A stretch of DNA of 64,000 nucleotides, taken from positions 16,065 to 80,064 of the forward strand of contig MIYX01000001.1 of assembly GCA_001875365.1 (NCBI GenBank), given 5' to 3'. The position numbers and the translations under genes are program-made. Source of the stretch: Marine Group III euryarchaeote CG-Epi4. GTDB taxonomy: Archaea; Thermoplasmatota; Poseidoniia; MGIII; CG-Epi1. Positions 1 to 64,000 of this stretch are shown piece after piece (the first letter of the stretch is position 1; each line of letters starts with the position of its first letter). Below the pieces are notes generated by a model. It ran no database searches. It was given only the letters and a program-made list of their open reading frames with translations, and was not told where the DNA came from.

Positions 1-1393
1 CAACGTTAACTTTGATAATTTTGGTGAGGATGCAGCGCAATCGAGGGACGAGCAAGTTTCACAAGGTTCATCTTACTTAGAAACTATTTTTTCAGTTCTG
101 CGTAATAATCAAGATCTAGTGGATTATTTAGCAAATCGTTTAGTTGAGTTAGGAGACTCAGTACCAAATGATATTTCTTCTTGTAAAGTTAAAGAGGGTA
201 ATCCTCTTGACGACAAAGAGCTTTTTAACTTTACAAGTTATCCTTCAGAATTATTTGCTAATCCTGGTGATAAAGTTCCGAATAGAGTGGGTTTCTCCAA
301 AATAGCATCATGGCTAAATTCATATTCTAGAAAAAACTATAATCGTCCTTTGTTTGTGGCAATGTCAGCAGATTTAGCTGACTCAACTAATATTTCAGGC
401 TTCGCAAAAGGTTGGGGTGATATGGAGGACTTGGGTATGTACAGTAAAGAAACTAATACATCATCGCCACTTATGCCACAAGGTATAACTGAATTTGCAA
501 ATTCAGGTATGATGGCAGGTTTATCTACAGTTAATTTCAATTCAGATACTATCAATTCATTTAACGGTTTTATTGGTTCATTTAGTACGTATGGTTCTTT
601 CAGTTATCTTAAATACGGTCCAATTCGACTTTTCAGTCAAGTTGCTCAAGATTCACAAATCAAAGTAGGTAAGTTATTGTGGATAGCAGGTCATTCTGGT
701 CCTGAGACTGCAGAAGATAGTAGAACTCATTTTGGTATTTTTGCACCAGGAGTTACTCAGCTTTTCCCTAAGGGTCATATCATTAATCTCCACCCTTGGG
801 AGCATAACGATGTAGCACCAGCTCTAGCTGCAGCTTTTTCAACAAACGTTCCAATAGTAGCTCTTCATTTAACGAGACCTGCAATCGAGGTTCCAGACAG
901 AGAAAAAATGGGAATAGCCAGCCACTTTGAAGCTTCTAAAGGGGCTTATTTGATAAGAGATTACGACGAAAGGCCACACGAGGGTGTAATTATTGTTAGA
1001 GGAACTAGTTCTACTAACACAGTTGTCTCTATCCTTGATGATATTAGTTCTAAATTTAATGTTAAAATAGTTTCAGCGATATCATGGGAACTCTTTGATA
1101 TGCAAGATTCAAAATATAAATCATCTATTATTGGAGATCAAGAGTGGGCTGATTCAATGGTTATCACTAATACTGGATTAAATGTTATGAAAAACTGGAT
1201 ATCCAATAGAGTAGTAGCAGATTACTCATTATCTCCAGATTGGGATAATAGATGGAGGACCGGTGGTAGCCTAGAACAAATTATTGATGAAGCACATTTA
1301 AGTCCCAGATGGGTAATAAAATCTATAGATAAATTCGCGACCGAAAGGTCTAAGCGATTGGAAAGATTAAAGAAGGAAATCCCTGAAAATTAG
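1..1393 (+). CDS. Transketolase-like TPP enzyme, 3' part (partial)
   Basis: The frame is open to the left edge of the window, so the gene starts outside and only about 464 C-terminal residues are seen; the GTG at 119 is internal. The visible part covers the pyrimidine-binding and C-terminal domains of a thiamine-diphosphate enzyme. Transketolase-like features are a GHSGPETAEDSRTHFG stretch, GVTQLFPKG, and a late domain with 'VIIVRGTSS' before a Rossmann-like C-terminal part. Transketolase moves two-carbon units between sugar phosphates in the non-oxidative pentose phosphate pathway in the cytosol. The N-terminal diphosphate-binding half with its GDG motif is not in view. The stop is one base from the GMP synthase subunit start, so the two are probably co-transcribed. 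Another TPP-dependent sugar-phosphate enzyme is possible. Confidence 0.75.
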   Translation, partial: NVNFDNFGEDAAQSRDEQVSQGSSYLETIFSVLRNNQDLVDYLANRLVELGDSVPNDISSCKVKEGNPLDDKELFNFTSYPSELFANPGDKVPNRVGFSKIASWLNSYSRKNYNRPLFVAMSADLADSTNISGFAKGWGDMEDLGMYSKETNTSSPLMPQGITEFANSGMMAGLSTVNFNSDTINSFNGFIGSFSTYGSFSYLKYGPIRLFSQVAQDSQIKVGKLLWIAGHSGPETAEDSRTHFGIFAPGVTQLFPKGHIINLHPWEHNDVAPALAAAFSTNVPIVALHLTRPAIEVPDREKMGIASHFEASKGAYLIRDYDERPHEGVIIVRGTSSTNTVVSILDDISSKFNVKIVSAISWELFDMQDSKYKSSIIGDQEWADSMVITNTGLNVMKNWISNRVVADYSLSPDWDNRWRTGGSLEQIIDEAHLSPRWVIKSIDKFATERSKRLERLKKEIPEN

Positions 1394-1394
1394 C

Positions 1395-1985
1395 ATGTCA
1401 TACGATAATTTCCCAATTGCAGTAGTAGACAATGGTGGGCAGTGGACACATAGAGAATATAGAGTTCTGAATTATCTTGGATGCAGAGCAGAGATAATTT
1501 CTAATGTTACACCAATCGAAGAATTAGATAGGTTTCAAGCTCTGGTATTATCTGGCGGTGCTCCTCGAATAGAAAGTGAGTCCGAAGCTTTAGGATTAAC
1601 TTCAGAATATTTAGACTTAGAAAAATGGCCTATTTTGGGTATTTGTGTAGGTCATCAGTACATGGCAACTCATTTCGGGGGAGAAGCAGGGCCGGCAGCT
1701 ATTCCTGAATTTGGTTCCTCATTAGTTACACTTATTGAGGAAGGATGGATTTTGAAAGGATTCCCGAAAGAATTTAATGTTTGGGAATCTCACAATGATG
1801 AAGTACATAAGATGCCCAAGGGTTTCAGGATTTTAGCTTCTTCAGATGCCTGTCAAGTACAAGTAATGCAGCATGAAACTCTTCCTTACGCTGGCGTTCA
1901 GTATCATCCTGAAGTTGAAAATACCGAGTTTGGAGCTGAAATTTTCAAGAATTTTTTGAATAAGGCTATTGAATGGAATAAATAG
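1395..1985 (+). CDS. guaAA: GMP synthase, glutamine amidotransferase subunit
   Basis: A class I glutamine amidotransferase of 196 residues. It releases ammonia from glutamine for the conversion of XMP to GMP by a separate ATP-pyrophosphatase subunit. The nucleophile is Cys84 in GICVGHQ, and the His171/Glu173 pair lies in HPEVE. The length equals the stand-alone archaeal A subunit; bacterial GuaA is a fusion of about 520 residues. The synthetase subunit is not in this window. It starts one base after the transketolase stop. It links to the purine operon at 40-45 kb, where IMP dehydrogenase makes the XMP. Confidence 0.9.
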   Translation: MSYDNFPIAVVDNGGQWTHREYRVLNYLGCRAEIISNVTPIEELDRFQALVLSGGAPRIESESEALGLTSEYLDLEKWPILGICVGHQYMATHFGGEAGPAAIPEFGSSLVTLIEEGWILKGFPKEFNVWESHNDEVHKMPKGFRILASSDACQVQVMQHETLPYAGVQYHPEVENTEFGAEIFKNFLNKAIEWNK

Positions 1986-2020
1986 TTAATGTTTTTTTTC
2001 TAGAAACATAGAGGTCATCT

Positions 2021-2030
2021 ATATTTAAAC
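2021..2030 (+). promoter_or_regulatory. TATA box of the MFS gene
   Basis: The ATATTTAAAC element is centred about 24 bases before the ATG at 2049. This is the distance expected between an archaeal TATA box and the transcription start, so a leaderless mRNA beginning at 2049 is likely. It favours that ATG over the upstream TTG (2034) and ATGs (2040, 2043). Confidence 0.55.
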
Positions 2031-2048
2031 TGCTTGTTTATGATGATT

Positions 2049-3923
2049 ATGGCAGACCCAATTACTAGATTGTTTAGTTTAGGTTCGAAATTAAAAAACC
2101 TTCCAGAAGATAAACAAAAAGCTATCAGTGGTTATGGTTTTTATGACTGGGGTAAATCTGCATTTGAATGCAGTGTTACTTTGGCGATAATTCCGGTGTG
2201 GTATACACTTTTATTTCTTAAAGCAAATGGCCTTACAGTTTCACTTTTTTCACAGTCAATGACTGCAGATGCAGTATTGTCTCTTGTCATAGCAATTTCT
2301 ACACTTTCTGTAGCAATAATAAGTCCTCCATTGGGTGTGATAGCTGATCGTAGATTAGTCAAGATGCGTTGGTTGAAAATTCTAACAATAGTTGGTGCAG
2401 GTGGTACATTGTTAATTGCTTTCGCTCCTCTATTCGGTAATGCGTCTTGGATTTGGATTATGGTTATGTATTTTGTAGCTAATGTAGGGCTCAACGGTGC
2501 CGGAGTTTTTTACAATGCTTTACTTCCACATTTAGGAGAGCAAGATGAGTTAGATGATATATCTAACAGAGCGTTTGCTTATGGATATCTTGGTGGAGGC
2601 CTTCTTCTTGTTATTCATCTCGTAGTGCTAATGTCTACAGATTTTGCTGAGTGGGCTATTCAGTTTTCAATGGCCACAGCAGGTATCTGGTGGTATGGTT
2701 TTGCTTTGGTTACATTTGCGTGGGTTCCAGAGCCTCCTGTTGAAAATGAAATGGAAAAATTAAAGTTTAGACAAGCAGCAAGATTTGCCGTAGGTGAAGT
2801 CACTCAAACTTTAAAGGACTACAAAGACTTTCCACATTTATTTCTTTACATGCTTGCTTATTTTTTGTTTATTGATGGAATTAATACAGTCACAGCTCTG
2901 GCTGGAGTTTATGGAACCACTGTTTTAGGTATTGGATTTACAGGATTAATAATTGCCCTTCTTGTTGTACAATTTGTTGCAGCACCATCAGCGATATTAT
3001 TTACTAAATTGGCTGAAAGTAAGGGCACTAAACAGGCTTTGATGATTTCAGTATGTGGTTGGGTTGTTCTTTGTTTCGCAGGCCTTTGTTTTGCTCCGCT
3101 CGAATTAGAAACACATGAAGATTATGATATTTTATATGAGTGGAGCGAAGAGGATGCTGCATATTCAGTTTATGTTTCTTGGTCAGCAAATGATCTTGCT
3201 CAGAAACTAGACTATGAAGATGATGAATTCGACGAGCAAGCTTGGGCGAAAGAATGGTCATACATTCTTCCTACGGAAGTTAACGAGGATGACAAAGGCA
3301 TTTTGGAATGGTCTTGGGGAGATTCAGAGGAAGAACCAAATATGGTTAAACTTCTAGGTGTTCCGGATTCAAATATTAGTTCTTTTGTAGATTCAGTAGA
3401 TAATACTAGATTCAGTGTAAGTATTGTTGGAGGGGAATTAAATGGAGAAGCAAATGTTGGCGAAGATCATCCAACTAATTTAGGTGATGGTGTTTTAGAT
3501 AGTATTCCTATTTGGGCTAGAGATAATGTTTGGAAACCTTTAGGGATGGGTGTTTTCCTTCAGTTCATAGTTCTTGGCTGTTTTATGGGAACTTTATTAG
3601 GAGGTTCACAGGGTCTTGCACGTAGTTTATTTGGACAAATTGTTCCTGAAACTAGAAGTACTGAATTTTATAGTTTCCTTGGATTCTTTAATAAAGTTGC
3701 AGCGTTCTTAGGGCCAACTCTTTACTTTTTCATGGCAGTAATGTACGACAGTCGTGCAGGAATTTTCAGTATTGCATTTCTTCTTTTGTTGGGTGCAATT
3801 TTACTTTACCGAGTAGATATTGATGCAGGAATAGAAGATGCTAAAGCTGAAGACAATAGGATAAGGAAATTATTAGCGGAAACACCAGAAGCAGATTATG
3901 ATTCCATTCATAACAAAGATTAG
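2049..3923 (+). CDS. MFS transporter, UMF1/Atg22-like, with acidic insert
   Basis: A polytopic protein of 624 residues (629 if the TTG at 2034 is used) with about 12 membrane segments. The N-terminal YGFYDWGKSAFE resembles the 'YDWANSAF' signature of the UMF1/Atg22 branch of the major facilitator superfamily, whose yeast member exports amino acids from the vacuole. Residues of about 352-495 form a Trp-, Asp- and Glu-rich soluble insert between two membrane segments, which makes the protein about 150 residues longer than usual. The insert probably faces the outside. A second UMF1-type gene starts 2 bases after the stop, so the pair forms an operon. The substrate is unknown; amino acid export or uptake is a family-level guess. 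Confidence 0.8.
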   Translation: MADPITRLFSLGSKLKNLPEDKQKAISGYGFYDWGKSAFECSVTLAIIPVWYTLLFLKANGLTVSLFSQSMTADAVLSLVIAISTLSVAIISPPLGVIADRRLVKMRWLKILTIVGAGGTLLIAFAPLFGNASWIWIMVMYFVANVGLNGAGVFYNALLPHLGEQDELDDISNRAFAYGYLGGGLLLVIHLVVLMSTDFAEWAIQFSMATAGIWWYGFALVTFAWVPEPPVENEMEKLKFRQAARFAVGEVTQTLKDYKDFPHLFLYMLAYFLFIDGINTVTALAGVYGTTVLGIGFTGLIIALLVVQFVAAPSAILFTKLAESKGTKQALMISVCGWVVLCFAGLCFAPLELETHEDYDILYEWSEEDAAYSVYVSWSANDLAQKLDYEDDEFDEQAWAKEWSYILPTEVNEDDKGILEWSWGDSEEEPNMVKLLGVPDSNISSFVDSVDNTRFSVSIVGGELNGEANVGEDHPTNLGDGVLDSIPIWARDNVWKPLGMGVFLQFIVLGCFMGTLLGGSQGLARSLFGQIVPETRSTEFYSFLGFFNKVAAFLGPTLYFFMAVMYDSRAGIFSIAFLLLLGAILLYRVDIDAGIEDAKAEDNRIRKLLAETPEADYDSIHNKD

Positions 3924-3925
3924 AT

Positions 3926-5488
3926 ATGAGTAGTTCAAGAAAGATATTAGATGCACCGAAGAAGATTAGAGAGAAATTAAAGGATTTTAACGAAGAAAGG
4001 AAAAAACCAAGAGAGCCAATAACTACCAAGGCATCCATGTTTAGTATATTTTCATGGGCTTTTTACGACTTAGGAAATACTATTTTTTCAGTTCTAATAG
4101 TTTCATTTTATTTTGGTCTGTGGGTTGTCAGCGATGAAGTTGGAGGAACAGATTCCGATTATGGATATGCGAATGCAGCATCAATGGCTCTAGTATTCCT
4201 TACAGCTCCATTGATTGGGGCTCTTTCTGACCAGGCAAGGCGTAAGATGCCCTTTCTTTTTGTAACTACTCTTCTTTGTGTAGCTTTTACTGCCTTATTA
4301 GGTTATGAGGAAGATGGCTGGAGTAAAAGTACAGTGTTGACCGTTTCTCTGGTATTTTTTGTAATAGCTAATTATTTTTACCAAGCAGGTTTAATTTTCT
4401 ATGATTCGACACTAGCTACCATTTCCACACCCGGGAATAAAGGTCGAATTGGTGGAATAGGAATTGGTGTAGGATACGTTGGAGCTCTTGTAGGAATTTT
4501 ATCAGCTTTGTATATTACAGAAACTTTGGGTTTTTCTTATACTGCAGTTTTTCAGCTGACTGCAGCTTTATTTCTGATTTTTGCACTTCCTTGTTTTATT
4601 TTCGTTAGAGAGACTCCAGGAGATAATTTCTGGCCCAGTTTGATGATACTGATGGCAGTTCTATTGGGAATTAATGCTTGGTTAATGGAATCTTCTAATT
4701 TAATTAAATATGCCACTTTGTTTTTCGCAATTTGGTGTGTATTTTCTTCCATGAATACCAAAACCACCCCTCTCTTTAGAGACGGATCAATAATTAATGC
4801 AACATCAGGAACATTCACACAGCTTAAAGGAACTTTATCAATGTTGAGTAATTTTCCAGGACTATCTAGATTTTTAGTTGGTAGAGTTTTTTACACAGAT
4901 GCCGCAAATACATCCATAACTTTTGCAGCAATTTATGTTAGGGAAGAATTTGGAATGGAAGATTCTGAAATAGCAGTCTATACCTTGATTGGAGTTTTCT
5001 CATCAATAGTGAGCGGTTTTCTATGGGGTTACTTAGTAGATATTGTAGGTCCAAAAGTTACGCTTAACGCTGTGCTATGGTTTTGGTTTGCTTCTTTCAC
5101 GCTTTTGATTTCTACAGTTTGGCTAGGTTTACCAACATGGATGATATGGTTGGCACCATTTTTAGCAGGTGTCGCACTGGGTGGGACTTGGTGCGCAGAT
5201 AGGCCATATATGCTAGTCCTAACGCCACCTCGTTACATTGGTCAATTCTATGGCTTGTATAGTATGGTTGGACGTTTTGCGACGATTATAGGTCCTTTAT
5301 CTTGGGCAATTATAGTAGATGAGTTGGGCTTTGGAAGGCCTGCAGCAATTGGTTTCCTTTTCATTGTTATGATTATTGGTTATATAATTCTCCAAGGTGT
5401 TGATGATAAACCTAGAGAGTGGCCTCCTGAGTTACAGGCAGATTACGAGCCAGAACCTCCACGTGGAGCAATTGGAAGGTCACGATAA
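3926..5488 (+). CDS. MFS transporter, UMF1/Atg22-like
   Basis: A membrane protein of 520 residues with about 12 helices. After a basic cytoplasmic N-terminus of roughly 40 residues it has SWAFYDLGNTIFS, again the UMF1 signature in helix 1. The loop after helix 2 (LIGALSDQARRKMP) matches the MFS A-motif region. The C-terminus is Pro- and Glu-rich. It lies 2 bases downstream of the other UMF1 transporter but lacks its acidic insert. The tandem could act as a heteromeric or paired transporter, or be a simple duplication. The substrate cannot be read from the sequence. Confidence 0.8.
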   Translation: MSSSRKILDAPKKIREKLKDFNEERKKPREPITTKASMFSIFSWAFYDLGNTIFSVLIVSFYFGLWVVSDEVGGTDSDYGYANAASMALVFLTAPLIGALSDQARRKMPFLFVTTLLCVAFTALLGYEEDGWSKSTVLTVSLVFFVIANYFYQAGLIFYDSTLATISTPGNKGRIGGIGIGVGYVGALVGILSALYITETLGFSYTAVFQLTAALFLIFALPCFIFVRETPGDNFWPSLMILMAVLLGINAWLMESSNLIKYATLFFAIWCVFSSMNTKTTPLFRDGSIINATSGTFTQLKGTLSMLSNFPGLSRFLVGRVFYTDAANTSITFAAIYVREEFGMEDSEIAVYTLIGVFSSIVSGFLWGYLVDIVGPKVTLNAVLWFWFASFTLLISTVWLGLPTWMIWLAPFLAGVALGGTWCADRPYMLVLTPPRYIGQFYGLYSMVGRFATIIGPLSWAIIVDELGFGRPAAIGFLFIVMIIGYIILQGVDDKPREWPPELQADYEPEPPRGAIGRSR

Positions 5489-5518
5489 CCACTTTAATGT
5501 ATATCTAGTAGGAATATT

Positions 5519-6703
5519 ATGGAACGTCGCATAGACCACTATTTGGAAAGATTGGTATCTCCAGATTCAATGACTTTTTACAAGGCAGTTTGTGAATTTG
5601 CTGAAGAAAAAATTGAGCCTAATTATCTTACTTGGGAGCGTAATCACGAACTAATTCCAGAAGATATTATTGAGGAAATGGGACAGATGGGATTGTTTGG
5701 GGTTACAGTATCTGATAAATACGGAGGGCAGGGAGGTAATCAATTAGATTTAATCTTAATGGGTTTGGCTTTAGGATATCATTCACAATCTTTAGCAATA
5801 ACTCCAGGTGCAGCAATGTCTTTGGGTGCTAAACCATTACAACTATTTGGCACAGATGCACAAAAAGAAGCACATCTTCCTGATTTAGCAGCTGGAAAGA
5901 GAATGTTTGTTTTTGGTTTATCTGAACCTGGCCGAGGTTCTGATGCTACAAATCCGCAAGTTACGGCCACGAAAGATGGCGATGAGTGGATAATTAAGGG
6001 TGAAAAATGCTGGTCTACCAATGCAAAGTGGTCAAGCCATGTAGTTGTTCATGCGATGACTAGTCCAGAATCTAAACCTGGCTATCGAACTACTTGTTTC
6101 ATAGTACCTATGGACGATTCAAACGTTTCGTATCAAGAAATGGCAGGTAAAGACTTGTGGAGTCAATCTTCTACAGGTTCAATTGCCTTTAATGGAGTAA
6201 CCGTTACGGATGATGCCATATTAGGGAAAGAGAATGAAGGCTTCAAAGTCATGGCTCAAACTCTCAACGGAGGTAGATTGTTCATCGCAGGAATGTCGTT
6301 GGCTTCTCTTGCTTTTGGTCTTGATAAATGTAGAACTTATGCACAAGAAAGAGAACAATTTGGCGTCCCGATTGGGAGCTTCCAAAGAGTTCAGGACGTA
6401 ATTATTGATATGGACATTACTTTAGAGCAAGGTTTGACTTGGCTTATTGATCTGACAAATAGGTATAATGATAGTACACTGGATCGAGAGTCAGCAGCAA
6501 AGGTAAAAATTGAATGCTCGAGGAAAGCCTCAGATCACATAACAATGGCTATGGAGATATGTGGGGGCGTTTCTTCCTTAGATGAATTTGGGTTGACTAG
6601 GCACCATAGGGATTTGTTTGTTTGTAGGGTTGGAGAAGGTAGTAACTTTGCGCTGAAAGGCTTTGCCACTCGTCCACTAATGCCAGATATTACACTTCAA
6701 TAG
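5519..6703 (+). CDS. Acyl-CoA dehydrogenase
   Basis: The 394-residue length is normal for the FAD-dependent acyl-CoA dehydrogenase family. It introduces the alpha-beta double bond into acyl-CoA, usually passing electrons to ETF. The order is an N-terminal helical domain, a middle beta domain with GLSEPGRGSDA and KCWSTNA, and a C-terminal helical domain with REQFGVPIGSFQ and MEICGG. VGEGSN near the end holds the Glu in the position of the usual catalytic base. A TATA-like TAATGTATATCTAG at about 5494-5507 sits 20-25 bases before the ATG, suggesting its own leaderless transcript. The chain-length or branched-chain preference cannot be told; glutaryl- and isovaleryl-type relatives look alike. 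Confidence 0.9.
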   Translation: MERRIDHYLERLVSPDSMTFYKAVCEFAEEKIEPNYLTWERNHELIPEDIIEEMGQMGLFGVTVSDKYGGQGGNQLDLILMGLALGYHSQSLAITPGAAMSLGAKPLQLFGTDAQKEAHLPDLAAGKRMFVFGLSEPGRGSDATNPQVTATKDGDEWIIKGEKCWSTNAKWSSHVVVHAMTSPESKPGYRTTCFIVPMDDSNVSYQEMAGKDLWSQSSTGSIAFNGVTVTDDAILGKENEGFKVMAQTLNGGRLFIAGMSLASLAFGLDKCRTYAQEREQFGVPIGSFQRVQDVIIDMDITLEQGLTWLIDLTNRYNDSTLDRESAAKVKIECSRKASDHITMAMEICGGVSSLDEFGLTRHHRDLFVCRVGEGSNFALKGFATRPLMPDITLQ

Positions 6704-6739
6704 CGAAATATAGTTATAGGGCATTAGCTATTAGCTGAT

Positions 6740-6961
6740 GTGGACTTTGAACAGTTGGTTTGCTATAGCCAAACAATTATTATTTTAATATTGATTATAG
6801 GCTACATTATAAATTATCAAAATAATAGTAAAGTAGTTTCTCCAAATTCGTCTTTAAAATGTTCAAGTTGTGGTGATAAACTTTTAGGCGATGATCCAAA
6901 TTATTGTTCCAATTGTGGACACATGAATTCACACTCGAAAGGTTCTAATTTAGAAAAATAG
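6740..6961 (+). CDS. Small membrane-anchored zinc-ribbon protein
   Basis: A 73-residue protein with a GTG start. Residues 11-26 form a single hydrophobic helix rich in Ile and Leu. A zinc ribbon follows: CSSCG at about 42-46 and CSNCG at about 56-60, that is CxxC-x10-CxxC. The layout is membrane anchor then soluble zinc knuckle, as in the bacterial 'zinc-ribbon domain-containing protein' families of unknown function. An AAATATAGTTATAGG element at about 6706-6720 lies 25-30 bases before the start and fits a leaderless transcript. No function is assigned. Confidence 0.6.
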   Translation: MDFEQLVCYSQTIIILILIIGYIINYQNNSKVVSPNSSLKCSSCGDKLLGDDPNYCSNCGHMNSHSKGSNLEK

Positions 6962-6990
6962 AATTAAAATTTTAAGTATATAGTCACCTA

Positions 6991-7224
6991 ATGGATATAA
7001 TGAAGCGTAGAGAGATTAACTTTTCGAATACTTCAGATGATGGTTGTAGTTCAATCGCGTGCAATAATCCAATAAAGCGTTCAGTCAATCGTAAAAAAGT
7101 AGATTCAGTGTCTTCATTGAACGTACAAGGAAGTGGTAAAAAAGTTGGTTTATGTCAGGATTGTTATAGAATTTTTAAGAAGTCCACGAAGAAAGATAGA
7201 GACATGGAGTCATTTGGTAGATGA
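6991..7224 (+). CDS. Small Cys-containing basic protein, unknown
   Basis: A 77-residue hydrophilic, Lys- and Ser-rich protein. It has CSSIAC (two Cys four residues apart) and later CQDC, a possible four-Cys zinc site. TTTAAGTATATAG upstream (about 6970-6982) is a plausible TATA box. The stop overlaps the start of the next gene by 4 bases (ATGA), so it is translationally coupled to the permease-like gene at 7221. A second in-frame ATG lies three codons downstream. I do not recognise the family. Confidence 0.55.
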   Translation: MDIMKRREINFSNTSDDGCSSIACNNPIKRSVNRKKVDSVSSLNVQGSGKKVGLCQDCYRIFKKSTKKDRDMESFGR

Positions 7225-8723
7225 ATGCATCTTATGCAATCTTCGAAGCTGAATTTCGAACGTCATTACGAAGTTCTTTTCAATCATTCAAGAAGCGCTT
7301 TGCATCTACATTCTTTATTTCAATTTTAGGTATTATTTTTTCATTTGCCTGCATTAGATTGATGAATTTTGTAATTCAGAATCCTGACCTTTTTCCAGAA
7401 GGTTCTAATGAGGGTTACGGGACAATTTTATTAGTTTATTTTTCACTTTTTACTCTTAGGTCAGCCGGTATAACCTATAGAAAAATTGTTAAGTCAAGAA
7501 TTATGGATATGTATCTTGTTCAACCTTTATTCCCCAGATCTATTATGCTAGGTCAATTTTTTTCTGTTTTGATTCCAAATTTAGTACTAACCTCAGGTAT
7601 TCTTTTAATATTTTTTACAGGGAATATTGTTACTAAAACAAACATAAATGTTGAAATGGAGTTTTTAATATTATTGTATTTGTTTTCTTTTTTATCTGTT
7701 TTAAGCGGATTTATGTTTTCATTAATTGGCTCTTTACATCCTTTTTCTAGGAAATTTAGTTTTTTAGTAGTTTTATTTCCTATTCTTTTTGCGCTTCTTC
7801 TAGTCTCTAATGCAGCTCACCAAGATCCTAATTTAGCTATAGTTATTGTTTTAGTTTGTGCAGTGCTTCTACTTATTTTCTTTTATTTCATGGATAATAT
7901 TTTTGTGGAAGCTTTAGAATCTTATAAAATCAATTCATCGTCTCACAAAAACCCAGTAAGAATATTACAATTTCAGTGGTTAAGCCCTTTGGTAGGTCGT
8001 AGAGCTTCAGCGATTTGTTCTAAAGAGGTGACGTCTTCTATTAGAGAAAAGGATGTCTTGAGTTCAGCTTTTTCTACCTTTTCTATTTCAATACTAATGA
8101 TTTTTTGGTGGTTTAAAGTAGGAATTCCCACAGAGCCAGTTGGTGATCTCCCTCCAAAATTATACTATCCTGGAATGTTAGCAATTAGTTTGTATTTGGG
8201 GGCTTTATTACAATGTACAATGCTTGGTTCTACAATGCTCGGCGTGGAAGGAAAACGTCTTTGGATTATGAAGTCTAATCCTGTGGAGTCATTATTAATT
8301 ATGAGAGGAAAAGCTTTTGCTCTCTTGTTTATGGCATTACCAGGACTTTTATCCATTTGGCTTCCAATATGCCTCTTAGCTAAGTTTCCTTTTGAGGTAA
8401 CTTTATTTTTTGGGCAATGCGTTTTAATTTTATTGTTTGTTAATACGGGGTTGGGTATATGGGCAGGAAGCGCTTTTGCTAATTTTGATGAAAGTGATCG
8501 TGGTAATCCAGATATTCTAGTACAGTTCATGCTTATGGGAACGTCAGCATTTTTTTCTTCAATATTACTTATCTTACCAGCTTCAGTAATGCTTTACAAT
8601 CATAATATAGGTCTTTTAGCAGGCGGAATATTTGTTCTTTTATCGTTTGCAATAATGTTTGTAGGTATTAGAGCTAGTTCTTCGGCTTACCGTACAATAT
8701 TTATTGATAGTTACGGCGCTTAA
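7221..8723 (+). CDS. Polytopic membrane protein, ABC-2 permease-like
   Basis: A 500-residue protein with about 12 hydrophobic segments in two similar-looking halves. The soluble N-terminus 'FEAEFRTSLRSSFQSFKKRF' and the arginine-rich loop KIVKSRIMDMYLVQPLFPRS before membrane segments are typical of ABC-2-type exporter permeases, where a helical coupling loop precedes a pair of helices. No ABC ATPase is encoded nearby, so the assignment rests on topology only. It overlaps the upstream 77-residue gene by 4 bases. A multidrug or lipid exporter permease is a guess. Confidence 0.5.
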   Translation: MNASYAIFEAEFRTSLRSSFQSFKKRFASTFFISILGIIFSFACIRLMNFVIQNPDLFPEGSNEGYGTILLVYFSLFTLRSAGITYRKIVKSRIMDMYLVQPLFPRSIMLGQFFSVLIPNLVLTSGILLIFFTGNIVTKTNINVEMEFLILLYLFSFLSVLSGFMFSLIGSLHPFSRKFSFLVVLFPILFALLLVSNAAHQDPNLAIVIVLVCAVLLLIFFYFMDNIFVEALESYKINSSSHKNPVRILQFQWLSPLVGRRASAICSKEVTSSIREKDVLSSAFSTFSISILMIFWWFKVGIPTEPVGDLPPKLYYPGMLAISLYLGALLQCTMLGSTMLGVEGKRLWIMKSNPVESLLIMRGKAFALLFMALPGLLSIWLPICLLAKFPFEVTLFFGQCVLILLFVNTGLGIWAGSAFANFDESDRGNPDILVQFMLMGTSAFFSSILLILPASVMLYNHNIGLLAGGIFVLLSFAIMFVGIRASSSAYRTIFIDSYGA

Positions 8724-8767
8724 AATTTTCAGCAAATAGAATAATAATAGGTGTTCTATGTGTATGT

Positions 8768-11700
8768 GTGGTATTGATAGCATCTAATGAGATGGAGGCT
8801 TATTTTGAAGATTTAGAAAAAAAAGCCGATACTTGTTACACTCTAGTTGAGAAGGTTCGAAAAGCGGGTTTTGATCCTTCAGATTCGCCAGAGATACCTA
8901 GAGCTAAAGATTTAGCGGAAAGAGTAGAAGCGCAAGTAGGTCCAGAAGGTATAGCTCCAAGAATAAGAGAAGTAGCTGAAGATAATGATAGAGAATCTAC
9001 TGCTTTAATAATTGCTAAAGAGCTTGCAGGAAAATTAAAATCTGAGCTAGGGTTAGAAAAAGCATTAGAACAGGCAGTTAGAACATCGTTATCCATACTT
9101 ACAGAGGGGGTTTTAGTTGCCCCTACAGAAGGAGTTGTAAAGGTAAGCACTCTTGAAAACAGTAATAAAACTAAATGTGCTTCAATATACTATGCGGGGC
9201 CCATTCGTGCTGCAGGTGGTACCGCTCAAGCATTATCTGTTTTAATTGCCGACGTAGTTAGAAGAGAATTAGATTTAGATCCATATATTCCAACTCCTGC
9301 TGAAATTGAAAGATATAAAGAAGAGATTCCTCTTTACAAAAGAGCAGTTAATTTACAATACGTTCCAAGCCCAGATGAAATACATACAATTGTGACATCA
9401 TGCCCTATTTGTGTTACGGGAGAACGCACAGATAAGTTAGAGGTTGCAGGAAATCGAGATCTCCCTCGTGTTGAGACGAATTCTTTGAGAGGAGGAGCAT
9501 GTCTAGTTTTGGCTGAGGGTCTTTGTCTTAAAGCTGCTAAAGTTCTAAAACATGTTGACAAGTTGGGAATAAGTGGTTGGGATTTTCTACGTACTTATAC
9601 TGAGAAAAAGCGAAAATCAGCTTCTGGCGATGTTAAAGAGCACAAATATTTGAAAGATGTTTTAGCAGGCCGGCCAATTTTTGCTTTTCCTGATAAACCA
9701 GGTAGCTTTAGACTTAGGTATGGACGCTCCAGAACAGCCGGCTTAGCTTCAATGTCTTTGCATCCCTCTACGATGTTGATTGTCGATTCTTTTGCTGCAA
9801 TAGGCACTCAATTGAAGCTTCAATTACCTGGTAAAGCGACAGCTTCTACTCCATGTGACACAATTGAAGGGCCTTCAGTTATACTACAAAACGGTACTTT
9901 TACTAGGCTTGATGATTATAATCTAGCTTTGGAAGTTGTTGGTCAAGTTAAGGAGATTGTTGATTTAGGTGAGCTATTGATTCCAGTAGGAGAATTCTTG
10001 GAGAATAATCATCCCCTGCAGCCGTCTGGTTGGTGTGATGAGTGGTGGGATTCATTATTAGAGTCAAAAAATATAGGAAAATATGGCGGAGATTATTCTT
10101 TTTCTTCCATATATGGCTTTTGTAAAGAAAATAATTTGCCCTTGCATCCGAAGTATACTTACAACTGGGGAGATTTAGGCTCTAATGAAATTTTAGATCT
10201 TCGCAATCAGCTTATAATAAATGGTTCAGAGGTTGTTAAGAATCGTTTTTCAAAAATTTACAAAGAGATTTTCATTAGACTGGGCATGTTCTTTAGAATT
10301 GAGGATAATGTGATAGTATTGGAAGATGGGTATCGCCCCTTGATTACATTATTGGGAATCAAAGAAATAGATGCTAAGTTATTAGCAAGTGATTTAGATA
10401 ATTACTCGGATGATTCTTTAACTCTGTTATCAGAGTTATCAGAGGTATTGATAAAATGTAAATCTCCAACACGAATTGGCGCTAGTATGGGTCGTCCTGA
10501 GAAAGCTAACGAGCGCAGGCTTAAGCCACCTCCACATGTATTATTTCCTCTTGGTGATTCTGGAGGAAATCAACGATTGATTAATACCGCTCTTAAAGAG
10601 CGTCCTTATCGAAGAGGATTTACTCAAGGCAAGCTAGGTTCGATAGAAATGGTAACACAATTAAGATATTGCAAGAATTGTAACAAAGAAACCATTTCGT
10701 TAAGATGTTGTAAATCTTTAACTATGGTTAAAGAGGACGCTAAGAAGAGAATAGTCGATGTCTCAGAAATAGTAACAAAAGCAATGAATAATACAAAAGT
10801 GGGCATACTACCTAAAGTAAAAGGAATCAAAGAATTAAAATCAGGTCCTAAGATTCCTGAATCTTTAGAAAAAGGAATACTACGTTCAAAATATGATCTA
10901 AGAGTTTACAAGGATGGGACACTTAGGTATGATATGATAGATTTACCAATTACACATTTTTATCCGAAAGAGATCGGATTATCGGTTGAGAAAGCTTTGG
11001 AGTTAGGTTATAGTAAAGATATTGATGGTAAGAAATTGGAATCTGAAGACCAATTATTAGAATTAAAAGTACAGGACTTAATTGTTTCAAAAAATGCAGG
11101 CCCTTGGCTAGTTAAGGTAGCAAACTTTGTTAATGACGAGTTAGTTAAACTTTACGACTCTGAGCCTTTCTACAACGTAACAGCTAATTCAGGAATGCAT
11201 GATTTAATTGGGAGTCTTCTAATATGCTTGAGTCCTCACACTTCAGCGGGAGTCTTAGGCAGGTTGATTGGTTTTACTTCAGCTAAAGCTCAATATGGTC
11301 ATCCTTTCTTCCATGCAGCCAAGAGAAGAAATTGCGATGGTGATGAAGATTCCATTATGCTTTTACTTGATGGGCTTCTCAATTTTTCAGATAGTTTTGT
11401 ACCAACAACTAGGGGCGGAACTATGGATATTCCCAGAGTTTTATCAACAAGAATTGATCCTATGGAGATAGATAGCGAAGCTCACAATGTTGAATTAAAT
11501 TCAGAATATCCTTTAGAATTTTATGAGCATACAGAAAAATCTTCTAATCCTATTGAAGTTCTAGAGTATCTTGATATAGTTTCAAAGAGGTTAGAGAGCC
11601 CTGAGCAGTATGAAGGCTATTCTTTTACGCATTCGTCTTCAAGTATTAATCTGGGTCCGAATGAATCTCGTTATGTTACTTTAGATTCAATGAAAAGTAA

Positions 11701-12082
11701 AGCTATAGCTTCATTAGAATTAGCCAAAAAAACTAGAGCTTCTGATGCAAGTTATGTTGCAGAACAAACTATTGAGAAGCACTTTATTCGTGATATTATA
11801 GGAAATTTACGTTCATTTTCAACACAGGGTGTGAGATGTAAGAAGTGTAACATGAAGTATCGTAGGCCTCCTTTGAATGATACTTGCTCTTGCGGAGGTT
11901 CCTTGCAATTAAATATTTCTCCAGCTTCAGTTGCGAAATATAGACAAATTGCAGGTGAGATCGCTGAGACATACGGTTCGAGAAAATTCATTCGTCAAAG
12001 GTTAGAGTTAGCTTTCAGTGCGATTGAAGAGACGTTGGAAAACGAACAAATTAAGCAAATGGACTTGGGAGCTTTCCTTTGA
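8768..12082 (+). CDS. polC: DNA polymerase D large subunit DP2
   Basis: A 1104-residue catalytic subunit of the archaeal D-family replicative DNA polymerase; it works with DP1, the proofreading subunit, which is not in the window. The active-site motif NCDGDED is at residues 855-861 (Asp857, Asp859), in the double-psi beta-barrel core shared with RNA polymerases. A Cys cluster is at about 635-648 and a C-terminal zinc module (CKKC ... CSC) at about 1035-1055. The conserved N-terminal block reads MEAYFEDLEKKAD. No intein interrupts the gene. The GTG start gives an N-terminus as long as that of Pyrococcus DP2; the ATG at 8792 is an alternative. Its stop overlaps the biotin ligase start by 4 bases. 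Confidence 0.95.
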   Translation: MVLIASNEMEAYFEDLEKKADTCYTLVEKVRKAGFDPSDSPEIPRAKDLAERVEAQVGPEGIAPRIREVAEDNDRESTALIIAKELAGKLKSELGLEKALEQAVRTSLSILTEGVLVAPTEGVVKVSTLENSNKTKCASIYYAGPIRAAGGTAQALSVLIADVVRRELDLDPYIPTPAEIERYKEEIPLYKRAVNLQYVPSPDEIHTIVTSCPICVTGERTDKLEVAGNRDLPRVETNSLRGGACLVLAEGLCLKAAKVLKHVDKLGISGWDFLRTYTEKKRKSASGDVKEHKYLKDVLAGRPIFAFPDKPGSFRLRYGRSRTAGLASMSLHPSTMLIVDSFAAIGTQLKLQLPGKATASTPCDTIEGPSVILQNGTFTRLDDYNLALEVVGQVKEIVDLGELLIPVGEFLENNHPLQPSGWCDEWWDSLLESKNIGKYGGDYSFSSIYGFCKENNLPLHPKYTYNWGDLGSNEILDLRNQLIINGSEVVKNRFSKIYKEIFIRLGMFFRIEDNVIVLEDGYRPLITLLGIKEIDAKLLASDLDNYSDDSLTLLSELSEVLIKCKSPTRIGASMGRPEKANERRLKPPPHVLFPLGDSGGNQRLINTALKERPYRRGFTQGKLGSIEMVTQLRYCKNCNKETISLRCCKSLTMVKEDAKKRIVDVSEIVTKAMNNTKVGILPKVKGIKELKSGPKIPESLEKGILRSKYDLRVYKDGTLRYDMIDLPITHFYPKEIGLSVEKALELGYSKDIDGKKLESEDQLLELKVQDLIVSKNAGPWLVKVANFVNDELVKLYDSEPFYNVTANSGMHDLIGSLLICLSPHTSAGVLGRLIGFTSAKAQYGHPFFHAAKRRNCDGDEDSIMLLLDGLLNFSDSFVPTTRGGTMDIPRVLSTRIDPMEIDSEAHNVELNSEYPLEFYEHTEKSSNPIEVLEYLDIVSKRLESPEQYEGYSFTHSSSSINLGPNESRYVTLDSMKSKAIASLELAKKTRASDASYVAEQTIEKHFIRDIIGNLRSFSTQGVRCKKCNMKYRRPPLNDTCSCGGSLQLNISPASVAKYRQIAGEIAETYGSRKFIRQRLELAFSAIEETLENEQIKQMDLGAFL

Positions 12083-12711
12083 TAAATGTAATAGATAACA
12101 TAGATTCGACTAATAGTTGGCTAGCTCAATTCAATTTAGATTTTTTTGATTCAATAATATCTTTAAAACAATCTGAAGGGCGTGGAAGGCAAGGAAGATC
12201 ATGGGAATCACATGAAGGTGGTTTTTACTATTCGGTAGTTTTGCCTAACAATGATTTATTACCGATTATTGTTGGCATTTCTGTAGCTGAAGTTCTTTAT
12301 GAAAATGGGATAATTGCTAAGGTCAAATGGCCAAACGATATATTAGTTGAAGGTAAGAAATTAGGAGGGGTACTTTGCCAAATGAAAGGTGAAAAAGTAA
12401 TTGTAGGATTGGGAATTAATATGGATAACAAATCTAGTTTAGAAAAATCTATTAGTCTATCTGCCTTAGGTTTTAGTATTGATAAATTAGATTTTATTAG
12501 CAAATTTAATGAAAAAATTAATAGTGCCATGGAAGACAGCAATGAAGATATAATAGAACAGTTTCTAATTTATGATTGCTTGATTGGTGAGCATGTCTCT
12601 TGGAAAGAGGGTAATGGTCAGGTAGTTAAACTTGCAGAGGATGGTCGTCTCGTTGTTAGAGATTCCTTGGGTGAATTAATTTTTTTGACAGATGAGGTTC
12701 ATCTGCAATGA
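12079..12711 (+). CDS. birA: Biotin--protein ligase (BPL catalytic domain)
   Basis: 210 residues, starting TTG inside the DP2 stop. It activates biotin as biotinyl-AMP and transfers it to the lysine of a biotin carboxyl carrier protein. Diagnostic blocks are DSTNSWL, GRGRQGRSW (the adenylate-binding loop), the KWPNDI motif and KLGGVLCQ. There is no N-terminal helix-turn-helix, so this is a pure ligase rather than a BirA repressor. A small C-terminal SH3-like domain is present. It implies a biotin-dependent acetyl/propionyl-CoA carboxylase elsewhere in the genome, which fits the methylmalonyl-CoA mutase at 15 kb. It overlaps the next gene by 4 bases. Confidence 0.9.
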   Translation: MINVIDNIDSTNSWLAQFNLDFFDSIISLKQSEGRGRQGRSWESHEGGFYYSVVLPNNDLLPIIVGISVAEVLYENGIIAKVKWPNDILVEGKKLGGVLCQMKGEKVIVGLGINMDNKSSLEKSISLSALGFSIDKLDFISKFNEKINSAMEDSNEDIIEQFLIYDCLIGEHVSWKEGNGQVVKLAEDGRLVVRDSLGELIFLTDEVHLQ

Positions 12712-13289
12712 TTGATTGGGACTCAGAATCCTTTCATCCCGTAGTTAATTTACCTGAAAATTATAAAGTTTTAGATTTAACCAAAGGTTCATGGGATTCA
12801 GGTGAAAGTGAATACTCAATTGGCAGATATAATGAACATAGACCTAATGTATATACTACAGATTTATTCGAAGGAGTTCGTAGTTTACATGTTGGAATAG
12901 ACATAGGAGGGCCAGTTGGAACTCCTTGCATGGCTTTTATGAACGGAAAAATCCACAATTTTGGATACAATCCAGAAGCTGGGGATTATGGTAATGTAGT
13001 GATCACAGAGCATGAAATTTCAGGTTCAAAGGTTTGGGCTCTCTATGGGCACTTGGATTCTACGTCAGTGATTGGTAAATCAAAGGGTCAATCAGTCACA
13101 AAAGGGCAAACAATAGGATATTTTGGTAATGAAAGTGAAAATGGTGGTTGGGAGCCTCATTTACACTTTCAATTATCCACGGTTAAGCCTGAAACACATG
13201 ATTTGCCGGGAGTAGTTTCAATTGAAGAGAGTGCTATTGCTCTCAAATTATATCCTGATCCTAGGTTTGTACTTGGTCCCATTTACTGA
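12708..13289 (+). CDS. M23/LytM-type metallopeptidase-like protein
   Basis: 193 residues. The fold signature of peptidase family M23 is clear: HVGIDIGGP (zinc ligands His and Asp), YGHLDS, and HLHFQL (HxH with catalytic and zinc His). It has no signal peptide, so it is probably cytosolic. Bacterial relatives cut peptidoglycan cross-links, but archaea lack murein, so the substrate must be different. Similar M23-like proteins act in small-molecule metabolism, and this is possible here. It is coupled to the biotin ligase by a 4-base ATGA overlap. Confidence 0.75.
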   Translation: MIDWDSESFHPVVNLPENYKVLDLTKGSWDSGESEYSIGRYNEHRPNVYTTDLFEGVRSLHVGIDIGGPVGTPCMAFMNGKIHNFGYNPEAGDYGNVVITEHEISGSKVWALYGHLDSTSVIGKSKGQSVTKGQTIGYFGNESENGGWEPHLHFQLSTVKPETHDLPGVVSIEESAIALKLYPDPRFVLGPIY

Positions 13290-13328
13290 GTTAACAACTT
13301 TTTAATTGGGTATGTTTTATACATTATT

Positions 13329-14063
13329 ATGCGAAGTATAGTTTTCCTTACGTTATCAATGATTTTGGTTTCATCTGGCTGTCTTGACAGCCTAAAAGAT
13401 GAATTGATTTCATGTGAAAATAGTGTTGGGGAATGTAGATATGAAATTCTTCAAGACAGCAAATACTCTAAATTACATATCGAAATTGACTATGTTTCAG
13501 GCTATGAGCCAAGTTCCGAGGCTATTGACCTACTTAGGCAGAGAATTAATGAAGTCACAGATAAAGATTCTGTAACTATCAGTCAAGATAGTTTTGGGAG
13601 TACCGATAATAGTTATTCACTTCAAGAAATATTAGATATTGAGGCTTCCCAACGTACAAAATTTAAGAGTGGCGATGAGTTTGTAATTCACATTTTGTAT
13701 CTTAATGGTGAGTTTGAGGATAATGAAAATACGTTAGGTTTAGCTTACAAAGGTTCTTCATTTGCTATGTTCCAAGAGAAAATTGAAGATGCATCCTTCT
13801 TATTTATATCAGCTCAGGACATTGAAAAAGCAGTTTTAGTGCATGAATATGGTCATCTTTTGGGATTAGTTAACATGGGATATACATCGCCTCACGATCA
13901 TGAAGATCCTGAACATCCACATCATTCCAATAATGAAGAGTCTGTTATGTACTGGGCAGTTGAAAGTCAGGACTTCTACAATCAATTGGACGGGGAACCT
14001 CCAAATAATTTTGATTCTTACGATTTAGATGATTTAAATATGATGAGACAAGGTAAGTTGTAG
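13329..14063 (+). CDS. Secreted lipoprotein with HExxH metalloprotease motif
   Basis: 244 residues. The N-terminus is a signal peptide ending in a lipobox-like VSSGC, with Cys19 as the likely lipidated residue. The zinc-binding motif HEYGHLLGL is at about 174-182, followed by a His- and Asp-rich loop (TSPHDHEDPEHPHH) and SVMYW, which could be the Met-turn of a metzincin. This suggests an extracellular zinc protease anchored to the membrane. The body is acidic. The gene overlaps the VanZ-like gene by one base. The peptidase family is not certain beyond the motif. Confidence 0.65.
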   Translation: MRSIVFLTLSMILVSSGCLDSLKDELISCENSVGECRYEILQDSKYSKLHIEIDYVSGYEPSSEAIDLLRQRINEVTDKDSVTISQDSFGSTDNSYSLQEILDIEASQRTKFKSGDEFVIHILYLNGEFEDNENTLGLAYKGSSFAMFQEKIEDASFLFISAQDIEKAVLVHEYGHLLGLVNMGYTSPHDHEDPEHPHHSNNEESVMYWAVESQDFYNQLDGEPPNNFDSYDLDDLNMMRQGKL

Positions 14064-14422
14064 TGTACAAACTAAAATATGTCCAACTCACAATCATCTA
14101 CATTTTAATGATTAGTATGCTTAGTCATATCCCTAATAATAGTCTTCCAGAATCAGATAATGGTTTTTCTAGTATAGATAAAATTTTTCATTTCGCTGAG
14201 TTTTTCATTTTAGGCTTATTAATTCAATTCACGTTATATGAAAGAGAAATTTCCAGCCAAAAAGCAGTTGTGTTTATGACGGTTATTTTTGGTTTTTCAA
14301 TCGCTTGTCTCGATGAACTACATCAGAGTTTTATTCAAGGACGAGTTTGTTCGGTAGAAGATTTATTATTTGATTTTTTAGGAGTATTCTTGAGTTTTCT
14401 TAATTATAAAAACTTTTTTTAA
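14063..14422 (+). CDS. VanZ-like membrane protein
   Basis: 119 residues, GTG start overlapping the previous stop by one base. Four hydrophobic segments with the VanZ-family markers: SHIPN after helix 1, DKIFHFAEFFILGLL, and DELHQSFIQGR followed by DLLFDFLGV. VanZ homologues are small integral membrane proteins of unknown role; the original one gives low teicoplanin resistance. Its 3' end overlaps the convergent 46-residue gene at 14400 by 23 bases. Confidence 0.75.
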   Translation: MYKLKYVQLTIIYILMISMLSHIPNNSLPESDNGFSSIDKIFHFAEFFILGLLIQFTLYEREISSQKAVVFMTVIFGFSIACLDELHQSFIQGRVCSVEDLLFDFLGVFLSFLNYKNFF

Positions 14423-14540
14423 TTTTTTTAACTTTTCTTTTTAACTTCACTACTTTTCTAGTTTTAGGTTTGGCATCAAAGGAAATCCATCCTGTACCTT
14501 TTTGCGTGCAACTTGGTTCATCAGTATAATCTGCTGCCAT
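14400..14540 (-). CDS. 46-residue Lys-rich protein, unknown
   Basis: A short ORF starting ATG at 14540 on the minus strand. The N-terminal half is neutral to acidic (MAADYTDEPSCTQKGTGW); the C-terminal half is strongly basic, with KPKTRK, KLKRKVKK and IKKS. A clear TATA box (14565-14575) is 30 bases upstream and RNase P RNA lies just beyond, in the same orientation. The basic tail suggests nucleic-acid or ribosome binding, but I do not recognise it. Its 3' end overlaps the VanZ-like gene on the other strand. Confidence 0.5.
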   Translation of the reverse strand: MAADYTDEPSCTQKGTGWISFDAKPKTRKVVKLKRKVKKIKKSFYN

Positions 14541-14564
14541 GATATTTCGCGGCCTGCAAAATGG

Positions 14565-14575
14565 TTATTTAAAAC
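14565..14575 (-). promoter_or_regulatory. TATA box of the 46-residue gene
   Basis: On the minus strand it reads GTTTTAAATAA, centred 30 bases before the ATG at 14540. It begins only about 17 bases past the 3' end of the RNase P RNA, so it supports separate transcription of the small gene. Confidence 0.5.
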
Positions 14576-14591
14576 TAGTGTATGTTTTTAT

Positions 14592-14885
14592 GTCAGGTGA
14601 TGGGAGTAAGCCCCTTTCTGTTAACCAAAATGGTTGGCGACATTTAGCTTTGCTTCCTACCTACCGCTCCCGAGCAGGTCTACGCGGTTACTTGGAATTG
14701 CTCCGGCAGGGGTACTCGTTTCATCAAATCCTCCATCGACGTCACGTCCTAGACGATCATTCCTATGATGGGGCTGTGTCGTTTCTGTTGCATTGCCAAT
14801 CCTCTCGGATTCCTTACGGCTGCCTTGCTCATGGAGAGGGGACTTTCCTCAGCCTAAGGCCGTCGGTCGCCCTCCATCTCCTGAC
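14592..14885 (-). ncRNA. rnpB: RNase P RNA
   Basis: About 294 nt on the minus strand, visibly richer in GC than the flanks. It carries the universal CR-I sequence GAGGAAAGTCC near the 5' end (complement of about 14843-14853) and the CR-V signature ACAGAAAGGGGCTTAC near the 3' end. The ends pair to form helix P1: 5' GTCAGG-x-GATGG against 3' CCATC-x-CCTGAC. The RNA is the catalytic part of the enzyme that removes 5' leaders from pre-tRNA. A TATA box lies about 26 bases upstream. A gene for a protein subunit (Rpp21) is 3.1 kb away. Confidence 0.92.
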
Positions 14886-14906
14886 AATGTTTTATTGATA
14901 CATTAG

Positions 14907-14915
14907 CATATATAG
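14907..14915 (-). promoter_or_regulatory. TATA box of RNase P RNA
   Basis: On the minus strand it reads CTATATATG, centred 26 bases upstream of the first base of helix P1 (14885). The distance is as expected for an archaeal promoter and fixes the 5' end of the RNA. Confidence 0.65.
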
Positions 14916-14961
14916 TTCACTGTTACGGTAAACCCTTATTTACTGGACATAATCGCAATTA

Positions 14962-16665
14962 ATGCCAAAGGATGAAGAGGCTTCTGCAAATCTAAACGAA
15001 AACGATTCTGAGTACAAACAAGCTTATGATAAATGGGTCAAAGATGTCTTGGAGCCAGCTCTAGCAAAGCATCCTGAAAGAAATAAAAAATTTATGACGA
15101 CCTCCAGTCAAAAAGTAGATAGATTATACACACCATTAGATAATTCGGGTATTGATTTTGAAAATGATATTTCTTTTCCAGGTCAATTCCCATACACACG
15201 GGGTATCCACTCAACAATGTACCGTGGCCGTTTATGGACTATGCGAATGTTTGCAGGATTTGGGTCAGCTGAAGAGACAAACGAGAGATTCAAGTACTTA
15301 TTGGAGCAAGGTAACGCAGGTTTGAGTACGGCCTTTGATTTACCGACTCTCTATGGATATGATAGTGATTCTCCTATGGCTGCAGGAGAATTTGGTGAAT
15401 GTGGCGTAGGAGTTAGTAGCATTGAAGACATGTCTATTTTGTTTAAGGATATTCCACTTGACAAGGTTACTACCTCAATGACGATTAATTCACCAGCTGC
15501 TATGACATGGGCTATGTACATTGCTAATGCCGAAAATCGAGGCATTCCTAAGTCTAATCTTGGAGGTACAATTCAAAATGATATTCTTAAGGAATACATT
15601 GCACAGAAGGAATACATTTTCCCACCTAATCCTTCTATGAGATTAGTCACAGATACGGTTGAATATGGAACTAAAAACATGCCTAAGTGGAATACCATAT
15701 CAATTTCTGGATATCACATTAGAGAAGCAGGTTCAACAGCAGTACAAGAACTTGCTTTTACTTTAGCAGATGGTTACGCTTATGCTGATTGGGCAATTGA
15801 AAGAGGTTTGAACATTGACGATTTTGCTCCTAGGTTCAGTTTCTTTTTTAATGCGCATAATGATTTTTTTGAAGAAATAGCAAAATATAGGGCAGCTAGA
15901 AGGATTTGGGCTCGAGATATGAAATACAAATATGGAGCTAAAGATCCACGAAGTTTAACACTTAGATTTCATACACAAACTGCTGGCTGTAGTTTGACTG
16001 CACAACAGCCTGAAATTAATATAGTCCGTGTAGCTATTCAAGCAATGGCCGGAGTTTTGGGAGGTACTCAATCATTACATACAGATTCAATGGATGAAGC
16101 TCTTGCTTTACCATCAGAAAAAGCAGTTCAAATTGCTTTAAGAACTCAGCAAATTATAGCACATGAATCTGGTGTAGCTAATGTAGCAGATCCTTTGGGA
16201 GGAAGTTACTACTTAGAATGGTTAACAGATGATATGGAAAGGCAGGCTCGAGAATACTTTGATCGAATAGAATCTCTAGGAGGCGTAGTTCAAGCAATAG
16301 AGAAAGGCTTTTTCCAAAAAGAAATTGCAATAGCTGCATACAAATATCAGCAAGAAATAGATAATGATGAAAGAGTAGTTGTTGGAGTCAATGAATTTAC
16401 CTCAGATGAGCCTGTAGAAATACCCATATTGGAAATGGATCCTGAGGGTTTTGAAAGGCAATGTAAAAGGTTGAAAGCTCTTCGTTCTAACAGAGACAAG
16501 AGTAGGCATTCAGCTAGCCTCAGAGCAATTGAGAAGGCTGCAGAAGGCGATGAGAACCTTATGCCTCATTTTATTGAAGCTGCAAAAGCTAAAGCGACTC
16601 TTGGTGAAATGTGTGATGTTCTGAGAGGTGTTTTTGGTGAATACAGAGAGGGCTCAGATTTCTGA
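14962..16665 (+). CDS. mcmA1: Methylmalonyl-CoA mutase, large (catalytic) subunit
   Basis: 567 residues, the length of the separate catalytic chain found in archaea; the B12-binding domain is on another protein that is not in this window. With adenosylcobalamin it interconverts methylmalonyl-CoA and succinyl-CoA. Recognisable blocks are [39 protein letters not shown], the [15 protein letters not shown] region and [15 protein letters not shown] of the TIM barrel. Together with biotin ligase, succinyl-CoA synthetase and succinate dehydrogenase here, it points to propionyl-CoA oxidation. The related isobutyryl-CoA mutases look similar, so substrate specificity is not fully certain. Confidence 0.9.
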
Positions 16666-16672
16666 GAATATT

Positions 16673-17233
16673 TTGAAATCAATAGTATTTGGTCTCACTG
16701 GTAAAAATGCCTCAGGTAAAGGTACAGTGGCTGAAATATTGAAGAAAAAGAAATTCACATATCACTCTTTATCAGATTCACTTAGAGATGAGCTTAAGTC
16801 ATTAAAAAAGGAAGAGACACGTGAAAATCTAATTGAGATAGGTAATAAGCTTAGGAAAGAAGGAGGTCCTGGTGTTCTAGCCGATAAATTGATACCAAAA
16901 TTAAATTCTGAAAGTAATCACATTGTAGACTCAATTAGAAATCCACTTGAGGTGATTTCCTTGAGGAATGAGACTCAGTTACGCAGTTTTTTCTTGATTT
17001 CAGTCGATGCAAACGCAAGATTAAGGTACGATAGACTTTGCTCTAGAGGTAGAATTGGAGATACAGATTCTTGGGATAAATTTGTAGAGCAAGAAAGAAG
17101 AGAAGAAAACAATGATGATCCAAATAAACAGCAATTATCTAAAACTATGGAAATGGCAGACTATATGATAGATAATAGTGGAACACTTGAGGAATTGGAA
17201 GCCGAAGTTAACAAAATTATTTACAGTTTATAG
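16673..17233 (+). CDS. P-loop nucleotide kinase (UPF0200/dephospho-CoA-kinase-like)
   Basis: 186 residues from the TTG at 16673, which places the P-loop GLTGKNASGKGT right after the start as in related kinases. The frame is open back to a GTG at 16628, but that start would overlap the mutase by 38 bases. After the Walker A motif come a SLSDSLRDEL lid and KLRKEGGPGVLA, resembling the archaeal UPF0200 / AAA_18 family. The product may phosphorylate a nucleotide or cofactor; the substrate is unknown. It is probably co-transcribed with the mutase. It converges with the membrane-protein gene at 17228, overlapping 6 bases. Confidence 0.65.
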   Translation: MKSIVFGLTGKNASGKGTVAEILKKKKFTYHSLSDSLRDELKSLKKEETRENLIEIGNKLRKEGGPGVLADKLIPKLNSESNHIVDSIRNPLEVISLRNETQLRSFFLISVDANARLRYDRLCSRGRIGDTDSWDKFVEQERREENNDDPNKQQLSKTMEMADYMIDNSGTLEELEAEVNKIIYSL

Positions 17234-17950
17234 ATTCCATTCGTATGTTGTTGTTAAAAAAAACATGAACGCAATTGGCATTAAATGGAATGCCATCCCA
17301 AATGCAACATTTACAACCATCCATCTTCCAGCATAATTGTTTGGCATTTCCATGACTTTGTCTACTACTGAGTTTGTCGTATCGACAACCTTACCTGCAA
17401 AAAACCCAACAAACTTTGCTACTCTTTCATGAGGCAATGCCTCATTACCTTTATCCCTTGAACTCTTTAACCAATCTCCCATTTGGAGCATTCTATCAAC
17501 CATTGGCCTATATTTTTGAACGTCTACACTTATCAGCTTCACAGCCAAATTTCTTGTGTCCCATACCCTTCTCCAGTCAAGATATGTATGCCCCACAAAG
17601 AATAAAATCATTAACCATATTTGCCATGGCGGCGTTTGTTCCCAGTTTGGAGGTGTTAATTTCAAATCAAAAAACTCTACAACTCCGTCTTCAGGTTCAA
17701 AAATGATAAATCTCAATACAGCAATTGTTGCTGGAACCAATAGCCCTACGGTAAACTTTGCAGCTATCGAATAACCTTTTGGAATTTCTCTTAATCTTTC
17801 AAAAATCCATTTTAGATGGTGCCCATGAATTTGAATAGCTTTTAATGCAGGTTCTCCCAAAAATATTAATCTTTGTATAATTGGAATGAATATCAGTGCG
17901 TGAAAGTAGAGTTCCCATGGCGTATCCCAGCTTAAGTAGTCATCCAGCAT
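17228..17950 (-). CDS. Hypothetical membrane protein
   Basis: 240 residues with about four hydrophobic stretches: near residues 14-30, 65-85, 110-125 and 210-232. Between the third and fourth is a charged region with VQKYRPMVDRML and KFVGFFAGKVVD. I do not recognise the family and see no catalytic motif. It is transcribed away from the Rpp21 gene. Confidence 0.6.
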   Translation of the reverse strand: MLDDYLSWDTPWELYFHALIFIPIIQRLIFLGEPALKAIQIHGHHLKWIFERLREIPKGYSIAAKFTVGLLVPATIAVLRFIIFEPEDGVVEFFDLKLTPPNWEQTPPWQIWLMILFFVGHTYLDWRRVWDTRNLAVKLISVDVQKYRPMVDRMLQMGDWLKSSRDKGNEALPHERVAKFVGFFAGKVVDTTNSVVDKVMEMPNNYAGRWMVVNVAFGMAFHLMPIAFMFFLTTTYEWNL

Positions 17951-18002
17951 TTTCTTTTTTAGTTAAAGGAGGGTGTTAAAAAAAGGACCTAATAGGTACT
18001 TT

Positions 18003-18311
18003 ATGTCTCGAAAGCGTAGCAGACGCCCAAAATTCCAAGAAAAGCTTGCTAGAGATAGAATTAACAAATTGTTTCATCTAGTTGATTCAAAAAGTTTGAA
18101 TACTCAAATTAATCCTAAAAAATGCATTGATTTTGTTAAACTTATAGGAAAAAGATATAATCAACGATTATCGAGCTCACATAAAATTAAATTTTGTCAC
18201 CGATGTAATTCTAAGTTTAGATCAGATAATAGCCGTTTCCGAATCTCTAAAAAAGGATGGCGTTCGATTAGTTGTTTAGAATGCAGTGCGATTTATCGTT
18301 TTAAGATTTAA
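18003..18311 (+). CDS. rnp4: RNase P protein component 4 (Rpp21/Rpr2)
   Basis: 102 residues from the ATG at 18003; the frame extends back to a GTG at 17973 but MSRKRSRRP is the natural N-terminus. The protein is highly basic. An N-terminal helical part (KLARDRINKLFHLVD, then IDFVKLIGKRYNQR) is followed by a zinc ribbon FCHRCN ... SCLEC with four Cys. This is the domain order of Rpp21/Rpr2, which pairs with Rpp29 and binds the specificity domain of RNase P RNA. The RNA gene is at 14592-14885. The last four bases overlap the end of purE on the opposite strand. Confidence 0.8.
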   Translation: MSRKRSRRPKFQEKLARDRINKLFHLVDSKSLNTQINPKKCIDFVKLIGKRYNQRLSSSHKIKFCHRCNSKFRSDNSRFRISKKGWRSISCLECSAIYRFKI

Positions 18312-18769
18312 TTTGACTCAATTGTTTTTTGCTCTAGTTCTTTGCGATAAATGATTAACATTTTATCTACATAATTGTTAGAAATACCTAGTATTCTAGC
18401 AGCAAGTAAGGCTGCATTTTCACCACGGCCGATTCCAACTCCAGCTACAGGAACTCCGGGAGGCATTTGAACAACGGATAGCAATGAGTCTAAATTTGCA
18501 GGGGAGCTTGATGATGCACACGGCACACCTATGACTGGTTTTAGTGTATGCGCAGCCACTACTCCGGGAAGAGCGGCAGAAAGTCCAGCTAGTGCAATGA
18601 AAACGTCAGCTTCAGACTTTTCAATAACATCAACAACTCTTGCTGGTGTTCGATGTGCAGAGGCTACAAATGTTTCAAATGTAATATTAAATTTCTCTAA
18701 TATTTTTTCGGCTTTCTTTGCGGTAGGCTTGTCACTTGCAGATCCCATGATTATAGTCACTTGACTCAT
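18308..18769 (-). CDS. purE: N5-carboxyaminoimidazole ribonucleotide mutase
   Basis: 153 residues. PurE moves the carboxylate of N5-CAIR to carbon 4, giving CAIR in purine synthesis. Motifs: GSASDKPTA at the N-terminus, SAHRTPARV with the active-site His, AGLSAALPGVVAAHT and PVIGVPCASS. The size fits PurE alone, with PurK elsewhere. Minus-strand CTTATATCTATACC (about 18785-18798) lies some 25 bases before the ATG and suggests a leaderless transcript. Confidence 0.93.
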   Translation of the reverse strand: MSQVTIIMGSASDKPTAKKAEKILEKFNITFETFVASAHRTPARVVDVIEKSEADVFIALAGLSAALPGVVAAHTLKPVIGVPCASSSSPANLDSLLSVVQMPPGVPVAGVGIGRGENAALLAARILGISNNYVDKMLIIYRKELEQKTIESN

Positions 18770-18846
18770 AATTTTTCAAAAGAGGTATAGATATAAGGTG
18801 TATGTTGATATGATGCCTTTAAGAAAGGCTGTTTTTAGGAATCCGC

Positions 18847-18919
18847 GCCCGGATAGTGTAGCTTGGAATCACGGAAGCTTGCGGAGCTTCAAACCTGGGT
18901 TCAAATCCCAGCCTGGGCG
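18847..18919 (+). tRNA. tRNA-Arg (anticodon GCG)
   Basis: A 73-nt cloverleaf: acceptor GCCCGGA/CCTGGGC (one A-C mismatch at 7:66 and a G-U pair), D arm GTGT/TCAC with the GG pair in the loop, anticodon stem GAAGC/GCTTC with loop TTGCGGA, T stem CTGGG/CCCAG with loop TTCAAAT. U33 precedes the anticodon GCG, which reads Arg codons CGC and CGU. Discriminator G73 is followed by an encoded CCA at 18920-18922. No intron is visible. It lies between divergent purE and the subtilase gene. Confidence 0.9.
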
Positions 18920-18954
18920 CCATATTCTTTTAATGGTTAATCGATAGCCTAATC

Positions 18955-21900
18955 TTGTCCAGAGCCATAACACAAATAATTCTGCTGATTTTTTTATTAA
19001 ATTTGCTTTTTCCATTTGCCCAACCATCTGAAGAGGTACAATCCATTCCATTGACCCATCTTCATTTAGTTGACGACAGATTGGAAATTGTTTACGATGA
19101 CACTTCTTTGTCTGAAGAATTGGGTTTAGTAGAGTCTCCCGAAGGTAAAATTGACTTATTTGCCAGAGTTTCAGATTTAAATGACGGTCATCATGATTTT
19201 GTTGAAAATCTAGGGGGCGTTATCACTTCTAGTTTTGACAGATTTAATACATTTGGATTTATTATAGATATTGTAAAAGTTCCGGACGTAGTCTATTTAC
19301 CTAATTTGGAATGGTTAGAAGCGAACGTTCTATTTTATCCTACACTTGATAACAGTGTTGAATCAATAGGGACTAGTGAAATTTGGGATGATTTTGGATT
19401 TCGAGGAGAGGATACCACAATTGCTATTCTTGACACGGGCGTAGACTTTGAGCATGAATCCCTAGATGATTTAGATGACATTTCATCAACTTATGACCCC
19501 AAGATAGCTATTGATTCAAATGGTATGCTAGGATTTTATAATGCAAATACAGATCAAGAATATCCAAACGAGCAACCTCATGATTCGGGTAGCCATGGTA
19601 CTCATTGTGCAGGCATAGCTGCAGGAACAGGAGGTTCCAGTGGGCAGTATGCCGGTGTTGCTCCTCAAGCTAAGGTGGTGGGAGTCATAGCTTTAGACGG
19701 AGGTTCAGGTGACGAGGGAGATTTACTTCGAGCCGTTGATTGGACAATACAAAATAAGGACAGATTTTCAATTGATGTAATGTCTCTTTCATTAGGCGGT
19801 CCTGTAGTTATTCCAGGAGCAACTAATAATGGGGCCTCTTCAATTTCTCAAGCATTAGATGTTGCAGTCGAAGCCGGTATTGTTACAGTAGTTGCAATAG
19901 GAAATGGAAACTTAGGTATAGCGGCACATCCCGGTTCGGTATCTTATCCTGGAGATAGCGTAAAATCAATTACAGTCGGATCAGTCAATGATGATCACTC
20001 AAGAGAGATTTACTCAAGTAGAGGACCTACTGGGGACGGACGTCTAAAACCAGATGTCATGGCTCCCGGGGGAGCTATAATGTCAGCTCAAGCAAATTCG
20101 GGAGATGGGTATGTCTCATATTCTGGTACGTCAATGGCTACACCTCATGTTGCAGGGGTAGCTGCGCTCATGCTTCAAGCCAACCCAAATATTAGTCCTA
20201 CTTCAAGTACAGATTACGTAAAGCAGATTCTTAGAGAAACCAGTGATCATAAAGTTCCATTAGACATAGATTGTGGAGAATTTTTTTCACCTAATAATTG
20301 CTATGGTTGGGGCACTGTAGAGTTGGTAGGTGCAGTTTCACGTTCAATGAATCTTAAAACTGCAGATCTAGCAGGAAACACAGGCATTCAATCGGAAACA
20401 AGTGAGACGTTTGAGGCCTCTATTACATACACTAAAACAGAATATACTAATCGTGGTAAAGATGGAGGAACTATCAATAATTTTATTCAAGGAAATGATT
20501 TGCCTGACAACGTCAATATTATAGCTACGTATTCGAGTAATTGGCCAAAGCCAAATACTTTTCTGCTTGATTCAGGCGAAGGTACAGGAATTAGCTCAGA
20601 AAGTAGTATAACTTCAGTTTATGAGCAAAATGGTAATTGGGTTTTAGAAGCTAATTTTAACTTTACAGGTTCAGTTTCTGCAGGAAACACAGTAGATAGT
20701 TTTCCTAGTTTTAAGTTTGATATAATGGCTCCAGATTTCGATGAGGCAATTCCTTTGACAGTTTTTTATTCTATAAACGACATGTTTGGAGATTCTAAGA
20801 ATTTTACTATTGCTTCATTTACAGATCTTCCAGATCTTTTTATTGAAGAGGTCGTTATTTCAGAAAGTCTTCTCGAGGGTCAAACTACTCCAATAACTGC
20901 TAGAGTTGTCAATCAGGGCCCGGGGCCAGCACGTGAGTACCAACTTAACTTTTTCAATGATGGCGAATTATTTGAATCAATAATGGTTAGCGATAGGTTG
21001 AATTCAGAAGAGGCGTTTAACGTTCAAACGGAATGGACAGCAGTGAAAGGTAATCATGAGTTATCAATCGAGATAATCACAGTGGTTCCTCAAGATCAGA
21101 TTGAATCAAATAATTACTTCTCACTTGATGTGACAGTTTCAGAATTTCAAGACATGCAGCCACCATTAGTATTCATAAACGAACCTGATCAAAATGAGAT
21201 AGTCTCTGAAATAGTTGTGGTAAAGGGAAGTGCGAGCGATAATGTCAACTTAGAATATGTTGAAGTGAGGTTGTTACCCAATGATTGGGAGAGAGCCAAT
21301 GGTTTTGAAAATTGGTTTTGGTCATGGAATTCTAGTAACGATTTAAACGGTAGATATACAGTTCAAGCGCGCTCATTTGATGGTCATAATTATTCTTCAA
21401 TATTTTCTATAGAGGTAGAGGTGACAAATGAAGGTTCCAATCGTAGACCTACTGCCTCTTTGACTTCAAATTTTAATGAAGTATATGTTGGTGAAAATAT
21501 CATTTTTTCAGGCAATGGTTCCACAGATGATTCAGAAGTAGTCAAATATCAATTCATCTTTGGAGATGGACGACAAACAGATTGGAAAGCTGATTCGTGG
21601 GTGGAATATTATTTTGAAGGTTCTGGTCAGTTCGAAGTTACTTTAAATGTCGAAGATGATGAAGGGGCGCGTTCTTCAGCTGGAGATTCAATTTTGATAG
21701 AGGTTAAAGAAAAGCCAGTAAACAATCCGCCAGTAGCCAAGATATTCTCTCCAAATTCTGGTGAGGACTTTAGAAATGATGAATTAATTCGATTTTCAGC
21801 GCAAGGATCAAGCGATCTTGATGGAGATTCAATCAATTTTGTTTGGTATAGTAGTTTAGATGGAGAGATACTGAGGACTTCGTCCATTATGGGGGAAGCT

Positions 21901-22098
21901 ATCCTTTCTCAAGGCACTCATGTCATAACTTTAAGAGTTGTAGATTCCCAAGGTGAATATTCAGAGCTATCAATACAGATCTCAGTTTCTTTATCTGTCG
22001 AATCATTTGATTCAGATGATAGTACGTTGAGCTCCTTCAGCTTCTTAGTTTCAACTTTACTTTTTATAACTATTTCGCAAATTCGACGAAAATATTAA
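18955..22098 (+). CDS. Secreted subtilisin-like serine protease with PKD domains
   Basis: 1047 residues, TTG start right before a signal peptide (about 1-24). A propeptide-like region runs to about 130. The S8 catalytic domain follows with Asp160 (AILDTG), His214 (GSHGTHCAG), oxyanion Asn317 (AIGNGN) and Ser393 ([11 protein letters not shown]). Then comes a beta-rich region with a CARDB-like part at about 620-720, a Big-type region, and two PKD-like domains (FGDGR... at about 860; a second at about 920-1010). The C-terminus is a membrane helix followed by RRKY, so the protein is probably anchored to the cell surface. It likely degrades dissolved or particle-bound protein outside the cell. It begins 36 bases after the tRNA. 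Confidence 0.92.
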
Positions 22099-22493
22099 TT
22101 TCCTTTAAATTCTACTCTCGAAACTTCGTTTTCCCACAGAACTAATTTTACTAAGTCGCAAATTTTATTTTTATTTTCATCAAAATTCCATTCATCGTTA
22201 AAATGTTTATACAAATTATTCCAAATCCATTCAACAAGAACTTCACTGGTAGGATTTTCAAGTCCTTTGATATCATTTAAATAATTGTGATCAATTAAGT
22301 TGTAAGTTGGTTTAATTGCAGATTCAATATGTCCAAAATCTATTACGAAACCAGTTTCAGGATTAACTTTGCCTTCGACGTGCACTTCTAGTTTAAATGC
22401 TAAACCATAAACGTTTCCACAAGGGTGCCCTTTTGGGACTTTTGGTAATTTCCTTGCAGATTCAAATCTTACGATTTGGACTAATTTATGCAT
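22095..22493 (-). CDS. QueD/6-pyruvoyltetrahydropterin synthase homologue without zinc ligands
   Basis: 132 residues, colinear with bacterial QueD (6-carboxy-tetrahydropterin synthase). [42 protein letters not shown] and EWIW all line up. The reactive Cys (Cys25), the Asp68-His69 pair and a C-terminal Glu are kept. The three zinc histidines of the family are gone: the one in AAHRLP is Arg14 (SARKLP), and HGH is Tyr29-Gly-Leu31 (VYGLAF). It should therefore not bind the catalytic zinc. It is coupled to the MBL hydrolase gene (stop/start TAATG). The role is open: an altered pterin/deazapurine enzyme or a non-catalytic partner. Confidence 0.85.
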
Positions 22494-23269
22494 TATAATT
22501 CAATAACTTCGCCAGCGTCAGGCATAATCCATCTTCTTTGCCTATACTTTTTTAGAATGTCTTTTTTGTCTTCTCTAAGTTTTCTGTTTAGATGTATAAG
22601 TGCCATCTTCTTTGGCCTTGCCATATCATCTAGTCTTTCTAATTGTTGTAGTGAGCAATGTGTTTTCGTTCCAATAGTCACGGTTTCACCTCTTGGATTC
22701 TTTACAGTCCCATCATTTGTATATGCTTCGTGTACCAATAAATCTGCATTAGTGTAAAGTTTTGATGCTGTTGGCGTAAACATTCCATCACCAGAATAGC
22801 AGAAAACTTTTGTCGGACTTCCAGCTTCAAGTCTTAGCCCTAGATTTTGAACAGTATGCCTAGTATTAACTACTCTCAAGTTCCAATCGTCCCATCTGTG
22901 TGATCGTTGTAGTTCTCTGAATCTTAGCGTAAAAGGAAGGTTTGCAACCATACCGTGATATGCGACTTCCATAAGTCTTTCAACATTTCTTTGTGTTCCC
23001 ACAGGTCCAAATAAATAAAAGGGTCTTGTCCGTCCATCTTCCCACATTCTCATCATAAGGGAAGGTAAGCCAAAAACATGATCTGCATGAAAATGTGAAA
23101 TGAAGATTCCATCAAGATAATCTGGCCTTTTAGATTGATGCCATACTGAAGGTGGAGCCGTTGCACCGCAATCAACTAACATTCTTCTTCCTGCAGCTTC
23201 TACCAAAATACAGGTATGAGTATTATTCTCATCAAAAGCTTCACCAACGCCTAAGAATGTAACTTTCAT
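22493..23269 (-). CDS. MBL-fold metallo-hydrolase (RNase Z-like)
   Basis: 258 residues with the metallo-beta-lactamase fold. FLGVGEAF opens the sheet; the metal motif is SHFHADHVFG (HxHxDH). A third-ligand His lies in VNTRHTVQNLG, an Asp in YSGDG, and late His in IHLNRKL. The general plan resembles RNase Z, but the long flexible arm of tRNase Z is not obvious, and the pairing with a QueD-like gene suggests a small-molecule hydrolase instead. A 26-codon leader ORF ends at its start codon (TAATG), so translation is probably coupled. The stop shares a base with the QueD-like start. Confidence 0.8.
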   Translation of the reverse strand: MKVTFLGVGEAFDENNTHTCILVEAAGRRMLVDCGATAPPSVWHQSKRPDYLDGIFISHFHADHVFGLPSLMMRMWEDGRTRPFYLFGPVGTQRNVERLMEVAYHGMVANLPFTLRFRELQRSHRWDDWNLRVVNTRHTVQNLGLRLEAGSPTKVFCYSGDGMFTPTASKLYTNADLLVHEAYTNDGTVKNPRGETVTIGTKTHCSLQQLERLDDMARPKKMALIHLNRKLREDKKDILKKYRQRRWIMPDAGEVIEL

Positions 23270-23349
23270 TATATCGCCTCACTTAGGGTGAAAACAGTTC
23301 TATAGCTTGCATATTGATTTTCTTTCATATATATTTCTTTTTCCATCAT
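23269..23349 (-). CDS. 26-codon leader ORF before the MBL gene
   Basis: On the minus strand an ORF of 26 codons starts at two tandem ATGs (23344-23349) and stops with TAA overlapping the MBL start as TAATG. It sits about 10 bases after the start site predicted from the TATA box at 23380-23391. It may be a coupled leader peptide, or instead an alternative N-terminus of unclear meaning. It has no recognisable motif. Confidence 0.35.
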   Translation of the reverse strand: MMEKEIYMKENQYASYRTVFTLSEAI

Positions 23350-23361
23350 TTCACGTCACTA

Positions 23362-23378
23362 TTACAGACAATCTGTAA
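23362..23378. promoter_or_regulatory. Palindrome in the MBL-QueD promoter
   Basis: TTACAGA-CAA-TCTGTAA, a perfect 7-base inverted repeat around a 3-base centre. It lies directly between the TATA box and the expected transcription start of the minus-strand operon. A protein bound here would block RNA polymerase, so it is a candidate operator. Confidence 0.45.
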
Positions 23379-23379
23379 A

Positions 23380-23391
23380 AATTTATATTTC
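23380..23391 (-). promoter_or_regulatory. TATA box of the MBL-QueD operon
   Basis: On the minus strand it reads GAAATATAAATT, about 30-40 bases before the leader ORF start. A second AT-rich element (minus-strand GTTTTATATATTTG, about 23403-23416) lies further upstream. The 181 bases between the MBL and KH genes hold only these elements, the palindrome and the leader ORF. Confidence 0.5.
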
Positions 23392-23450
23392 GGGCACAAA
23401 GGGCAAATATATAAAACTAAGCAGTAAACTTTATCAAAGACCTAAAAAAA

Positions 23451-23972
23451 TTAATGTATCCTTCTTCTAAAACTTTCCAAATATTTGTATACAGACCCAT
23501 GTTCGGATCCAGATAAAACCATAGAGATTGCAACTTTGGCAGCCTCCAAACCTTCTAAGTCTGAAACAATAGAAACGGTATGCCCTTGAATTGCAACATT
23601 ACATCCAGTCATATCCTCTATTATGTGACGTGTTTTACCGCTTCGACCTATTAAGCGCCCTCTTATCGTACCCAGGCGTTTTTTTGATCTCCCAACGTAA
23701 TCTCTGATATCAATTATTTCAAAATAGTAATCCATTTCTATCAGTTGATATGCAATTTCAGGACTGAATCCTCGACCAATTGCTTTGACAGTGTTTATCA
23801 CTTGCAAATTCTTCAAAGCATCTTTTTCATTCCCCTTTGTTATTTCGACTAATCCTTCATCAGAATCTATAGAAATTTTACATCCACTTAATTCTTCGAT
23901 TTTTCTTTTAGTTTTACCACCAGGACCAATCACAGCTCCAACTCTTAATGAAGGAATTCTGACATATTTCAC
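23451..23972 (-). CDS. pno1: KH-domain RNA-binding protein, Dim2/Pno1 homologue
   Basis: 173 residues with two KH domains. KH1 has VGAVIGPGGKTKRKIEEL (the GxxG loop with Lys); KH2 has GRLIGRSGKTRHIIEDMTG. The middle GFSPEIAYQLIEMDYYFE is typical of archaeal/eukaryotic Pno1 (Dim2), which binds the 3' end of small-subunit rRNA during ribosome maturation. It overlaps the Rio1 gene by 4 bases and is the last gene of the aIF1A-Rio1-Pno1 operon, a gene order known from other archaea. Confidence 0.9.
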   Translation of the reverse strand: MKYVRIPSLRVGAVIGPGGKTKRKIEELSGCKISIDSDEGLVEITKGNEKDALKNLQVINTVKAIGRGFSPEIAYQLIEMDYYFEIIDIRDYVGRSKKRLGTIRGRLIGRSGKTRHIIEDMTGCNVAIQGHTVSIVSDLEGLEAAKVAISMVLSGSEHGSVYKYLESFRRRIH

Positions 23973-24709
23973 AGATTAAGTTCCTCTCTTTTTAAATTTG
24001 GAATATATTTTTTCCAGAATCGGTGTAAATTTTTCATATCTCTTCTGTGTAAATGATTATAGAGTGGATGGCTATCTGATACAGCTTGCCCTACGTCTAT
24101 TATGTAGGGCTCGTTTCTTCGGTTTATAATATTATACTCACTTAGGTCCCCGTGGGAAAGTTTTTGACTGCGGTACGCGTTAATTGATATTTTTAGTTTT
24201 CTAAAAAATTCTTTTGGTTCTTCAGGAGGCAATTGTCTAATTGTGGGGTATGGTCTAAATCTCCATCCAAGATATTGCATAACTACTATATTTTTGTGAA
24301 CGTGATATGGTTGAGGTACATTAGCTCCTGCAGATTTCATTGAGTGCAAATTTTTATATTCTTTTTGCGCCCATGTAAAAATTCTTTCTCTTGGACTGTT
24401 TCCGCTATTCTTAAATCGACTATCTCCTTCAATATACTTTTCTAATTTCCTGAAAGTAGCAGTATTAATTCGATATATTTTTACGGCTCTATTTTCACCT
24501 TTAATCGTTTTGGCCCTAAAAACATTTCCTTCTTTACCTGTAGCTATTACATTCTCTATTGTATTAATTATTCCCTGACTAATAAGTTGTTGCAAGTTTT
24601 TCAGTGTAACTTCATCAAAGACGTCATCAATCGTTTTTTTCCAGTCTTGTCCAAAGTTTGCATTTATATTCCCTAAAGCTCTATCAAGTTTTTCCGTTCT
24701 TCCTCGCAT
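23969..24709 (-). CDS. rio1: Rio1-type serine protein kinase
   Basis: 246 residues. RIO kinase blocks: ATGKEGNVFRA (nucleotide loop), AVKIYRI with the catalytic Lys, YIEGDSRF, HGDLSEYN (catalytic Asp) and IDVGQAV (metal-binding Asp). The RIO1 form is shown by the EGDSRFK region. RIO1 acts as an ATPase/kinase in late small-subunit ribosome maturation. The neighbours aIF1A and Pno1 support this. It starts 3 bases after the aIF1A stop. Confidence 0.92.
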   Translation of the reverse strand: MRGRTEKLDRALGNINANFGQDWKKTIDDVFDEVTLKNLQQLISQGIINTIENVIATGKEGNVFRAKTIKGENRAVKIYRINTATFRKLEKYIEGDSRFKNSGNSPRERIFTWAQKEYKNLHSMKSAGANVPQPYHVHKNIVVMQYLGWRFRPYPTIRQLPPEEPKEFFRKLKISINAYRSQKLSHGDLSEYNIINRRNEPYIIDVGQAVSDSHPLYNHLHRRDMKNLHRFWKKYIPNLKREELNL

Positions 24710-24712
24710 TTA

Positions 24713-25174
24713 TCAGTAAATGTCTAATATTTCAGGTATTTTACCATTTCTTTTCAGATTAGATGTCTGTGTAGGAGTGTATCTAAATCTTACATCAGCT
24801 TTACTATCTTGAAATGACCAAGGGACAACAATTAATAGGTCATTTTCTCGAACCCACATTCGTCTTCTTAGTTTACCTGGTATTCTACCCATTCTTCTCT
24901 TTCCATCTTCACAAATCAATTGTAATCTTGATCCACCTTGAAAAGTTTCTGCAACAGCAAACATTTCACCTTTTGGTTTATATGGAAGCGTCACTCTAAT
25001 ATTTTCTGTTGGCTGTGGAACATTTTTCTTACTTTTAGTAGTCTTACTTTTTTCAGTTTTTATTTCTTCATCTGTAGCAGAGTTATCAACAGATTCCTTT
25101 TGTTCACTATCACTAGTCACAGTTGTCTCGACTAGAGTTCCTATAATAAGATTGTCGCCCCAGCTCTTATTCAT
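24713..25174 (-). CDS. eif1A: Translation initiation factor aIF1A
   Basis: 153 residues as an open frame. The OB fold of eIF1A occupies about residues 65-150: MFAVAETFQGGSRLQLICEDG, RRMGRIPGKLRRRMWVRE and DLLIVVPWSFQD. It binds the small ribosomal subunit A site and promotes scanning/initiation. The front 55 residues are a Ser-, Thr-, Lys- and Glu-rich extension, longer than in most archaea. A strong TATA box lies inside the 5' part (25139-25149), so translation may start at the GTG at 25120, giving 135 residues. It heads the aIF1A-Rio1-Pno1 operon and is divergent from gcvT. Confidence 0.92.
   Translation of the reverse strand: MNKSWGDNLIIGTLVETTVTSDSEQKESVDNSATDEEIKTEKSKTTKSKKNVPQPTENIRVTLPYKPKGEMFAVAETFQGGSRLQLICEDGKRRMGRIPGKLRRRMWVRENDLLIVVPWSFQDSKADVRFRYTPTQTSNLKRNGKIPEILDIY
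25139..25149 (-). promoter_or_regulatory. Probable TATA box inside the annotated aIF1A frame
   Basis: The minus strand reads CTTATTATAGG, centred 25-27 bases before the GTG at 25120. The position matches a leaderless start at that GTG and argues against the ATG at 25174. Confidence 0.45.
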
Positions 25175-25193
25175 CCCGCTCTATTGAAAGTCA

Positions 25194-26228
25194 ATGTCTT
25201 TATCTCAAACGTGCCTTTATGATGAGCATGTAAAATTAGGCGCAAAAATGGTTGACTTTGCAGGTTGGCATATGCCAATTCAGTATAATAGTATAGTTTC
25301 TGAGCACAATGCGGTAAGAGATAGAGTAGGCATTTTTGATGTTTCGCATATGGGTCAAATTTTTATTTCGGGAAAAGATGCATCTTCCTTTTTATCTTAT
25401 GTTACTACCTGGGACATAAACAAATTATCTGATGGAGATTGTCGCTATTGTCACATACTTGACAATGAAGGCCAAATAATCGACGACACCATAGTTTACA
25501 CATTTAGTAATCAAGATTACATGTTGGTACCTAATGCCTCTATGATTTCAAAAGTTCTGGATTGGTTAAATCTTAACTCTTCCAATTTTGAAGTTAATAT
25601 TCACAATAAGTCTGAGGAGTTTTTTTGTCTTGCAGTCCAAGGTCCAGAATCACTCAGACTTTTAAGACAATATTTTAATTTGTCAATTACACCCTTTAAA
25701 TTGATTAAATCGGATAATTTGATTATTAGTGGAACTGGTTATACTGGTGAGAAAGGCTATGAGATAATGGGACCAATATCTGAAAGTCAAAGAGTTTGGG
25801 AATCATTCCTAGGAATGGGAGCTATACCTATAGGTCTAGGGGCTAGGGATACTCTTAGACTAGAGAAGGGATATCTTTTGTCAGGAACCGATTTTAATGG
25901 TTCGCAAACAACACTTGAATCTGGTTACTCATGGGTAATTGATTGGAATCACGATTTTATTGGTAAGGAAAGACTTCTAGCACAAAAAAGGGTAGAGTAC
26001 AAGTCTTTGAGAGGAGTTTTACTTGAAGAGCGTGGAGTTTTACGGCCAGGATTGGAAGTTTATTTTGAAGGTGAAAAAATATCAGAACTTACTAGCGGCT
26101 CACTATCCCCTATATTAAAGAGGGGAATTGGACTCTCATATACAGACTTGCCAATTGGAACTACGGTTAATGTGTCAATACGTAATAAACAATTAAAAGG
26201 GCGCGTCATTCAGACTCCATTCTTATGA
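25194..26228 (+). CDS. gcvT: Glycine cleavage system T protein (aminomethyltransferase)
   Basis: 344 residues. GcvT transfers the methylene group from the H-protein aminomethyl-lipoyl arm to tetrahydrofolate, releasing ammonia. Typical blocks: DFAGWHMPIQY, VGIFDVSHMGQI, TNGQ-like region DGDCRYCHIL, VQGPES, SGTGYTGEKGYEI and GARDTLRLEKGY (folate-binding Asp region), with GKE further on. The C-terminal beta-barrel is complete. The gene starts 20 bases from the divergent aIF1A start. It overlaps gcvH by 4 bases. The P protein is not in this window. Confidence 0.92.
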   Translation: MSLSQTCLYDEHVKLGAKMVDFAGWHMPIQYNSIVSEHNAVRDRVGIFDVSHMGQIFISGKDASSFLSYVTTWDINKLSDGDCRYCHILDNEGQIIDDTIVYTFSNQDYMLVPNASMISKVLDWLNLNSSNFEVNIHNKSEEFFCLAVQGPESLRLLRQYFNLSITPFKLIKSDNLIISGTGYTGEKGYEIMGPISESQRVWESFLGMGAIPIGLGARDTLRLEKGYLLSGTDFNGSQTTLESGYSWVIDWNHDFIGKERLLAQKRVEYKSLRGVLLEERGVLRPGLEVYFEGEKISELTSGSLSPILKRGIGLSYTDLPIGTTVNVSIRNKQLKGRVIQTPFL

Positions 26229-26602
26229 GCGAAATACCGGATAATTTAGGCTACACTGAAGACCATGAATGGGTTGGACCTGACAAAGGAGACGGGGTAA
26301 AAGTGGGAATAACAGACTATGCTCAGGATTCACTTTCTGATGTTGTTTTTGTAGAATTACCTAACGTTGGAGATGAATATCAAAGAGGCGAAGTTATGGC
26401 TATAGCCGAATCAGTTAAGGCAGCTAGCGACATTTATGCGCCTATTTCAGGTAAGATTTTAGCTATAAATGAGAAATTGGAAGAATCTCCAGAATTAGTC
26501 AACGAATCTCCCTACGGTTCCGGTTGGATGGTTTTAATGAAACCTTCAGAAGACAGGTCTGCATTGCTAGATTCTGATTCATACAAAAATTCTCTTGATT
26601 AG
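26225..26602 (+). CDS. gcvH: Glycine cleavage system H protein
   Basis: 125 residues. It is the lipoyl carrier that shuttles the aminomethyl group between P, T and L proteins. The lipoylated Lys65 lies in AIAESVKAASD. The N-terminal YTEDHEWV and the GITDYAQDSLSDVVFVELP block are diagnostic. It is coupled to gcvT (ATGA overlap) and its stop overlaps the next TTG start. Confidence 0.95.
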   Translation: MSEIPDNLGYTEDHEWVGPDKGDGVKVGITDYAQDSLSDVVFVELPNVGDEYQRGEVMAIAESVKAASDIYAPISGKILAINEKLEESPELVNESPYGSGWMVLMKPSEDRSALLDSDSYKNSLD

Positions 26603-27578
26603 TCACTTAAAAGTTGCTAATAAAAAGGCAGAAGAAGCTAAAGACTTTTTAAAAAATAAGGGTTATTTGAACGAGAGTTATTTACCAATCAAGGAAGATA
26701 ATTTTGTACTATGGCCATTAAATCAAGATTCAGTTCCATTCGAGGGTAATATTGTCATTCGTAAGGGCTCAGTACATAATAAGAAATCAAGAGATTACAG
26801 GCTTAATCTGGACAAGGAAATCAGAGATATCGCCCCAAGATCATTTGATATATTTGGAGATATCGCAATACTAAGGCTTCCAAGTGACTCAGAAGTTTAT
26901 GAGAAGCAGATTGCTAAAGCTTTGCTTTTATCTCACAAGAATATTAAAACGGTTTGTGTTGATTTAGGAGTTCATGGAGAATTTCGAATAAGAGACTTAA
27001 GAGTAATTTCAGGAGATACTAAATTTATTTCAGTCCACAAAGAAAATGGTATGAAATTTGAGGCAGATATTTCTAAAGTATATTTCTCACCTAGATTGGC
27101 TACTGAAAGGGAAAGGTTGTCTTCAATTGTAAATAAGGATGAAAATGTGCTTGATGCCTTTGCAGGAGTAGCTCCTTTTTCAATTTCGATAGCAATGAAA
27201 GGGTGTATAGTAACATCTCTGGATTCTAACCCTGAAGCAATTAAGTGGGCATTGAGGAATTTCAATCGTAATGGGGTACATAAAAAACATTTCAGTTTTT
27301 TTAATTCAAAATTTGAAGACTACAACTTCGGAGAACAAAAGTTTGACAGGATAATTCTGAACAATCCTACTAATTGTTTACCCTTTTTAGATAAAGCTAT
27401 GACTCTAGTTGTTGAAATGGGAATGATTCATTTTTACAGTATTTGTCCAAAGGATGGTTCTTTTCAGTTATCAAAGCATTTAGCAGAAGAGTTCGAATGC
27501 ATAGCTAAAAGGGAAGTCCATGCATACTCTCCTTCATCCTCACTTTTTGTGTTTGACATACGGAGAAATTTAATTTAA
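26595..27578 (+). CDS. Trm5/TYW2-family tRNA methyltransferase
   Basis: 327 residues, TTG start overlapping gcvH by 8 bases. A class I SAM-dependent methyltransferase: motif I is VLDAFAGVAPFSI, motif II SLDSNPEAI, preceded by YFSPRLATERERL, which is the Trm5 block. The NNPTN motif takes the place of the 'NLP' of Trm5. The N-terminal RNA-binding part has GDIAILRLP. Archaeal Trm5 makes m1G37 in tRNA, and TYW2-like relatives make wyosine derivatives, so the exact reaction is open. The link to the gcv genes may be only positional. Confidence 0.78.
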   Translation: MISHLKVANKKAEEAKDFLKNKGYLNESYLPIKEDNFVLWPLNQDSVPFEGNIVIRKGSVHNKKSRDYRLNLDKEIRDIAPRSFDIFGDIAILRLPSDSEVYEKQIAKALLLSHKNIKTVCVDLGVHGEFRIRDLRVISGDTKFISVHKENGMKFEADISKVYFSPRLATERERLSSIVNKDENVLDAFAGVAPFSISIAMKGCIVTSLDSNPEAIKWALRNFNRNGVHKKHFSFFNSKFEDYNFGEQKFDRIILNNPTNCLPFLDKAMTLVVEMGMIHFYSICPKDGSFQLSKHLAEEFECIAKREVHAYSPSSSLFVFDIRRNLI

Positions 27579-27719
27579 TGTCCAAAATACAAACCAGTAA
27601 GTTTTTATATTAGTTATTGGAAAACTGGGTATTCTTTTATTAAGGCCTTGTCAATGGTATGTAACCGTTTACCTTGATGGTAATATGGTAATAGGACAAA
27701 ACGCGAAGGTGTGCAAAAT

Positions 27720-30700
27720 ATGAATACAAACGTATCAAAATCAAGTTCCCTGCAAGGGAAGATGATGGCAATTCTCGTTGTCGCTTTATTTGCACTTAGC
27801 AGCTTTTCTGCTATGGTGTCAGCTAGCGATGATGTAGATGAAGAAAAAGAAATAACCTCGGGAATAACCCTTGGTGAAGCATTAGTCACAGAGTCTGAAG
27901 GAGAAATTCAAATTATGAGTGAATCTAATCCAGTCTCAGATTATGACGGCGGAGATCTGCCAATTGCTGTGAGTATGGCTGAGGGTAAATTTTCTCCAGT
28001 CAGGCAAGATTCTGGTGAGGCTAAAGTTCTCCTTATGGATGATGATGCAGAAAACTGGATGTCAGGTCCATGGCTAGAGGCATCACATGTTGCTACTGCA
28101 TTAAACGATGGTGGCTATTCTTATGATGTTTTCAGAGCTGGAGGTTGGGATGGTGTGACAAAAGAGTTACCATCAGGTAACACAGGTCTATCTATCATTG
28201 ATGATTATGAAGTTTTACTTTGGTATGGTGGATGGCACAACGGCCTTATTAGTTCTGGTGAGCAAGCAATTGTTGAAGATTATCTAGACGGCGATTGTGG
28301 ATCTGCAGATACTTTCTGTACAACAAATCGAAACATTATTGTTTTAACGCAGAAGGTTGATTGGTTCGATTCACGCTCAGGTAATTTTGAAAATACGTAC
28401 ATGCATGCTGATACAGTCGGTTCAAGTTACATGGTTGTTGGAGGAACCTCTAACCCGATGAAAGGAGTTTCAGGCTCTATTTTTGAAGGAAAGGAGTTTT
28501 CAACTGATACGGCTGGAGTTCATTACCTTGATAGGCCTTGTGGGATTAAACCAACGGGTCCTGAAGCCGTAGGTGCATTTTGGTTTGACCAAAGAAAAGG
28601 TGCAGCAGATGGGCATGAATATCACGCAGTTCAGTTTCCATCCGAAACATATGCAGGCACACAAACACACAAATCCTTTTTGTTTGCAGATGAGATAGGT
28701 GTCTTTGATAAGAGATCAGATAGAGCTGATTTCTTCGCATCAATTTTATCATGGATGGAAGTTACACAAGAAAGTACTAAAAATGTAGACATTGGAATTG
28801 GAGGTTTAGATATTCCTAACCATGTCCAGTATTGGAGATCAATTGAAGCTATGGAACCGGTTGACATTAGTGTCACAGTAACAAACTTTGGAATGTTACC
28901 TCAGAGTAGTACTGCTGTAAAGTTAAAATTAAAGAATCAATTTGGTCAAATTTTATTTGATAGCACATTTGATACACGTGCTTTCCCTTCTGGCCACCCT
29001 ATGCACATTGAAGATTCTATGCAAAACGGGGATAGTATTGTCTTTACCTTTAATAAAACGAACGACGCACATCAAAGAACATATGATGGTTTAGATCCTA
29101 ATAAAGCTAGGGATGTTCTCTTTACTAGTGCAGGTATGGATGTTTTGACAGTTCAAGTGTTTCATACAGGAGACCAAGGATCTCCAAATGATTTTATTCA
29201 GGCCGATGTTGGAGTAGGCAAGTGGATTGATACTTTAGAAGAAGCTGAAGATGAGATTGGAAAGACAGGAACTTTTGGAGATACTACAGATAATGGAGCC
29301 AATAGTTTTGAAGGTCAAAACATGCACAGAACAAGCAGTTATGATTGGAATGCAGATGGCTGTGGATATTTTGATAATGATGAAGAAACTTGTACTGCTA
29401 ATAATCATGATGTGAATAAGACAGTTAACTCGGTTTACCACGAAGGTAAATCTTCTTTAGCCATGTTTAATACGAGTGGTTGGTACAAAACAGGTGCAAA
29501 TCCAAATATATGTGAATGGGGAGATGACTCATTGTCTGATTCCAATTGTCCTAAATTTGCTATGCAGCCTAATCAAGATGATTACTATGTTTCACCAGCC
29601 ATGGATTTGAGTGCTATGGAAGAAGTTGTAATCGGTATGCTATTCACAGGCTGTATGGAGTCTGGTGATTACTTCCGCATGCAAATATCAACAGATGGTG
29701 TACAATTTACTAACTTAATCAGTTATTCAGGTTTCTGTCCTGGAGAGGGATCATGGTATTTATGGGGAGGTTCAAATCAGAAATATCAAGGATACGTATT
29801 AAGTGATAATTACTACGGAACTGATGAAACCGACACAGTATATTTCAGAATTCAAGCTGATGCAGACGGTGATCAAAATACGGAAGGCAGCAGGCCTTAC
29901 GCAGGTTGGTTTATTGATGAAATTGTTTTCCGAGGAACTGAGAAAATTACCAGAGATGTGGCTGTCGGTGATGTCACCGTTGATAAAGATTTTGAAGTAA
30001 AGCCTGGTGGTGATTCATTATGGAGAGAAGCTAATGCAACAATAATCAACGCAGGTGAAACTTCATGGACAAGTTTGGGAGTAAGATTTACTGTAAGTAA
30101 TTTGCAGGGTGAAGATGTTACCGATTTCTTAGATATGAGTGAAGGAACTATAAGTACATTAGATGGTAATTCAATTTATGGAGACATAACTAAGAATGCA
30201 GATCAAAAAGATCTATTTACTGAGTTTAGGTGTCCAGGTGCAAATACTTACTTTTTAACAGTAGATGTTATTGTTCCATCAGGTAAAGATTTCTTCCCAT
30301 GGAATAATTCCAAAACAGTATCATTCCGTGTGTTTGACAATTTCTTTTCAGATGACTTCGATACGGGAGATAGATCAGACTATGAGTATACAGAAGTTGG
30401 ACGGTTAGATACAGGCAGTCAATATAACCGATGGTTAATCCGTTCTGAAGGAAATAACGCTTACAGCGGTCAATATGTGCTCCAGTATGCTAAGGAAGGA
30501 ACTCATAATGATAATACTCCGACTACAATAGGTGGCCGTGACGACAGTTACATTACGCAAGATCAGTATGATCGTGATGGTGAGGGTAGCAAGTGGCAAC
30601 CTGATGTTAACGTAGATCTTCGAGCAGCTTTCAAGCCTTTAATTATGTACGCAATTAAATGGGATTTGGCAGCAGGAGATAGGCTTGAAGTTCGAGCATC

Positions 30701-33041
30701 AACAGACTTTGATAGTGCACAAAAAATTGGTGGAACTGAAACCTGGACTGTTGTTAAGACTTATGAAAATAATTGTGCCTGTCCGATGTTTAGTGAAGAT
30801 AAAACTACTTGGATTTTGGAAGAATTGAGTCTTGAAGCCTTTGAAGGTTATCAAACTTGGATTGACTTCAGGGTAGTCACTGCTAACGGCGGAGGACAAG
30901 GAGTTCTTATCGATGATATAGCAGTGATTGGTAATGAATACAGAAATAATGTTGACATCGTAGATGTTGATACTGTTAGGTATTCAGCATCAGGAGAAGA
31001 ACATGATCTATCCGTTACTGTTAGAGGCATTGGTCTTGAAGATCAAAGTGGAGTTACAGTTGCAGCCAGGATTACTGATTCTAACGGCCTTCGTGTATGG
31101 CCAGCAGATAGAACATTTAATTTCTTTACAATTCCCGTTTCTCTTGCTAAAGGTGAAGATTTCACAGTTGACCCTGATACAGCTGGAAGTGACTGGAAGT
31201 GGGGCTCAGATTTAGCTCCAGGAATTTACAGAATGCACATTCAAGCTTTGAGAGATGATAATGTTCAAGTACCTGATGAAAGTCCAGCTAATAACTTCAA
31301 AACAATAACTTTAGTTTTAGGTGCAGCTTTGCTTACTGGTGAACAGTGGACAATGGGAGATGGCTGGAGCGCAGGTTCCTACATATGGGATGGTTCAGAT
31401 GATGGTTCCCTGACTTCTGAATTCTTCACAGTTTGGAATAGTAGGCCATTTTTGGTTGTTGAAGCTGAATATGAGTTAATTGATGCCAGCGTCAAAGCAC
31501 AAGTGAGAGCAGGTAACACCGGACCTTGGTATGATGTTAAATGGCGAGCTGCAGATCAGTTGGCTTCTTTATACTCTATACCTTCAGCTAACTATACCCA
31601 GTTACCTTTGGCTTGGGAAGGTAGCAGTGCATTTGATAACTCAACTGCCCAGACTTTCTTTGCAGATTTAGGTGCAGTTGAAGAATTAGGGGATGGTTCA
31701 GGAAGTCTTCAAGATGCTTACATTGGAAGTGATATGCAAATTCGTTTGACTGGATACAGATCAGGTCCTAGTGCCTCAGGAATGTTCAAGGCATATTATC
31801 CATCAGTATTCGGTTTGGATGATTACTCAGTAGATTTGAAAGATATATCTCCTAAGACCCAGAATGGTGAACCTTCATCTCTAACAGGAGACACTGTAAG
31901 TAGAACATATACCGTAAAAGTCAATAACTTTGGTGCTGCATCAGATTCTGGTGTTGTGGACTTTGTTTTGACTGCACCAGATAATTCCTTTGTTGAATTG
32001 TATGATGGAACTATGGCAATTATGGATTCTGTACTTCAAACAGGTAGAGACACTTATGTCGCAATTAAGCCAATAAGTGGATCATGGGGTAACGGAAGAG
32101 ATGACTTGTCCGGCGGTGATCAGACTGCATACATTAACTCAGATGGTCAAATAGGTTGGCCTAGTGGAAATGTGGACACCGGTCAACCAACTGGATGGGA
32201 AATAAGTAATCCTACTAAGACTTCGTGGAACTCTGTAGATGGAAAGCCTATGGAACCTAGTGCAGCTAATTTTGTAAGTCCAGGTCAAGTAATGACAGTA
32301 AATATTGATGTAAGTATAGGATATGCTCAATGGGCGCCTCCAGGTACTTACAGTATACAAGCTGATGCAAGATCTTGGTCCGACTACGACAACACTTTCA
32401 CGAGTGGAGATTCTGATGGTCAAGCAACCATGATAATTGCAAAACCAGACCTTTCAATAGGTAGTGATGTAAGATATATTTCACACGCAACAGGTTACGG
32501 AGAATCAGGTGCAGGTTGGGTTAAGAAGACAGGATGTGTTAACAACCCAGCAGCTAATAACCCATGTGAAACCGATGAATACTTCAGATTCATGTTCCAA
32601 GTAGAAAATACAGGAACTGAGACTGTAGGTACATTTAGAGTAGGTCTTCTTGATTTCGAAAGTAATCCACTTGGAGTACAAGTTGGTCTTTATTGGACTA
32701 GCTCAGGTTGGGCTATAGACAATACGAAGACGACAGCATATGGAGCTGAGATTGTACAATTAGGTAATAAGAAATATATTGCTTTCGGAGCATTAGCAAG
32801 TGAGTTAGGTATGTCTGCAGGTCCTGGTGATGATAGTACGGGATCTTATGACTTCTATCTTGCAGTTGATACAGAGGATACTGTTTCTGAATCCAACGAA
32901 AACAACAACAGATATCCTGTAACAGTTACAGCTGTCAAAGAAGTGAACACAGTTCCTTCCTTTGGATTGTCGTTGTTAAGTATGTCAATTAGCGGTCTCT
33001 TGGCTGCAATTGGAATTGCTCTAAGGCAAAAAGAAGAATAA
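27720..33041 (+). CDS. Giant secreted surface protein (1773 residues)
   Basis: The ATG at 27720 follows an AAGGTG Shine-Dalgarno-like sequence at 27706-27711; the frame extends back to a GTG at 27711. A signal peptide ends near MVSASDD. The N-terminal domain (about 95-350) resembles a class I glutamine-amidotransferase/flavodoxin-like fold (VLLMDDDAENW, VLLWYGGWHNG). Next come repeated beta-sandwich domains: jelly-roll/MAM-like units (AGWFIDEIVF and GVLIDDIAVIG) and CARDB-like units, the last ending ESNENNNRYPV. The C-terminus has VPSFG, a membrane helix and RQKEE, like archaeosortase-processed tails. It is strongly acidic and probably an abundant cell-surface or S-layer-associated protein. 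A long leader of about 85 bases may precede it (TATA at 27601-27612). Confidence 0.8.
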   Translation: MNTNVSKSSSLQGKMMAILVVALFALSSFSAMVSASDDVDEEKEITSGITLGEALVTESEGEIQIMSESNPVSDYDGGDLPIAVSMAEGKFSPVRQDSGEAKVLLMDDDAENWMSGPWLEASHVATALNDGGYSYDVFRAGGWDGVTKELPSGNTGLSIIDDYEVLLWYGGWHNGLISSGEQAIVEDYLDGDCGSADTFCTTNRNIIVLTQKVDWFDSRSGNFENTYMHADTVGSSYMVVGGTSNPMKGVSGSIFEGKEFSTDTAGVHYLDRPCGIKPTGPEAVGAFWFDQRKGAADGHEYHAVQFPSETYAGTQTHKSFLFADEIGVFDKRSDRADFFASILSWMEVTQESTKNVDIGIGGLDIPNHVQYWRSIEAMEPVDISVTVTNFGMLPQSSTAVKLKLKNQFGQILFDSTFDTRAFPSGHPMHIEDSMQNGDSIVFTFNKTNDAHQRTYDGLDPNKARDVLFTSAGMDVLTVQVFHTGDQGSPNDFIQADVGVGKWIDTLEEAEDEIGKTGTFGDTTDNGANSFEGQNMHRTSSYDWNADGCGYFDNDEETCTANNHDVNKTVNSVYHEGKSSLAMFNTSGWYKTGANPNICEWGDDSLSDSNCPKFAMQPNQDDYYVSPAMDLSAMEEVVIGMLFTGCMESGDYFRMQISTDGVQFTNLISYSGFCPGEGSWYLWGGSNQKYQGYVLSDNYYGTDETDTVYFRIQADADGDQNTEGSRPYAGWFIDEIVFRGTEKITRDVAVGDVTVDKDFEVKPGGDSLWREANATIINAGETSWTSLGVRFTVSNLQGEDVTDFLDMSEGTISTLDGNSIYGDITKNADQKDLFTEFRCPGANTYFLTVDVIVPSGKDFFPWNNSKTVSFRVFDNFFSDDFDTGDRSDYEYTEVGRLDTGSQYNRWLIRSEGNNAYSGQYVLQYAKEGTHNDNTPTTIGGRDDSYITQDQYDRDGEGSKWQPDVNVDLRAAFKPLIMYAIKWDLAAGDRLEVRASTDFDSAQKIGGTETWTVVKTYENNCACPMFSEDKTTWILEELSLEAFEGYQTWIDFRVVTANGGGQGVLIDDIAVIGNEYRNNVDIVDVDTVRYSASGEEHDLSVTVRGIGLEDQSGVTVAARITDSNGLRVWPADRTFNFFTIPVSLAKGEDFTVDPDTAGSDWKWGSDLAPGIYRMHIQALRDDNVQVPDESPANNFKTITLVLGAALLTGEQWTMGDGWSAGSYIWDGSDDGSLTSEFFTVWNSRPFLVVEAEYELIDASVKAQVRAGNTGPWYDVKWRAADQLASLYSIPSANYTQLPLAWEGSSAFDNSTAQTFFADLGAVEELGDGSGSLQDAYIGSDMQIRLTGYRSGPSASGMFKAYYPSVFGLDDYSVDLKDISPKTQNGEPSSLTGDTVSRTYTVKVNNFGAASDSGVVDFVLTAPDNSFVELYDGTMAIMDSVLQTGRDTYVAIKPISGSWGNGRDDLSGGDQTAYINSDGQIGWPSGNVDTGQPTGWEISNPTKTSWNSVDGKPMEPSAANFVSPGQVMTVNIDVSIGYAQWAPPGTYSIQADARSWSDYDNTFTSGDSDGQATMIIAKPDLSIGSDVRYISHATGYGESGAGWVKKTGCVNNPAANNPCETDEYFRFMFQVENTGTETVGTFRVGLLDFESNPLGVQVGLYWTSSGWAIDNTKTTAYGAEIVQLGNKKYIAFGALASELGMSAGPGDDSTGSYDFYLAVDTEDTVSESNENNNRYPVTVTAVKEVNTVPSFGLSLLSMSISGLLAAIGIALRQKEE

Positions 33042-33060
33042 GGAATTAGTAAAATAGTAG

Positions 33061-33082
33061 TAAGGGAAGCTTGCTTCCCTTA
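33061..33082. terminator. Hairpin after the surface-protein gene
   Basis: TAAGGGAAGC-TT-GCTTCCCTTA, a perfect 10-base stem with a 2-base centre, 20 bases after the stop of the 1773-residue protein and 46 bases before the stop of the convergent thiolase gene. It could end or protect transcripts from both sides. No T-run follows directly. Confidence 0.55.
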
Positions 33083-33127
33083 TCTACAATTATGTGTCTG
33101 TAATTCATAGCGTAAGCTAGATTTACA

Positions 33128-34057
33128 TTATGCAATAAAAGTATTAAATTCCCTGCAGAATATGCAAGGTTCAGAACTTCCAGACGGTTCGCCGCATTTC
33201 GGACATGGAGTCAAGTCTTCGGGTTTTAGCATATTTTCTCTTATCTTTTCCATTCCATTAACTAAAGAATGCCTTGTTCCAGGTTGTTCCTTTTCTAATT
33301 TCATTAAAAGGTCCCTAAATGTATTCCTTTGGGCACCTCCAGAATGGGGGCAGTCGCCATCGTGAATTTCCATTTCTTTTAAGATTGAATAAAGATAAAC
33401 CTCTTGTTCAGGAAGTCTTCGTAAAGGTAGTAAACGTGGAACAAATCCCTTTTGTACAAATTTATGGGGTGCCATTCTAGATAATCTTGCAATATCGCCT
33501 CTAGCGTGGTTCATTAAAACAGTCTGTGCAAAATCATCAAGGTTATGTCCAAGGATCAAGCAATCAACATTACTTCGCTTAGCCATCTGATTTAGGGACC
33601 TTCTTCTTAAAATACCGCAAGGTGAACAGGGAGAACCTTGAGGCGGTTTTTCAATCAAAAGTTCACCTAACGTTACTCCAATCAATTCTTTATATGAAAA
33701 TATTTCTAATTCTATTCCTAGCTTATCACATTCATATGCTGCGCAATCTAATGATTTTGATCTGTAATTTGCAATTCCTTCGTCAACTGAAAGTCCAATT
33801 ATATCAATATTTCTTTCACCAATATAAGATTTTAAAATATGCAGAGCTACGGTTGAATCCTTGCCACCTGAGAGGCCAATTCCTATTTTCTTAATTTGAA
33901 TATTAGAATTTTTTATTAATAGATTAACTTGTTTTCGTAATTCTTTATTAGCATTCTTTTCAAATGACTTAAAAAAACAGGATTTACACAATATTTCTCC
34001 GGAATATCGTCTACTTATGACTGGATCTTCCTTGCAATGATTGCAACCCATAAACAA
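33128..34057 (-). CDS. tRNA 2-thiolation enzyme, NcsA/TtuA type
   Basis: 309 residues. PP-loop ATPase: SGGKDSTVAL. The N-terminal zinc finger is CNHCK ... CKSC and the C-terminal one CPKCG ... CIFC. Cys in SPCSPCGILRR and GDCPHS are placed like the three ligands of the 4Fe-4S cluster in TtuA/NcsA. The family adenylates U34 or U54 of tRNA and replaces the oxygen with sulphur, using a ubiquitin-like sulphur carrier in archaea. Which uridine is modified cannot be decided here. It is convergent with the surface-protein gene. Confidence 0.88.
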   Translation of the reverse strand: MFMGCNHCKEDPVISRRYSGEILCKSCFFKSFEKNANKELRKQVNLLIKNSNIQIKKIGIGLSGGKDSTVALHILKSYIGERNIDIIGLSVDEGIANYRSKSLDCAAYECDKLGIELEIFSYKELIGVTLGELLIEKPPQGSPCSPCGILRRRSLNQMAKRSNVDCLILGHNLDDFAQTVLMNHARGDIARLSRMAPHKFVQKGFVPRLLPLRRLPEQEVYLYSILKEMEIHDGDCPHSGGAQRNTFRDLLMKLEKEQPGTRHSLVNGMEKIRENMLKPEDLTPCPKCGEPSGSSEPCIFCREFNTFIA

Positions 34058-34141
34058 TTATAAACTATACTTTATAATAATTAAATGGCACCGAAAGTAT
34101 GACACATAGTTGTCGCAGTTTTTGATTATTATTTTAAATTA

Positions 34142-34160
34142 TGACGCATTAAAAGCGTCA
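34142..34160. promoter_or_regulatory. Inverted repeat upstream of the RHH-ftsZ promoter
   Basis: TGACGC-ATTAAAA-GCGTCA, 6-base arms around a 7-base centre. It ends 11 bases before the TATA box of the RHH gene. A plausible operator for the RHH protein itself, since RHH dimers bind short dyads; this is inference. Confidence 0.4.
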
Positions 34161-34170
34161 AAAAGCATTA

Positions 34171-34181
34171 AGTTTATATAC
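34171..34181 (+). promoter_or_regulatory. TATA box of the RHH-ftsZ operon
   Basis: AGTTTATATAC, centred about 28 bases before the ATG at 34205. The distance predicts a leaderless mRNA that covers the RHH gene and ftsZ. Confidence 0.6.
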
Positions 34182-34204
34182 TAGCTTGATTAGTTTGATG
34201 CAAC

Positions 34205-34600
34205 ATGGCCCCACTAGGACCTCTAACTTCTAAGAGATTGACTGTACGTTTAGATCCTGAAAGGGCCGCTAGAATTGAGTATTGGGCTTCCGAAAATCCT
34301 TTGAGAATTAAATCATATAATCAATTGGTCCAAGAAGCTCTTGATGAATATATCGATCGTAATACTCCCTCACCTAATGAAAAGATTCTCAATGTCAAAA
34401 TACCTGAGAATACTAGTACAAGACTGCAAGCATTGCAAGATCATGGCTTTGGTTCTACAGACCATATTGTTACAGAAGCTATTTCGAGCTATGCAATTAC
34501 TAAATTAAAAGAACAAAAAGACTTTGAGTTTTTGGATAATGAGGCTAAAATGATGACAAATCGTCGAAAGATGGTTTTTTCAGATTATGGACGTGAATAA
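34205..34600 (+). CDS. Ribbon-helix-helix regulator, CdrS-like
   Basis: 131 residues. Two RHH-like repeats: a strand RLTVRLDPE followed by helices ARIEYWASENP and SYNQLVQEALDEYI; then ILNVKIPENTSTRLQAL and DHIVTEAISSYA. The protein is soluble. It lies 2 bases before ftsZ and shares its promoter. In haloarchaea the RHH protein CdrS is co-transcribed with ftsZ2 and controls cell division genes; this gene has the same setting. The double repeat is longer than the single-domain CdrS. Regulation of its own operon through the dyad at 34142 is likely but unproven. Confidence 0.75.
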   Translation: MAPLGPLTSKRLTVRLDPERAARIEYWASENPLRIKSYNQLVQEALDEYIDRNTPSPNEKILNVKIPENTSTRLQALQDHGFGSTDHIVTEAISSYAITKLKEQKDFEFLDNEAKMMTNRRKMVFSDYGRE

Positions 34601-34602
34601 AA

Positions 34603-35649
34603 ATGATGGAAAGATTAGAAAGTTTTGATAGCAGTGACCTGATGGAATTTGTTACAGCTCCCCAAGTTAAATTAATTGGTACAGGAGGAGCCGGAAACAA
34701 TATTCTAGATAGGCTGTATAGTAGGAGAGTTAAGGGTGTTGAAACAATTGCCTTGAACACAGATGCTAACCATTTGAGTAAAAGTAAGGCTCATGTAAGA
34801 AAGGTAATTGGTGCTAAGATTACAGAGGGTAGAGGTGCAGGTGGCGATCCTTATATTGGTAAAAGATGTGCAGAAGATGATGAAGAGTCTATAAGAGATA
34901 AATTGAGTGGTGGAGATATTATATTCATTATAGCTGGAATGGGTGGAGGTACTGGAACAGGTAGCGCTCCAGTTATTGCCAAATACGCTAAAGAGACTGA
35001 TGCGGTTGTAGTTGGTGTAGCTATTCTGCCATTCAAAGAAGAGGGTTCACCTAGGCGCAAGATTGCCTTAGAAGGTTTATCAGAGCTAAAGAAGAATTGT
35101 GATTGCGTCATTGAGCTTGATAATGAGAAATTGAATGAGTTAACTGGAGGGGACTATCCTATTCAGAAAGCTTTTAGTGTAATGTCAGATTTAGTTTCTG
35201 GAATTGTTCAATCTTTATCTGAAGTAGTAACAGAGCCTTCCATGATAAATGTAGATTTCGCAGACTTGAAAAAAATCATTGAGGCTGGAGGTACAGCCAA
35301 AGTGCTATACGGTGAATCCGATGGTTCCGATCCGGGTAGCGTTTTAGATTCCGTACTAGGCAATCCTCTCTTGGGTAATAATTACAAGGGGGCAGAAGCT
35401 GTTCTTTTGCACATAGCTGCAGGTAGCGAATTTGCTATGAGTGATTGTCACGAAGTGTTGTCAGCTCTCAAGTATGATTTGGCTGAAGATGCCAATCTAA
35501 TTTGGGGCCTTAGAACGGATGATACAATGTCAACTAGAGTTAAGGTAGTTATGCTTGTTTCAGCCATTCCAGAGAGTGAGCATGATTTGAGTACTGAAAC
35601 TGATGATGAATTGAATTCTCTTGGTTCTTCAGTTCCAATGATTAACTAA
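34603..35649 (+). CDS. ftsZ: Cell division protein FtsZ
   Basis: 348 residues. A tubulin-like GTPase that polymerises into the division ring. The N-terminal GTGGAGNNILDRL, the tubulin signature GGGTGTGSAP, and the T7-loop region with VNVDFADLKKI (catalytic Asp) are present. The short C-terminal tail after about 330 ends SSVPMIN. A second ATG is at 34606. It is translated from the same mRNA as the RHH regulator. SepF, its likely membrane tether, is at 61872. No other FtsZ is in the window. Confidence 0.95.
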   Translation: MMERLESFDSSDLMEFVTAPQVKLIGTGGAGNNILDRLYSRRVKGVETIALNTDANHLSKSKAHVRKVIGAKITEGRGAGGDPYIGKRCAEDDEESIRDKLSGGDIIFIIAGMGGGTGTGSAPVIAKYAKETDAVVVGVAILPFKEEGSPRRKIALEGLSELKKNCDCVIELDNEKLNELTGGDYPIQKAFSVMSDLVSGIVQSLSEVVTEPSMINVDFADLKKIIEAGGTAKVLYGESDGSDPGSVLDSVLGNPLLGNNYKGAEAVLLHIAAGSEFAMSDCHEVLSALKYDLAEDANLIWGLRTDDTMSTRVKVVMLVSAIPESEHDLSTETDDELNSLGSSVPMIN

Positions 35650-36190
35650 ATTCTTTATCAATGTCATAGAGTCTAAACGCAGATAGTACTAAGCTGTGTC
35701 TTATATTACCTTCATTGATATGCTTCTGAACATTTCTCTGACTAACAATTTCAACTTCGATATCCTCTCCGGGGTCCAAATTTTGAGTGTCGACTTTTTC
35801 ACAATTTTGAATTAAAATAGTGTGACATTTATTAGTTTGAAAAGCAGGATTGGGGTCTACATATCCTAAATATTTAGGATCGATTCCAGCGTATCCAGTT
35901 TCTTCCTTAAGCTCTCTTACTCCCGCTTCAATTGGAGATTCGCCTTTTTCTATGATTCCGCCAGGTATTTCTAATTCAAATTTTGAGGTTCCAAATCTAT
36001 ACTGTTTAACCATCACAAGCATTTGATCGGTAGTTACAGCAATAATATTAATCCAATCAGACCCATCTAATAGAACAAATTGGTGATGTCTACCAGTTCT
36101 CGGAGACTCGGCAGTTACCTCGCGCAAGTTAAATATACTGAAATCTCCAGCCATTCTTTCAGAAATTGTTTTCCACTTTTTACTATTCAA
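35642..36190 (-). CDS. Nudix hydrolase (ADP-ribose pyrophosphatase-like)
   Basis: 182 residues. The Nudix box GIIEKGESPIEAGVRELKEE (GX5EX7REUXEEXGU) is complete and is followed by TGYAG. The N-terminal beta strands and the lone Tyr/Phe-rich VKQYRFGTSKFELEIPGG are usual in the ADP-ribose pyrophosphatase branch. It hydrolyses nucleoside diphosphate-linked compounds with Mg2+. The start overlaps the FKBP stop by 4 bases. Its 3' end overlaps ftsZ by 8 bases on the opposite strand. Confidence 0.88.
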   Translation of the reverse strand: MNSKKWKTISERMAGDFSIFNLREVTAESPRTGRHHQFVLLDGSDWINIIAVTTDQMLVMVKQYRFGTSKFELEIPGGIIEKGESPIEAGVRELKEETGYAGIDPKYLGYVDPNPAFQTNKCHTILIQNCEKVDTQNLDPGEDIEVEIVSQRNVQKHINEGNIRHSLVLSAFRLYDIDKEFS

Positions 36191-37083
36191 TTAATATTTA
36201 CCATTTCAATTATAAAAATTAAATCCTCACCTGCTAAATCATGTCCCCCAGTTTCTCCATAAGCATCTTTGGCAGGTATTCTAACAGCTAAAGTTTGTCC
36301 CTCATACATTTCGACCATTTTATTATCAAAACCTGCTATCATTTGCCTACTACCGTTACAATTTTCGGAAGGATTTCCCTCTCCAAGACAACCTATGTTT
36401 GAAGCAGTTAACGGAGAATATCTGTTACTATCCGTTGTTCCATCTTTTCTATGTGGGTAATTTTTCCAAACATATTCCATGCTACTATCAAATAATTTAG
36501 CATCACTAGCTAAAATTCCAGTATAGTGAGCGTCTACGTTGTTACCTATTTTAGTTATATTGCCAAAATTATAGTCAGTATTTACATTCAATTTTACTTC
36601 GGCGCTCTTAGTGGGGTCACCGCCAGATGTAACTTCCAAATATGCATAAAGTAATCCTTCAGCCGAAGATGAAGTCTTAATGTTAATGATCATAGGCTTT
36701 TGGGTATCTTTGCCGAGAATCATAGTCCCAAATCCGTTCTCAATGCCAATAGTAAATCCCCCATCATTCGATTTTGTAGAAATAGTGAAAGTATCTTTGA
36801 CTGAGCCTGTGTTTCTGACCAGTAGCACGAAATCAGTTTCGCCCCCAGGTTCTGCATTATGATTATTTGTAACAAGTTCAGCCTCTACACCATATGTAGG
36901 ATTTAGTACAGTATCTTCGGTTTCTATCATCGAAGTTAAGTATAAACCACTACCAATCAAAATAACAACAAGAAGTAAGGCAATGAGCGCGGGCTTTGAA
37001 TCCGGTCTTGAAGAATCTAGCTTTCCGTCACGATAATTTGTGGGAGGTTTGGCTTTTTTATTTCGTCTTGCCCTTTTTGCCAT
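36187..37083 (-). CDS. Membrane-anchored FKBP-type prolyl isomerase
   Basis: 298 residues. A basic N-terminus (RARRNKKAK), one membrane helix at about 31-52 and an extracytoplasmic rest. A beta-sandwich of about 60-165 with NEW/CARDB-like VRNTGSVKDTFTI comes first. The FKBP domain starts near NVDAHYTGILASDAKLFDSS and continues through GFDNKMVEMYEGQT and PAKDAYGETGGHDL, typical of FKBP/SlyD. An insertion of about 50 residues with a Cys pair (GCLGEG, NCNGS) breaks the flap. It probably helps fold secreted proteins. It is co-transcribed with the Nudix gene. Confidence 0.85.
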   Translation of the reverse strand: MAKRARRNKKAKPPTNYRDGKLDSSRPDSKPALIALLLVVILIGSGLYLTSMIETEDTVLNPTYGVEAELVTNNHNAEPGGETDFVLLVRNTGSVKDTFTISTKSNDGGFTIGIENGFGTMILGKDTQKPMIINIKTSSSAEGLLYAYLEVTSGGDPTKSAEVKLNVNTDYNFGNITKIGNNVDAHYTGILASDAKLFDSSMEYVWKNYPHRKDGTTDSNRYSPLTASNIGCLGEGNPSENCNGSRQMIAGFDNKMVEMYEGQTLAVRIPAKDAYGETGGHDLAGEDLIFIIEMVNIN

Positions 37084-37119
37084 GATTTATCTACGAAAAT
37101 GCCTTAAAAAAGCTGATGG

Positions 37120-38034
37120 CTATTTTCTATGCTTAGATCTAAAGAAAAAAGCCTTCATTGTGTCCTTCCAAATATCCGGATTTTCTCTAATTCTTCGTAT
37201 TGAATAAGGGTACCAATCTGGTCCGTATGGTATGTAATATCTGACAGTGTAACCTTTTGAAACTAATTCATCTAAAGTTTTGTCAATTGGGACTCCAGAC
37301 AGTGCTTGGAATTCACAATTATCCTTTGGAAAATTATTCTTTTCAATAAGTTTCTCGATACGTTCTATAATCCAAGTATCGTGTGTTGCAAAGCAAGAAT
37401 ATATATTTTTTTTAATCATCTTTTCAGCACATTCCACATAATTTTCCCGTATTCTGTTATAATCTTGGATAGCAATATCCTTACTTTCCTTATATGCTCC
37501 TTTGCATAATCTAATGTTAGTGTTAGGGCCCTTGAGTAAATCTATATCATCGCTCGTGCGATACATATATGCCTGTAAAACAGTTCCGCAATTAGAGTAA
37601 TAGTTTACAGCCTTCTTACACATTTGTATAGTAGATTCTGTAACTTCAGAATCTTCCATGTCCATTCTAACAAACGAGTTATACGTTTTAGCTTTATCTA
37701 GTATTACGCTAAGATTATCCCAGCAAAGACTTTCGTCAACTTTGAGTCCAATTGCAGTCAACTTCAATGAAATGTTACAATCAACTCCAGAGTTTGCAAT
37801 ACCATCTATTAAGTCACAATAGGAATTAGTTGTTTTTGTAATTCCTCTTCTATTTTTTACTTCTTCACCAAGTAGATCTAGAGTACCAACAAATCCCTTC
37901 TTGTTTAACTTTCTAACTAAATCAATCCCATCTTTTAATTTATCGCCTGCAACATATACTGAAGCAATTCGACCGATAACTATTTTGGGCATCCACGGAG
38001 CTGTGGCTAAAACGATTCGATTCAGAATACCCAT
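37120..38034 (-). CDS. putA: Proline dehydrogenase
   Basis: 304 residues, the size of the monofunctional FAD-dependent enzyme. The TIM barrel starts near VAGDKLKDGI. Motifs: NISLKLTAIGLKVD, VRMDMEDSEVTE, IRLCKGAYKE, CFATHDTWII, EFQALSGV and YIPYGPDWYPYSIRRIREN, the C-terminal block that binds proline. It oxidises proline to pyrroline-5-carboxylate and passes electrons to the membrane. The P5C dehydrogenase is not in this window. It fits amino-acid catabolism together with urocanase. Confidence 0.92.
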   Translation of the reverse strand: MGILNRIVLATAPWMPKIVIGRIASVYVAGDKLKDGIDLVRKLNKKGFVGTLDLLGEEVKNRRGITKTTNSYCDLIDGIANSGVDCNISLKLTAIGLKVDESLCWDNLSVILDKAKTYNSFVRMDMEDSEVTESTIQMCKKAVNYYSNCGTVLQAYMYRTSDDIDLLKGPNTNIRLCKGAYKESKDIAIQDYNRIRENYVECAEKMIKKNIYSCFATHDTWIIERIEKLIEKNNFPKDNCEFQALSGVPIDKTLDELVSKGYTVRYYIPYGPDWYPYSIRRIRENPDIWKDTMKAFFFRSKHRK

Positions 38035-38108
38035 TATTGCTAATGTAAAAGTGTGTTTATTATTATAGTGTCCGAGACCGATTTATACAGCTCTGCTTAG
38101 CACAGATT

Positions 38109-39335
38109 ATGTCACCTTCGTCAGTTACATGTGTTAACGGAAAATTAGAAGTCCCGAATAACCCAATTATACCAGTAATAATCGGGGATGGAATCGGTTT
38201 AGATGTTACTCCTGTAGCCACCAAAGTTTTGGATGCAGCAGTTTCAAAAGCCTATTCTGGTGAAAAGTCTATTTCTTGGGAAGAAGTTCATGCAGGTGAA
38301 GCTGCTTTTGAGGAAACTGGTGAATGGCTTCCTGAATCTACCCTCGATTCTATTAGAAAGCATTTGGTCGCTCTTAAAGGACCATTGACCACTCCTGTAG
38401 GAGGTGGATTTAGGAGTCTTAATGTAACATTAAGACAAAAATTAGATCTTTTTGCATGCGTTAGGCCAGTAGTTTGGTTTGAAGGAGTTCCTAGTCCTGT
38501 AAGGAATCCTGAGAAAGTGGATATGGTCATTTTCAGGGAAAATACTGAAGATATCTATGCAGGTATTGAGTGGCAAGCAGGAACAAAAGAAGTGGCTAAA
38601 GTTCTGAAATTTCTTGAAGAAGATATGGGAGTATCGCAAATTAGGTTTCCCGCAACAAGCTCTTTAGGTGTTAAGCCTGTTTCTAGTGAAGGAACCAAGA
38701 GACTTGTTAGAGCTTCGTTAAATTATGCAATTGATAATGATAAATCATCTGTTACCCTAGTTCATAAAGGAAACATTATGAAATTCACTGAAGGTGGTTT
38801 CAGAGATTGGGGATATGAAATTTCACGAGAAGAATTTGGAGCTAATCCACTTGATGGAGGTCCTTGGCACATCTTTAAAAATCCAAAGACAGGTAAAGAT
38901 ATAATTGTTAAGGATGTAATTGCAGATGCAATGCTCCAGCAAATATTGACTCGGCCTTCAGAGTATGATGTTATAACAACATTAAACCTAAACGGGGATT
39001 ACATTTCCGATGCCTTAGCAGCTCAAGTCGGAGGAATTGGTATAGCTCCAGGTGCAAACATAAATTATGATTCAGGCCATGCATTGTTTGAGGCTACTCA
39101 CGGTACAGCTCCAAAATATGCAAGGCAGGATAAAGTAAATCCAGGTTCAGTTATTTTATCTGGTGAAATGCTTCTAAGATATTTAGGATGGAAAGAAGCC
39201 GCGGACTTGATAATTGATGGAATGCAGAAAACTATCGGAGATAAAACTGTTACATATGACTTTGAGAGGCTAATGGATGGCGCTAAATTATTGAAATGTA
39301 GTGAATTTGGTAATGCCATTATAGATAATTTGTGA
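38109..39335 (+). CDS. icd: Isocitrate dehydrogenase (NADP-type)
   Basis: 408 residues, close to the E. coli-type enzyme. [17 protein letters not shown] at the N-terminus; [20 protein letters not shown] is the substrate loop with the regulatory Ser; [14 protein letters not shown] follows. [13 protein letters not shown] and the [17 protein letters not shown] block hold metal-binding Asp residues; HGTAPKYA follows. It decarboxylates isocitrate to 2-oxoglutarate in the TCA cycle. The cofactor is inferred from overall similarity. It overlaps the GTPase gene by 4 bases (GTGA). Confidence 0.95.
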
Positions 39336-40297
39336 ATCTTCAAGAAATAAAGAATATTGCTACTTCTGAAGAGCTAATTGATAGAGCCTTGCGTAGAGCT
39401 TCGAAAGTTGAGGAAAAAGTAAGAAACCCAGACTATCGGGCTCGATTAACTGCAGTTAGAAAAATACATTCCGTTGCAGATAACCTTGCTAATCCTATGA
39501 TTAGTTATGTCAAGGCGTTTCCATCATTTGACATTATTCATCCATTTGATAGAGAAATAATAGATCTTACAGTTGGAGTTGATATGCTTAAAAAATCTCT
39601 CGGAGCAATTGATTGGGCTAGGAAGGAGGTATTGATGATTTCTACAAAGTATGTTCCTAAGGCAAGGGCTCGAAAAAGTGCTGAGAATACTATGAAGATT
39701 ATGAGTGAAGCTTACACTAAGATGACGAATGTTGTTAGGCAGATTTCTAAAAGTTTCGATTTTTTAATTTCAGCAAGATCAATATTTCGCAATCTTCCCA
39801 ATGTAGACACAGAATCTTCGATAGCTGTATTTGCAGGAGCTCCAAATGTAGGTAAATCTAGCCTAATTGGTTCTGTCTCATCAGGTAAGCCTGAAGTCAA
39901 AAGCTATCCTTTTACAACTAAGGCAGTTTCATTAGGACACATAAAGAAAAAATATACAGTTTTACAAGTAATGGATACTCCAGGCTTATTGGATCGTCCT
40001 GATTTAGAAAGAAATGACATGGAGAAACAAGGAATAGCTGCTTTTGATTACCTGGAACCAATTATTGTATTTTTAACTGATTTAAGTAACACTTCAGGAT
40101 ATTCTATAGAAATGCAGACTAATTTACGCGATGAGTTGAAATTAAGATATCCCAAATGTCAATGGGTTGACGTATTTAGTAAGAAAGATTTAAACTTTGA
40201 AAATAAAGTGAGTTTTGATGGGGCAATTGAAGTTTCAGCCTACAAAGGCGAAGGTATTGACAATTTTAAAAATAAATTATTAGATCTTATTCCTTAA
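39332..40297 (+). CDS. Nog1-like GTPase
   Basis: 321 residues, GTG start. An N-terminal helical domain (about 1-165) with [17 protein letters not shown] and [16 protein letters not shown] resembles archaeal Nog1/OBG-family GTPases. G motifs: [11 protein letters not shown] (G1, about 170), DTPGLLDRP (G3), FSKKDL (G4) and [10 protein letters not shown] (G5). Nog1 proteins act in large ribosomal subunit maturation. It is convergent with the IMP dehydrogenase gene, overlapping 11 bases. Confidence 0.85.
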
Positions 40298-41720
40298 CTT
40301 TCATATCGTGAGTGTCTCCCACTACACTTTGTGTATAAGGCGACATTAGCTCAATGACCGATTTTTCATGGTATTCTTTTAACTTCATACATCCAGTATT
40401 ACTTAATGCGGCCTTAATTTTACGAATGTCCTGTTTCAATTTTGGCTTTAGTCTTCCCCAATTTTCTACAGTCCCTTCTTCACCTTCAGCAAAGAATGTT
40501 TTCCTAGCGACATGTCCGTACCTATCTAGGTTCCTTGCACGAGCAGATCCTTCTCCCCATGTTGCAACATATTTGATGTCAGGTTCGTGTGTAGTCAATT
40601 GCATATTTGCATCATATTTTTCACCTTCGGCTTCATAAAAGTGATTGAAATATCCTCCCATCATTACGGCATCAGCAATACTTAGAGCTATTATCATACT
40701 TCCCGCATCAGAAACACCTCCATCAATAATAATTGAAACGTATTTCCCAGTTTCTTTAAAGTAATCAGTTCTGGCCTTTTCTACTTCCATCAAAGCAGTC
40801 ATAGGAGCTCTGCCGGTTGCCTTTTCCCTTTGTGTCGTACAAATTGAACCAGATGACATTCCTACTTTTACTACATCAGCTCCACTTTCCATTAGGAATT
40901 TAGCCCCTTCGTACGTGATTACATTACCTGCACAGATTGGTTTCCCTAGGTTCATTTTACTATATTCCCTCAAAACCTTAGAAGTAAATTCATTATATGC
41001 ATCAGAAGTATCTATTACAAATATATCAGCTCCAGCTTCATCGCAGGTCTTTACACGCTTTTTCCAACCTTTATGTGTTGAGATTGCAGCACCTACTACA
41101 ATATTTTCAACATCCTTTTTGAATGCTATTTTTACCAAACGACCCAAGTCATCAAGCACAATCAAATAATTATTATTCTCTAGTTCTTTCTTTGCTTGTT
41201 TAACAGTTATTTCAGCATTTTTTGTAAAAGGTAAATTTTCTACTTTAGTCATGATAGATAGGACATTCTCAGCAGGAGTCTCATTACTTTCCAAGTACTT
41301 ATCAAAATTAAATAATCCTAAGAATACATTGTTTCTGTCAGTTATAGGTATTTTTGAATGTCCATGTTTTTCAACTAATCTTACTGCCTCATCTATAGTG
41401 GCATTATCTCTTACCGAAACAGGGTCTTCTACAAAACCCATCTCATAACCTTTAATTTTATCAATAATATCAACTTGCTCCTTTATTGATAATCTTGCAG
41501 GAAGCACACCAAGCCCCCCTTCTTTGCCTAGTGCGAGAGCCATTTCATACCCCGTTACAGAGGTCATTGCCGCACTGAGAAATGGAATTCCCAAGCTAAG
41601 CTTCCCTAATTGAGATTTTAAATTAATGTTATTAAGATTACAATCCTTAGAGGTATAATCAGTTAAAAGACTAAATTCACTAAAAGTTCGCCCGGCTTCT
41701 AATATTACTTTCTTAGCCAT
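40287..41720 (-). CDS. guaB: IMP dehydrogenase
   Basis: 477 residues. A TIM barrel with an inserted CBS pair (about 95-215). The active-site loop is GMSSGSICTTQ, where Cys is the nucleophile. DGGVSDAGSM and MGGYFNHFYE follow. The ARNLDRYGH flap and the C-terminal HDMKVKE resemble a divergent class known from Tritrichomonas and some bacteria rather than the usual archaeal form. It makes XMP from IMP. It is the last gene of the purine operon. The related GuaB1-type GMP reductases cannot be ruled out. Confidence 0.82.
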   Translation of the reverse strand: MAKKVILEAGRTFSEFSLLTDYTSKDCNLNNINLKSQLGKLSLGIPFLSAAMTSVTGYEMALALGKEGGLGVLPARLSIKEQVDIIDKIKGYEMGFVEDPVSVRDNATIDEAVRLVEKHGHSKIPITDRNNVFLGLFNFDKYLESNETPAENVLSIMTKVENLPFTKNAEITVKQAKKELENNNYLIVLDDLGRLVKIAFKKDVENIVVGAAISTHKGWKKRVKTCDEAGADIFVIDTSDAYNEFTSKVLREYSKMNLGKPICAGNVITYEGAKFLMESGADVVKVGMSSGSICTTQREKATGRAPMTALMEVEKARTDYFKETGKYVSIIIDGGVSDAGSMIIALSIADAVMMGGYFNHFYEAEGEKYDANMQLTTHEPDIKYVATWGEGSARARNLDRYGHVARKTFFAEGEEGTVENWGRLKPKLKQDIRKIKAALSNTGCMKLKEYHEKSVIELMSPYTQSVVGDTHDMKVKE

Positions 41721-41753
41721 ATACTCCCTTAGTAAGGAGATTTATTAAACTAT

Positions 41754-42803
41754 CTAACTTACTTCATGTGAAGTATAAATTTCGTTTGTAGTAATAGTTA
41801 CTCTCACGAAAGTAGTACACTTTGGTAGATCCTTTATTCTTCGGGCACCGACGTACGAGCATGCAGACCTTACTCCTCCGAGAATTGATTGTATAGTGTT
41901 TTCAATCTCACCTTTGTACGGGACTCTTACTTCTTTACCCTCAGGAGCTCGATGTTTAGCGACTCCGCCAAAATAAGTGGTCATGGCTTTCTCCGAACTC
42001 ATTCCATAGAAAATTTTACTTTTTGTTCCATCCTTATTTTCAATAAGTTCACCTCCAGATTCAGCATGGCCTGCTAACATACCTCCTAGCATTACAAAAT
42101 CAGCTCCAGCTGCGAAAGCTTTTGCAATATCACCAGGTGAAGTACAACCTCCATCGGACATTACGTGCCCTCCAAGGCCGTGTGCCGCGTCAGCACATTC
42201 TGAAATAGCTGACAGCTGAGGGTACCCAACTCCAGCTACCTTACGTGTGGTGCACACTGAGCCAGGGCCTATTCCCACCTTTACAATATCAGCTCCAGCT
42301 AAAACTAGAGCTTCAGTCATTTCCCTGGTGGCTACATTTCCAGCAATAATTATTTTATCATCAAATTCTTTTCTAACTTTCCTCACAAATTGGAGAAAGT
42401 CTTCTCTGTATCCATTAGCGACATCCAGGCATATATATTGCAATTTTTCATGTATAGCCATTTTTCTCCTTAGCAACTCCATACTTTCATCTGTAGATCC
42501 CGAAGTTATGGCAACATGATAGGGGTCCATTCCGTTTTCAATTGCCTTTTTTATCTCTTTAACCGAATAAAACTTTTGTAAACAAGTAAGTAGTTTTTCT
42601 TTTTGTAGTTCACTTGCTATTTCAAATGTTCCTGTAGTGTCCATATTAGCAGCTACAACTGGTATTCCTTTCCATTCACGTTTAGTATGTCTAAATTTGA
42701 ATACTCTGGATAGTGAAACCTCTGAGCGAGATTTTAGTGTGCTTCTCTTTGGCCTAATCAGAACATCTCTGAAGGTTAGCTTTAGGTCGTCATCTATTCT
42801 CAT
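41754..42803 (-). CDS. guaC: GMP reductase
   Basis: 349 residues, without CBS domains. It matches E. coli GuaC over the full length: the N-terminus MRIDDDLKL, DVLIRPKRSTLKSRS, AANMDTTGTF, KVGIGPGSVCTTR with the catalytic Cys, and SDGGCT are nearly the same. It converts GMP to IMP with NADPH. A GuaC this close to the bacterial form is unusual for an archaeon and suggests transfer from bacteria. It sits in an operon next to IMP dehydrogenase, which runs the opposite branch. Confidence 0.92.
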   Translation of the reverse strand: MRIDDDLKLTFRDVLIRPKRSTLKSRSEVSLSRVFKFRHTKREWKGIPVVAANMDTTGTFEIASELQKEKLLTCLQKFYSVKEIKKAIENGMDPYHVAITSGSTDESMELLRRKMAIHEKLQYICLDVANGYREDFLQFVRKVRKEFDDKIIIAGNVATREMTEALVLAGADIVKVGIGPGSVCTTRKVAGVGYPQLSAISECADAAHGLGGHVMSDGGCTSPGDIAKAFAAGADFVMLGGMLAGHAESGGELIENKDGTKSKIFYGMSSEKAMTTYFGGVAKHRAPEGKEVRVPYKGEIENTIQSILGGVRSACSYVGARRIKDLPKCTTFVRVTITTNEIYTSHEVS

Positions 42804-42847
42804 CTTTCCCCTATTATGTTTGATTAAGCCCTATAAATTGTTTGCTC

Positions 42848-43366
42848 TTAATTTATATCCTCAGTTTCCATAACCATTACATCTTTTAGTTGCCTATATT
42901 TTTCATCGTAATCAAGACCATAACCAACTACAAATTCAGGAGGTATATTAAATCCTACATAATCAACTTCAAAATCTAATTTAGCTACCTCTTTCTTGAA
43001 TAAAGCAGTGGCTACAGCAACGGACTTAGGTCCCGAATTCCTTAGTCTATTGACTAGGAAATTGATTGTAAAGCCCGAGTCAATAATATCTTCTACGATG
43101 ATAATATCCCTACCATCAATATTGGCTGAGATATCTTTTCTAAATTTTATGGTTCCAGTCGATGAGTCACCCTCATAAGATCGTATCTTAACAAAATCTA
43201 CCTCAATGTCTAAATCAATTTCTCTAAGTAAGTCCGCCATAAAGACATAACATCCATTTAGAATACCTACAAATATGGGTTTTTTACCTTTATAATCTTT
43301 ATTAATTTGTTTTCCTAAGGATTTTATACGCTTTTTAATTTCAGATTCAGAGATTAAGAGTTTCAT
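42848..43366 (-). CDS. hpt: Hypoxanthine phosphoribosyltransferase
   Basis: 172 residues. The PRPP motif is IIIVEDIIDSGFT and the FVGILNGCYVFMADLLREI block precedes it; the flap is in RSYEGDSSTGTIK. VDYVGFNIPPEFVVGYGLDYDEKYR is the base-recognition end, typical of bacterial-type HPRT. It makes IMP or GMP from hypoxanthine or guanine. The start is 3 bases from the apt stop. Confidence 0.92.
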   Translation of the reverse strand: MKLLISESEIKKRIKSLGKQINKDYKGKKPIFVGILNGCYVFMADLLREIDLDIEVDFVKIRSYEGDSSTGTIKFRKDISANIDGRDIIIVEDIIDSGFTINFLVNRLRNSGPKSVAVATALFKKEVAKLDFEVDYVGFNIPPEFVVGYGLDYDEKYRQLKDVMVMETEDIN

Positions 43367-43368
43367 AA

Positions 43369-43902
43369 TTAATACTTCACTATTGAATGAACATTATATG
43401 GATTTAGTTTTTCACGACCTTTCAAAAATTCTAATTCAACTAAAACAGCTAACCCTTTGATAGTGCCCTTAATTTTCGAAATTAATTTGCAAGCAGCTTC
43501 AGCAGTTCCCCCCGTAGCTAGTAAATCGTCTACAATTAAGATATTTTGTCCTTCGTTTATCGCATCTGTATGTATTTCTAAAGTGTCAGTTCCATATTCA
43601 AGCTCATATTCTACCTTTTCAGTATTCCATGGTAATTTACCTGGCTTTCTGATAGGCACAAAGGCTGCGTTAAGTTTGTCTGCTATCGGAGTTCCAAATA
43701 TGAATCCTCTAGATTCGATGCCAACGACAACATCAATATTTAAATTCATGAATGGTTTTACCATAGTATCAATTGATAAACGGAATAAGTCTATATTTGA
43801 CAATACAGGAGTTATGTCTTTGAACACAATTCCTTTTTTTGGGAAGTCCTGTATATCTCTTATATTTTCTGCGATTGCTTTGATACTATTTTTTGAAGAC
43901 AT
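43369..43902 (-). CDS. apt: Adenine phosphoribosyltransferase
   Basis: 177 residues from the ATG at 43902; an open GTG at 43938 exists but lies inside the hairpin. The N-terminus IRDIQDFPKKGIVFKDITP is diagnostic of APRT. GIESRGFIFGTPIA, FVPIRKPGKLPW and the PRPP loop ILIVDDLLATGGTA follow. It makes AMP from adenine. It lies between the NCS2 permease and hpt in the salvage operon. Confidence 0.93.
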   Translation of the reverse strand: MSSKNSIKAIAENIRDIQDFPKKGIVFKDITPVLSNIDLFRLSIDTMVKPFMNLNIDVVVGIESRGFIFGTPIADKLNAAFVPIRKPGKLPWNTEKVEYELEYGTDTLEIHTDAINEGQNILIVDDLLATGGTAEAACKLISKIKGTIKGLAVLVELEFLKGREKLNPYNVHSIVKY

Positions 43903-43920
43903 AGTCTGTTTAATTGCATT

Positions 43921-43946
43921 TCCCCTGAGCTTAATCACCCAGGGGA
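43921..43946. promoter_or_regulatory. Hairpin between NCS2 permease and apt
   Basis: TCCCCTG-x12-CAGGGGA, a 7-base stem between the permease stop (43971) and the apt ATG (43902). It may be a processing or attenuation site that sets unequal levels of the permease and the enzymes. It also argues against the GTG start at 43938. Confidence 0.4.
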
Positions 43947-43970
43947 TTTAACTGCTTTTCGATTATTTCC

Positions 43971-45503
43971 TTAGTTTATAAAATCTAGGATCCAATCAAA
44001 TGTTGTCTGTTCTCCAGGTCCAAGATAGAACATTGTCATTAGAACAGTTATTGCCATCAAAATTTGGTTGCTTAGAATTTCTTCGTATTTTCCGACAGCC
44101 AATTTGATTCCTACATAGGAAATTACTCCCCATGCGATACCGTCTGCAATCGAGTATGCGAATGGCATCAAAGCAATAGTTAAGAAGGCTGGAATTGCGA
44201 TTTCTATATCATCCCATTTGATGTCACCTACTCCACGCATCATCATTGCTCCAATTACCATTAGTGCAGGTGCTGTTGCGTAAGCTGGTATTGCTATAAA
44301 GACGTCAGAGAAGAAGACACCTAGTAAGAATAGGAATCCTACAACTACTGCAGTTAATCCAGTCTTACCACCTTCTTCTATTCCAGAAGCTGACTCGATA
44401 TATGTTGTTACAGTACTTGTACCCATGACCGCACCGATTGTTGTTCCAGCTGCATCAGCCATAAAGGCTTCATCAGCATTTTCAAGTTCGTCATCATCAT
44501 TTACTTTTCCTGCCATTCTTCCGACTCCATATAGAGTACCTGCAGTATCGAAAATATCAACAAAGAAGAAAGCAATTACTACCATTAGGAAAGATCCCCA
44601 TCCTCCGTACGTAGAACCTTCAATTGGATCGCCTGCACTTCCTAAAGCACCGAACACAGCGCCTACTGTATCTGAAGGATTATCTGGTGATGAGAAAATT
44701 TCAGAAGGTGCATCAGAGCCAGGTACAATTGCCCATCCAATTATACTAACACCTAATATTCCAATCATAATAGCGCCTTTTTGCTGTCTAGCCATTAAAG
44801 CACCCATTGCTATAAGTCCGATTAAAGCCCAGAATTGACCTGATTCATGAGTCCAGGCTCCTGCATTTGTAAAGTCAATTAAAGTTGCAGGATTGTCTAC
44901 AATCCATCCGGCATTTTGCATTCCTATGATCGTAAGGAATAGTCCAATACCAGCCATTGTTGCAATTTTCAAATCTTTCGGAATTGCGTTAATCATTGCA
45001 GTTCGAGCGCCAGCGTAGGAAAGTCCAACAAATAGTAGACCTTCTACGAAAACTGCTGCAAGTGCAATGTCCCAGGGTACCCCCATTCCAAAACATACAG
45101 TGTACAAAAAGTATGCATTGAGCCCCATTCCTGGAGCAAGAGCAAAAGGCAAGTTTGCCCAAAGTCCCATTATAATACATGCAATAAAAGAAGCTACAGC
45201 TGTAGCAACTAATGCATCATTGAATGGGATTCCCGTTGCGAAACCTTCAAACTCAGGAGTTGAGGGATCATCTAAAAATGTTATGTCTCCTCCTGAAAGC
45301 ATTAAAGGATTCACGATGAGGATATAAGCCATCGTAAGGAATGTTGTCACTCCTGCACGAATCTCACCCTCTACGGAACTACCGGCTTTACTGATACCAA
45401 AATAGTTATCAATTTGCCCCATAATCCCCTCGCTTGGAGTAGATGCTGGAGCTTCTGATACGTTGTTTTCGGTACCACTATTTTCTGTGTCGTCGTCACT
45501 CAT
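43971..45503 (-). CDS. NCS2-family purine permease (AzgA-like)
   Basis: 510 residues from the ATG at 45503; the frame extends back to a TTG at 45524. About 13 membrane segments. AzgA/PbuG-type marks: RAGVTTFLTMAYILIVNP, LPFALAPGMGLNAYF, FFFVDIFDTAGTLYGVGR and GTSTVTTYIESASGIEEGG. These proteins take up adenine, guanine or hypoxanthine with protons. A TATA box at 45538-45548 and AGGTG at about 45511-45515 precede the ATG. It is the first gene of the purine-salvage operon, so it likely feeds apt and hpt. Confidence 0.9.
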   Translation of the reverse strand: MSDDDTENSGTENNVSEAPASTPSEGIMGQIDNYFGISKAGSSVEGEIRAGVTTFLTMAYILIVNPLMLSGGDITFLDDPSTPEFEGFATGIPFNDALVATAVASFIACIIMGLWANLPFALAPGMGLNAYFLYTVCFGMGVPWDIALAAVFVEGLLFVGLSYAGARTAMINAIPKDLKIATMAGIGLFLTIIGMQNAGWIVDNPATLIDFTNAGAWTHESGQFWALIGLIAMGALMARQQKGAIMIGILGVSIIGWAIVPGSDAPSEIFSSPDNPSDTVGAVFGALGSAGDPIEGSTYGGWGSFLMVVIAFFFVDIFDTAGTLYGVGRMAGKVNDDDELENADEAFMADAAGTTIGAVMGTSTVTTYIESASGIEEGGKTGLTAVVVGFLFLLGVFFSDVFIAIPAYATAPALMVIGAMMMRGVGDIKWDDIEIAIPAFLTIALMPFAYSIADGIAWGVISYVGIKLAVGKYEEILSNQILMAITVLMTMFYLGPGEQTTFDWILDFIN

Positions 45504-45537
45504 AGGTTTACACCTAAACAACATTAAGTGAGGATTT

Positions 45538-45548
45538 CTTTTTAAATG
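45538..45548 (-). promoter_or_regulatory. TATA box of the purine-salvage operon
   Basis: CATTTAAAAAG on the minus strand, about 40 bases before the ATG at 45503. The expected mRNA has a short leader with an AGGTG ribosome-binding site. Confidence 0.5.
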
Positions 45549-45591
45549 TACCGGATGTTTCAGGAAATAAAACTTAGCCTTCTACACGGAT

Positions 45592-46434
45592 TTAAAGGGT
45601 CTCATAATCTGACTGTTTGAAGACTGAAACTTTGTTATTTTCGGCCCAAAGTTTCCATTTTCGATATTCACTTTTTTTCATACCTTTTTTATGAAAGTAA
45701 ATACCGTTAGATTTTCCGGCTTCAAGAGCTCTTATGAGCATATTTTCGGTTAAATGAGGTATTCCATAGTTTGCTACCATGTGGCCAAAAGATACCTTGT
45801 GAGATAGTGCAGCTTCAGTAAACCTTGGCGTATAGTGTCCACCACCAAAACCTAGAACGTTTATGCCTTCTTTGATTTTAAATTCGAGAAGGGATTTAAT
45901 TAGTGCTCTTGCAGGTATCTCATCCTCCCATTGCTTTTCTGTAGATCCAATTTCTAGAAATATAGTAGGAGTTTCTAGCAAAGGCCCGTGATGAGTGGCT
46001 TCAAAGCATACATCATATCCATTAAGCTGATTCTTCTTTATTTCTCTTAAGAGAGAGCTCATAATATCAGAGGAAGCTGGCGTAACTTCTCCCTTAATTC
46101 CACCGTAATCTGCATCCCCCCAATTTCCGATAGGATGAACTGTTAAGCTAGGTTTTCCACTTGCAGCTTTATGCCTTGATAAAAAAATTATATTACTTAT
46201 TTTCAAACTATTTTTTCTTTCAAATGCTTCATCAATTTTTTCTGCGTGAATATGTATCTTATTTATACTAATTAAATGAGTTCCTTCAACACAAAAGGGA
46301 CCATGCGTTTTAGTAATTTTCCACATATCATTTCCATCAAATATTCCACATTTTTCCCATGGTGACATTTCCAATAATCTATCTCTTAAATTTATTGATG
46401 CTGAATCAGCTTTTGATGCAATAATTAGATTCAT
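45592..46434 (-). CDS. dtdA: D-aminoacyl-tRNA deacylase, archaeal type
   Basis: 280 residues. It hydrolyses D-aminoacyl-tRNA and so protects translation. Blocks of the DtdA/GEK1 family: [47 protein letters not shown] and [15 protein letters not shown]. The C-terminal half is the phosphorylase/peptidyl-tRNA-hydrolase-like fold. The start overlaps the hutU stop by 4 bases, which makes this an unusual translationally coupled pair. Confidence 0.93.
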
Positions 46435-48077
46435 AACCCTTCAACAAGTCCAACTTTTACATTTCTTTCTTTGGCTACTTGTTTTGCTCTCGAATATCCT
46501 GCATCTACATGCCTCATAACACCAGTACCAGGATCTGTTGTTAAAACTCTGCTAAGTCTCTCATCGGCTTCCTTGGTTCCATCCGCAACGACTACCATTC
46601 CTGAGTGAAGTGAGTACCCCATTCCAACGCCACCACCGTGATGAAAGCTAACCCATGAAGCTCCTGATGCTGTATTCAGTAGGGCATTGAGTATTGGCCA
46701 ATCGGCGACGGCGTCACTTCCGTCCTTCATGTCTTCAGTTTCTCTGTTAGGTGAAGCTACAGATCCAGAATCAAGGTGATCTCTACCAATAACCAATGGA
46801 GCTTTTACTCTTCCAGTTTTTACCAATTCATTAAATGCAAGACCAGCCTTTTTTCTCTCTCCGTACCCAAGCCAGCAAATTCTTGCAGGTAGTCCCTGAA
46901 AACTAATTCTCTTTTGTGCCATATTTATCCATTTGGCAAGTGCTTTGTCTTCAGGAAATAATTCTAGCATAATCTTATCAGTTTCCAAGATGTCATTTGG
47001 GTCTCCGGATAAAGCTGCCCACCTGAATGGTCCTTTTCCTTCACAAAATAAAGGCCTAATATATGCAGGGACAAATCCGGGGAAGTCAAATGCATTTTCG
47101 ACTCCAGCCTCCTTAGCTCTTTCCCTTAAATTATTTCCGTAGTCAAAAGTGTATGAACCTCTATCTTTCAATGTGAGCATGTGCTTAACATGCGTTCCCA
47201 TACTTTCATAGCTTAGTGAAATGTATTTTTTCGGGTCCTCAATTCGTAACTTGTCTGCGTCTGAATTTGTTAGTTCATGTGGAATATATCCTATAAGTGG
47301 GTCGTGCGCAGAGGTCTGATCAGTCAACAAATCAGGAGTCACATTTCTTTCTATAAGTTTCGCTAACAAATCAATGATATTGGCTTTAACTGCGATTGAT
47401 TTAGCTATATTATTTTCTTTCCATTTTAACGCAGTGTCTATTGCATAGTCAATATTATCAGTCATTTCGTCACAATATTTTGTGTCCAATCGTTTTTGAA
47501 TTCTTTCTTCATCCATTTCAGCAGCTAGAAAAGTACCTCCGTTCATAGTTGCAGCCAATGGTTGTGCACCACCCATGCCACCTAGTCCTCCTGTAACAAC
47601 AAGTTTCCCTTCTAAAGTTCCATTGAAGTGTTGCCTAGCAGCTTCGGCAAATGTTTCAAAAGTTCCTTGTAGAATACCTTGTGAGCCAATGTAAATCCAA
47701 GATCCTGCAGTCATTTGCCCATACATCATTAGCCCTTCTTTTTCTAATTTATCGAAATGCTCCCAATTCGCCCAATTACCTACCAAGTTCGAATTTGCAA
47801 TTAAAACTCGAGGTGCATCAGAATGTGTTTTAAAAATACCGACAGGTTTTCCACTTTGAACAAGCAAAGTTTCATCATTTTCCAAATCTTGAAGGGATTT
47901 AACAATTGCATTGTAACACTCAATATTTCGCGCAGCTTTTCCCCTACCTCCATAAACTATCAAATCTTCGGGTCTTTCAGCAACTTCAGGATCTAAATTA
48001 TTCATTAACATTCTAAGGGCAGCCTCTTGTAGCCAGCCTTTGCAACTAATTTCAGTCCCGTGTGGAGCTTTTACCAT
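46431..48077 (-). CDS. hutU: Urocanate hydratase
   Basis: 548 residues, the usual length. An NAD+-using enzyme that hydrates urocanate to imidazolonepropionate, step two of histidine degradation. Blocks: [13 protein letters not shown] at the N-terminus, [41 protein letters not shown]-like [14 protein letters not shown], and [12 protein letters not shown] at the C-terminus. No hutH, hutI or hutG is in this window. A TATA box lies at about 48099-48113. It is coupled to dtdA. Confidence 0.95.
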
Positions 48078-48123
48078 AACATATATTGTAACACCCTCTA
48101 AATTAAATATATTTCTACGAATA

Positions 48124-48206
48124 TTTTAAAAAAACCCGGTTAGATTACAGATAGCTGCTCCCGGCGGGCCCCCTCCCACCTCCCAACCTGTCGGTTGAGC
48201 GGCAAC
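48124..48206 (-). ncRNA. GC-rich candidate small RNA (unassigned)
   Basis: About 80 bases far richer in GC than the surroundings and without an ORF. On the minus strand it can form CAACC-GACA-GGTTG, and a stem of GGTTGG with CTAACC. It ends in CCGGG followed by seven T, as an RNA terminator would. The element GGGAGCAGC recalls the SRP RNA helix 8 loop, but the pairing 5' strand does not match, so I do not call it SRP RNA. A short non-coding RNA or a terminator is likely; the strand is uncertain. Confidence 0.3.
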
Positions 48207-48217
48207 ATTTTTAAATT
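48207..48217 (+). promoter_or_regulatory. TATA box of the 47-residue Cys-rich gene
   Basis: ATTTTTAAATT, centred about 25 bases before the ATG at 48236, fits a leaderless transcript. Its near-palindromic centre could also act on the minus strand for the GC-rich element next to it. Confidence 0.5.
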
Positions 48218-48235
48218 CAATTTTAATTGGAACAT

Positions 48236-48379
48236 ATGATAAATCACAGAACGTATACAAATTTCATACGTTGCTCATGCGGATTTATAGGTGAATCAAT
48301 CGAGGCGAGGCAACATAGAGAATGTCCTCAATGCCATTCTGTAGTTGAGGCATGCTGTGAAGGAAATAATTGTAATTAA
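48236..48379 (+). CDS. 47-residue Cys-rich zinc-ribbon-like protein
   Basis: A short ORF with its own TATA box. Cys pattern: RCSCG at about 12-16, RECPQCHS at about 29-35, and EACCEGNNC near the end, so seven Cys and several His in 47 residues. The first two pairs make a zinc ribbon; the tail adds a further Cys cluster. It runs opposite to hutU and sdhB, overlapping the sdhB end by 4 bases. A small metal-binding or regulatory protein; the family is not recognised. Confidence 0.6.
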   Translation: MINHRTYTNFIRCSCGFIGESIEARQHRECPQCHSVVEACCEGNNCN

Positions 48380-49110
48380 TTGGTTTTTCCAGTTAATTTT
48401 CTCCAAATCCATTTTAGAGGGTCGTAGTACTCGTCTGCAACTCTTTCCTTCATAGGTATTATTGCATTGTCAGTTATAGCAATATTTTCAGGACAGACTT
48501 CAGTACAACATTTGGTTATATTACACAATCCTATTCCATTATCATTCTTTATGGTTTCTAAACGATTCCCTTGGTCTAATGGGTGCATTTCCAGCATTGC
48601 ATTCCGCATCAAAAAACGAGGTCCTGCATATTCAGATTTCATATCGCTATCTCTTAAAACGTGGCAAACGTCTTGACAAAGGAAACATTCGATGCATTTT
48701 CTGAACTCTTGAACTCTATCTACGTCTTCCTGCAGCATTCTTGGATCGTCTGTATCTGGGTGTTGGTAGGGTAAAATTTTCTTGTTAACTTCATAGTTCC
48801 AAGAGACATCAGACACTAAGTCTTTAACTACAGGAAAGGCTTTCATTGGTTTAATAACTAAAGGTTCAGAAGGATCATAATCTGACATCCGAGTCATACA
48901 CATAAGACTTGGAACTCCATTAACTTCAGCAGAACATGAACCACATTTTCCAGCTTTACAGTTCCATCTTACAGCTAAATCAGGTGCGTCATTAGCTTGA
49001 ATCTCGTGAATTGCATCAAGAACTACCATTCCAGGTCCACTCTCCATTTCAAATTCATGCATGAAGTAATCTTCTTTTTCACCCCTTTGAATAATTATTT
49101 TTCTCTTCAT
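48376..49110 (-). CDS. sdhB: Succinate dehydrogenase iron-sulphur subunit
   Basis: 244 residues. The 2Fe-2S ligands are in RWNCKAGKCGSCSAEVNG and LMCMTRM. CIECFLCQDVC holds the first cubane cluster set and CNITKCCTEVCPENI the second. It carries electrons from the flavin of SdhA to the quinone site. The start overlaps the sdhA stop by 4 bases. The last gene of sdhCAB. Confidence 0.95.
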   Translation of the reverse strand: MKRKIIIQRGEKEDYFMHEFEMESGPGMVVLDAIHEIQANDAPDLAVRWNCKAGKCGSCSAEVNGVPSLMCMTRMSDYDPSEPLVIKPMKAFPVVKDLVSDVSWNYEVNKKILPYQHPDTDDPRMLQEDVDRVQEFRKCIECFLCQDVCHVLRDSDMKSEYAGPRFLMRNAMLEMHPLDQGNRLETIKNDNGIGLCNITKCCTEVCPENIAITDNAIIPMKERVADEYYDPLKWIWRKLTGKTN

Positions 49111-50906
49111 ACAGCCTCCTTCATAACAAAGTCTTGCAATTCATCAGGCATAATTTTCTTGTCAGATTTCACAATATTTAAGCCATCCGGCCCTTTTCGA
49201 ATTATTATATTCAAAGTCCCTAATTTTTCGTCATATTCAGGATAGTCTAGCCTTGTATGTCCTCCACGGCTTTCACGTCTTTCTTTGGCAGCTTCAGCTA
49301 CGGCTAGAGAAGTTATTATCATATTTTTCATGTCCAGACATAGGTGCCAGCTTGGGTTGTAAGATCGGTCTCCGGTTGCTTTTGCGTTTTCCACCCTTCT
49401 CCTCAAGTCTTTTAATTTTCCAATACCTTCGTTTAGTGATTCTTCTTCTCTCACAATTCCGGCATGCATTTCCATAATGTCTTGCAGTTCTCGATGTAAA
49501 TGATAAGGATTTTCAGTTTTTGCATCTGAAAAGCAATCTATAATTTCATTTGCAGCTTTCTTAAGCTTACTTTTACTAAACGATATTTCTTCAGTGTTAA
49601 GTGCGAAATTTGCAGCAGCTCTACCTGAGATGTTTCCAAAGACGAGTAAATCAGACAATGAATTCCCCCCTAAACGATTTGCACCATGGAGTCCGGCGGC
49701 AGCTTCTCCTGCAGCATACATTCCTTTTAGGCTTGAGGCGCCAGTTTCCGCATCAACAGTTATTCCACCCATCATGTAATGTGTAGTTGGTCCAACTTCC
49801 ATTGGTTCTTCAGTAATGTCTAAATCACCAAGTTCTTTAAATTGGTGATACATCGAAGGTAATTTTTTCTTTATGTAATCGGCATCTTGTCTGTTTGCTA
49901 TGTCCAAAAATGCACCTCCGTGAGGACTGCCTCTTCCTTCTTTGACTTCTTTCATAATGGCTTTGGCAACTACATCTCTAGTTAGAAGTTCAGGAGGTCT
50001 CATTGCCCCCTCTTTACCTTTTAACCAGTCATTAGCTTCTTTTTCATCCTTAGCAGTTTCAGCAGCAAATGCTTCAGGAATATAATTGAACATAAATCTT
50101 TCGCCTTTATTGTTCAACAAGACTCCGCCTTCTCCTCTCACACCTTCGGTTACCAGCGTACCCTTAACACTTGGTGGCCACACCATTCCAGTAGGATGAA
50201 ATTGTATGAATTCCATATCTTGTAGATCAGCCCCTGCCAAATATGCCAAAGAATGTCCATCTCCAGTGTATTCCCATGAGTTTGAAGTGACTCGGTAAGC
50301 CTTTCCAATGCCTCCAGTTGCTACAACTATGGCTTTTGCATGAATTGCAATTATTTCTCCATTATTACGGTAATATGCAAGAGCACCTACAGCTTGATTA
50401 TCTTCGGTAATTATGGTTGCAACAGTACATTCCATAAAAATATCTATATTATCTTGATGAATTACTTTGTCTTGTACAGTTCTTATAATTTCTAATCCTG
50501 TACGATCACCAACGTGAGCCAATCTGGGATACCTATGGCCTCCAAAATTTCTTTGGTTAATCTTTCCATCTTTTGTGCGGTCAAAAACAGCACCCCACCG
50601 TTCTAGTTCTAAGATTCTTTCGGGAGCTTGCTCGGCATGTATTTTTGCCATTTTCCAATTATTTAGATGCTTTCCACCTTTAATCGTATCCCTAAAATGA
50701 ACTTTCCAACTATCTCGTTCATCCGCATTTCCTAAAGCAGCAGCAGCTCCACCTTCAGCCATAACTGTGTGGGCTTTACCAAGCAAAGATTTTGATACAA
50801 GGCAAACACTTGCCCCTTCATCAGATGCAGCAATTGCAGCTCTCATTCCTGCGGCACCTGCACCTATGACAAGAACATCATATTTTTTTTCTTGAATATC
50901 TTCCAT
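49107..50906 (-). CDS. sdhA: Succinate dehydrogenase flavoprotein subunit
   Basis: 599 residues from the ATG at 50906, which overlaps the sdhC stop as TAATG; the frame extends to a GTG at 50918. FAD-binding VIGAGAAGMRAAIAA; the His of KAHTVMAEGG is the usual covalent flavin site. FIQFHPTG, TEGVRGEGG, HYMMGGI and GANRLGGNSLSDLLVFG are the substrate-side blocks. It oxidises succinate to fumarate in the TCA cycle. Fumarate reductase is closely related, but the operon and the aerobic gene set favour succinate oxidation. Confidence 0.95.
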   Translation of the reverse strand: MEDIQEKKYDVLVIGAGAAGMRAAIAASDEGASVCLVSKSLLGKAHTVMAEGGAAAALGNADERDSWKVHFRDTIKGGKHLNNWKMAKIHAEQAPERILELERWGAVFDRTKDGKINQRNFGGHRYPRLAHVGDRTGLEIIRTVQDKVIHQDNIDIFMECTVATIITEDNQAVGALAYYRNNGEIIAIHAKAIVVATGGIGKAYRVTSNSWEYTGDGHSLAYLAGADLQDMEFIQFHPTGMVWPPSVKGTLVTEGVRGEGGVLLNNKGERFMFNYIPEAFAAETAKDEKEANDWLKGKEGAMRPPELLTRDVVAKAIMKEVKEGRGSPHGGAFLDIANRQDADYIKKKLPSMYHQFKELGDLDITEEPMEVGPTTHYMMGGITVDAETGASSLKGMYAAGEAAAGLHGANRLGGNSLSDLLVFGNISGRAAANFALNTEEISFSKSKLKKAANEIIDCFSDAKTENPYHLHRELQDIMEMHAGIVREEESLNEGIGKLKDLRRRVENAKATGDRSYNPSWHLCLDMKNMIITSLAVAEAAKERRESRGGHTRLDYPEYDEKLGTLNIIIRKGPDGLNIVKSDKKIMPDELQDFVMKEAV

Positions 50907-51736
50907 TAAAGCACCCACTGAAATATTTCGTCATTTCCTAATAGCCCTAAGTAAATTCTAATATAGAAATCAGCAATCATTATTGTAACTAATGATATCC
51001 AGAAGTACAATCCATGATGACGGTTTAGAGAATTTATCCACGAGTTACCTGTCTTCTTAACATAATTAGTACATGAAATACAATCAACATTGCCTCCAAC
51101 TAAATTTCTCAGTGAATGACATGAAGAAACATATAATGTTAAGAATAAAGCATCTATAGTTAGGATAAGACTTCCGAAGCCGACTCCTACGCTGCTTCCA
51201 AAAATGTAAGATTCAAATGCGTGGTACCAATGCAGTATGGCAAGTATTATTGCTAAATAAAGGAAATATCTGTGGGAGTTCATAATTATGAATGGAAGTG
51301 CATTTTCACCATTATAAGATTTAATTGGTTTATCGACTGCACAGCCTGCAGGATTTGCTAATAGTGATCTATAAAAAACTCTTCTACCATAGTAACAAGT
51401 TCCACGGAATCCTAAGGGTGCCCAAATGAATAAAAGTGTTGCAGGAAGTGGCCAAAAGCTGAGTATATCTGATGGAATGGCGTTAGGGCCCGGGGAAGAA
51501 ATCGGACTTACGTAGTGAGCGCCGTTTTCATTGTAATAAATAAAGTCATTTTCATAATCGCCTATAGTTCCATGCTCTATCAAAAGAACGGATATAGTAT
51601 AAACTCCAAACAAGATTAATATGGTACCCATTACTAATGGTTGAATCCACCATTTATCTGTGCGGAAAGTTGCGAAAAACCCTTTTTTTTCCACAGGAAC
51701 AAAGCAGGGCGGTATGTCCAGTGCGTCAGTACTCAA
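50906..51736 (-). CDS. sdhC: Succinate dehydrogenase membrane anchor, five-helix type
   Basis: 276 residues with about five membrane helices (near 30-55, 90-110, 155-180, 185-210 and 245-270). A single anchor chain is present instead of an SdhC/SdhD pair. LGFRGTCYYGRRVFYRSL, NSHRYFLYLAI, WYHAFES, SCHSLRNLVGG and NRHHGLYFW contain the His that could hold haem. The sequence looks like the single-chain anchors of actinobacterial-type succinate dehydrogenases. It is the first gene of sdhCAB. Confidence 0.85.
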   Translation of the reverse strand: MSTDALDIPPCFVPVEKKGFFATFRTDKWWIQPLVMGTILILFGVYTISVLLIEHGTIGDYENDFIYYNENGAHYVSPISSPGPNAIPSDILSFWPLPATLLFIWAPLGFRGTCYYGRRVFYRSLLANPAGCAVDKPIKSYNGENALPFIIMNSHRYFLYLAIILAILHWYHAFESYIFGSSVGVGFGSLILTIDALFLTLYVSSCHSLRNLVGGNVDCISCTNYVKKTGNSWINSLNRHHGLYFWISLVTIMIADFYIRIYLGLLGNDEIFQWVL

Positions 51737-51819
51737 TACTCTTACAGTTGCATATGGGTATTTTTAATATACTCATCAAGTGCCAATAGCTATTTTATCT
51801 ATTAGATGTACTATGTTCT

Positions 51820-53400
51820 ATGAAATTACCTTTCATTATATCAATGATGTTTGTGACCCTTTCATTTATGGGTTGTCTCGGGCCAGAGGATAAAAGAACG
51901 TTAATTGAAGAGGAAGATGTAGAAGTGACTAGGCTAATTGTTTCAGATGAGCAACTAAGTCAATTTCCTTTTTCAGATAATCCTATTCGTAATTTCACAG
52001 TTATTACGCCAAGTGGTTCGACTGAGAGACTATGGGCAGTTTATGGCACAGAGTTAGCGGAGGACCATAATTACGGAGGAAACTGTTGTGAGCACTACAT
52101 TACCACAGATCAAGATGGAGTAATCTATAATTTAGGGGGAGAATGGCCATGGTGGAGTACAGATAGGGGATTAACTTGGGATGAATATGTGCCTCCTGCA
52201 TTCAATACAGATTTGGGCTGCGAAGAAGGTCAATTAGATCCGACATTTGATCCAGGACTCGGTGAAGGTTCAATAATTCAGGCACCTAACGGAGATATAC
52301 TTGCAATGACCTGGTTTCCATATCCTAGTTTTGACGGGGCCGACCAATTTTACGCAATTCTTGGAAAAAAGACAGCACCTGATCAAATTGAATGGCAGTG
52401 GTGTTGGAATACTTTTGACAAAGAGCCATTTTATGACCGGTCTTGGCAGGTTCCAGTAGTCGGACCAATAAATCCACCTCCTGAACATTCTACGAATTTA
52501 TGCTCATCAAACTGTCCTTGGGCCAGCATGGTGGTTTCAAATTTTTGGAGTTATAATGAGCAAGGTTATCAGATAAGTGTTGACGGTCTGAATTATCGTC
52601 CTTTAGATATTCCTGATAGTGCTTCAAATGAATGTAATGCAGAATATGCTAGGTGTGGTCAAGATCTAGAATTTGATTTACTATTCGAGGATTTAGGGCC
52701 AGAATGGGATTTTATGCAACCTCATAGAGAAATGAGAGCTTCACCTATACCAACAGGAGGACTATTGTTTCCAAGATGGTTTAGTGACGGAAGTAATTTG
52801 TTCTTAGATACTGAACTAACCTGGCATAAGCATAATTTACCAAATGGTTCACTATTGCCTTCAAGAAATCTTGTAATAGATAGCTCCGGAGCATTACATA
52901 GTGTATCTTGTAATATACTAGATCCTGGAGCCAAAGGTTGCGATGGAACCTTCAACCTAACACACAGCGTAAGTTTCGATGGAGGTTATAATTGGACTGA
53001 GTATAATCATGGTTGGCCAGGATCTGCAGCAGTATCAGATAATACTTTCGAGTGGGATTTCCAGGCAGATGGCAATTTAGATTTGGCTGTAATTTCAATG
53101 AGAGTACAGAGTTCTAATTTTACGGGAGATGGTAGTCCTAGTGATGTAGATTTAGTTTTCCATGTTCGAGATTACAGCCAAAGTATGGAAGCAGATTCAG
53201 TGACAATAATTGGTTTAGGCGATTTAGACTCAACTTCTGGAGCTGGGAATGACATAAGGTTTGATTTTGCATCAATGGCAATTTTACCAGACGGCGGTGT
53301 TGTAGTTGCTTATCATGATAGTACCGATCCTAATGAGGATCCTATGTTTGCAATAGAGTTAGAATTACCGGAGAAATATTTTTATTCTATAGCAATTTAA
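51820..53400 (+). CDS. Secreted lipoprotein with Asp-box repeats
   Basis: 526 residues. Signal peptide with lipobox FMGCLG (Cys19), so the mature protein is a membrane-anchored lipoprotein. Trp-rich, with Asp-box-like repeats WSTDRGLTWDEY and SVSFDGGYNWTEY, as in sialidase/BNR beta-propellers. Many Cys (NCCEH, LCSSNCPW, CNAEYARC) suggest disulphides. No sialidase catalytic set is evident. A surface binding or glycan-active protein of unknown target. Divergent from sdhC. Confidence 0.65.
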   Translation: MKLPFIISMMFVTLSFMGCLGPEDKRTLIEEEDVEVTRLIVSDEQLSQFPFSDNPIRNFTVITPSGSTERLWAVYGTELAEDHNYGGNCCEHYITTDQDGVIYNLGGEWPWWSTDRGLTWDEYVPPAFNTDLGCEEGQLDPTFDPGLGEGSIIQAPNGDILAMTWFPYPSFDGADQFYAILGKKTAPDQIEWQWCWNTFDKEPFYDRSWQVPVVGPINPPPEHSTNLCSSNCPWASMVVSNFWSYNEQGYQISVDGLNYRPLDIPDSASNECNAEYARCGQDLEFDLLFEDLGPEWDFMQPHREMRASPIPTGGLLFPRWFSDGSNLFLDTELTWHKHNLPNGSLLPSRNLVIDSSGALHSVSCNILDPGAKGCDGTFNLTHSVSFDGGYNWTEYNHGWPGSAAVSDNTFEWDFQADGNLDLAVISMRVQSSNFTGDGSPSDVDLVFHVRDYSQSMEADSVTIIGLGDLDSTSGAGNDIRFDFASMAILPDGGVVVAYHDSTDPNEDPMFAIELELPEKYFYSIAI

Positions 53401-54172
53401 TCAATGAATTTATCTCTTTAGCTCGATTCCGTAGCGTTACTTCAGAAGTACCAAGCGTTTTAGCGATTTCAAGTTGACTTCTTCGTACCTTAGTCTTTTT
53501 GCATGCAAGGTATATTGAAGCCCCTAGAAGTGCAATGGGTGAAATACCTTGCCGATATTCACTGTTTTCAACAGATCTAATTATTTCCTTTGCTTCAGTC
53601 TCTACATTCTTTGGTAATGCTAATTTTTCTGTAAATTTAGGCAAAAAAGTTATACTGCTTGAAATATTAATTTTAAGCTTTAATTTTCTTTTAATTAAAC
53701 GGTGAAGCTTACTTAATTCATTTCTGTTCAAATTACAAAGATTTGCAATTTCATCTAAAGTTATTGGCAAATTGCTTACTCTACATGCTGTAAATATTGA
53801 AGCTGCTGCTACCTTTTGTGTGCTTCTTCCTCTTACAATTCCTTTTTTAGATGAACTGGAAAAAATTTCTAATCCAGATTCCACAACTTTGTTATCAAGT
53901 TTTAGCAATTCAGATATTCGATTTATCTCTTCAGAAGCTAAAAGAATATTCTTGCCTAGAGAAACATTTGTCCTAATTTCATTTTGCCATTTCAGTACAG
54001 TTCCAGAGCTCGCAGTCACTTTAACTTCTTTAGATTTTGTTTTAGTTGTTTTTGCTGGCTTATATTTCATCCACTGTGGGCCGGAGTCAAAAATTAGACT
54101 ACACGAACTGCACGACATGATTCCGTCACCTTCTGAAATTATTTTTTCATTGCTACATTCCGGACATTTCAT
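53387..54172 (-). CDS. tfb: Transcription initiation factor TFB (short form)
   Basis: 261 residues. N-terminal zinc ribbon CPEC ... CSSC (about 3-23), followed by SGPQW, which is like the GPEW after the ribbon. Two cyclin-like repeats: RGRSTQKVAAASIFTACR and QGISPIALLGASIYLACK. The last helix carries SQLEIAKTLGTSEVTLRNR. It recruits RNA polymerase to the TATA-TBP complex. It is shorter than usual (about 300), mainly in the linker and the segment after the ribbon. It overlaps gar1 by 4 bases. Confidence 0.9.
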   Translation of the reverse strand: MKCPECSNEKIISEGDGIMSCSSCSLIFDSGPQWMKYKPAKTTKTKSKEVKVTASSGTVLKWQNEIRTNVSLGKNILLASEEINRISELLKLDNKVVESGLEIFSSSSKKGIVRGRSTQKVAAASIFTACRVSNLPITLDEIANLCNLNRNELSKLHRLIKRKLKLKINISSSITFLPKFTEKLALPKNVETEAKEIIRSVENSEYRQGISPIALLGASIYLACKKTKVRRSQLEIAKTLGTSEVTLRNRAKEINSLIKLL

Positions 54173-54393
54173 TTTTTGTACACTTCCCTGCCAATAATTT
54201 TAGTTATTCGCATACCTTTGTTTGCAGCTATAGCTAGGTAAGGGTCACTTACAGGTCCAAAAATGTTGACCACTCTTCCAATTACTCTTTTTTCATTATC
54301 ATAAATTTTGGTGTTTTTTGGGACCTTCTTATCTGTATTCACAATTGCAAGATTTCTTGAGTTCAAATGTGATACCCGTCCAACACACTTCAT
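54169..54393 (-). CDS. gar1: H/ACA ribonucleoprotein subunit Gar1
   Basis: 74 residues. A small beta-barrel: GRVSHLNSRNLAIV, then VIGRVVNIFGPVSDPYLAI, the Gar1/Naf1 core. It binds Cbf5 in the H/ACA particle that makes pseudouridine in rRNA. The gar1-tfb order is known from other archaea. Confidence 0.88.
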   Translation of the reverse strand: MKCVGRVSHLNSRNLAIVNTDKKVPKNTKIYDNEKRVIGRVVNIFGPVSDPYLAIAANKGMRITKIIGREVYKK

Positions 54394-54439
54394 TATTTTG
54401 CTTTTTTAAACTAGTATTTAAAGTTTATGTTTTTGTCAA

Positions 54440-55210
54440 TCACAAAAATTCCTTCCAGAAGAAGTTATCGTTCTTTGATAGTTCATATTTATTCCTCATA
54501 ATCCTCTCATTCTTGACAGTTTCGATTTTTATATCATCATATTTTATGCTACTTAATGTTAGAAATTCAGCTTTAGCCATAGTAAAATCTATTTTCTGGC
54601 CACTGAGTCCTTTTTTAATGTCGTTAAGCTCTTTCCTTCCGTATGTTACGTCCGAAGCAGCTCCAATCATTTTTCTAACTTGGTGCCAAAGAAATGAGAT
54701 TCCTCTAATTTCACACATAATTACTTTTCCTCTAGAAGTAACATTTATTTCTTTTACAGTCCTTCTTGTATCTACAATATCAGTATCTAAAACTCTCGCA
54801 AAATTTCTGAAATCGTGTTTCCCAACAAAGAGTTGCATTACCTCATTAAATAATTCCTGATTCTTTTCATTAAATACGTAATATCTGTATTCTCTTTCCT
54901 TAGCAATTCTAGGATTAAATTCTATTTTTACGTCAGAAAATCCAGTTATCCATATAGGATATTTTTCAAGTCTTTCAATAAATTCTCCGACATATTCTTT
55001 ACATCTCCGATTTGAGATAGTAGTTATGATATTACATGTTGCATTTACGCCTCTATCTGTTCGACTTGCGAATAAAGGATTTGAAGAACCCAGATTTTTG
55101 AGGATGTTCTTCACAACTCCCTCCACAGTTATTACGTCTGGCTGAATTTGAGATCCATGGAAGGCGCTACCGTGATATGCTATTCTAAATAAATTGGCAA
55201 ACTTACTCAT
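54440..55210 (-). CDS. truA: tRNA pseudouridine synthase A
   Basis: 256 residues. IAYHGSAFHGSQIQPD and the catalytic ASRTDRGVNA (Asp) are diagnostic. FNPRIAKEREYRYYVF, FVGKHDFRNFAR, and GISFLWHQVRKMIGA follow. It makes pseudouridine at positions 38-40 of the tRNA anticodon arm. It starts 3 bases after sucD and lies 46 bases from gar1, so RNA-modification genes are grouped. Confidence 0.92.
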   Translation of the reverse strand: MSKFANLFRIAYHGSAFHGSQIQPDVITVEGVVKNILKNLGSSNPLFASRTDRGVNATCNIITTISNRRCKEYVGEFIERLEKYPIWITGFSDVKIEFNPRIAKEREYRYYVFNEKNQELFNEVMQLFVGKHDFRNFARVLDTDIVDTRRTVKEINVTSRGKVIMCEIRGISFLWHQVRKMIGAASDVTYGRKELNDIKKGLSGQKIDFTMAKAEFLTLSSIKYDDIKIETVKNERIMRNKYELSKNDNFFWKEFL

Positions 55211-55213
55211 TAA

Positions 55214-56077
55214 CTAGATAATTTCTTCTAGAGTATCTCCAAGTTTGGAAGGATTATTAGTAACATGTATTCCTGCTCTTTCCATTGCTTTCATCTTTTC
55301 TCTTGCTGTACCTTTTCCTCCAGAAATTATAGCTCCCGCATGTCCCATTCTTTTACCAGGCGGAGCAGTTCTTCCAGCTATAAAGCCGACAATTGGTTTT
55401 GAAACATATTCTTTAACATATTCAGATGCTAATTCTTCTGCAGTTCCGCCAATTTCTCCGATCATTATCATGGATTTTGTTTGTGAATCATTCTCAAAAG
55501 CCTCTAAACAATCAATGAAATTTGTCCCGTTAACTGGATCGCCGCCGATACCAACACAGGTTGATTGTCCTAATCCCTTCTCGGTTACTTGATTTACGGC
55601 TTCATATGTTAAAGTACCTGATCTTGATATTATACCAACATCTCCTTTTCTATGAATGTGACCTGGCATTATTCCTACTTTACTTACTCCCGGAGTTATC
55701 AGTCCAGGACAGTTTGGTCCAATCAATCTGGTATTAATAGGTTCTAAATACCTCTTAACCTTAACCATGTCTAATGCAGGAATTCCTTCCGTTATTGCAA
55801 CGATCAGCTCAATACCGGCATCTGCAGATTCCATGATTGCATCAGCTGCAAATTGCGGAGGTACAAAAATACATGATACATTTGCTCCATTATCAACAGC
55901 GTCGCTTACAGTATCCCATATGGGAAGTCCAAGTGTCTCTTGACCGCCTTTACCAGGAGTTACTCCCCCTATTACTTTAGTCCCATAATCTAACATTTGC
56001 TCAGTATGGAATTGTCCGTTTTTACCGGTAATACCCTGAACTATGATCTTACTCTTTGAATCTAACCAGATACTCAT
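55214..56077 (-). CDS. sucD: Succinyl-CoA synthetase alpha subunit
   Basis: 287 residues. CoA-binding [59 protein letters not shown] contains the phosphohistidine. It makes succinyl-CoA or, in the TCA direction, ATP/GTP from it. Coupled to sucC by a 4-base overlap. Confidence 0.95.
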
Positions 56078-57243
56078 GATTTCCCTCCTACAGCACCTAC
56101 AGATTTCCTTGCTCCGCTATCCATATCATCTGCAGTAATCAAGTCCAAACCTGATTCAGATAGCATCTTCTTGCCTAAATCAACATTAGTTCCTGCCAAC
56201 CTAACAATCAAAGGGATATCTAATTCAATTTCTTTTGCTGCAGTTATAATTCCTTCAGCAATGAAATCACATCTCATTATTCCACCGAAGATATTTACAA
56301 AGATGGCTTTTACTTCAGTATCAGATAAAATAATCCGGAATCCTTCAGCAACTTGTTCAGCAGTTGCTCCACCTCCAACATCTAAGAAATTAGCAGGCTC
56401 GCCACCGTGCAATTTGATGATGTCCATTGTAGACATTGCTAAACCAGCACCATTTACCATACAACCAATTTCTCCGTCTAATTTAATGTAGTTTAATCCA
56501 GCTTTCGTAGCTTGAGATTCAAGTGGTTCTTCTTCATCCAAGTCCCTTAATTTTTCAATGTCTGTATGTCTAAACAAGGCAGAACTGTCGAAATTTATCT
56601 TCGCATCGAGTGCAATTACATCATCATGAGAAGTTACTACTAGTGGGTTGATTTCAACTATCGAGCAATCAAGTTTCATAAACAATTCATATAAGGTGAT
56701 AATAAATTTACAACAGGAGCTGATCTGCTTACCTTGAAGACCTAATCCAAATGCAATTTTTCTTGCTTGCCAATTTCCAATGCCTGTTATTGGGTCTGCG
56801 TAAACTTTCAGAATTTTTTCAGGCTCTTTAATTGCAATTTCTTCGATTTCGACTCCACCTTCTGTTGAAGCCATTACAACCGGTAAATCTCGTTCTCTAT
56901 CTAGAACTATTCCTAAGTATAGTTCTTTTGCTATATCACATCCCTCCTCAACATAAACTTTCCTTACCATTACTCCGTCGGACGTGGTTTGTGGAGTTAC
57001 TAATTTAGAACCAATTAATTTGTCAGCAGCTTCATAAACTTCATCAGTAGTTTTACAAAGGATAATTCCCCCGCCTTTACCTCTTCCTCCAGCATGCACC
57101 TGAGCTTTTACAACCCATATGTTTCCTCCTAGTGTTTTGCATGCTTCTGCTGCCTCATTAGCATTTGTTGCAAGAACACCTTCCAAAGTTTTAACATTAT
57201 AATCCTTAAAAAGCTGTTTTGCTTGATACTCATGAATGTTCAT
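56074..57243 (-). CDS. sucC: Succinyl-CoA synthetase beta subunit
   Basis: 389 residues. ATP-grasp domain: [17 protein letters not shown] at the N-terminus, [36 protein letters not shown], and [18 protein letters not shown] with FLDVGGGA at the C-terminus. It binds nucleotide and the phosphoryl group. The ADP/GDP preference is not read here. It heads sucC-sucD-truA and is divergent from rpl10e. Confidence 0.95.
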
Positions 57244-57302
57244 AATATATTACACACAGATTGGGGTTTAATACTCTAAGCCATAGTTTTTACTATGTAA
57301 AG

Positions 57303-57310
57303 ATTTAAAT
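57303..57310 (+). promoter_or_regulatory. TATA box of rpl10e
   Basis: ATTTAAAT with a purine-rich BRE-like AAAG before it, centred some 37 bases before the ATG at 57344. The 100-base gap between sucC and rpl10e holds this divergent promoter region. Confidence 0.5.
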
Positions 57311-57343
57311 AGAACTCAATCTGGCGCAAATAATAGGTTAATT

Positions 57344-57847
57344 ATGGCAAAGAAAAATCCAGCACATATGTTTCGCGGAAAGAAGAGAGCTTACACACGC
57401 AAGGAATATATTGGCGGTGTTCCAGCTAGTCGCATAACACAGTTTGATGTTGGCGATAAAGTTGCAGATTTTTCAGTAGAAGTCACACTTTCAGCTAAAG
57501 AAGAATGCCTTGTGAGACATAATGCACTTGAGTCTGCAAGAGTTACAGCTAATCGTTACATACAGACCCATGCAGGTAGAGATGGTTATCATCTCAAGGT
57601 ACGTACTTATCCTCACCACGTTTTAAGACATAATAAAATTGCTCAAGGTGCAGGAGCGGATCGTGTTTCTATGGGTATGCGAAAGTCTTTCGGAAGAACA
57701 GTGGGTACTGCCGCTAGAGTCAAGTCCGGTCAAAAATTAATCACGCTTAGAACTTCTAATGAGTTTACTTCTGAAGCAAAAGAGGCTCTGCGCAAATCCT
57801 CCCATAAGCTTCCAACGCCTTGTAATATTGTGGTCAACCAAAAATAA
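57344..57847 (+). CDS. rpl10e: Large-subunit ribosomal protein uL16 (L10e)
   Basis: 167 residues. The archaeal/eukaryotic L10e form: GKKRAYTRKEYIGGVPASRI, CLVRHNALESAR, RTYPHHVLRHNKI and GADRVSMGMRKSFG. It contacts the tRNA and 5S rRNA region of the large subunit. The ATG at 57344 follows a TATA box. The next gene starts at the last base of the stop. Confidence 0.95.
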   Translation: MAKKNPAHMFRGKKRAYTRKEYIGGVPASRITQFDVGDKVADFSVEVTLSAKEECLVRHNALESARVTANRYIQTHAGRDGYHLKVRTYPHHVLRHNKIAQGAGADRVSMGMRKSFGRTVGTAARVKSGQKLITLRTSNEFTSEAKEALRKSSHKLPTPCNIVVNQK

Positions 57848-58098
57848 TGGCTGAATTAGTTAAAAAATTAAAATTACCGAAGCCAGATGGATTTCTTTAT
57901 TTTGTAGAAGATGATTGTTCAGTTTGGAAGCATAAAGGAGGACATAAAGAATTGATTTCAGAGGGTTCAAGTGAAAGAGAGAAAGGTTATCTTTATTTTA
58001 TTGATGTGAATGGCAATTTGGCACGAAGAATTAATCCCCAGGAACGAGATGTTGAAACTAAAGAATTATTTAAGCCAGGAACACAAACTGTCAAGTAA
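57847..58098 (+). CDS. Hypothetical protein downstream of rpl10e
   Basis: 83 residues, ATG overlapping the rpl10e stop by one base, so likely co-translated. It has alternating hydrophobic and charged residues: FLYFVEDDCSVWKHKGG and YLYFIDVNGNLARRI, possibly two beta-hairpin repeats. Not recognised. Confidence 0.6.
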   Translation: MAELVKKLKLPKPDGFLYFVEDDCSVWKHKGGHKELISEGSSEREKGYLYFIDVNGNLARRINPQERDVETKELFKPGTQTVK

Positions 58099-58099
58099 T

Positions 58100-58798
58100 T
58101 CACCAAAACTTCCACCATGATTTTTTCATTGTAACTGTATCGTTTTCCATTTTTTTAGCCAGGTTAGGATTAACTTCAGACATTGCTTTCATTATTACCA
58201 TATCCAAACTACGATATGCTATTTTTCCTGCAGGAGTAATACTCATTAGTTTTTGAAGTGTTTGTGTAGGAATCTCACTAACTAAATTGAGTCTGTCCTG
58301 GTCAAATTCAATGTTTGCTGAAGCTTCAATATCTTCCCCTGTAGCGTTTGATAAAAGACTAGACAGATTAGTTTCGTTATCTTTTTCTTTTTCTCTGAAC
58401 CATGTTGCAAAGCCAGATACAAAGACATATTCACTTATTACCCACTCGGATAAGCTTTTTAACTCGAAATCTCGCTGAACCATTCCATTTTCATTCCAAT
58501 ATTTAGTTATATGAGTAATAAATTTTTTTTTAACAACTTCTTTCAGTATTTTAACTTCAGATTTACTTATTTTGATATTTTTGGCCATATCTTCGCTTAT
58601 CCAGTCAGTTTTGCAACTAATGCGTAGCTCTTTATCCGTATTTTTTACAAAATATTTATCATATTTGGGAATAGAAATAATGGTGGAAATATTATCTGCA
58701 GTTAGTCCGCTTTTTGATATACATTCTTCAATAGTTGGCTTTGAATCCAATATTGACAAAAATAGTAATCCTAGGTTCTTTTCATTATTACTAATCAA
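58100..58798 (-). CDS. Hypothetical protein after isopentenyl phosphate kinase
   Basis: 232 residues, mostly helical and charged, with no membrane helix. The C-terminus KKSWWKFW is Trp-rich and could bind a membrane or protein surface. TPAGKIAYRSLDMVIMKAM and the N-terminal KNLGLLFLSILD are the more hydrophobic stretches. It overlaps the kinase gene by 4 bases. Not recognised. Confidence 0.6.
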   Translation of the reverse strand: MISNNEKNLGLLFLSILDSKPTIEECISKSGLTADNISTIISIPKYDKYFVKNTDKELRISCKTDWISEDMAKNIKISKSEVKILKEVVKKKFITHITKYWNENGMVQRDFELKSLSEWVISEYVFVSGFATWFREKEKDNETNLSSLLSNATGEDIEASANIEFDQDRLNLVSEIPTQTLQKLMSITPAGKIAYRSLDMVIMKAMSEVNPNLAKKMENDTVTMKKSWWKFW

Positions 58799-59574
58799 TA
58801 AATCACTCTTGTCCCTTTCGGCATATCGTTAATGCAATTACCTAGATGATTTAGGCCACTTATCCAGCATTCACTTTCCCTTGAAATCTCTAGTGCACAT
58901 CTAATTTTGTTAAGCAGTCCTCCAGTTACATCAGGCCTATTGTCTTGACGCTGTATGGATACTTTCTCTATAAATTTTGAGTTAATCTCATCATATATCT
59001 CAAGTTCTTCTGAGTCCAAGTTTCCTTTGACTACACCCGGATAATCCATGACAAAAAAGGTTCTTTTAGGTTTGTACAATTTAGCTAATTTAAGCAATAT
59101 AGTGTCTCCACTAAGTATCCGTACATCTTTTTCTTTTGTATCAACTATGTCACCAAATGTTACAGGTATTTTTCCATCTGAAAGAATTTTATCAAATTTA
59201 TATTTAGGAAAATCTAAAGGTTCATTTTCATTGCTTATCTTCATAGATAGTGAGGGGATAATACTTTCACAATTGAGGCCTGTCTTAATTATAGCTTCAC
59301 ACAATATTTGGTTCAAATCTCTCATTTGCTTTCTAGCTTTTATGATGGCCTCTTTTTGTTCATCAGTACCATCAAAACCGTTATCAATTTTATATTTTTT
59401 AGCAAGAGGATGAGCATACGATCCAGCGCCATGTACTATAATAATTTTTTTACTAGATTTGGAAATAATCTCAGCTATTTTATTTATGTTTTTTTTACGG
59501 CATTTTGGAGTTTGACTTTCTTTATCAGTAATTAGTGAACCTCCTAATTTCATCAAAATGAGATCATTTGCCAT
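58795..59574 (-). CDS. ipk: Isopentenyl phosphate kinase
   Basis: 259 residues of the amino-acid-kinase fold. LMKLGGSLITDK at the N-terminus, IVHGAGSYAHPLAKKY with the His that marks isopentenyl phosphate kinases, GDIVDTKEKDVRILSGD and RPDVTGGLLNKI at the C-terminus. It phosphorylates isopentenyl phosphate in the modified archaeal mevalonate pathway for lipid synthesis. Confidence 0.92.
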   Translation of the reverse strand: MANDLILMKLGGSLITDKESQTPKCRKKNINKIAEIISKSSKKIIIVHGAGSYAHPLAKKYKIDNGFDGTDEQKEAIIKARKQMRDLNQILCEAIIKTGLNCESIIPSLSMKISNENEPLDFPKYKFDKILSDGKIPVTFGDIVDTKEKDVRILSGDTILLKLAKLYKPKRTFFVMDYPGVVKGNLDSEELEIYDEINSKFIEKVSIQRQDNRPDVTGGLLNKIRCALEISRESECWISGLNHLGNCINDMPKGTRVIY

Positions 59575-59607
59575 GACATTCTATAGGTTGGCACACAAAA
59601 AGGTACA

Positions 59608-60777
59608 GTGCGCAATTATATAGGGAATTTTGTAGCAGTTGTGGATAACAAAATTAAACTTGCTTTATTAGGTGCATTTTGCTATAATTTGACCCAAGGA
59701 CTTTCTTTTACTTTAATAAGACTTCAAGCCAATTTTTTGGGAGATTTTCGTACATTGGGATTAGTCGTAGGCTTACCAAACTTCGCTTTGGTCGCAGGTT
59801 CAGCTTTCTGGGGGTACATTGCTGATAAATGGAGAAGTAGGAAAAATGTAGTGGTTCTTTGTTCCTTAGTTACTGCTTTGTTGTATCTTCCTATACCTTG
59901 GTTGGGCCCACTGGGATTGGTATTAGTTCGCACACTTCAGTCATTTTTTCTCGGAGGTATGGTCCAGATTGCCACCATGTTTTCAGAATTAGATTCCTCT
60001 GCCAGGGGTTCGTTTATGGGGAGATTGGAATCTGTTTTAGGCTTGGGATGGGGAGTAGGGGCTTTTGTTGGTGCCTATCTCGTCAGCGAGAATGAGTATG
60101 GTTTAGGAAGTGGACCGGTAGTATTTTCCTTTTTTTTTACGGCTTTTTTAGGATTAATTTCTGTAATTGGCTATATGTCCTCTACTGAGAGAAAAAGAGA
60201 AATAGTAAATATTCATGATGATTTTCTTTTTTATTTTAAAAAATTATCTAGATTGTTTATAATTACGTTTATTTTATTCATGGGTTATATATTTTTCTTA
60301 ACAATCTCTCCAGTTTATCTAACAGCCATTGCAGGATCAAGTAATAGAATGGGTTGGATTGTTTTGTGTAGTGGACTTATACATGCTCTAACTGCACCTT
60401 ATGCAGGGAATTTAATTGACAAGTACCCGAGGGAAACGGCTATACGTATAGCCTCAGGCTTTGTAATTTTTTCAATGCTAGCCTATTCATTTACAGTAAA
60501 TCTATATGTTATAACTTTAGTATTTACAATTCCTATCTATATGACTTTCTTTTTAGGCGCTAGAACCATAGTTGCAGACGCAGTGCCCTATGACTTAAGG
60601 GCAAGAATGATGGGTTTACTAAGCTCATTTAGCCTGCTTGGTAGCGGACTTGGAAGTTTAATTGTGGGAGAATTATTACTTTATTATGAAGAACAGCAAG
60701 TATTTCTTTTCGGAGCCCTAATATCAGCAATTGCCTTTACTTTATCTCTAAAGAATTTTTCTAATTTGAAAAGTTAA
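59608..60777 (+). CDS. MFS transporter
   Basis: 389 residues, GTG start, about 12 membrane helices. The loop after helix 2, GYIADKWRSRKNVVV, is the MFS A-motif. A central charged loop (STERKRE) separates the two halves. It resembles the drug/sugar MFS branch; the substrate is unknown. It overlaps the next gene by 17 bases at the 3' end. Confidence 0.8.
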   Translation: MRNYIGNFVAVVDNKIKLALLGAFCYNLTQGLSFTLIRLQANFLGDFRTLGLVVGLPNFALVAGSAFWGYIADKWRSRKNVVVLCSLVTALLYLPIPWLGPLGLVLVRTLQSFFLGGMVQIATMFSELDSSARGSFMGRLESVLGLGWGVGAFVGAYLVSENEYGLGSGPVVFSFFFTAFLGLISVIGYMSSTERKREIVNIHDDFLFYFKKLSRLFIITFILFMGYIFFLTISPVYLTAIAGSSNRMGWIVLCSGLIHALTAPYAGNLIDKYPRETAIRIASGFVIFSMLAYSFTVNLYVITLVFTIPIYMTFFLGARTIVADAVPYDLRARMMGLLSSFSLLGSGLGSLIVGELLLYYEEQQVFLFGALISAIAFTLSLKNFSNLKS

Positions 60778-61870
60778 TGCTTATTTCCTTTTCTTTTAGA
60801 TATTTTATAATGTAATCAAAGTAATCTTGGTTTGAACCTAATTCTTCTGGAGTAATAATACCATTTTTGTTTAGGCCTTTATCTAAAATAAGGTTTGTAA
60901 TTGCACAAGCAGTTAATCCTGTGGTTCTGGACATACTACTCCATCCATCTCGCCACTCATCATACACAACGCAAGAAATCTCTTTTCCGTCTACAGCCTT
61001 AGCAGCTATTATTAGAAGTGTGAATTCTTTGTCATTTTCAGCTAATTTCCATTCTTTGAATAATTTCTTAGTGGTAAATTCTTTTTGACTAATTTCTTTT
61101 CCATCATCAAACATCTTAGTATCATCTAGTTTCCCGCTATCAATCAATTTTGAAATCATTTCCGAATGTCCAGGATATCTAATAGTATATTCTAGTAAAG
61201 TGGGTATGTTAATCGTTAATTCAGATTCGAGTAATGTTCTAAGACCATCTGTTAAAAAGGCTTCTAGTTTACCAATACCCTCTACTTCGAAATCAATTTT
61301 TCCAGTAAGCGGATCTACAGTTTCATTCAGGCCATTTTTTTTGATTCTTGCAGGTCTTGTATATTCCTCAATTACATCAATTGGTGAAAAAGGAGCTTTG
61401 TAATTCCAAGGTGGATTTTTTTCTTTTGGTAATCCCCCTACCATAATTTTTATTTCATCAATATCGTAATTACAAATTAAATTTCCTACGATTATGTTAC
61501 TTAATCCTGGGGCAACTCCGGCATCAGGGTAAAGTGCAGTTTTAGCTTTTTTTGCAATATTTTCTAATTCATTGCAGTTTTCCGGCATAAATGAAATATC
61601 TACGCATGTTTTTTCTTTTAGTATTTTTTTGGAAGTTTCAAAGCCCATAAAACCTGGAACACAATTAATCATAAGATCAGTATGTTCAAAGTACCTCAGA
61701 TAATCTTCTTTAAGTATGTCAATTTGGTTTATTATTATGTTAGGATTGTACTCATGTAGTATATTCAAATTATTTGAATTATTATCAATAGCATAAACTT
61801 GATGGTATTTAGATAATTCAACAGCAATTAACTTCCCTACCATTCCAGTGCCTATTACTGCAATGTTCAT
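60761..61870 (-). CDS. Saccharopine dehydrogenase-like oxidoreductase
   Basis: 369 residues. Rossmann motif IGTGMVGKLIAVEL near the N-terminus with acidic IDNNSNN; LYPDAGVAPGLSNIIVGNL; MVGGLPKEKNPPWNYK and FEVEGIGKLEAFLTDGL belong to the saccharopine dehydrogenase / L-lysine 6-dehydrogenase family. Such enzymes act on lysine or its derivatives with NAD(P). The exact substrate is open. It runs 1 base ahead of sepF's stop in the same direction. Confidence 0.82.
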   Translation of the reverse strand: MNIAVIGTGMVGKLIAVELSKYHQVYAIDNNSNNLNILHEYNPNIIINQIDILKEDYLRYFEHTDLMINCVPGFMGFETSKKILKEKTCVDISFMPENCNELENIAKKAKTALYPDAGVAPGLSNIIVGNLICNYDIDEIKIMVGGLPKEKNPPWNYKAPFSPIDVIEEYTRPARIKKNGLNETVDPLTGKIDFEVEGIGKLEAFLTDGLRTLLESELTINIPTLLEYTIRYPGHSEMISKLIDSGKLDDTKMFDDGKEISQKEFTTKKLFKEWKLAENDKEFTLLIIAAKAVDGKEISCVVYDEWRDGWSSMSRTTGLTACAITNLILDKGLNKNGIITPEELGSNQDYFDYIIKYLKEKEISINFSN

Positions 61871-61871
61871 T

Positions 61872-62228
61872 CTAAATTTTTAATTTTTCTCTTGAGACCC
61901 TTACACCATTGGGCGTTGCTAAAATCCATTTCTGACTTACTCCAACAAGATCACCATCAATATCTGCAATAGCCCTTTCTAGTTCAGCTAATATTTTATG
62001 TAAAGTTTCTTGATCAGATGTTAGTGGCGTAAAATCAATAAGTATAATGTTTCCGTCATGTAGTTCTGAAGTTATTCTTTTCACTTGTTCGCTTTTACTT
62101 AGTAAGATAGTATGAACGAGCATTGAGGCTTTTTCTCCATAGTCCTCAGCCTTATCAGCACTCCAATTTCTTAAATCAAAAAATTGTTCATCAGGAATTC
62201 TTCTCATTTGCGGAGGTGCTGCATTCAT
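61872..62228 (-). CDS. sepF: SepF-like cell division protein
   Basis: 118 residues. The DUF552/SepF core is evident: ITSELHDGNIILIDFTPL, then ELERAIADIDGDLVGVS and WILATPNGVRV. SepF tethers FtsZ to the membrane in bacteria and archaea. The N-terminal stretch (MNAAPPQMRRIPDEQFF) is not a clear amphipathic anchor. FtsZ is 26 kb away in this window. Confidence 0.82.
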   Translation of the reverse strand: MNAAPPQMRRIPDEQFFDLRNWSADKAEDYGEKASMLVHTILLSKSEQVKRITSELHDGNIILIDFTPLTSDQETLHKILAELERAIADIDGDLVGVSQKWILATPNGVRVSREKLKI

Positions 62229-62252
62229 ATATTATACCTATTTCAATGTATC

Positions 62253-64000
62253 TTAATTAGGTTTCCTGCGATTGAATAAAACAGTAACAAACATTATTCC
62301 AATACAAGATAACATTGAGACGTTAGGTAGAAATCCACTTTTTCTTTCAGATTCAAAAATTTGCTCTTTGGAATATTCATTATTGTCTTTATTAATTTCA
62401 TTTTCATTAACATAAGCCTTAATCACGAATTCATGATAATTCGCAGTGGATACCCATTCAAATGTGAAACTTTCACTTTTCTCAGGTTCTATACTGAAAG
62501 AAGAAGTATGAACTAATTCCGAATCAATATAAAGTTCATAGTATCCAATTGCAATATGGCCATTGTAGTTATTTGTATTGTTGTATGTTTCATTGTAATT
62601 CTTCAATACAGTCTTAATCTCATGTTTAGTTCCTCTTTCTTTTGATCCACTTATTTCTATTTCATTGATGAATATATCTGCCCAGCCAGTGATATCAACG
62701 CTACTACTACTTTCGTTACGGTTTCCATTTTCATCAATTAACGAATATTCTAAAATTATTACGCCTGCATACTCCATTTCAAATATTAAATTAAAGTTAG
62801 ATCCTTGATCTACGTAATCAAATTCAGCCCTTTGATTTTCTTTATTATCTATGATTTTAATTTTAAGGTATTCGATATTTGCCTCACTTTCAACATCAAA
62901 TGCATTTAAGTATATTTCAAAATCTTCACCAACACGAGGAGCGGAAGGGGCAGTTTGCAGAATGCCCGTGGGCTTAGAGTTAAGATAGATTTCATGTTCG
63001 TAATAGGCCGTGCCAACTGGGGTTTGCTGAACGGTCAAATTCATGAGATGGTAACCCCCTGAGCTGATGTATGTGGAGATAATTTCATTATTGCTGTCTA
63101 AAATTTCGCCATCTAGCGTCCAAATGTAGTTTAATCCCAGTCCAGTGGACTGACTTCCATTAAAATCAACCCATGTTCCTTCATTTATTTGATTATTAAA
63201 TTCAAAATAAGCAGTAGGTTTGTCGTAAACAGTAATGTCTAGTTCAAATTTATTTGTCCACAAATTACTTTCTGAATCTCTTCCAGTGGCAATCAATTTG
63301 TAATTACCTTTTTCATTGAAGGCGATAGTTTTGGACAAATTAATAGTTGATTCATCATTAAGTAATAACAAATTAGATGAATTTATTTGATATACTTTCC
63401 AATTATAGAGGTTAATTTCTCCAAGAGTAGAAACAATTATTTCAGCATCTTGATTAACAACAAGATTGATTTCTTCATAATTTAAGGAGATTATAGGTAA
63501 ATTTGTTCCAGACAGAATAAATGTTTCAGTTGTATTTCCTCCTCGCGGATCACTTACAGTTAATTCAATATTATGATTTCCTTCCACAAACGATAAATCT
63601 AGATATTGTCCATAGGAAATGCTTGAATCATAATTCCATTGATATGTGAGTACTGTATTATCGTTGTCTGTTGATGCACCTGCATCGATTCGTATTTCTC
63701 TATTTGTAGGTATTATCCATTGATTAGTCCCGGTCAAGAGCCCTTCATCAATATTGATATCAGGATTTGGGGGTGAATTTTTAACATATATCATTATAGT
63801 TGATTCGCTTACTCCATTTTGATCATCAGTCAGCCTTAAAGTTATGTTATAGTAACCAGGAAATGAAAAATAATGAGTAGGATTTATTTCATTTGATGTG
63901 TTTCCATCTCCAAAATTCCACAGCCATTCATCAATTTCTCCGTCTGAATCAGTAGAACTATCTGTAAATTCAAATTGCGTTAAGGTGTTTCCATTGTCTG
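62253..64000 (-). CDS. PKD-domain surface protein, C-terminal part (partial)
   Basis: The frame runs to the right edge of the window with no stop, so the start is outside; about 582 C-terminal residues are seen. A PKD domain lies at the edge (WNFGDGNTSNE, YYNITLRLTDD), followed by a second PKD-like block (ASTDNDNTVLTYQW, IELTVSDPRGG), a third (FNGSQSTGL-type) and a CARDB-like domain with NNYNGHIAIGYYEL. The C-terminus has GFLPNVS, a membrane helix and NRRKPN, like a sorting signal. A secreted or surface-anchored protein. Only the end of the gene is visible. Confidence 0.8.
   Translation of the reverse strand, partial: DNGNTLTQFEFTDSSTDSDGEIDEWLWNFGDGNTSNEINPTHYFSFPGYYNITLRLTDDQNGVSESTIMIYVKNSPPNPDINIDEGLLTGTNQWIIPTNREIRIDAGASTDNDNTVLTYQWNYDSSISYGQYLDLSFVEGNHNIELTVSDPRGGNTTETFILSGTNLPIISLNYEEINLVVNQDAEIIVSTLGEINLYNWKVYQINSSNLLLLNDESTINLSKTIAFNEKGNYKLIATGRDSESNLWTNKFELDITVYDKPTAYFEFNNQINEGTWVDFNGSQSTGLGLNYIWTLDGEILDSNNEIISTYISSGGYHLMNLTVQQTPVGTAYYEHEIYLNSKPTGILQTAPSAPRVGEDFEIYLNAFDVESEANIEYLKIKIIDNKENQRAEFDYVDQGSNFNLIFEMEYAGVIILEYSLIDENGNRNESSSSVDITGWADIFINEIEISGSKERGTKHEIKTVLKNYNETYNNTNNYNGHIAIGYYELYIDSELVHTSSFSIEPEKSESFTFEWVSTANYHEFVIKAYVNENEINKDNNEYSKEQIFESERKSGFLPNVSMLSCIGIMFVTVLFNRRKPN

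Follow-up and report, generated by a model that had tools for sequence, protein, structure and literature searches.

The window, which is the whole stretch of 64,000 nucleotides analyzed here, contains on its reverse strand two coupled genes, one for a small protein of the PTPS fold, belonging to the clade referred to below as RYGL, and one for a hydrolase of the metallo-beta-lactamase fold. The features are as follows:

22095..22493, reverse strand: RYGL-clade PTPS-fold protein of 132 aa, with R14, Y29 and L31 at the zinc-ligand positions and with C25, D68-H69, T82 and E121 kept
22395..22427, reverse strand: diagnostic motif H-P-C-x-x-x-Y-G-L-A-F (residues 23-33), which spans the catalytic Cys25 and both replaced His of HGH
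22493..23269, reverse strand: metallo-beta-lactamase-fold hydrolase of 258 aa, RNase Z-like and under the RNase Z cut-offs, with HxHxDH recognized by eye

The stop codon of the hydrolase gene and the start codon of the RYGL gene share one base (TAATG). At its other end, the RYGL gene converges with, and overlaps by four bases, a gene for a 1047-aa protein (18955-22098) that is subtilisin-like by eye, and a similar large neighbour follows the RYGL gene in most of the inspected archaeal loci. Genes for KH, RIO and eIF-1a proteins lie upstream, in an order that by eye is the same in the archaeal loci that are long enough. The window also contains gcvT and gcvH (25194-26602), about 2.7 kb from the RYGL gene, and a gene for a very large protein of 1776 aa (27711-33041).

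Fold and the replaced zinc site

Both PTPS and QueD, the latter a tRNA-modification enzyme (6-carboxytetrahydropterin synthase), are zinc enzymes of the classical kind. The product of our open reading frame scores 82.8 bits against the Pfam PTPS model (PF01242), whose curated cut-off is 22.4, and so belongs to this superfamily, with a T-fold of the PTPS type. A preliminary description of this DNA had claimed a gap-free alignment to bacterial QueD around the active site, and phmmer bears this out for residues 6-94, both against P. aeruginosa 2oba and against E. coli QueD, while a family-profile alignment to E. coli QueD covers nearly the whole length. In these alignments, the zinc-binding H16, H31 and H33 of E. 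coli QueD correspond to R14, Y29 and L31, whereas the other active-site residues compared are retained: C25 corresponds to C27, D68-H69 to D70-H71, and E121 to E110. An alternative alignment with His ligands placed elsewhere in the fold, which the same description had named as grounds for abandoning its claim, was looked for and is ruled out by the E. coli QueD profile alignment and further comparisons. Wherever they go beyond PMC7546909, the roles that we give to the aligned positions are those that we presume for E. coli QueD. The parts of that study drawn on here (PMC7546909) describe, for Plasmodium PTPS, a metal held by three His in a site between adjacent monomers and a Thr and a Glu on the pocket floor that serve substrate binding; a title that it cites names an intersubunit catalytic triad.

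Measured against what defines a QueD, the protein is a mixed case. It has the catalytic Cys, the Asp-His pair and the ring-binding Glu (C25, D68-H69, E121), but none of the three His ligands, and it reads CGNVYGL where QueD has CxxxHGH and where the folate-type PTPS-III has ExxHGH. Its score against the NCBI QueD equivalog TIGR03367 is 76.7 bits, below the cut-off of 89.25. In a controlled run with this model, six of six RYGL clade members fell below the cut-off (74.5-81.3), whereas both zinc-type QueD controls exceeded it (115.4 for P0133 and 113.0 for P0136). The score says nothing on zinc alone, since of two proteins in which only the first zinc His is replaced by Arg (R-HGH), one (P0122, 82.8) is also below the cut-off with its HGH intact, and the other (P0138, 99.7) is above it.

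Conservation, descent and distribution of the RYGL clade

The protein search returned 222 matches, the best 120 of which supplied the rows used here. Excluding nine shorter rows from 121 left a set of 112 rows with 117 aa or more, the window's protein included, and conservation was taken from this set because the others were partly selected by motif. R14, Y29 and L31 occur together in 109 of these 112 full-length rows from the best 120 of the 222 matches. Among the 109, D68, H69 and T82 are invariant, and C25 and E121 are each found in 108, with one gap at E121. The loss of all three zinc ligands and the retention of Cys25, Asp68-His69 and the C-terminal Glu, both of which the preliminary description had read from one protein, are thus traits of a clade. 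One of the three remaining rows, P0024, resembles a normal QueD at its start and the archaeal part of the clade at its end, and is a chimera by eye; the other two (P0013 and P0096) have, also by eye, differing N-terminal parts. In a wider set, which includes 26 locus proteins picked via the motif, 133 of 136 rows are R/Y/L.

The gene is under purifying selection. Ten pairs compared with a Nei-Gojobori script gave dN/dS values from 0.065 to 0.224, one of them (L022/L024, dS 2.2) being near saturation. These values, together with R/Y/L in 109 of 112 rows, rule out both sequencing errors in the contig and gene decay, in agreement with the earlier statement that this is not a decaying gene.

We compared the clade position by position with 33 zinc-type QueD rows, using clade rows that were partly chosen by motif and that include some proteins twice. 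Clear differences are found at R14, P24, Y29, L31, A32, L35, L117, L119, N122 and V127. The QueD rows have Lys at position 24 (32/33), Ser at 32 (32/33), Thr at 122 (33/33) and Cys at 127 (33/33). Two of the clade-specific changes flank kept residues, P24 adjoining Cys25 and N122 adjoining Glu121. V5, V118 and R126, also flagged by the script, are present in many QueD rows and were excluded.

A clade with R/Y/L at these positions, which the preliminary description had proposed to look for, was found and is monophyletic. A 103-row tree places all 39 RYGL rows on one side of a branch with support 100/100, and when the motif columns were masked, the 18 RYGL rows kept in a 65-row tree again formed one group; the computations thus support a single origin. 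The clade adjoins zinc-type QueDs from the phylum of genome G003, its nearest neighbour being weakly supported (88/48). Within it, 21 rows, including the window's protein, form one group (84/91) next to several bacterial branches, which suggests that the gene may have passed from bacteria to archaea.

The R-HGH variant of QueD shares with the RYGL clade the replacement of the first zinc His by Arg and a Pro at position 24 (14 of 14 R-HGH rows), but it keeps HGH intact and forms a separate group in the trees. A joint clade of both types is not rejected (p-AU 0.238), so the tree test neither supports nor rejects a stepwise loss of ligands through R-HGH. Such proteins are encoded at L085, L088, L089, L091 and L097 in four archaeal carriers of the RYGL gene (G004, G010, G017 and G030), examples being P0122, P0129, P0131, P0132, P0138 and P0141, and also at L151. 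Other ligand variants were seen in P0153 (HGN) and P0155 (HGS).

To locate carriers, the degenerate DNA pattern for HPCxxxYGL[AS]F was run on genome_contigs, with one genome per species and 84,980 species. It matched 36 stretches, of which 33 have a true open reading frame; the other three (L018, L026 and L034) were dropped. Because variants like the Y-G-Q of G307 escape the pattern, these counts are lower bounds. The 33 carriers comprise 18 archaea and 15 bacteria, and 31 of their genomes are marked as MAGs (the exceptions, L022 and L024, are probably single-cell genomes). The archaeal genomes measure 0.7-1.3 Mb. Four are labelled marine group III and two more MGIII, the rest being labelled Poseidoniia, Poseidoniales (L016) or Euryarchaeota; from their shared gene order and small genomes, we infer that all 18 belong to Marine Group III. 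We know of no archaea of this ocean group in culture. The loci closest to the window are L005 and L023, with 94% identity in the RYGL protein and 98-99% in the hydrolase, and L023 (genome G022) is labelled Marine Group III CG-Epi1. The bacterial labels are Myxococcota, Myxococcales, Deltaproteobacteria, Polyangiaceae and Sorangium, one genome being named just "bacterium".

In the phylum of G003, 155 of 282 sampled genomes have a match; among the matches listed, nine have at least 68% identity and the next has 53%. Of 21 lower matches inspected, 20 are H/HGH and one (L151) is R/HGH. In the class of G022, 20 of 243 sampled genomes match, namely the 18 known carriers, a weak match in G326, and G307 (63%). 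The G307 protein (L195:1498-1860) has R/Y/Q instead of R/Y/L, with the hydrolase partner upstream as in the other archaeal carriers, so Leu31 is not strictly required. The sample of this class also includes genomes of about 1 Mb with no match, and the gene need not be present throughout Marine Group III. A phage origin was considered and rejected: the HPCxxxYGL motif has no match in viral_contigs, and the four records of the phage collection that match the RYGL protein are all below 60% identity and each cover less than 80% of its length.

Gene neighbourhood and pathway genes of the carriers

A relative of the hydrolase lies directly upstream of the RYGL gene in all 18 archaeal pattern loci; it is cut at the locus edge in L006 and L031 and whole in L054 and L056. 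The window's copy is above the cut-offs of Pfam Lactamase_B_2 and Lactamase_B and under all those of NCBIfam, with 115.4 bits against the RNase Z model (cut-off 292.95) and a resemblance to the cyclic-nucleotide phosphodiesterase model as well. The bacterial loci that were fetched showed no such partner. There, the next gene in six of the 15 bacteria (G011, G018, G026, G028, G031 and G033) encodes a CxxxHGH PTPS of 177-182 aa. These tandems stand at L067, L068, L069, L070, L071 and L072, and the second protein of L072 shows a weak similarity to Wolinella WS1659 (3jyg, E 4.7e-5). Nine proteins from the bacterial loci were scanned and found to be Methyltrans_SAM, RNase HII family, aminopeptidase P, inositol-phosphatase family, the second PTPS, MutS domain V, MopE-type repeats and an esterase, with one lacking a match; they reveal no pathway, and the neighbours vary between genomes. 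Apart from the second PTPS of the six bacteria, no queuosine or archaeosine genes were recognized by eye beside the RYGL gene in the inspected loci.

Genes of pterin and queuosine metabolism were searched for in the 33 carrier genomes, where a single absence from a MAG is weak evidence and may be a gap. The archaeal carriers have FolE (GTP cyclohydrolase I) in 6 of 18 genomes, MoaC in 3, a partial FolB in one, TGT in 15 and ArcS (PF17884) in 13. HPPK and QueF above the cut-off were found in none of these 18, and FolE2/MptA in none of the 33. FolE went undetected in 12 of the archaea, and neither FolE nor MoaC was detected in 10. QueC requires some caution: its cut-off of 22 bits was passed by 25 of the 33 genomes, and we counted only the strong or partial matches (11 genomes), presuming the others, with about 19-29 bits over short stretches, to be other ATP-pyrophosphatases. 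Strong matches were found in five archaea and a partial one in G007, so that the co-occurrence of FolE and QueC expected around a QueD is absent from most archaeal carriers. The bacterial carriers have FolE and HPPK in 15 of 15, FolB, a second PTPS, TGT and MoaC in 14, QueF above the cut-off in 5, and a full QueC in 4 in addition to a partial one in G033. Four bacterial MAGs (G032, G013, G003 and G015) have a QueD of the E. coli type with intact ligands, and neither a strong QueC nor a QueF was found in them.

As to whether a normal QueD accompanies the RYGL protein, the 33 related genomes are mixed. The RYGL protein is the sole PTPS found in eight of the 18 archaea (G006, G008, G009, G012, G016, G019, G020 and G022), whereas in five others (G005, G021, G023, G024 and G029) FolE, QueC and a CxxxHGY PTPS are encoded on one contig. 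The operon of G021 (L093:7991-10389) has the genes of preQ0 synthesis in the order folE-queE-queC-queD, with QueE recognized by eye and a QueD with HGY, in which the third zinc ligand is Tyr; the order of the preQ0 pathway steps is given in the parts of PMC13329287 drawn on here. Its FolE, QueE, QueC and HGY PTPS, used as tblastn queries, have no match within the window.

Because FolE is undetected in 12 of 18 archaeal carriers and five have a different QueD together with folE and queC, the synthesis of CPH4 by the archaeal RYGL protein appears unlikely. Even with possible gaps in the MAGs, a need for dihydroneopterin triphosphate would be difficult to reconcile with the pattern across these genomes. 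Two other roles were rejected. A fourth archaeosine synthase, by analogy with QueF-like, is not needed where ArcS and TGT are as frequent as given above, and in bacteria a substitute for QueF is not indicated either, since QueF is above the cut-off in five carriers and not in the other ten, and the RYGL gene tracks neither state.

A putative zinc-free enzyme and its known relatives

The computations support the fold, the loss of the three ligands, the retention of the Cys, the Asp-His pair, the Thr and the Glu, purifying selection and a single origin; from these sequences, the protein would have no zinc site. The best explanation, to which we give about an even chance, is that RYGL is a T-fold enzyme that is active without a metal, has changed its substrate and derives from a zinc-dependent ancestor of the QueD type. 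The preliminary description had spoken of a pterin synthase without zinc that may have a new reaction or a regulatory role. A new reaction does seem the likeliest, because in most archaeal carriers the searches found no source of the QueD substrate and because another QueD shares a contig with folE and queC in five of the 18; the label "pterin synthase" is not established, and the regulatory role is kept as a rival. The presence of FolE in every bacterial carrier counts against a changed substrate, since the normal substrate of QueD is available there.

In the mechanism that we propose, the zinc site would have been lost as a unit from the QueD-type ancestor, while the hexameric assembly of the PTPS type would be retained. 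A flat ring, pterin-like or purine-like, would be held through Glu121 and Thr82, and Cys25 with Asp68-His69 would perform acid-base or cysteine chemistry across the boundary between subunits. Arg14 and Tyr29 would fill the old metal cavity, with charge and hydrogen bonding in place of the Lewis-acid role of zinc; they might, for instance, hold a side-chain oxygen or a phosphate. In archaea, the reaction would be other than CPH4 synthesis from home-made dihydroneopterin triphosphate, and the coupled hydrolase probably acts in the same pathway. Folate is probably used, since GcvT and GcvH are encoded near the RYGL gene in the window, yet HPPK was found in none of the archaeal carriers and FolB in one, in part, which leads us to propose pterin or folate salvage. 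The folate would probably be imported, and the most likely class of substrate, stated with low confidence, is a salvaged or side-product compound of the pterin or folate type. We hold more tentatively, at somewhat under even confidence, a broader formulation, in which RYGL is a T-fold enzyme that works without zinc and catalyses a new reaction, perhaps one that lies outside pterin biosynthesis. Its metal site would have become, as a whole, an Arg-Tyr-Leu set while the remainder of the active site was retained, and it would have been passed between Myxococcota and Marine Group III, where it would work with the RNase Z-like hydrolase.

Loss of the catalytic metal is commonly a mark of a pseudoenzyme, and RYGL could be one, devoid of catalysis and serving as an oligomer that binds a ligand or acts as a scaffold, for example as a pterin or purine sensor or as a partner of the hydrolase. 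That a single partner gene is tightly coupled to it at all 18 archaeal loci is in keeping with such a role, which we nevertheless judge unlikely: a pure scaffold would not need the near-invariant Cys25, Asp68, His69, Thr82 and Glu121, and no copy of the partner gene turned up in the bacterial loci fetched.

We attach little probability to a second proposal, that RYGL joins a zinc-bearing PTPS paralogue as a heteromer subunit and lends its Asp-His or its ring-binding residues to mixed sites. The tandems in six of 15 bacteria would fit it, as would a PTPS site built between adjacent monomers (PMC7546909, in the part drawn on above), but RYGL is the sole PTPS found in eight of 18 archaea, nine of the 15 bacteria have no adjacent PTPS gene, and where a paralogue is adjacent it belongs to a distant type.

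Zinc is scarce in the open ocean, and a low-zinc isozyme of QueD, making CPH4 without zinc or with another metal, would suit the bacterial carriers, 15 of 15 of which have FolE and 14 another PTPS. The parts of PMC2770081 drawn on here describe paralogues of QueD that belong to Zur regulons and whose induction under zinc depletion is predicted, but these keep their zinc-binding residues. Furthermore, FolE/FolE2 and a strong QueC were not found in most archaeal carriers, and the clade members fall below the QueD equivalog cut-off (6/6), making a zinc-sparing QueD quite improbable.

A metal bound at another site, through Cys25, His69, His23, His38 and Tyr29, is also very doubtful: the first four are invariant or nearly so, and His38 (109/109 in the clade) occurs in just 9 of 33 QueD rows, but His23, Cys25 and His69 vary just as little in QueD, where we take them not to be among the three zinc ligands, no clade-specific position listed by the script is His, Cys, Asp or Glu, and His38 would be expected to face the other side because it shares the strand of Y29 and L31 at an odd spacing.

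On the reading of RYGL as a zinc-free enzyme, a clade without the metal ligands whose remaining site is under purifying selection offers a natural test of the purpose of the metal. It points to a further reaction in ocean archaea, and the database name "6-carboxytetrahydropterin synthase" (as for P0105) may be wrong for these genes.

Compared with QueD (PTPS-I; E. coli 4ntk/4ntm/3qn0), RYGL has all three zinc His replaced and, relative to the 33 QueD rows, Lys24 changed to Pro, Thr122 to Asn and Cys127 to Val. The types PTPS-II to PTPS-VI belong to the same family, COG0720, and are told apart by motifs around HGH (PMC5041015, PMC5445326). In the parts of these sources drawn on here, the first gives CxxxHGH for PTPS-I, CxxxxxHGH for PTPS-II and ExxHGH for PTPS-III, and calls the function of PTPS-V unclear, while the second adds the "PTPS-II-like" clusters CxxxxHGH and CxxxHGY, and FGPAQ for PTPS-IV. 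These published motifs, of PTPS-I to PTPS-IV and the PTPS-II-like clusters, keep His-Gly-His or His-Gly-Tyr (FGPAQ in PTPS-IV) and none is CxxxYGL; RYGL might conceivably be PTPS-V. Among titles and the beginnings of abstracts, no paper on a zinc-less PTPS or QueD was recognized, the key COG0720 paper being outside this coverage. FolB and uricase are more distant, with at most 16% identity to RYGL over the aligned part. Neither is known to have the Cys and Asp-His arrangement of PTPS. Both are precedents for metal-free chemistry on pterin or purine rings in the T-fold.
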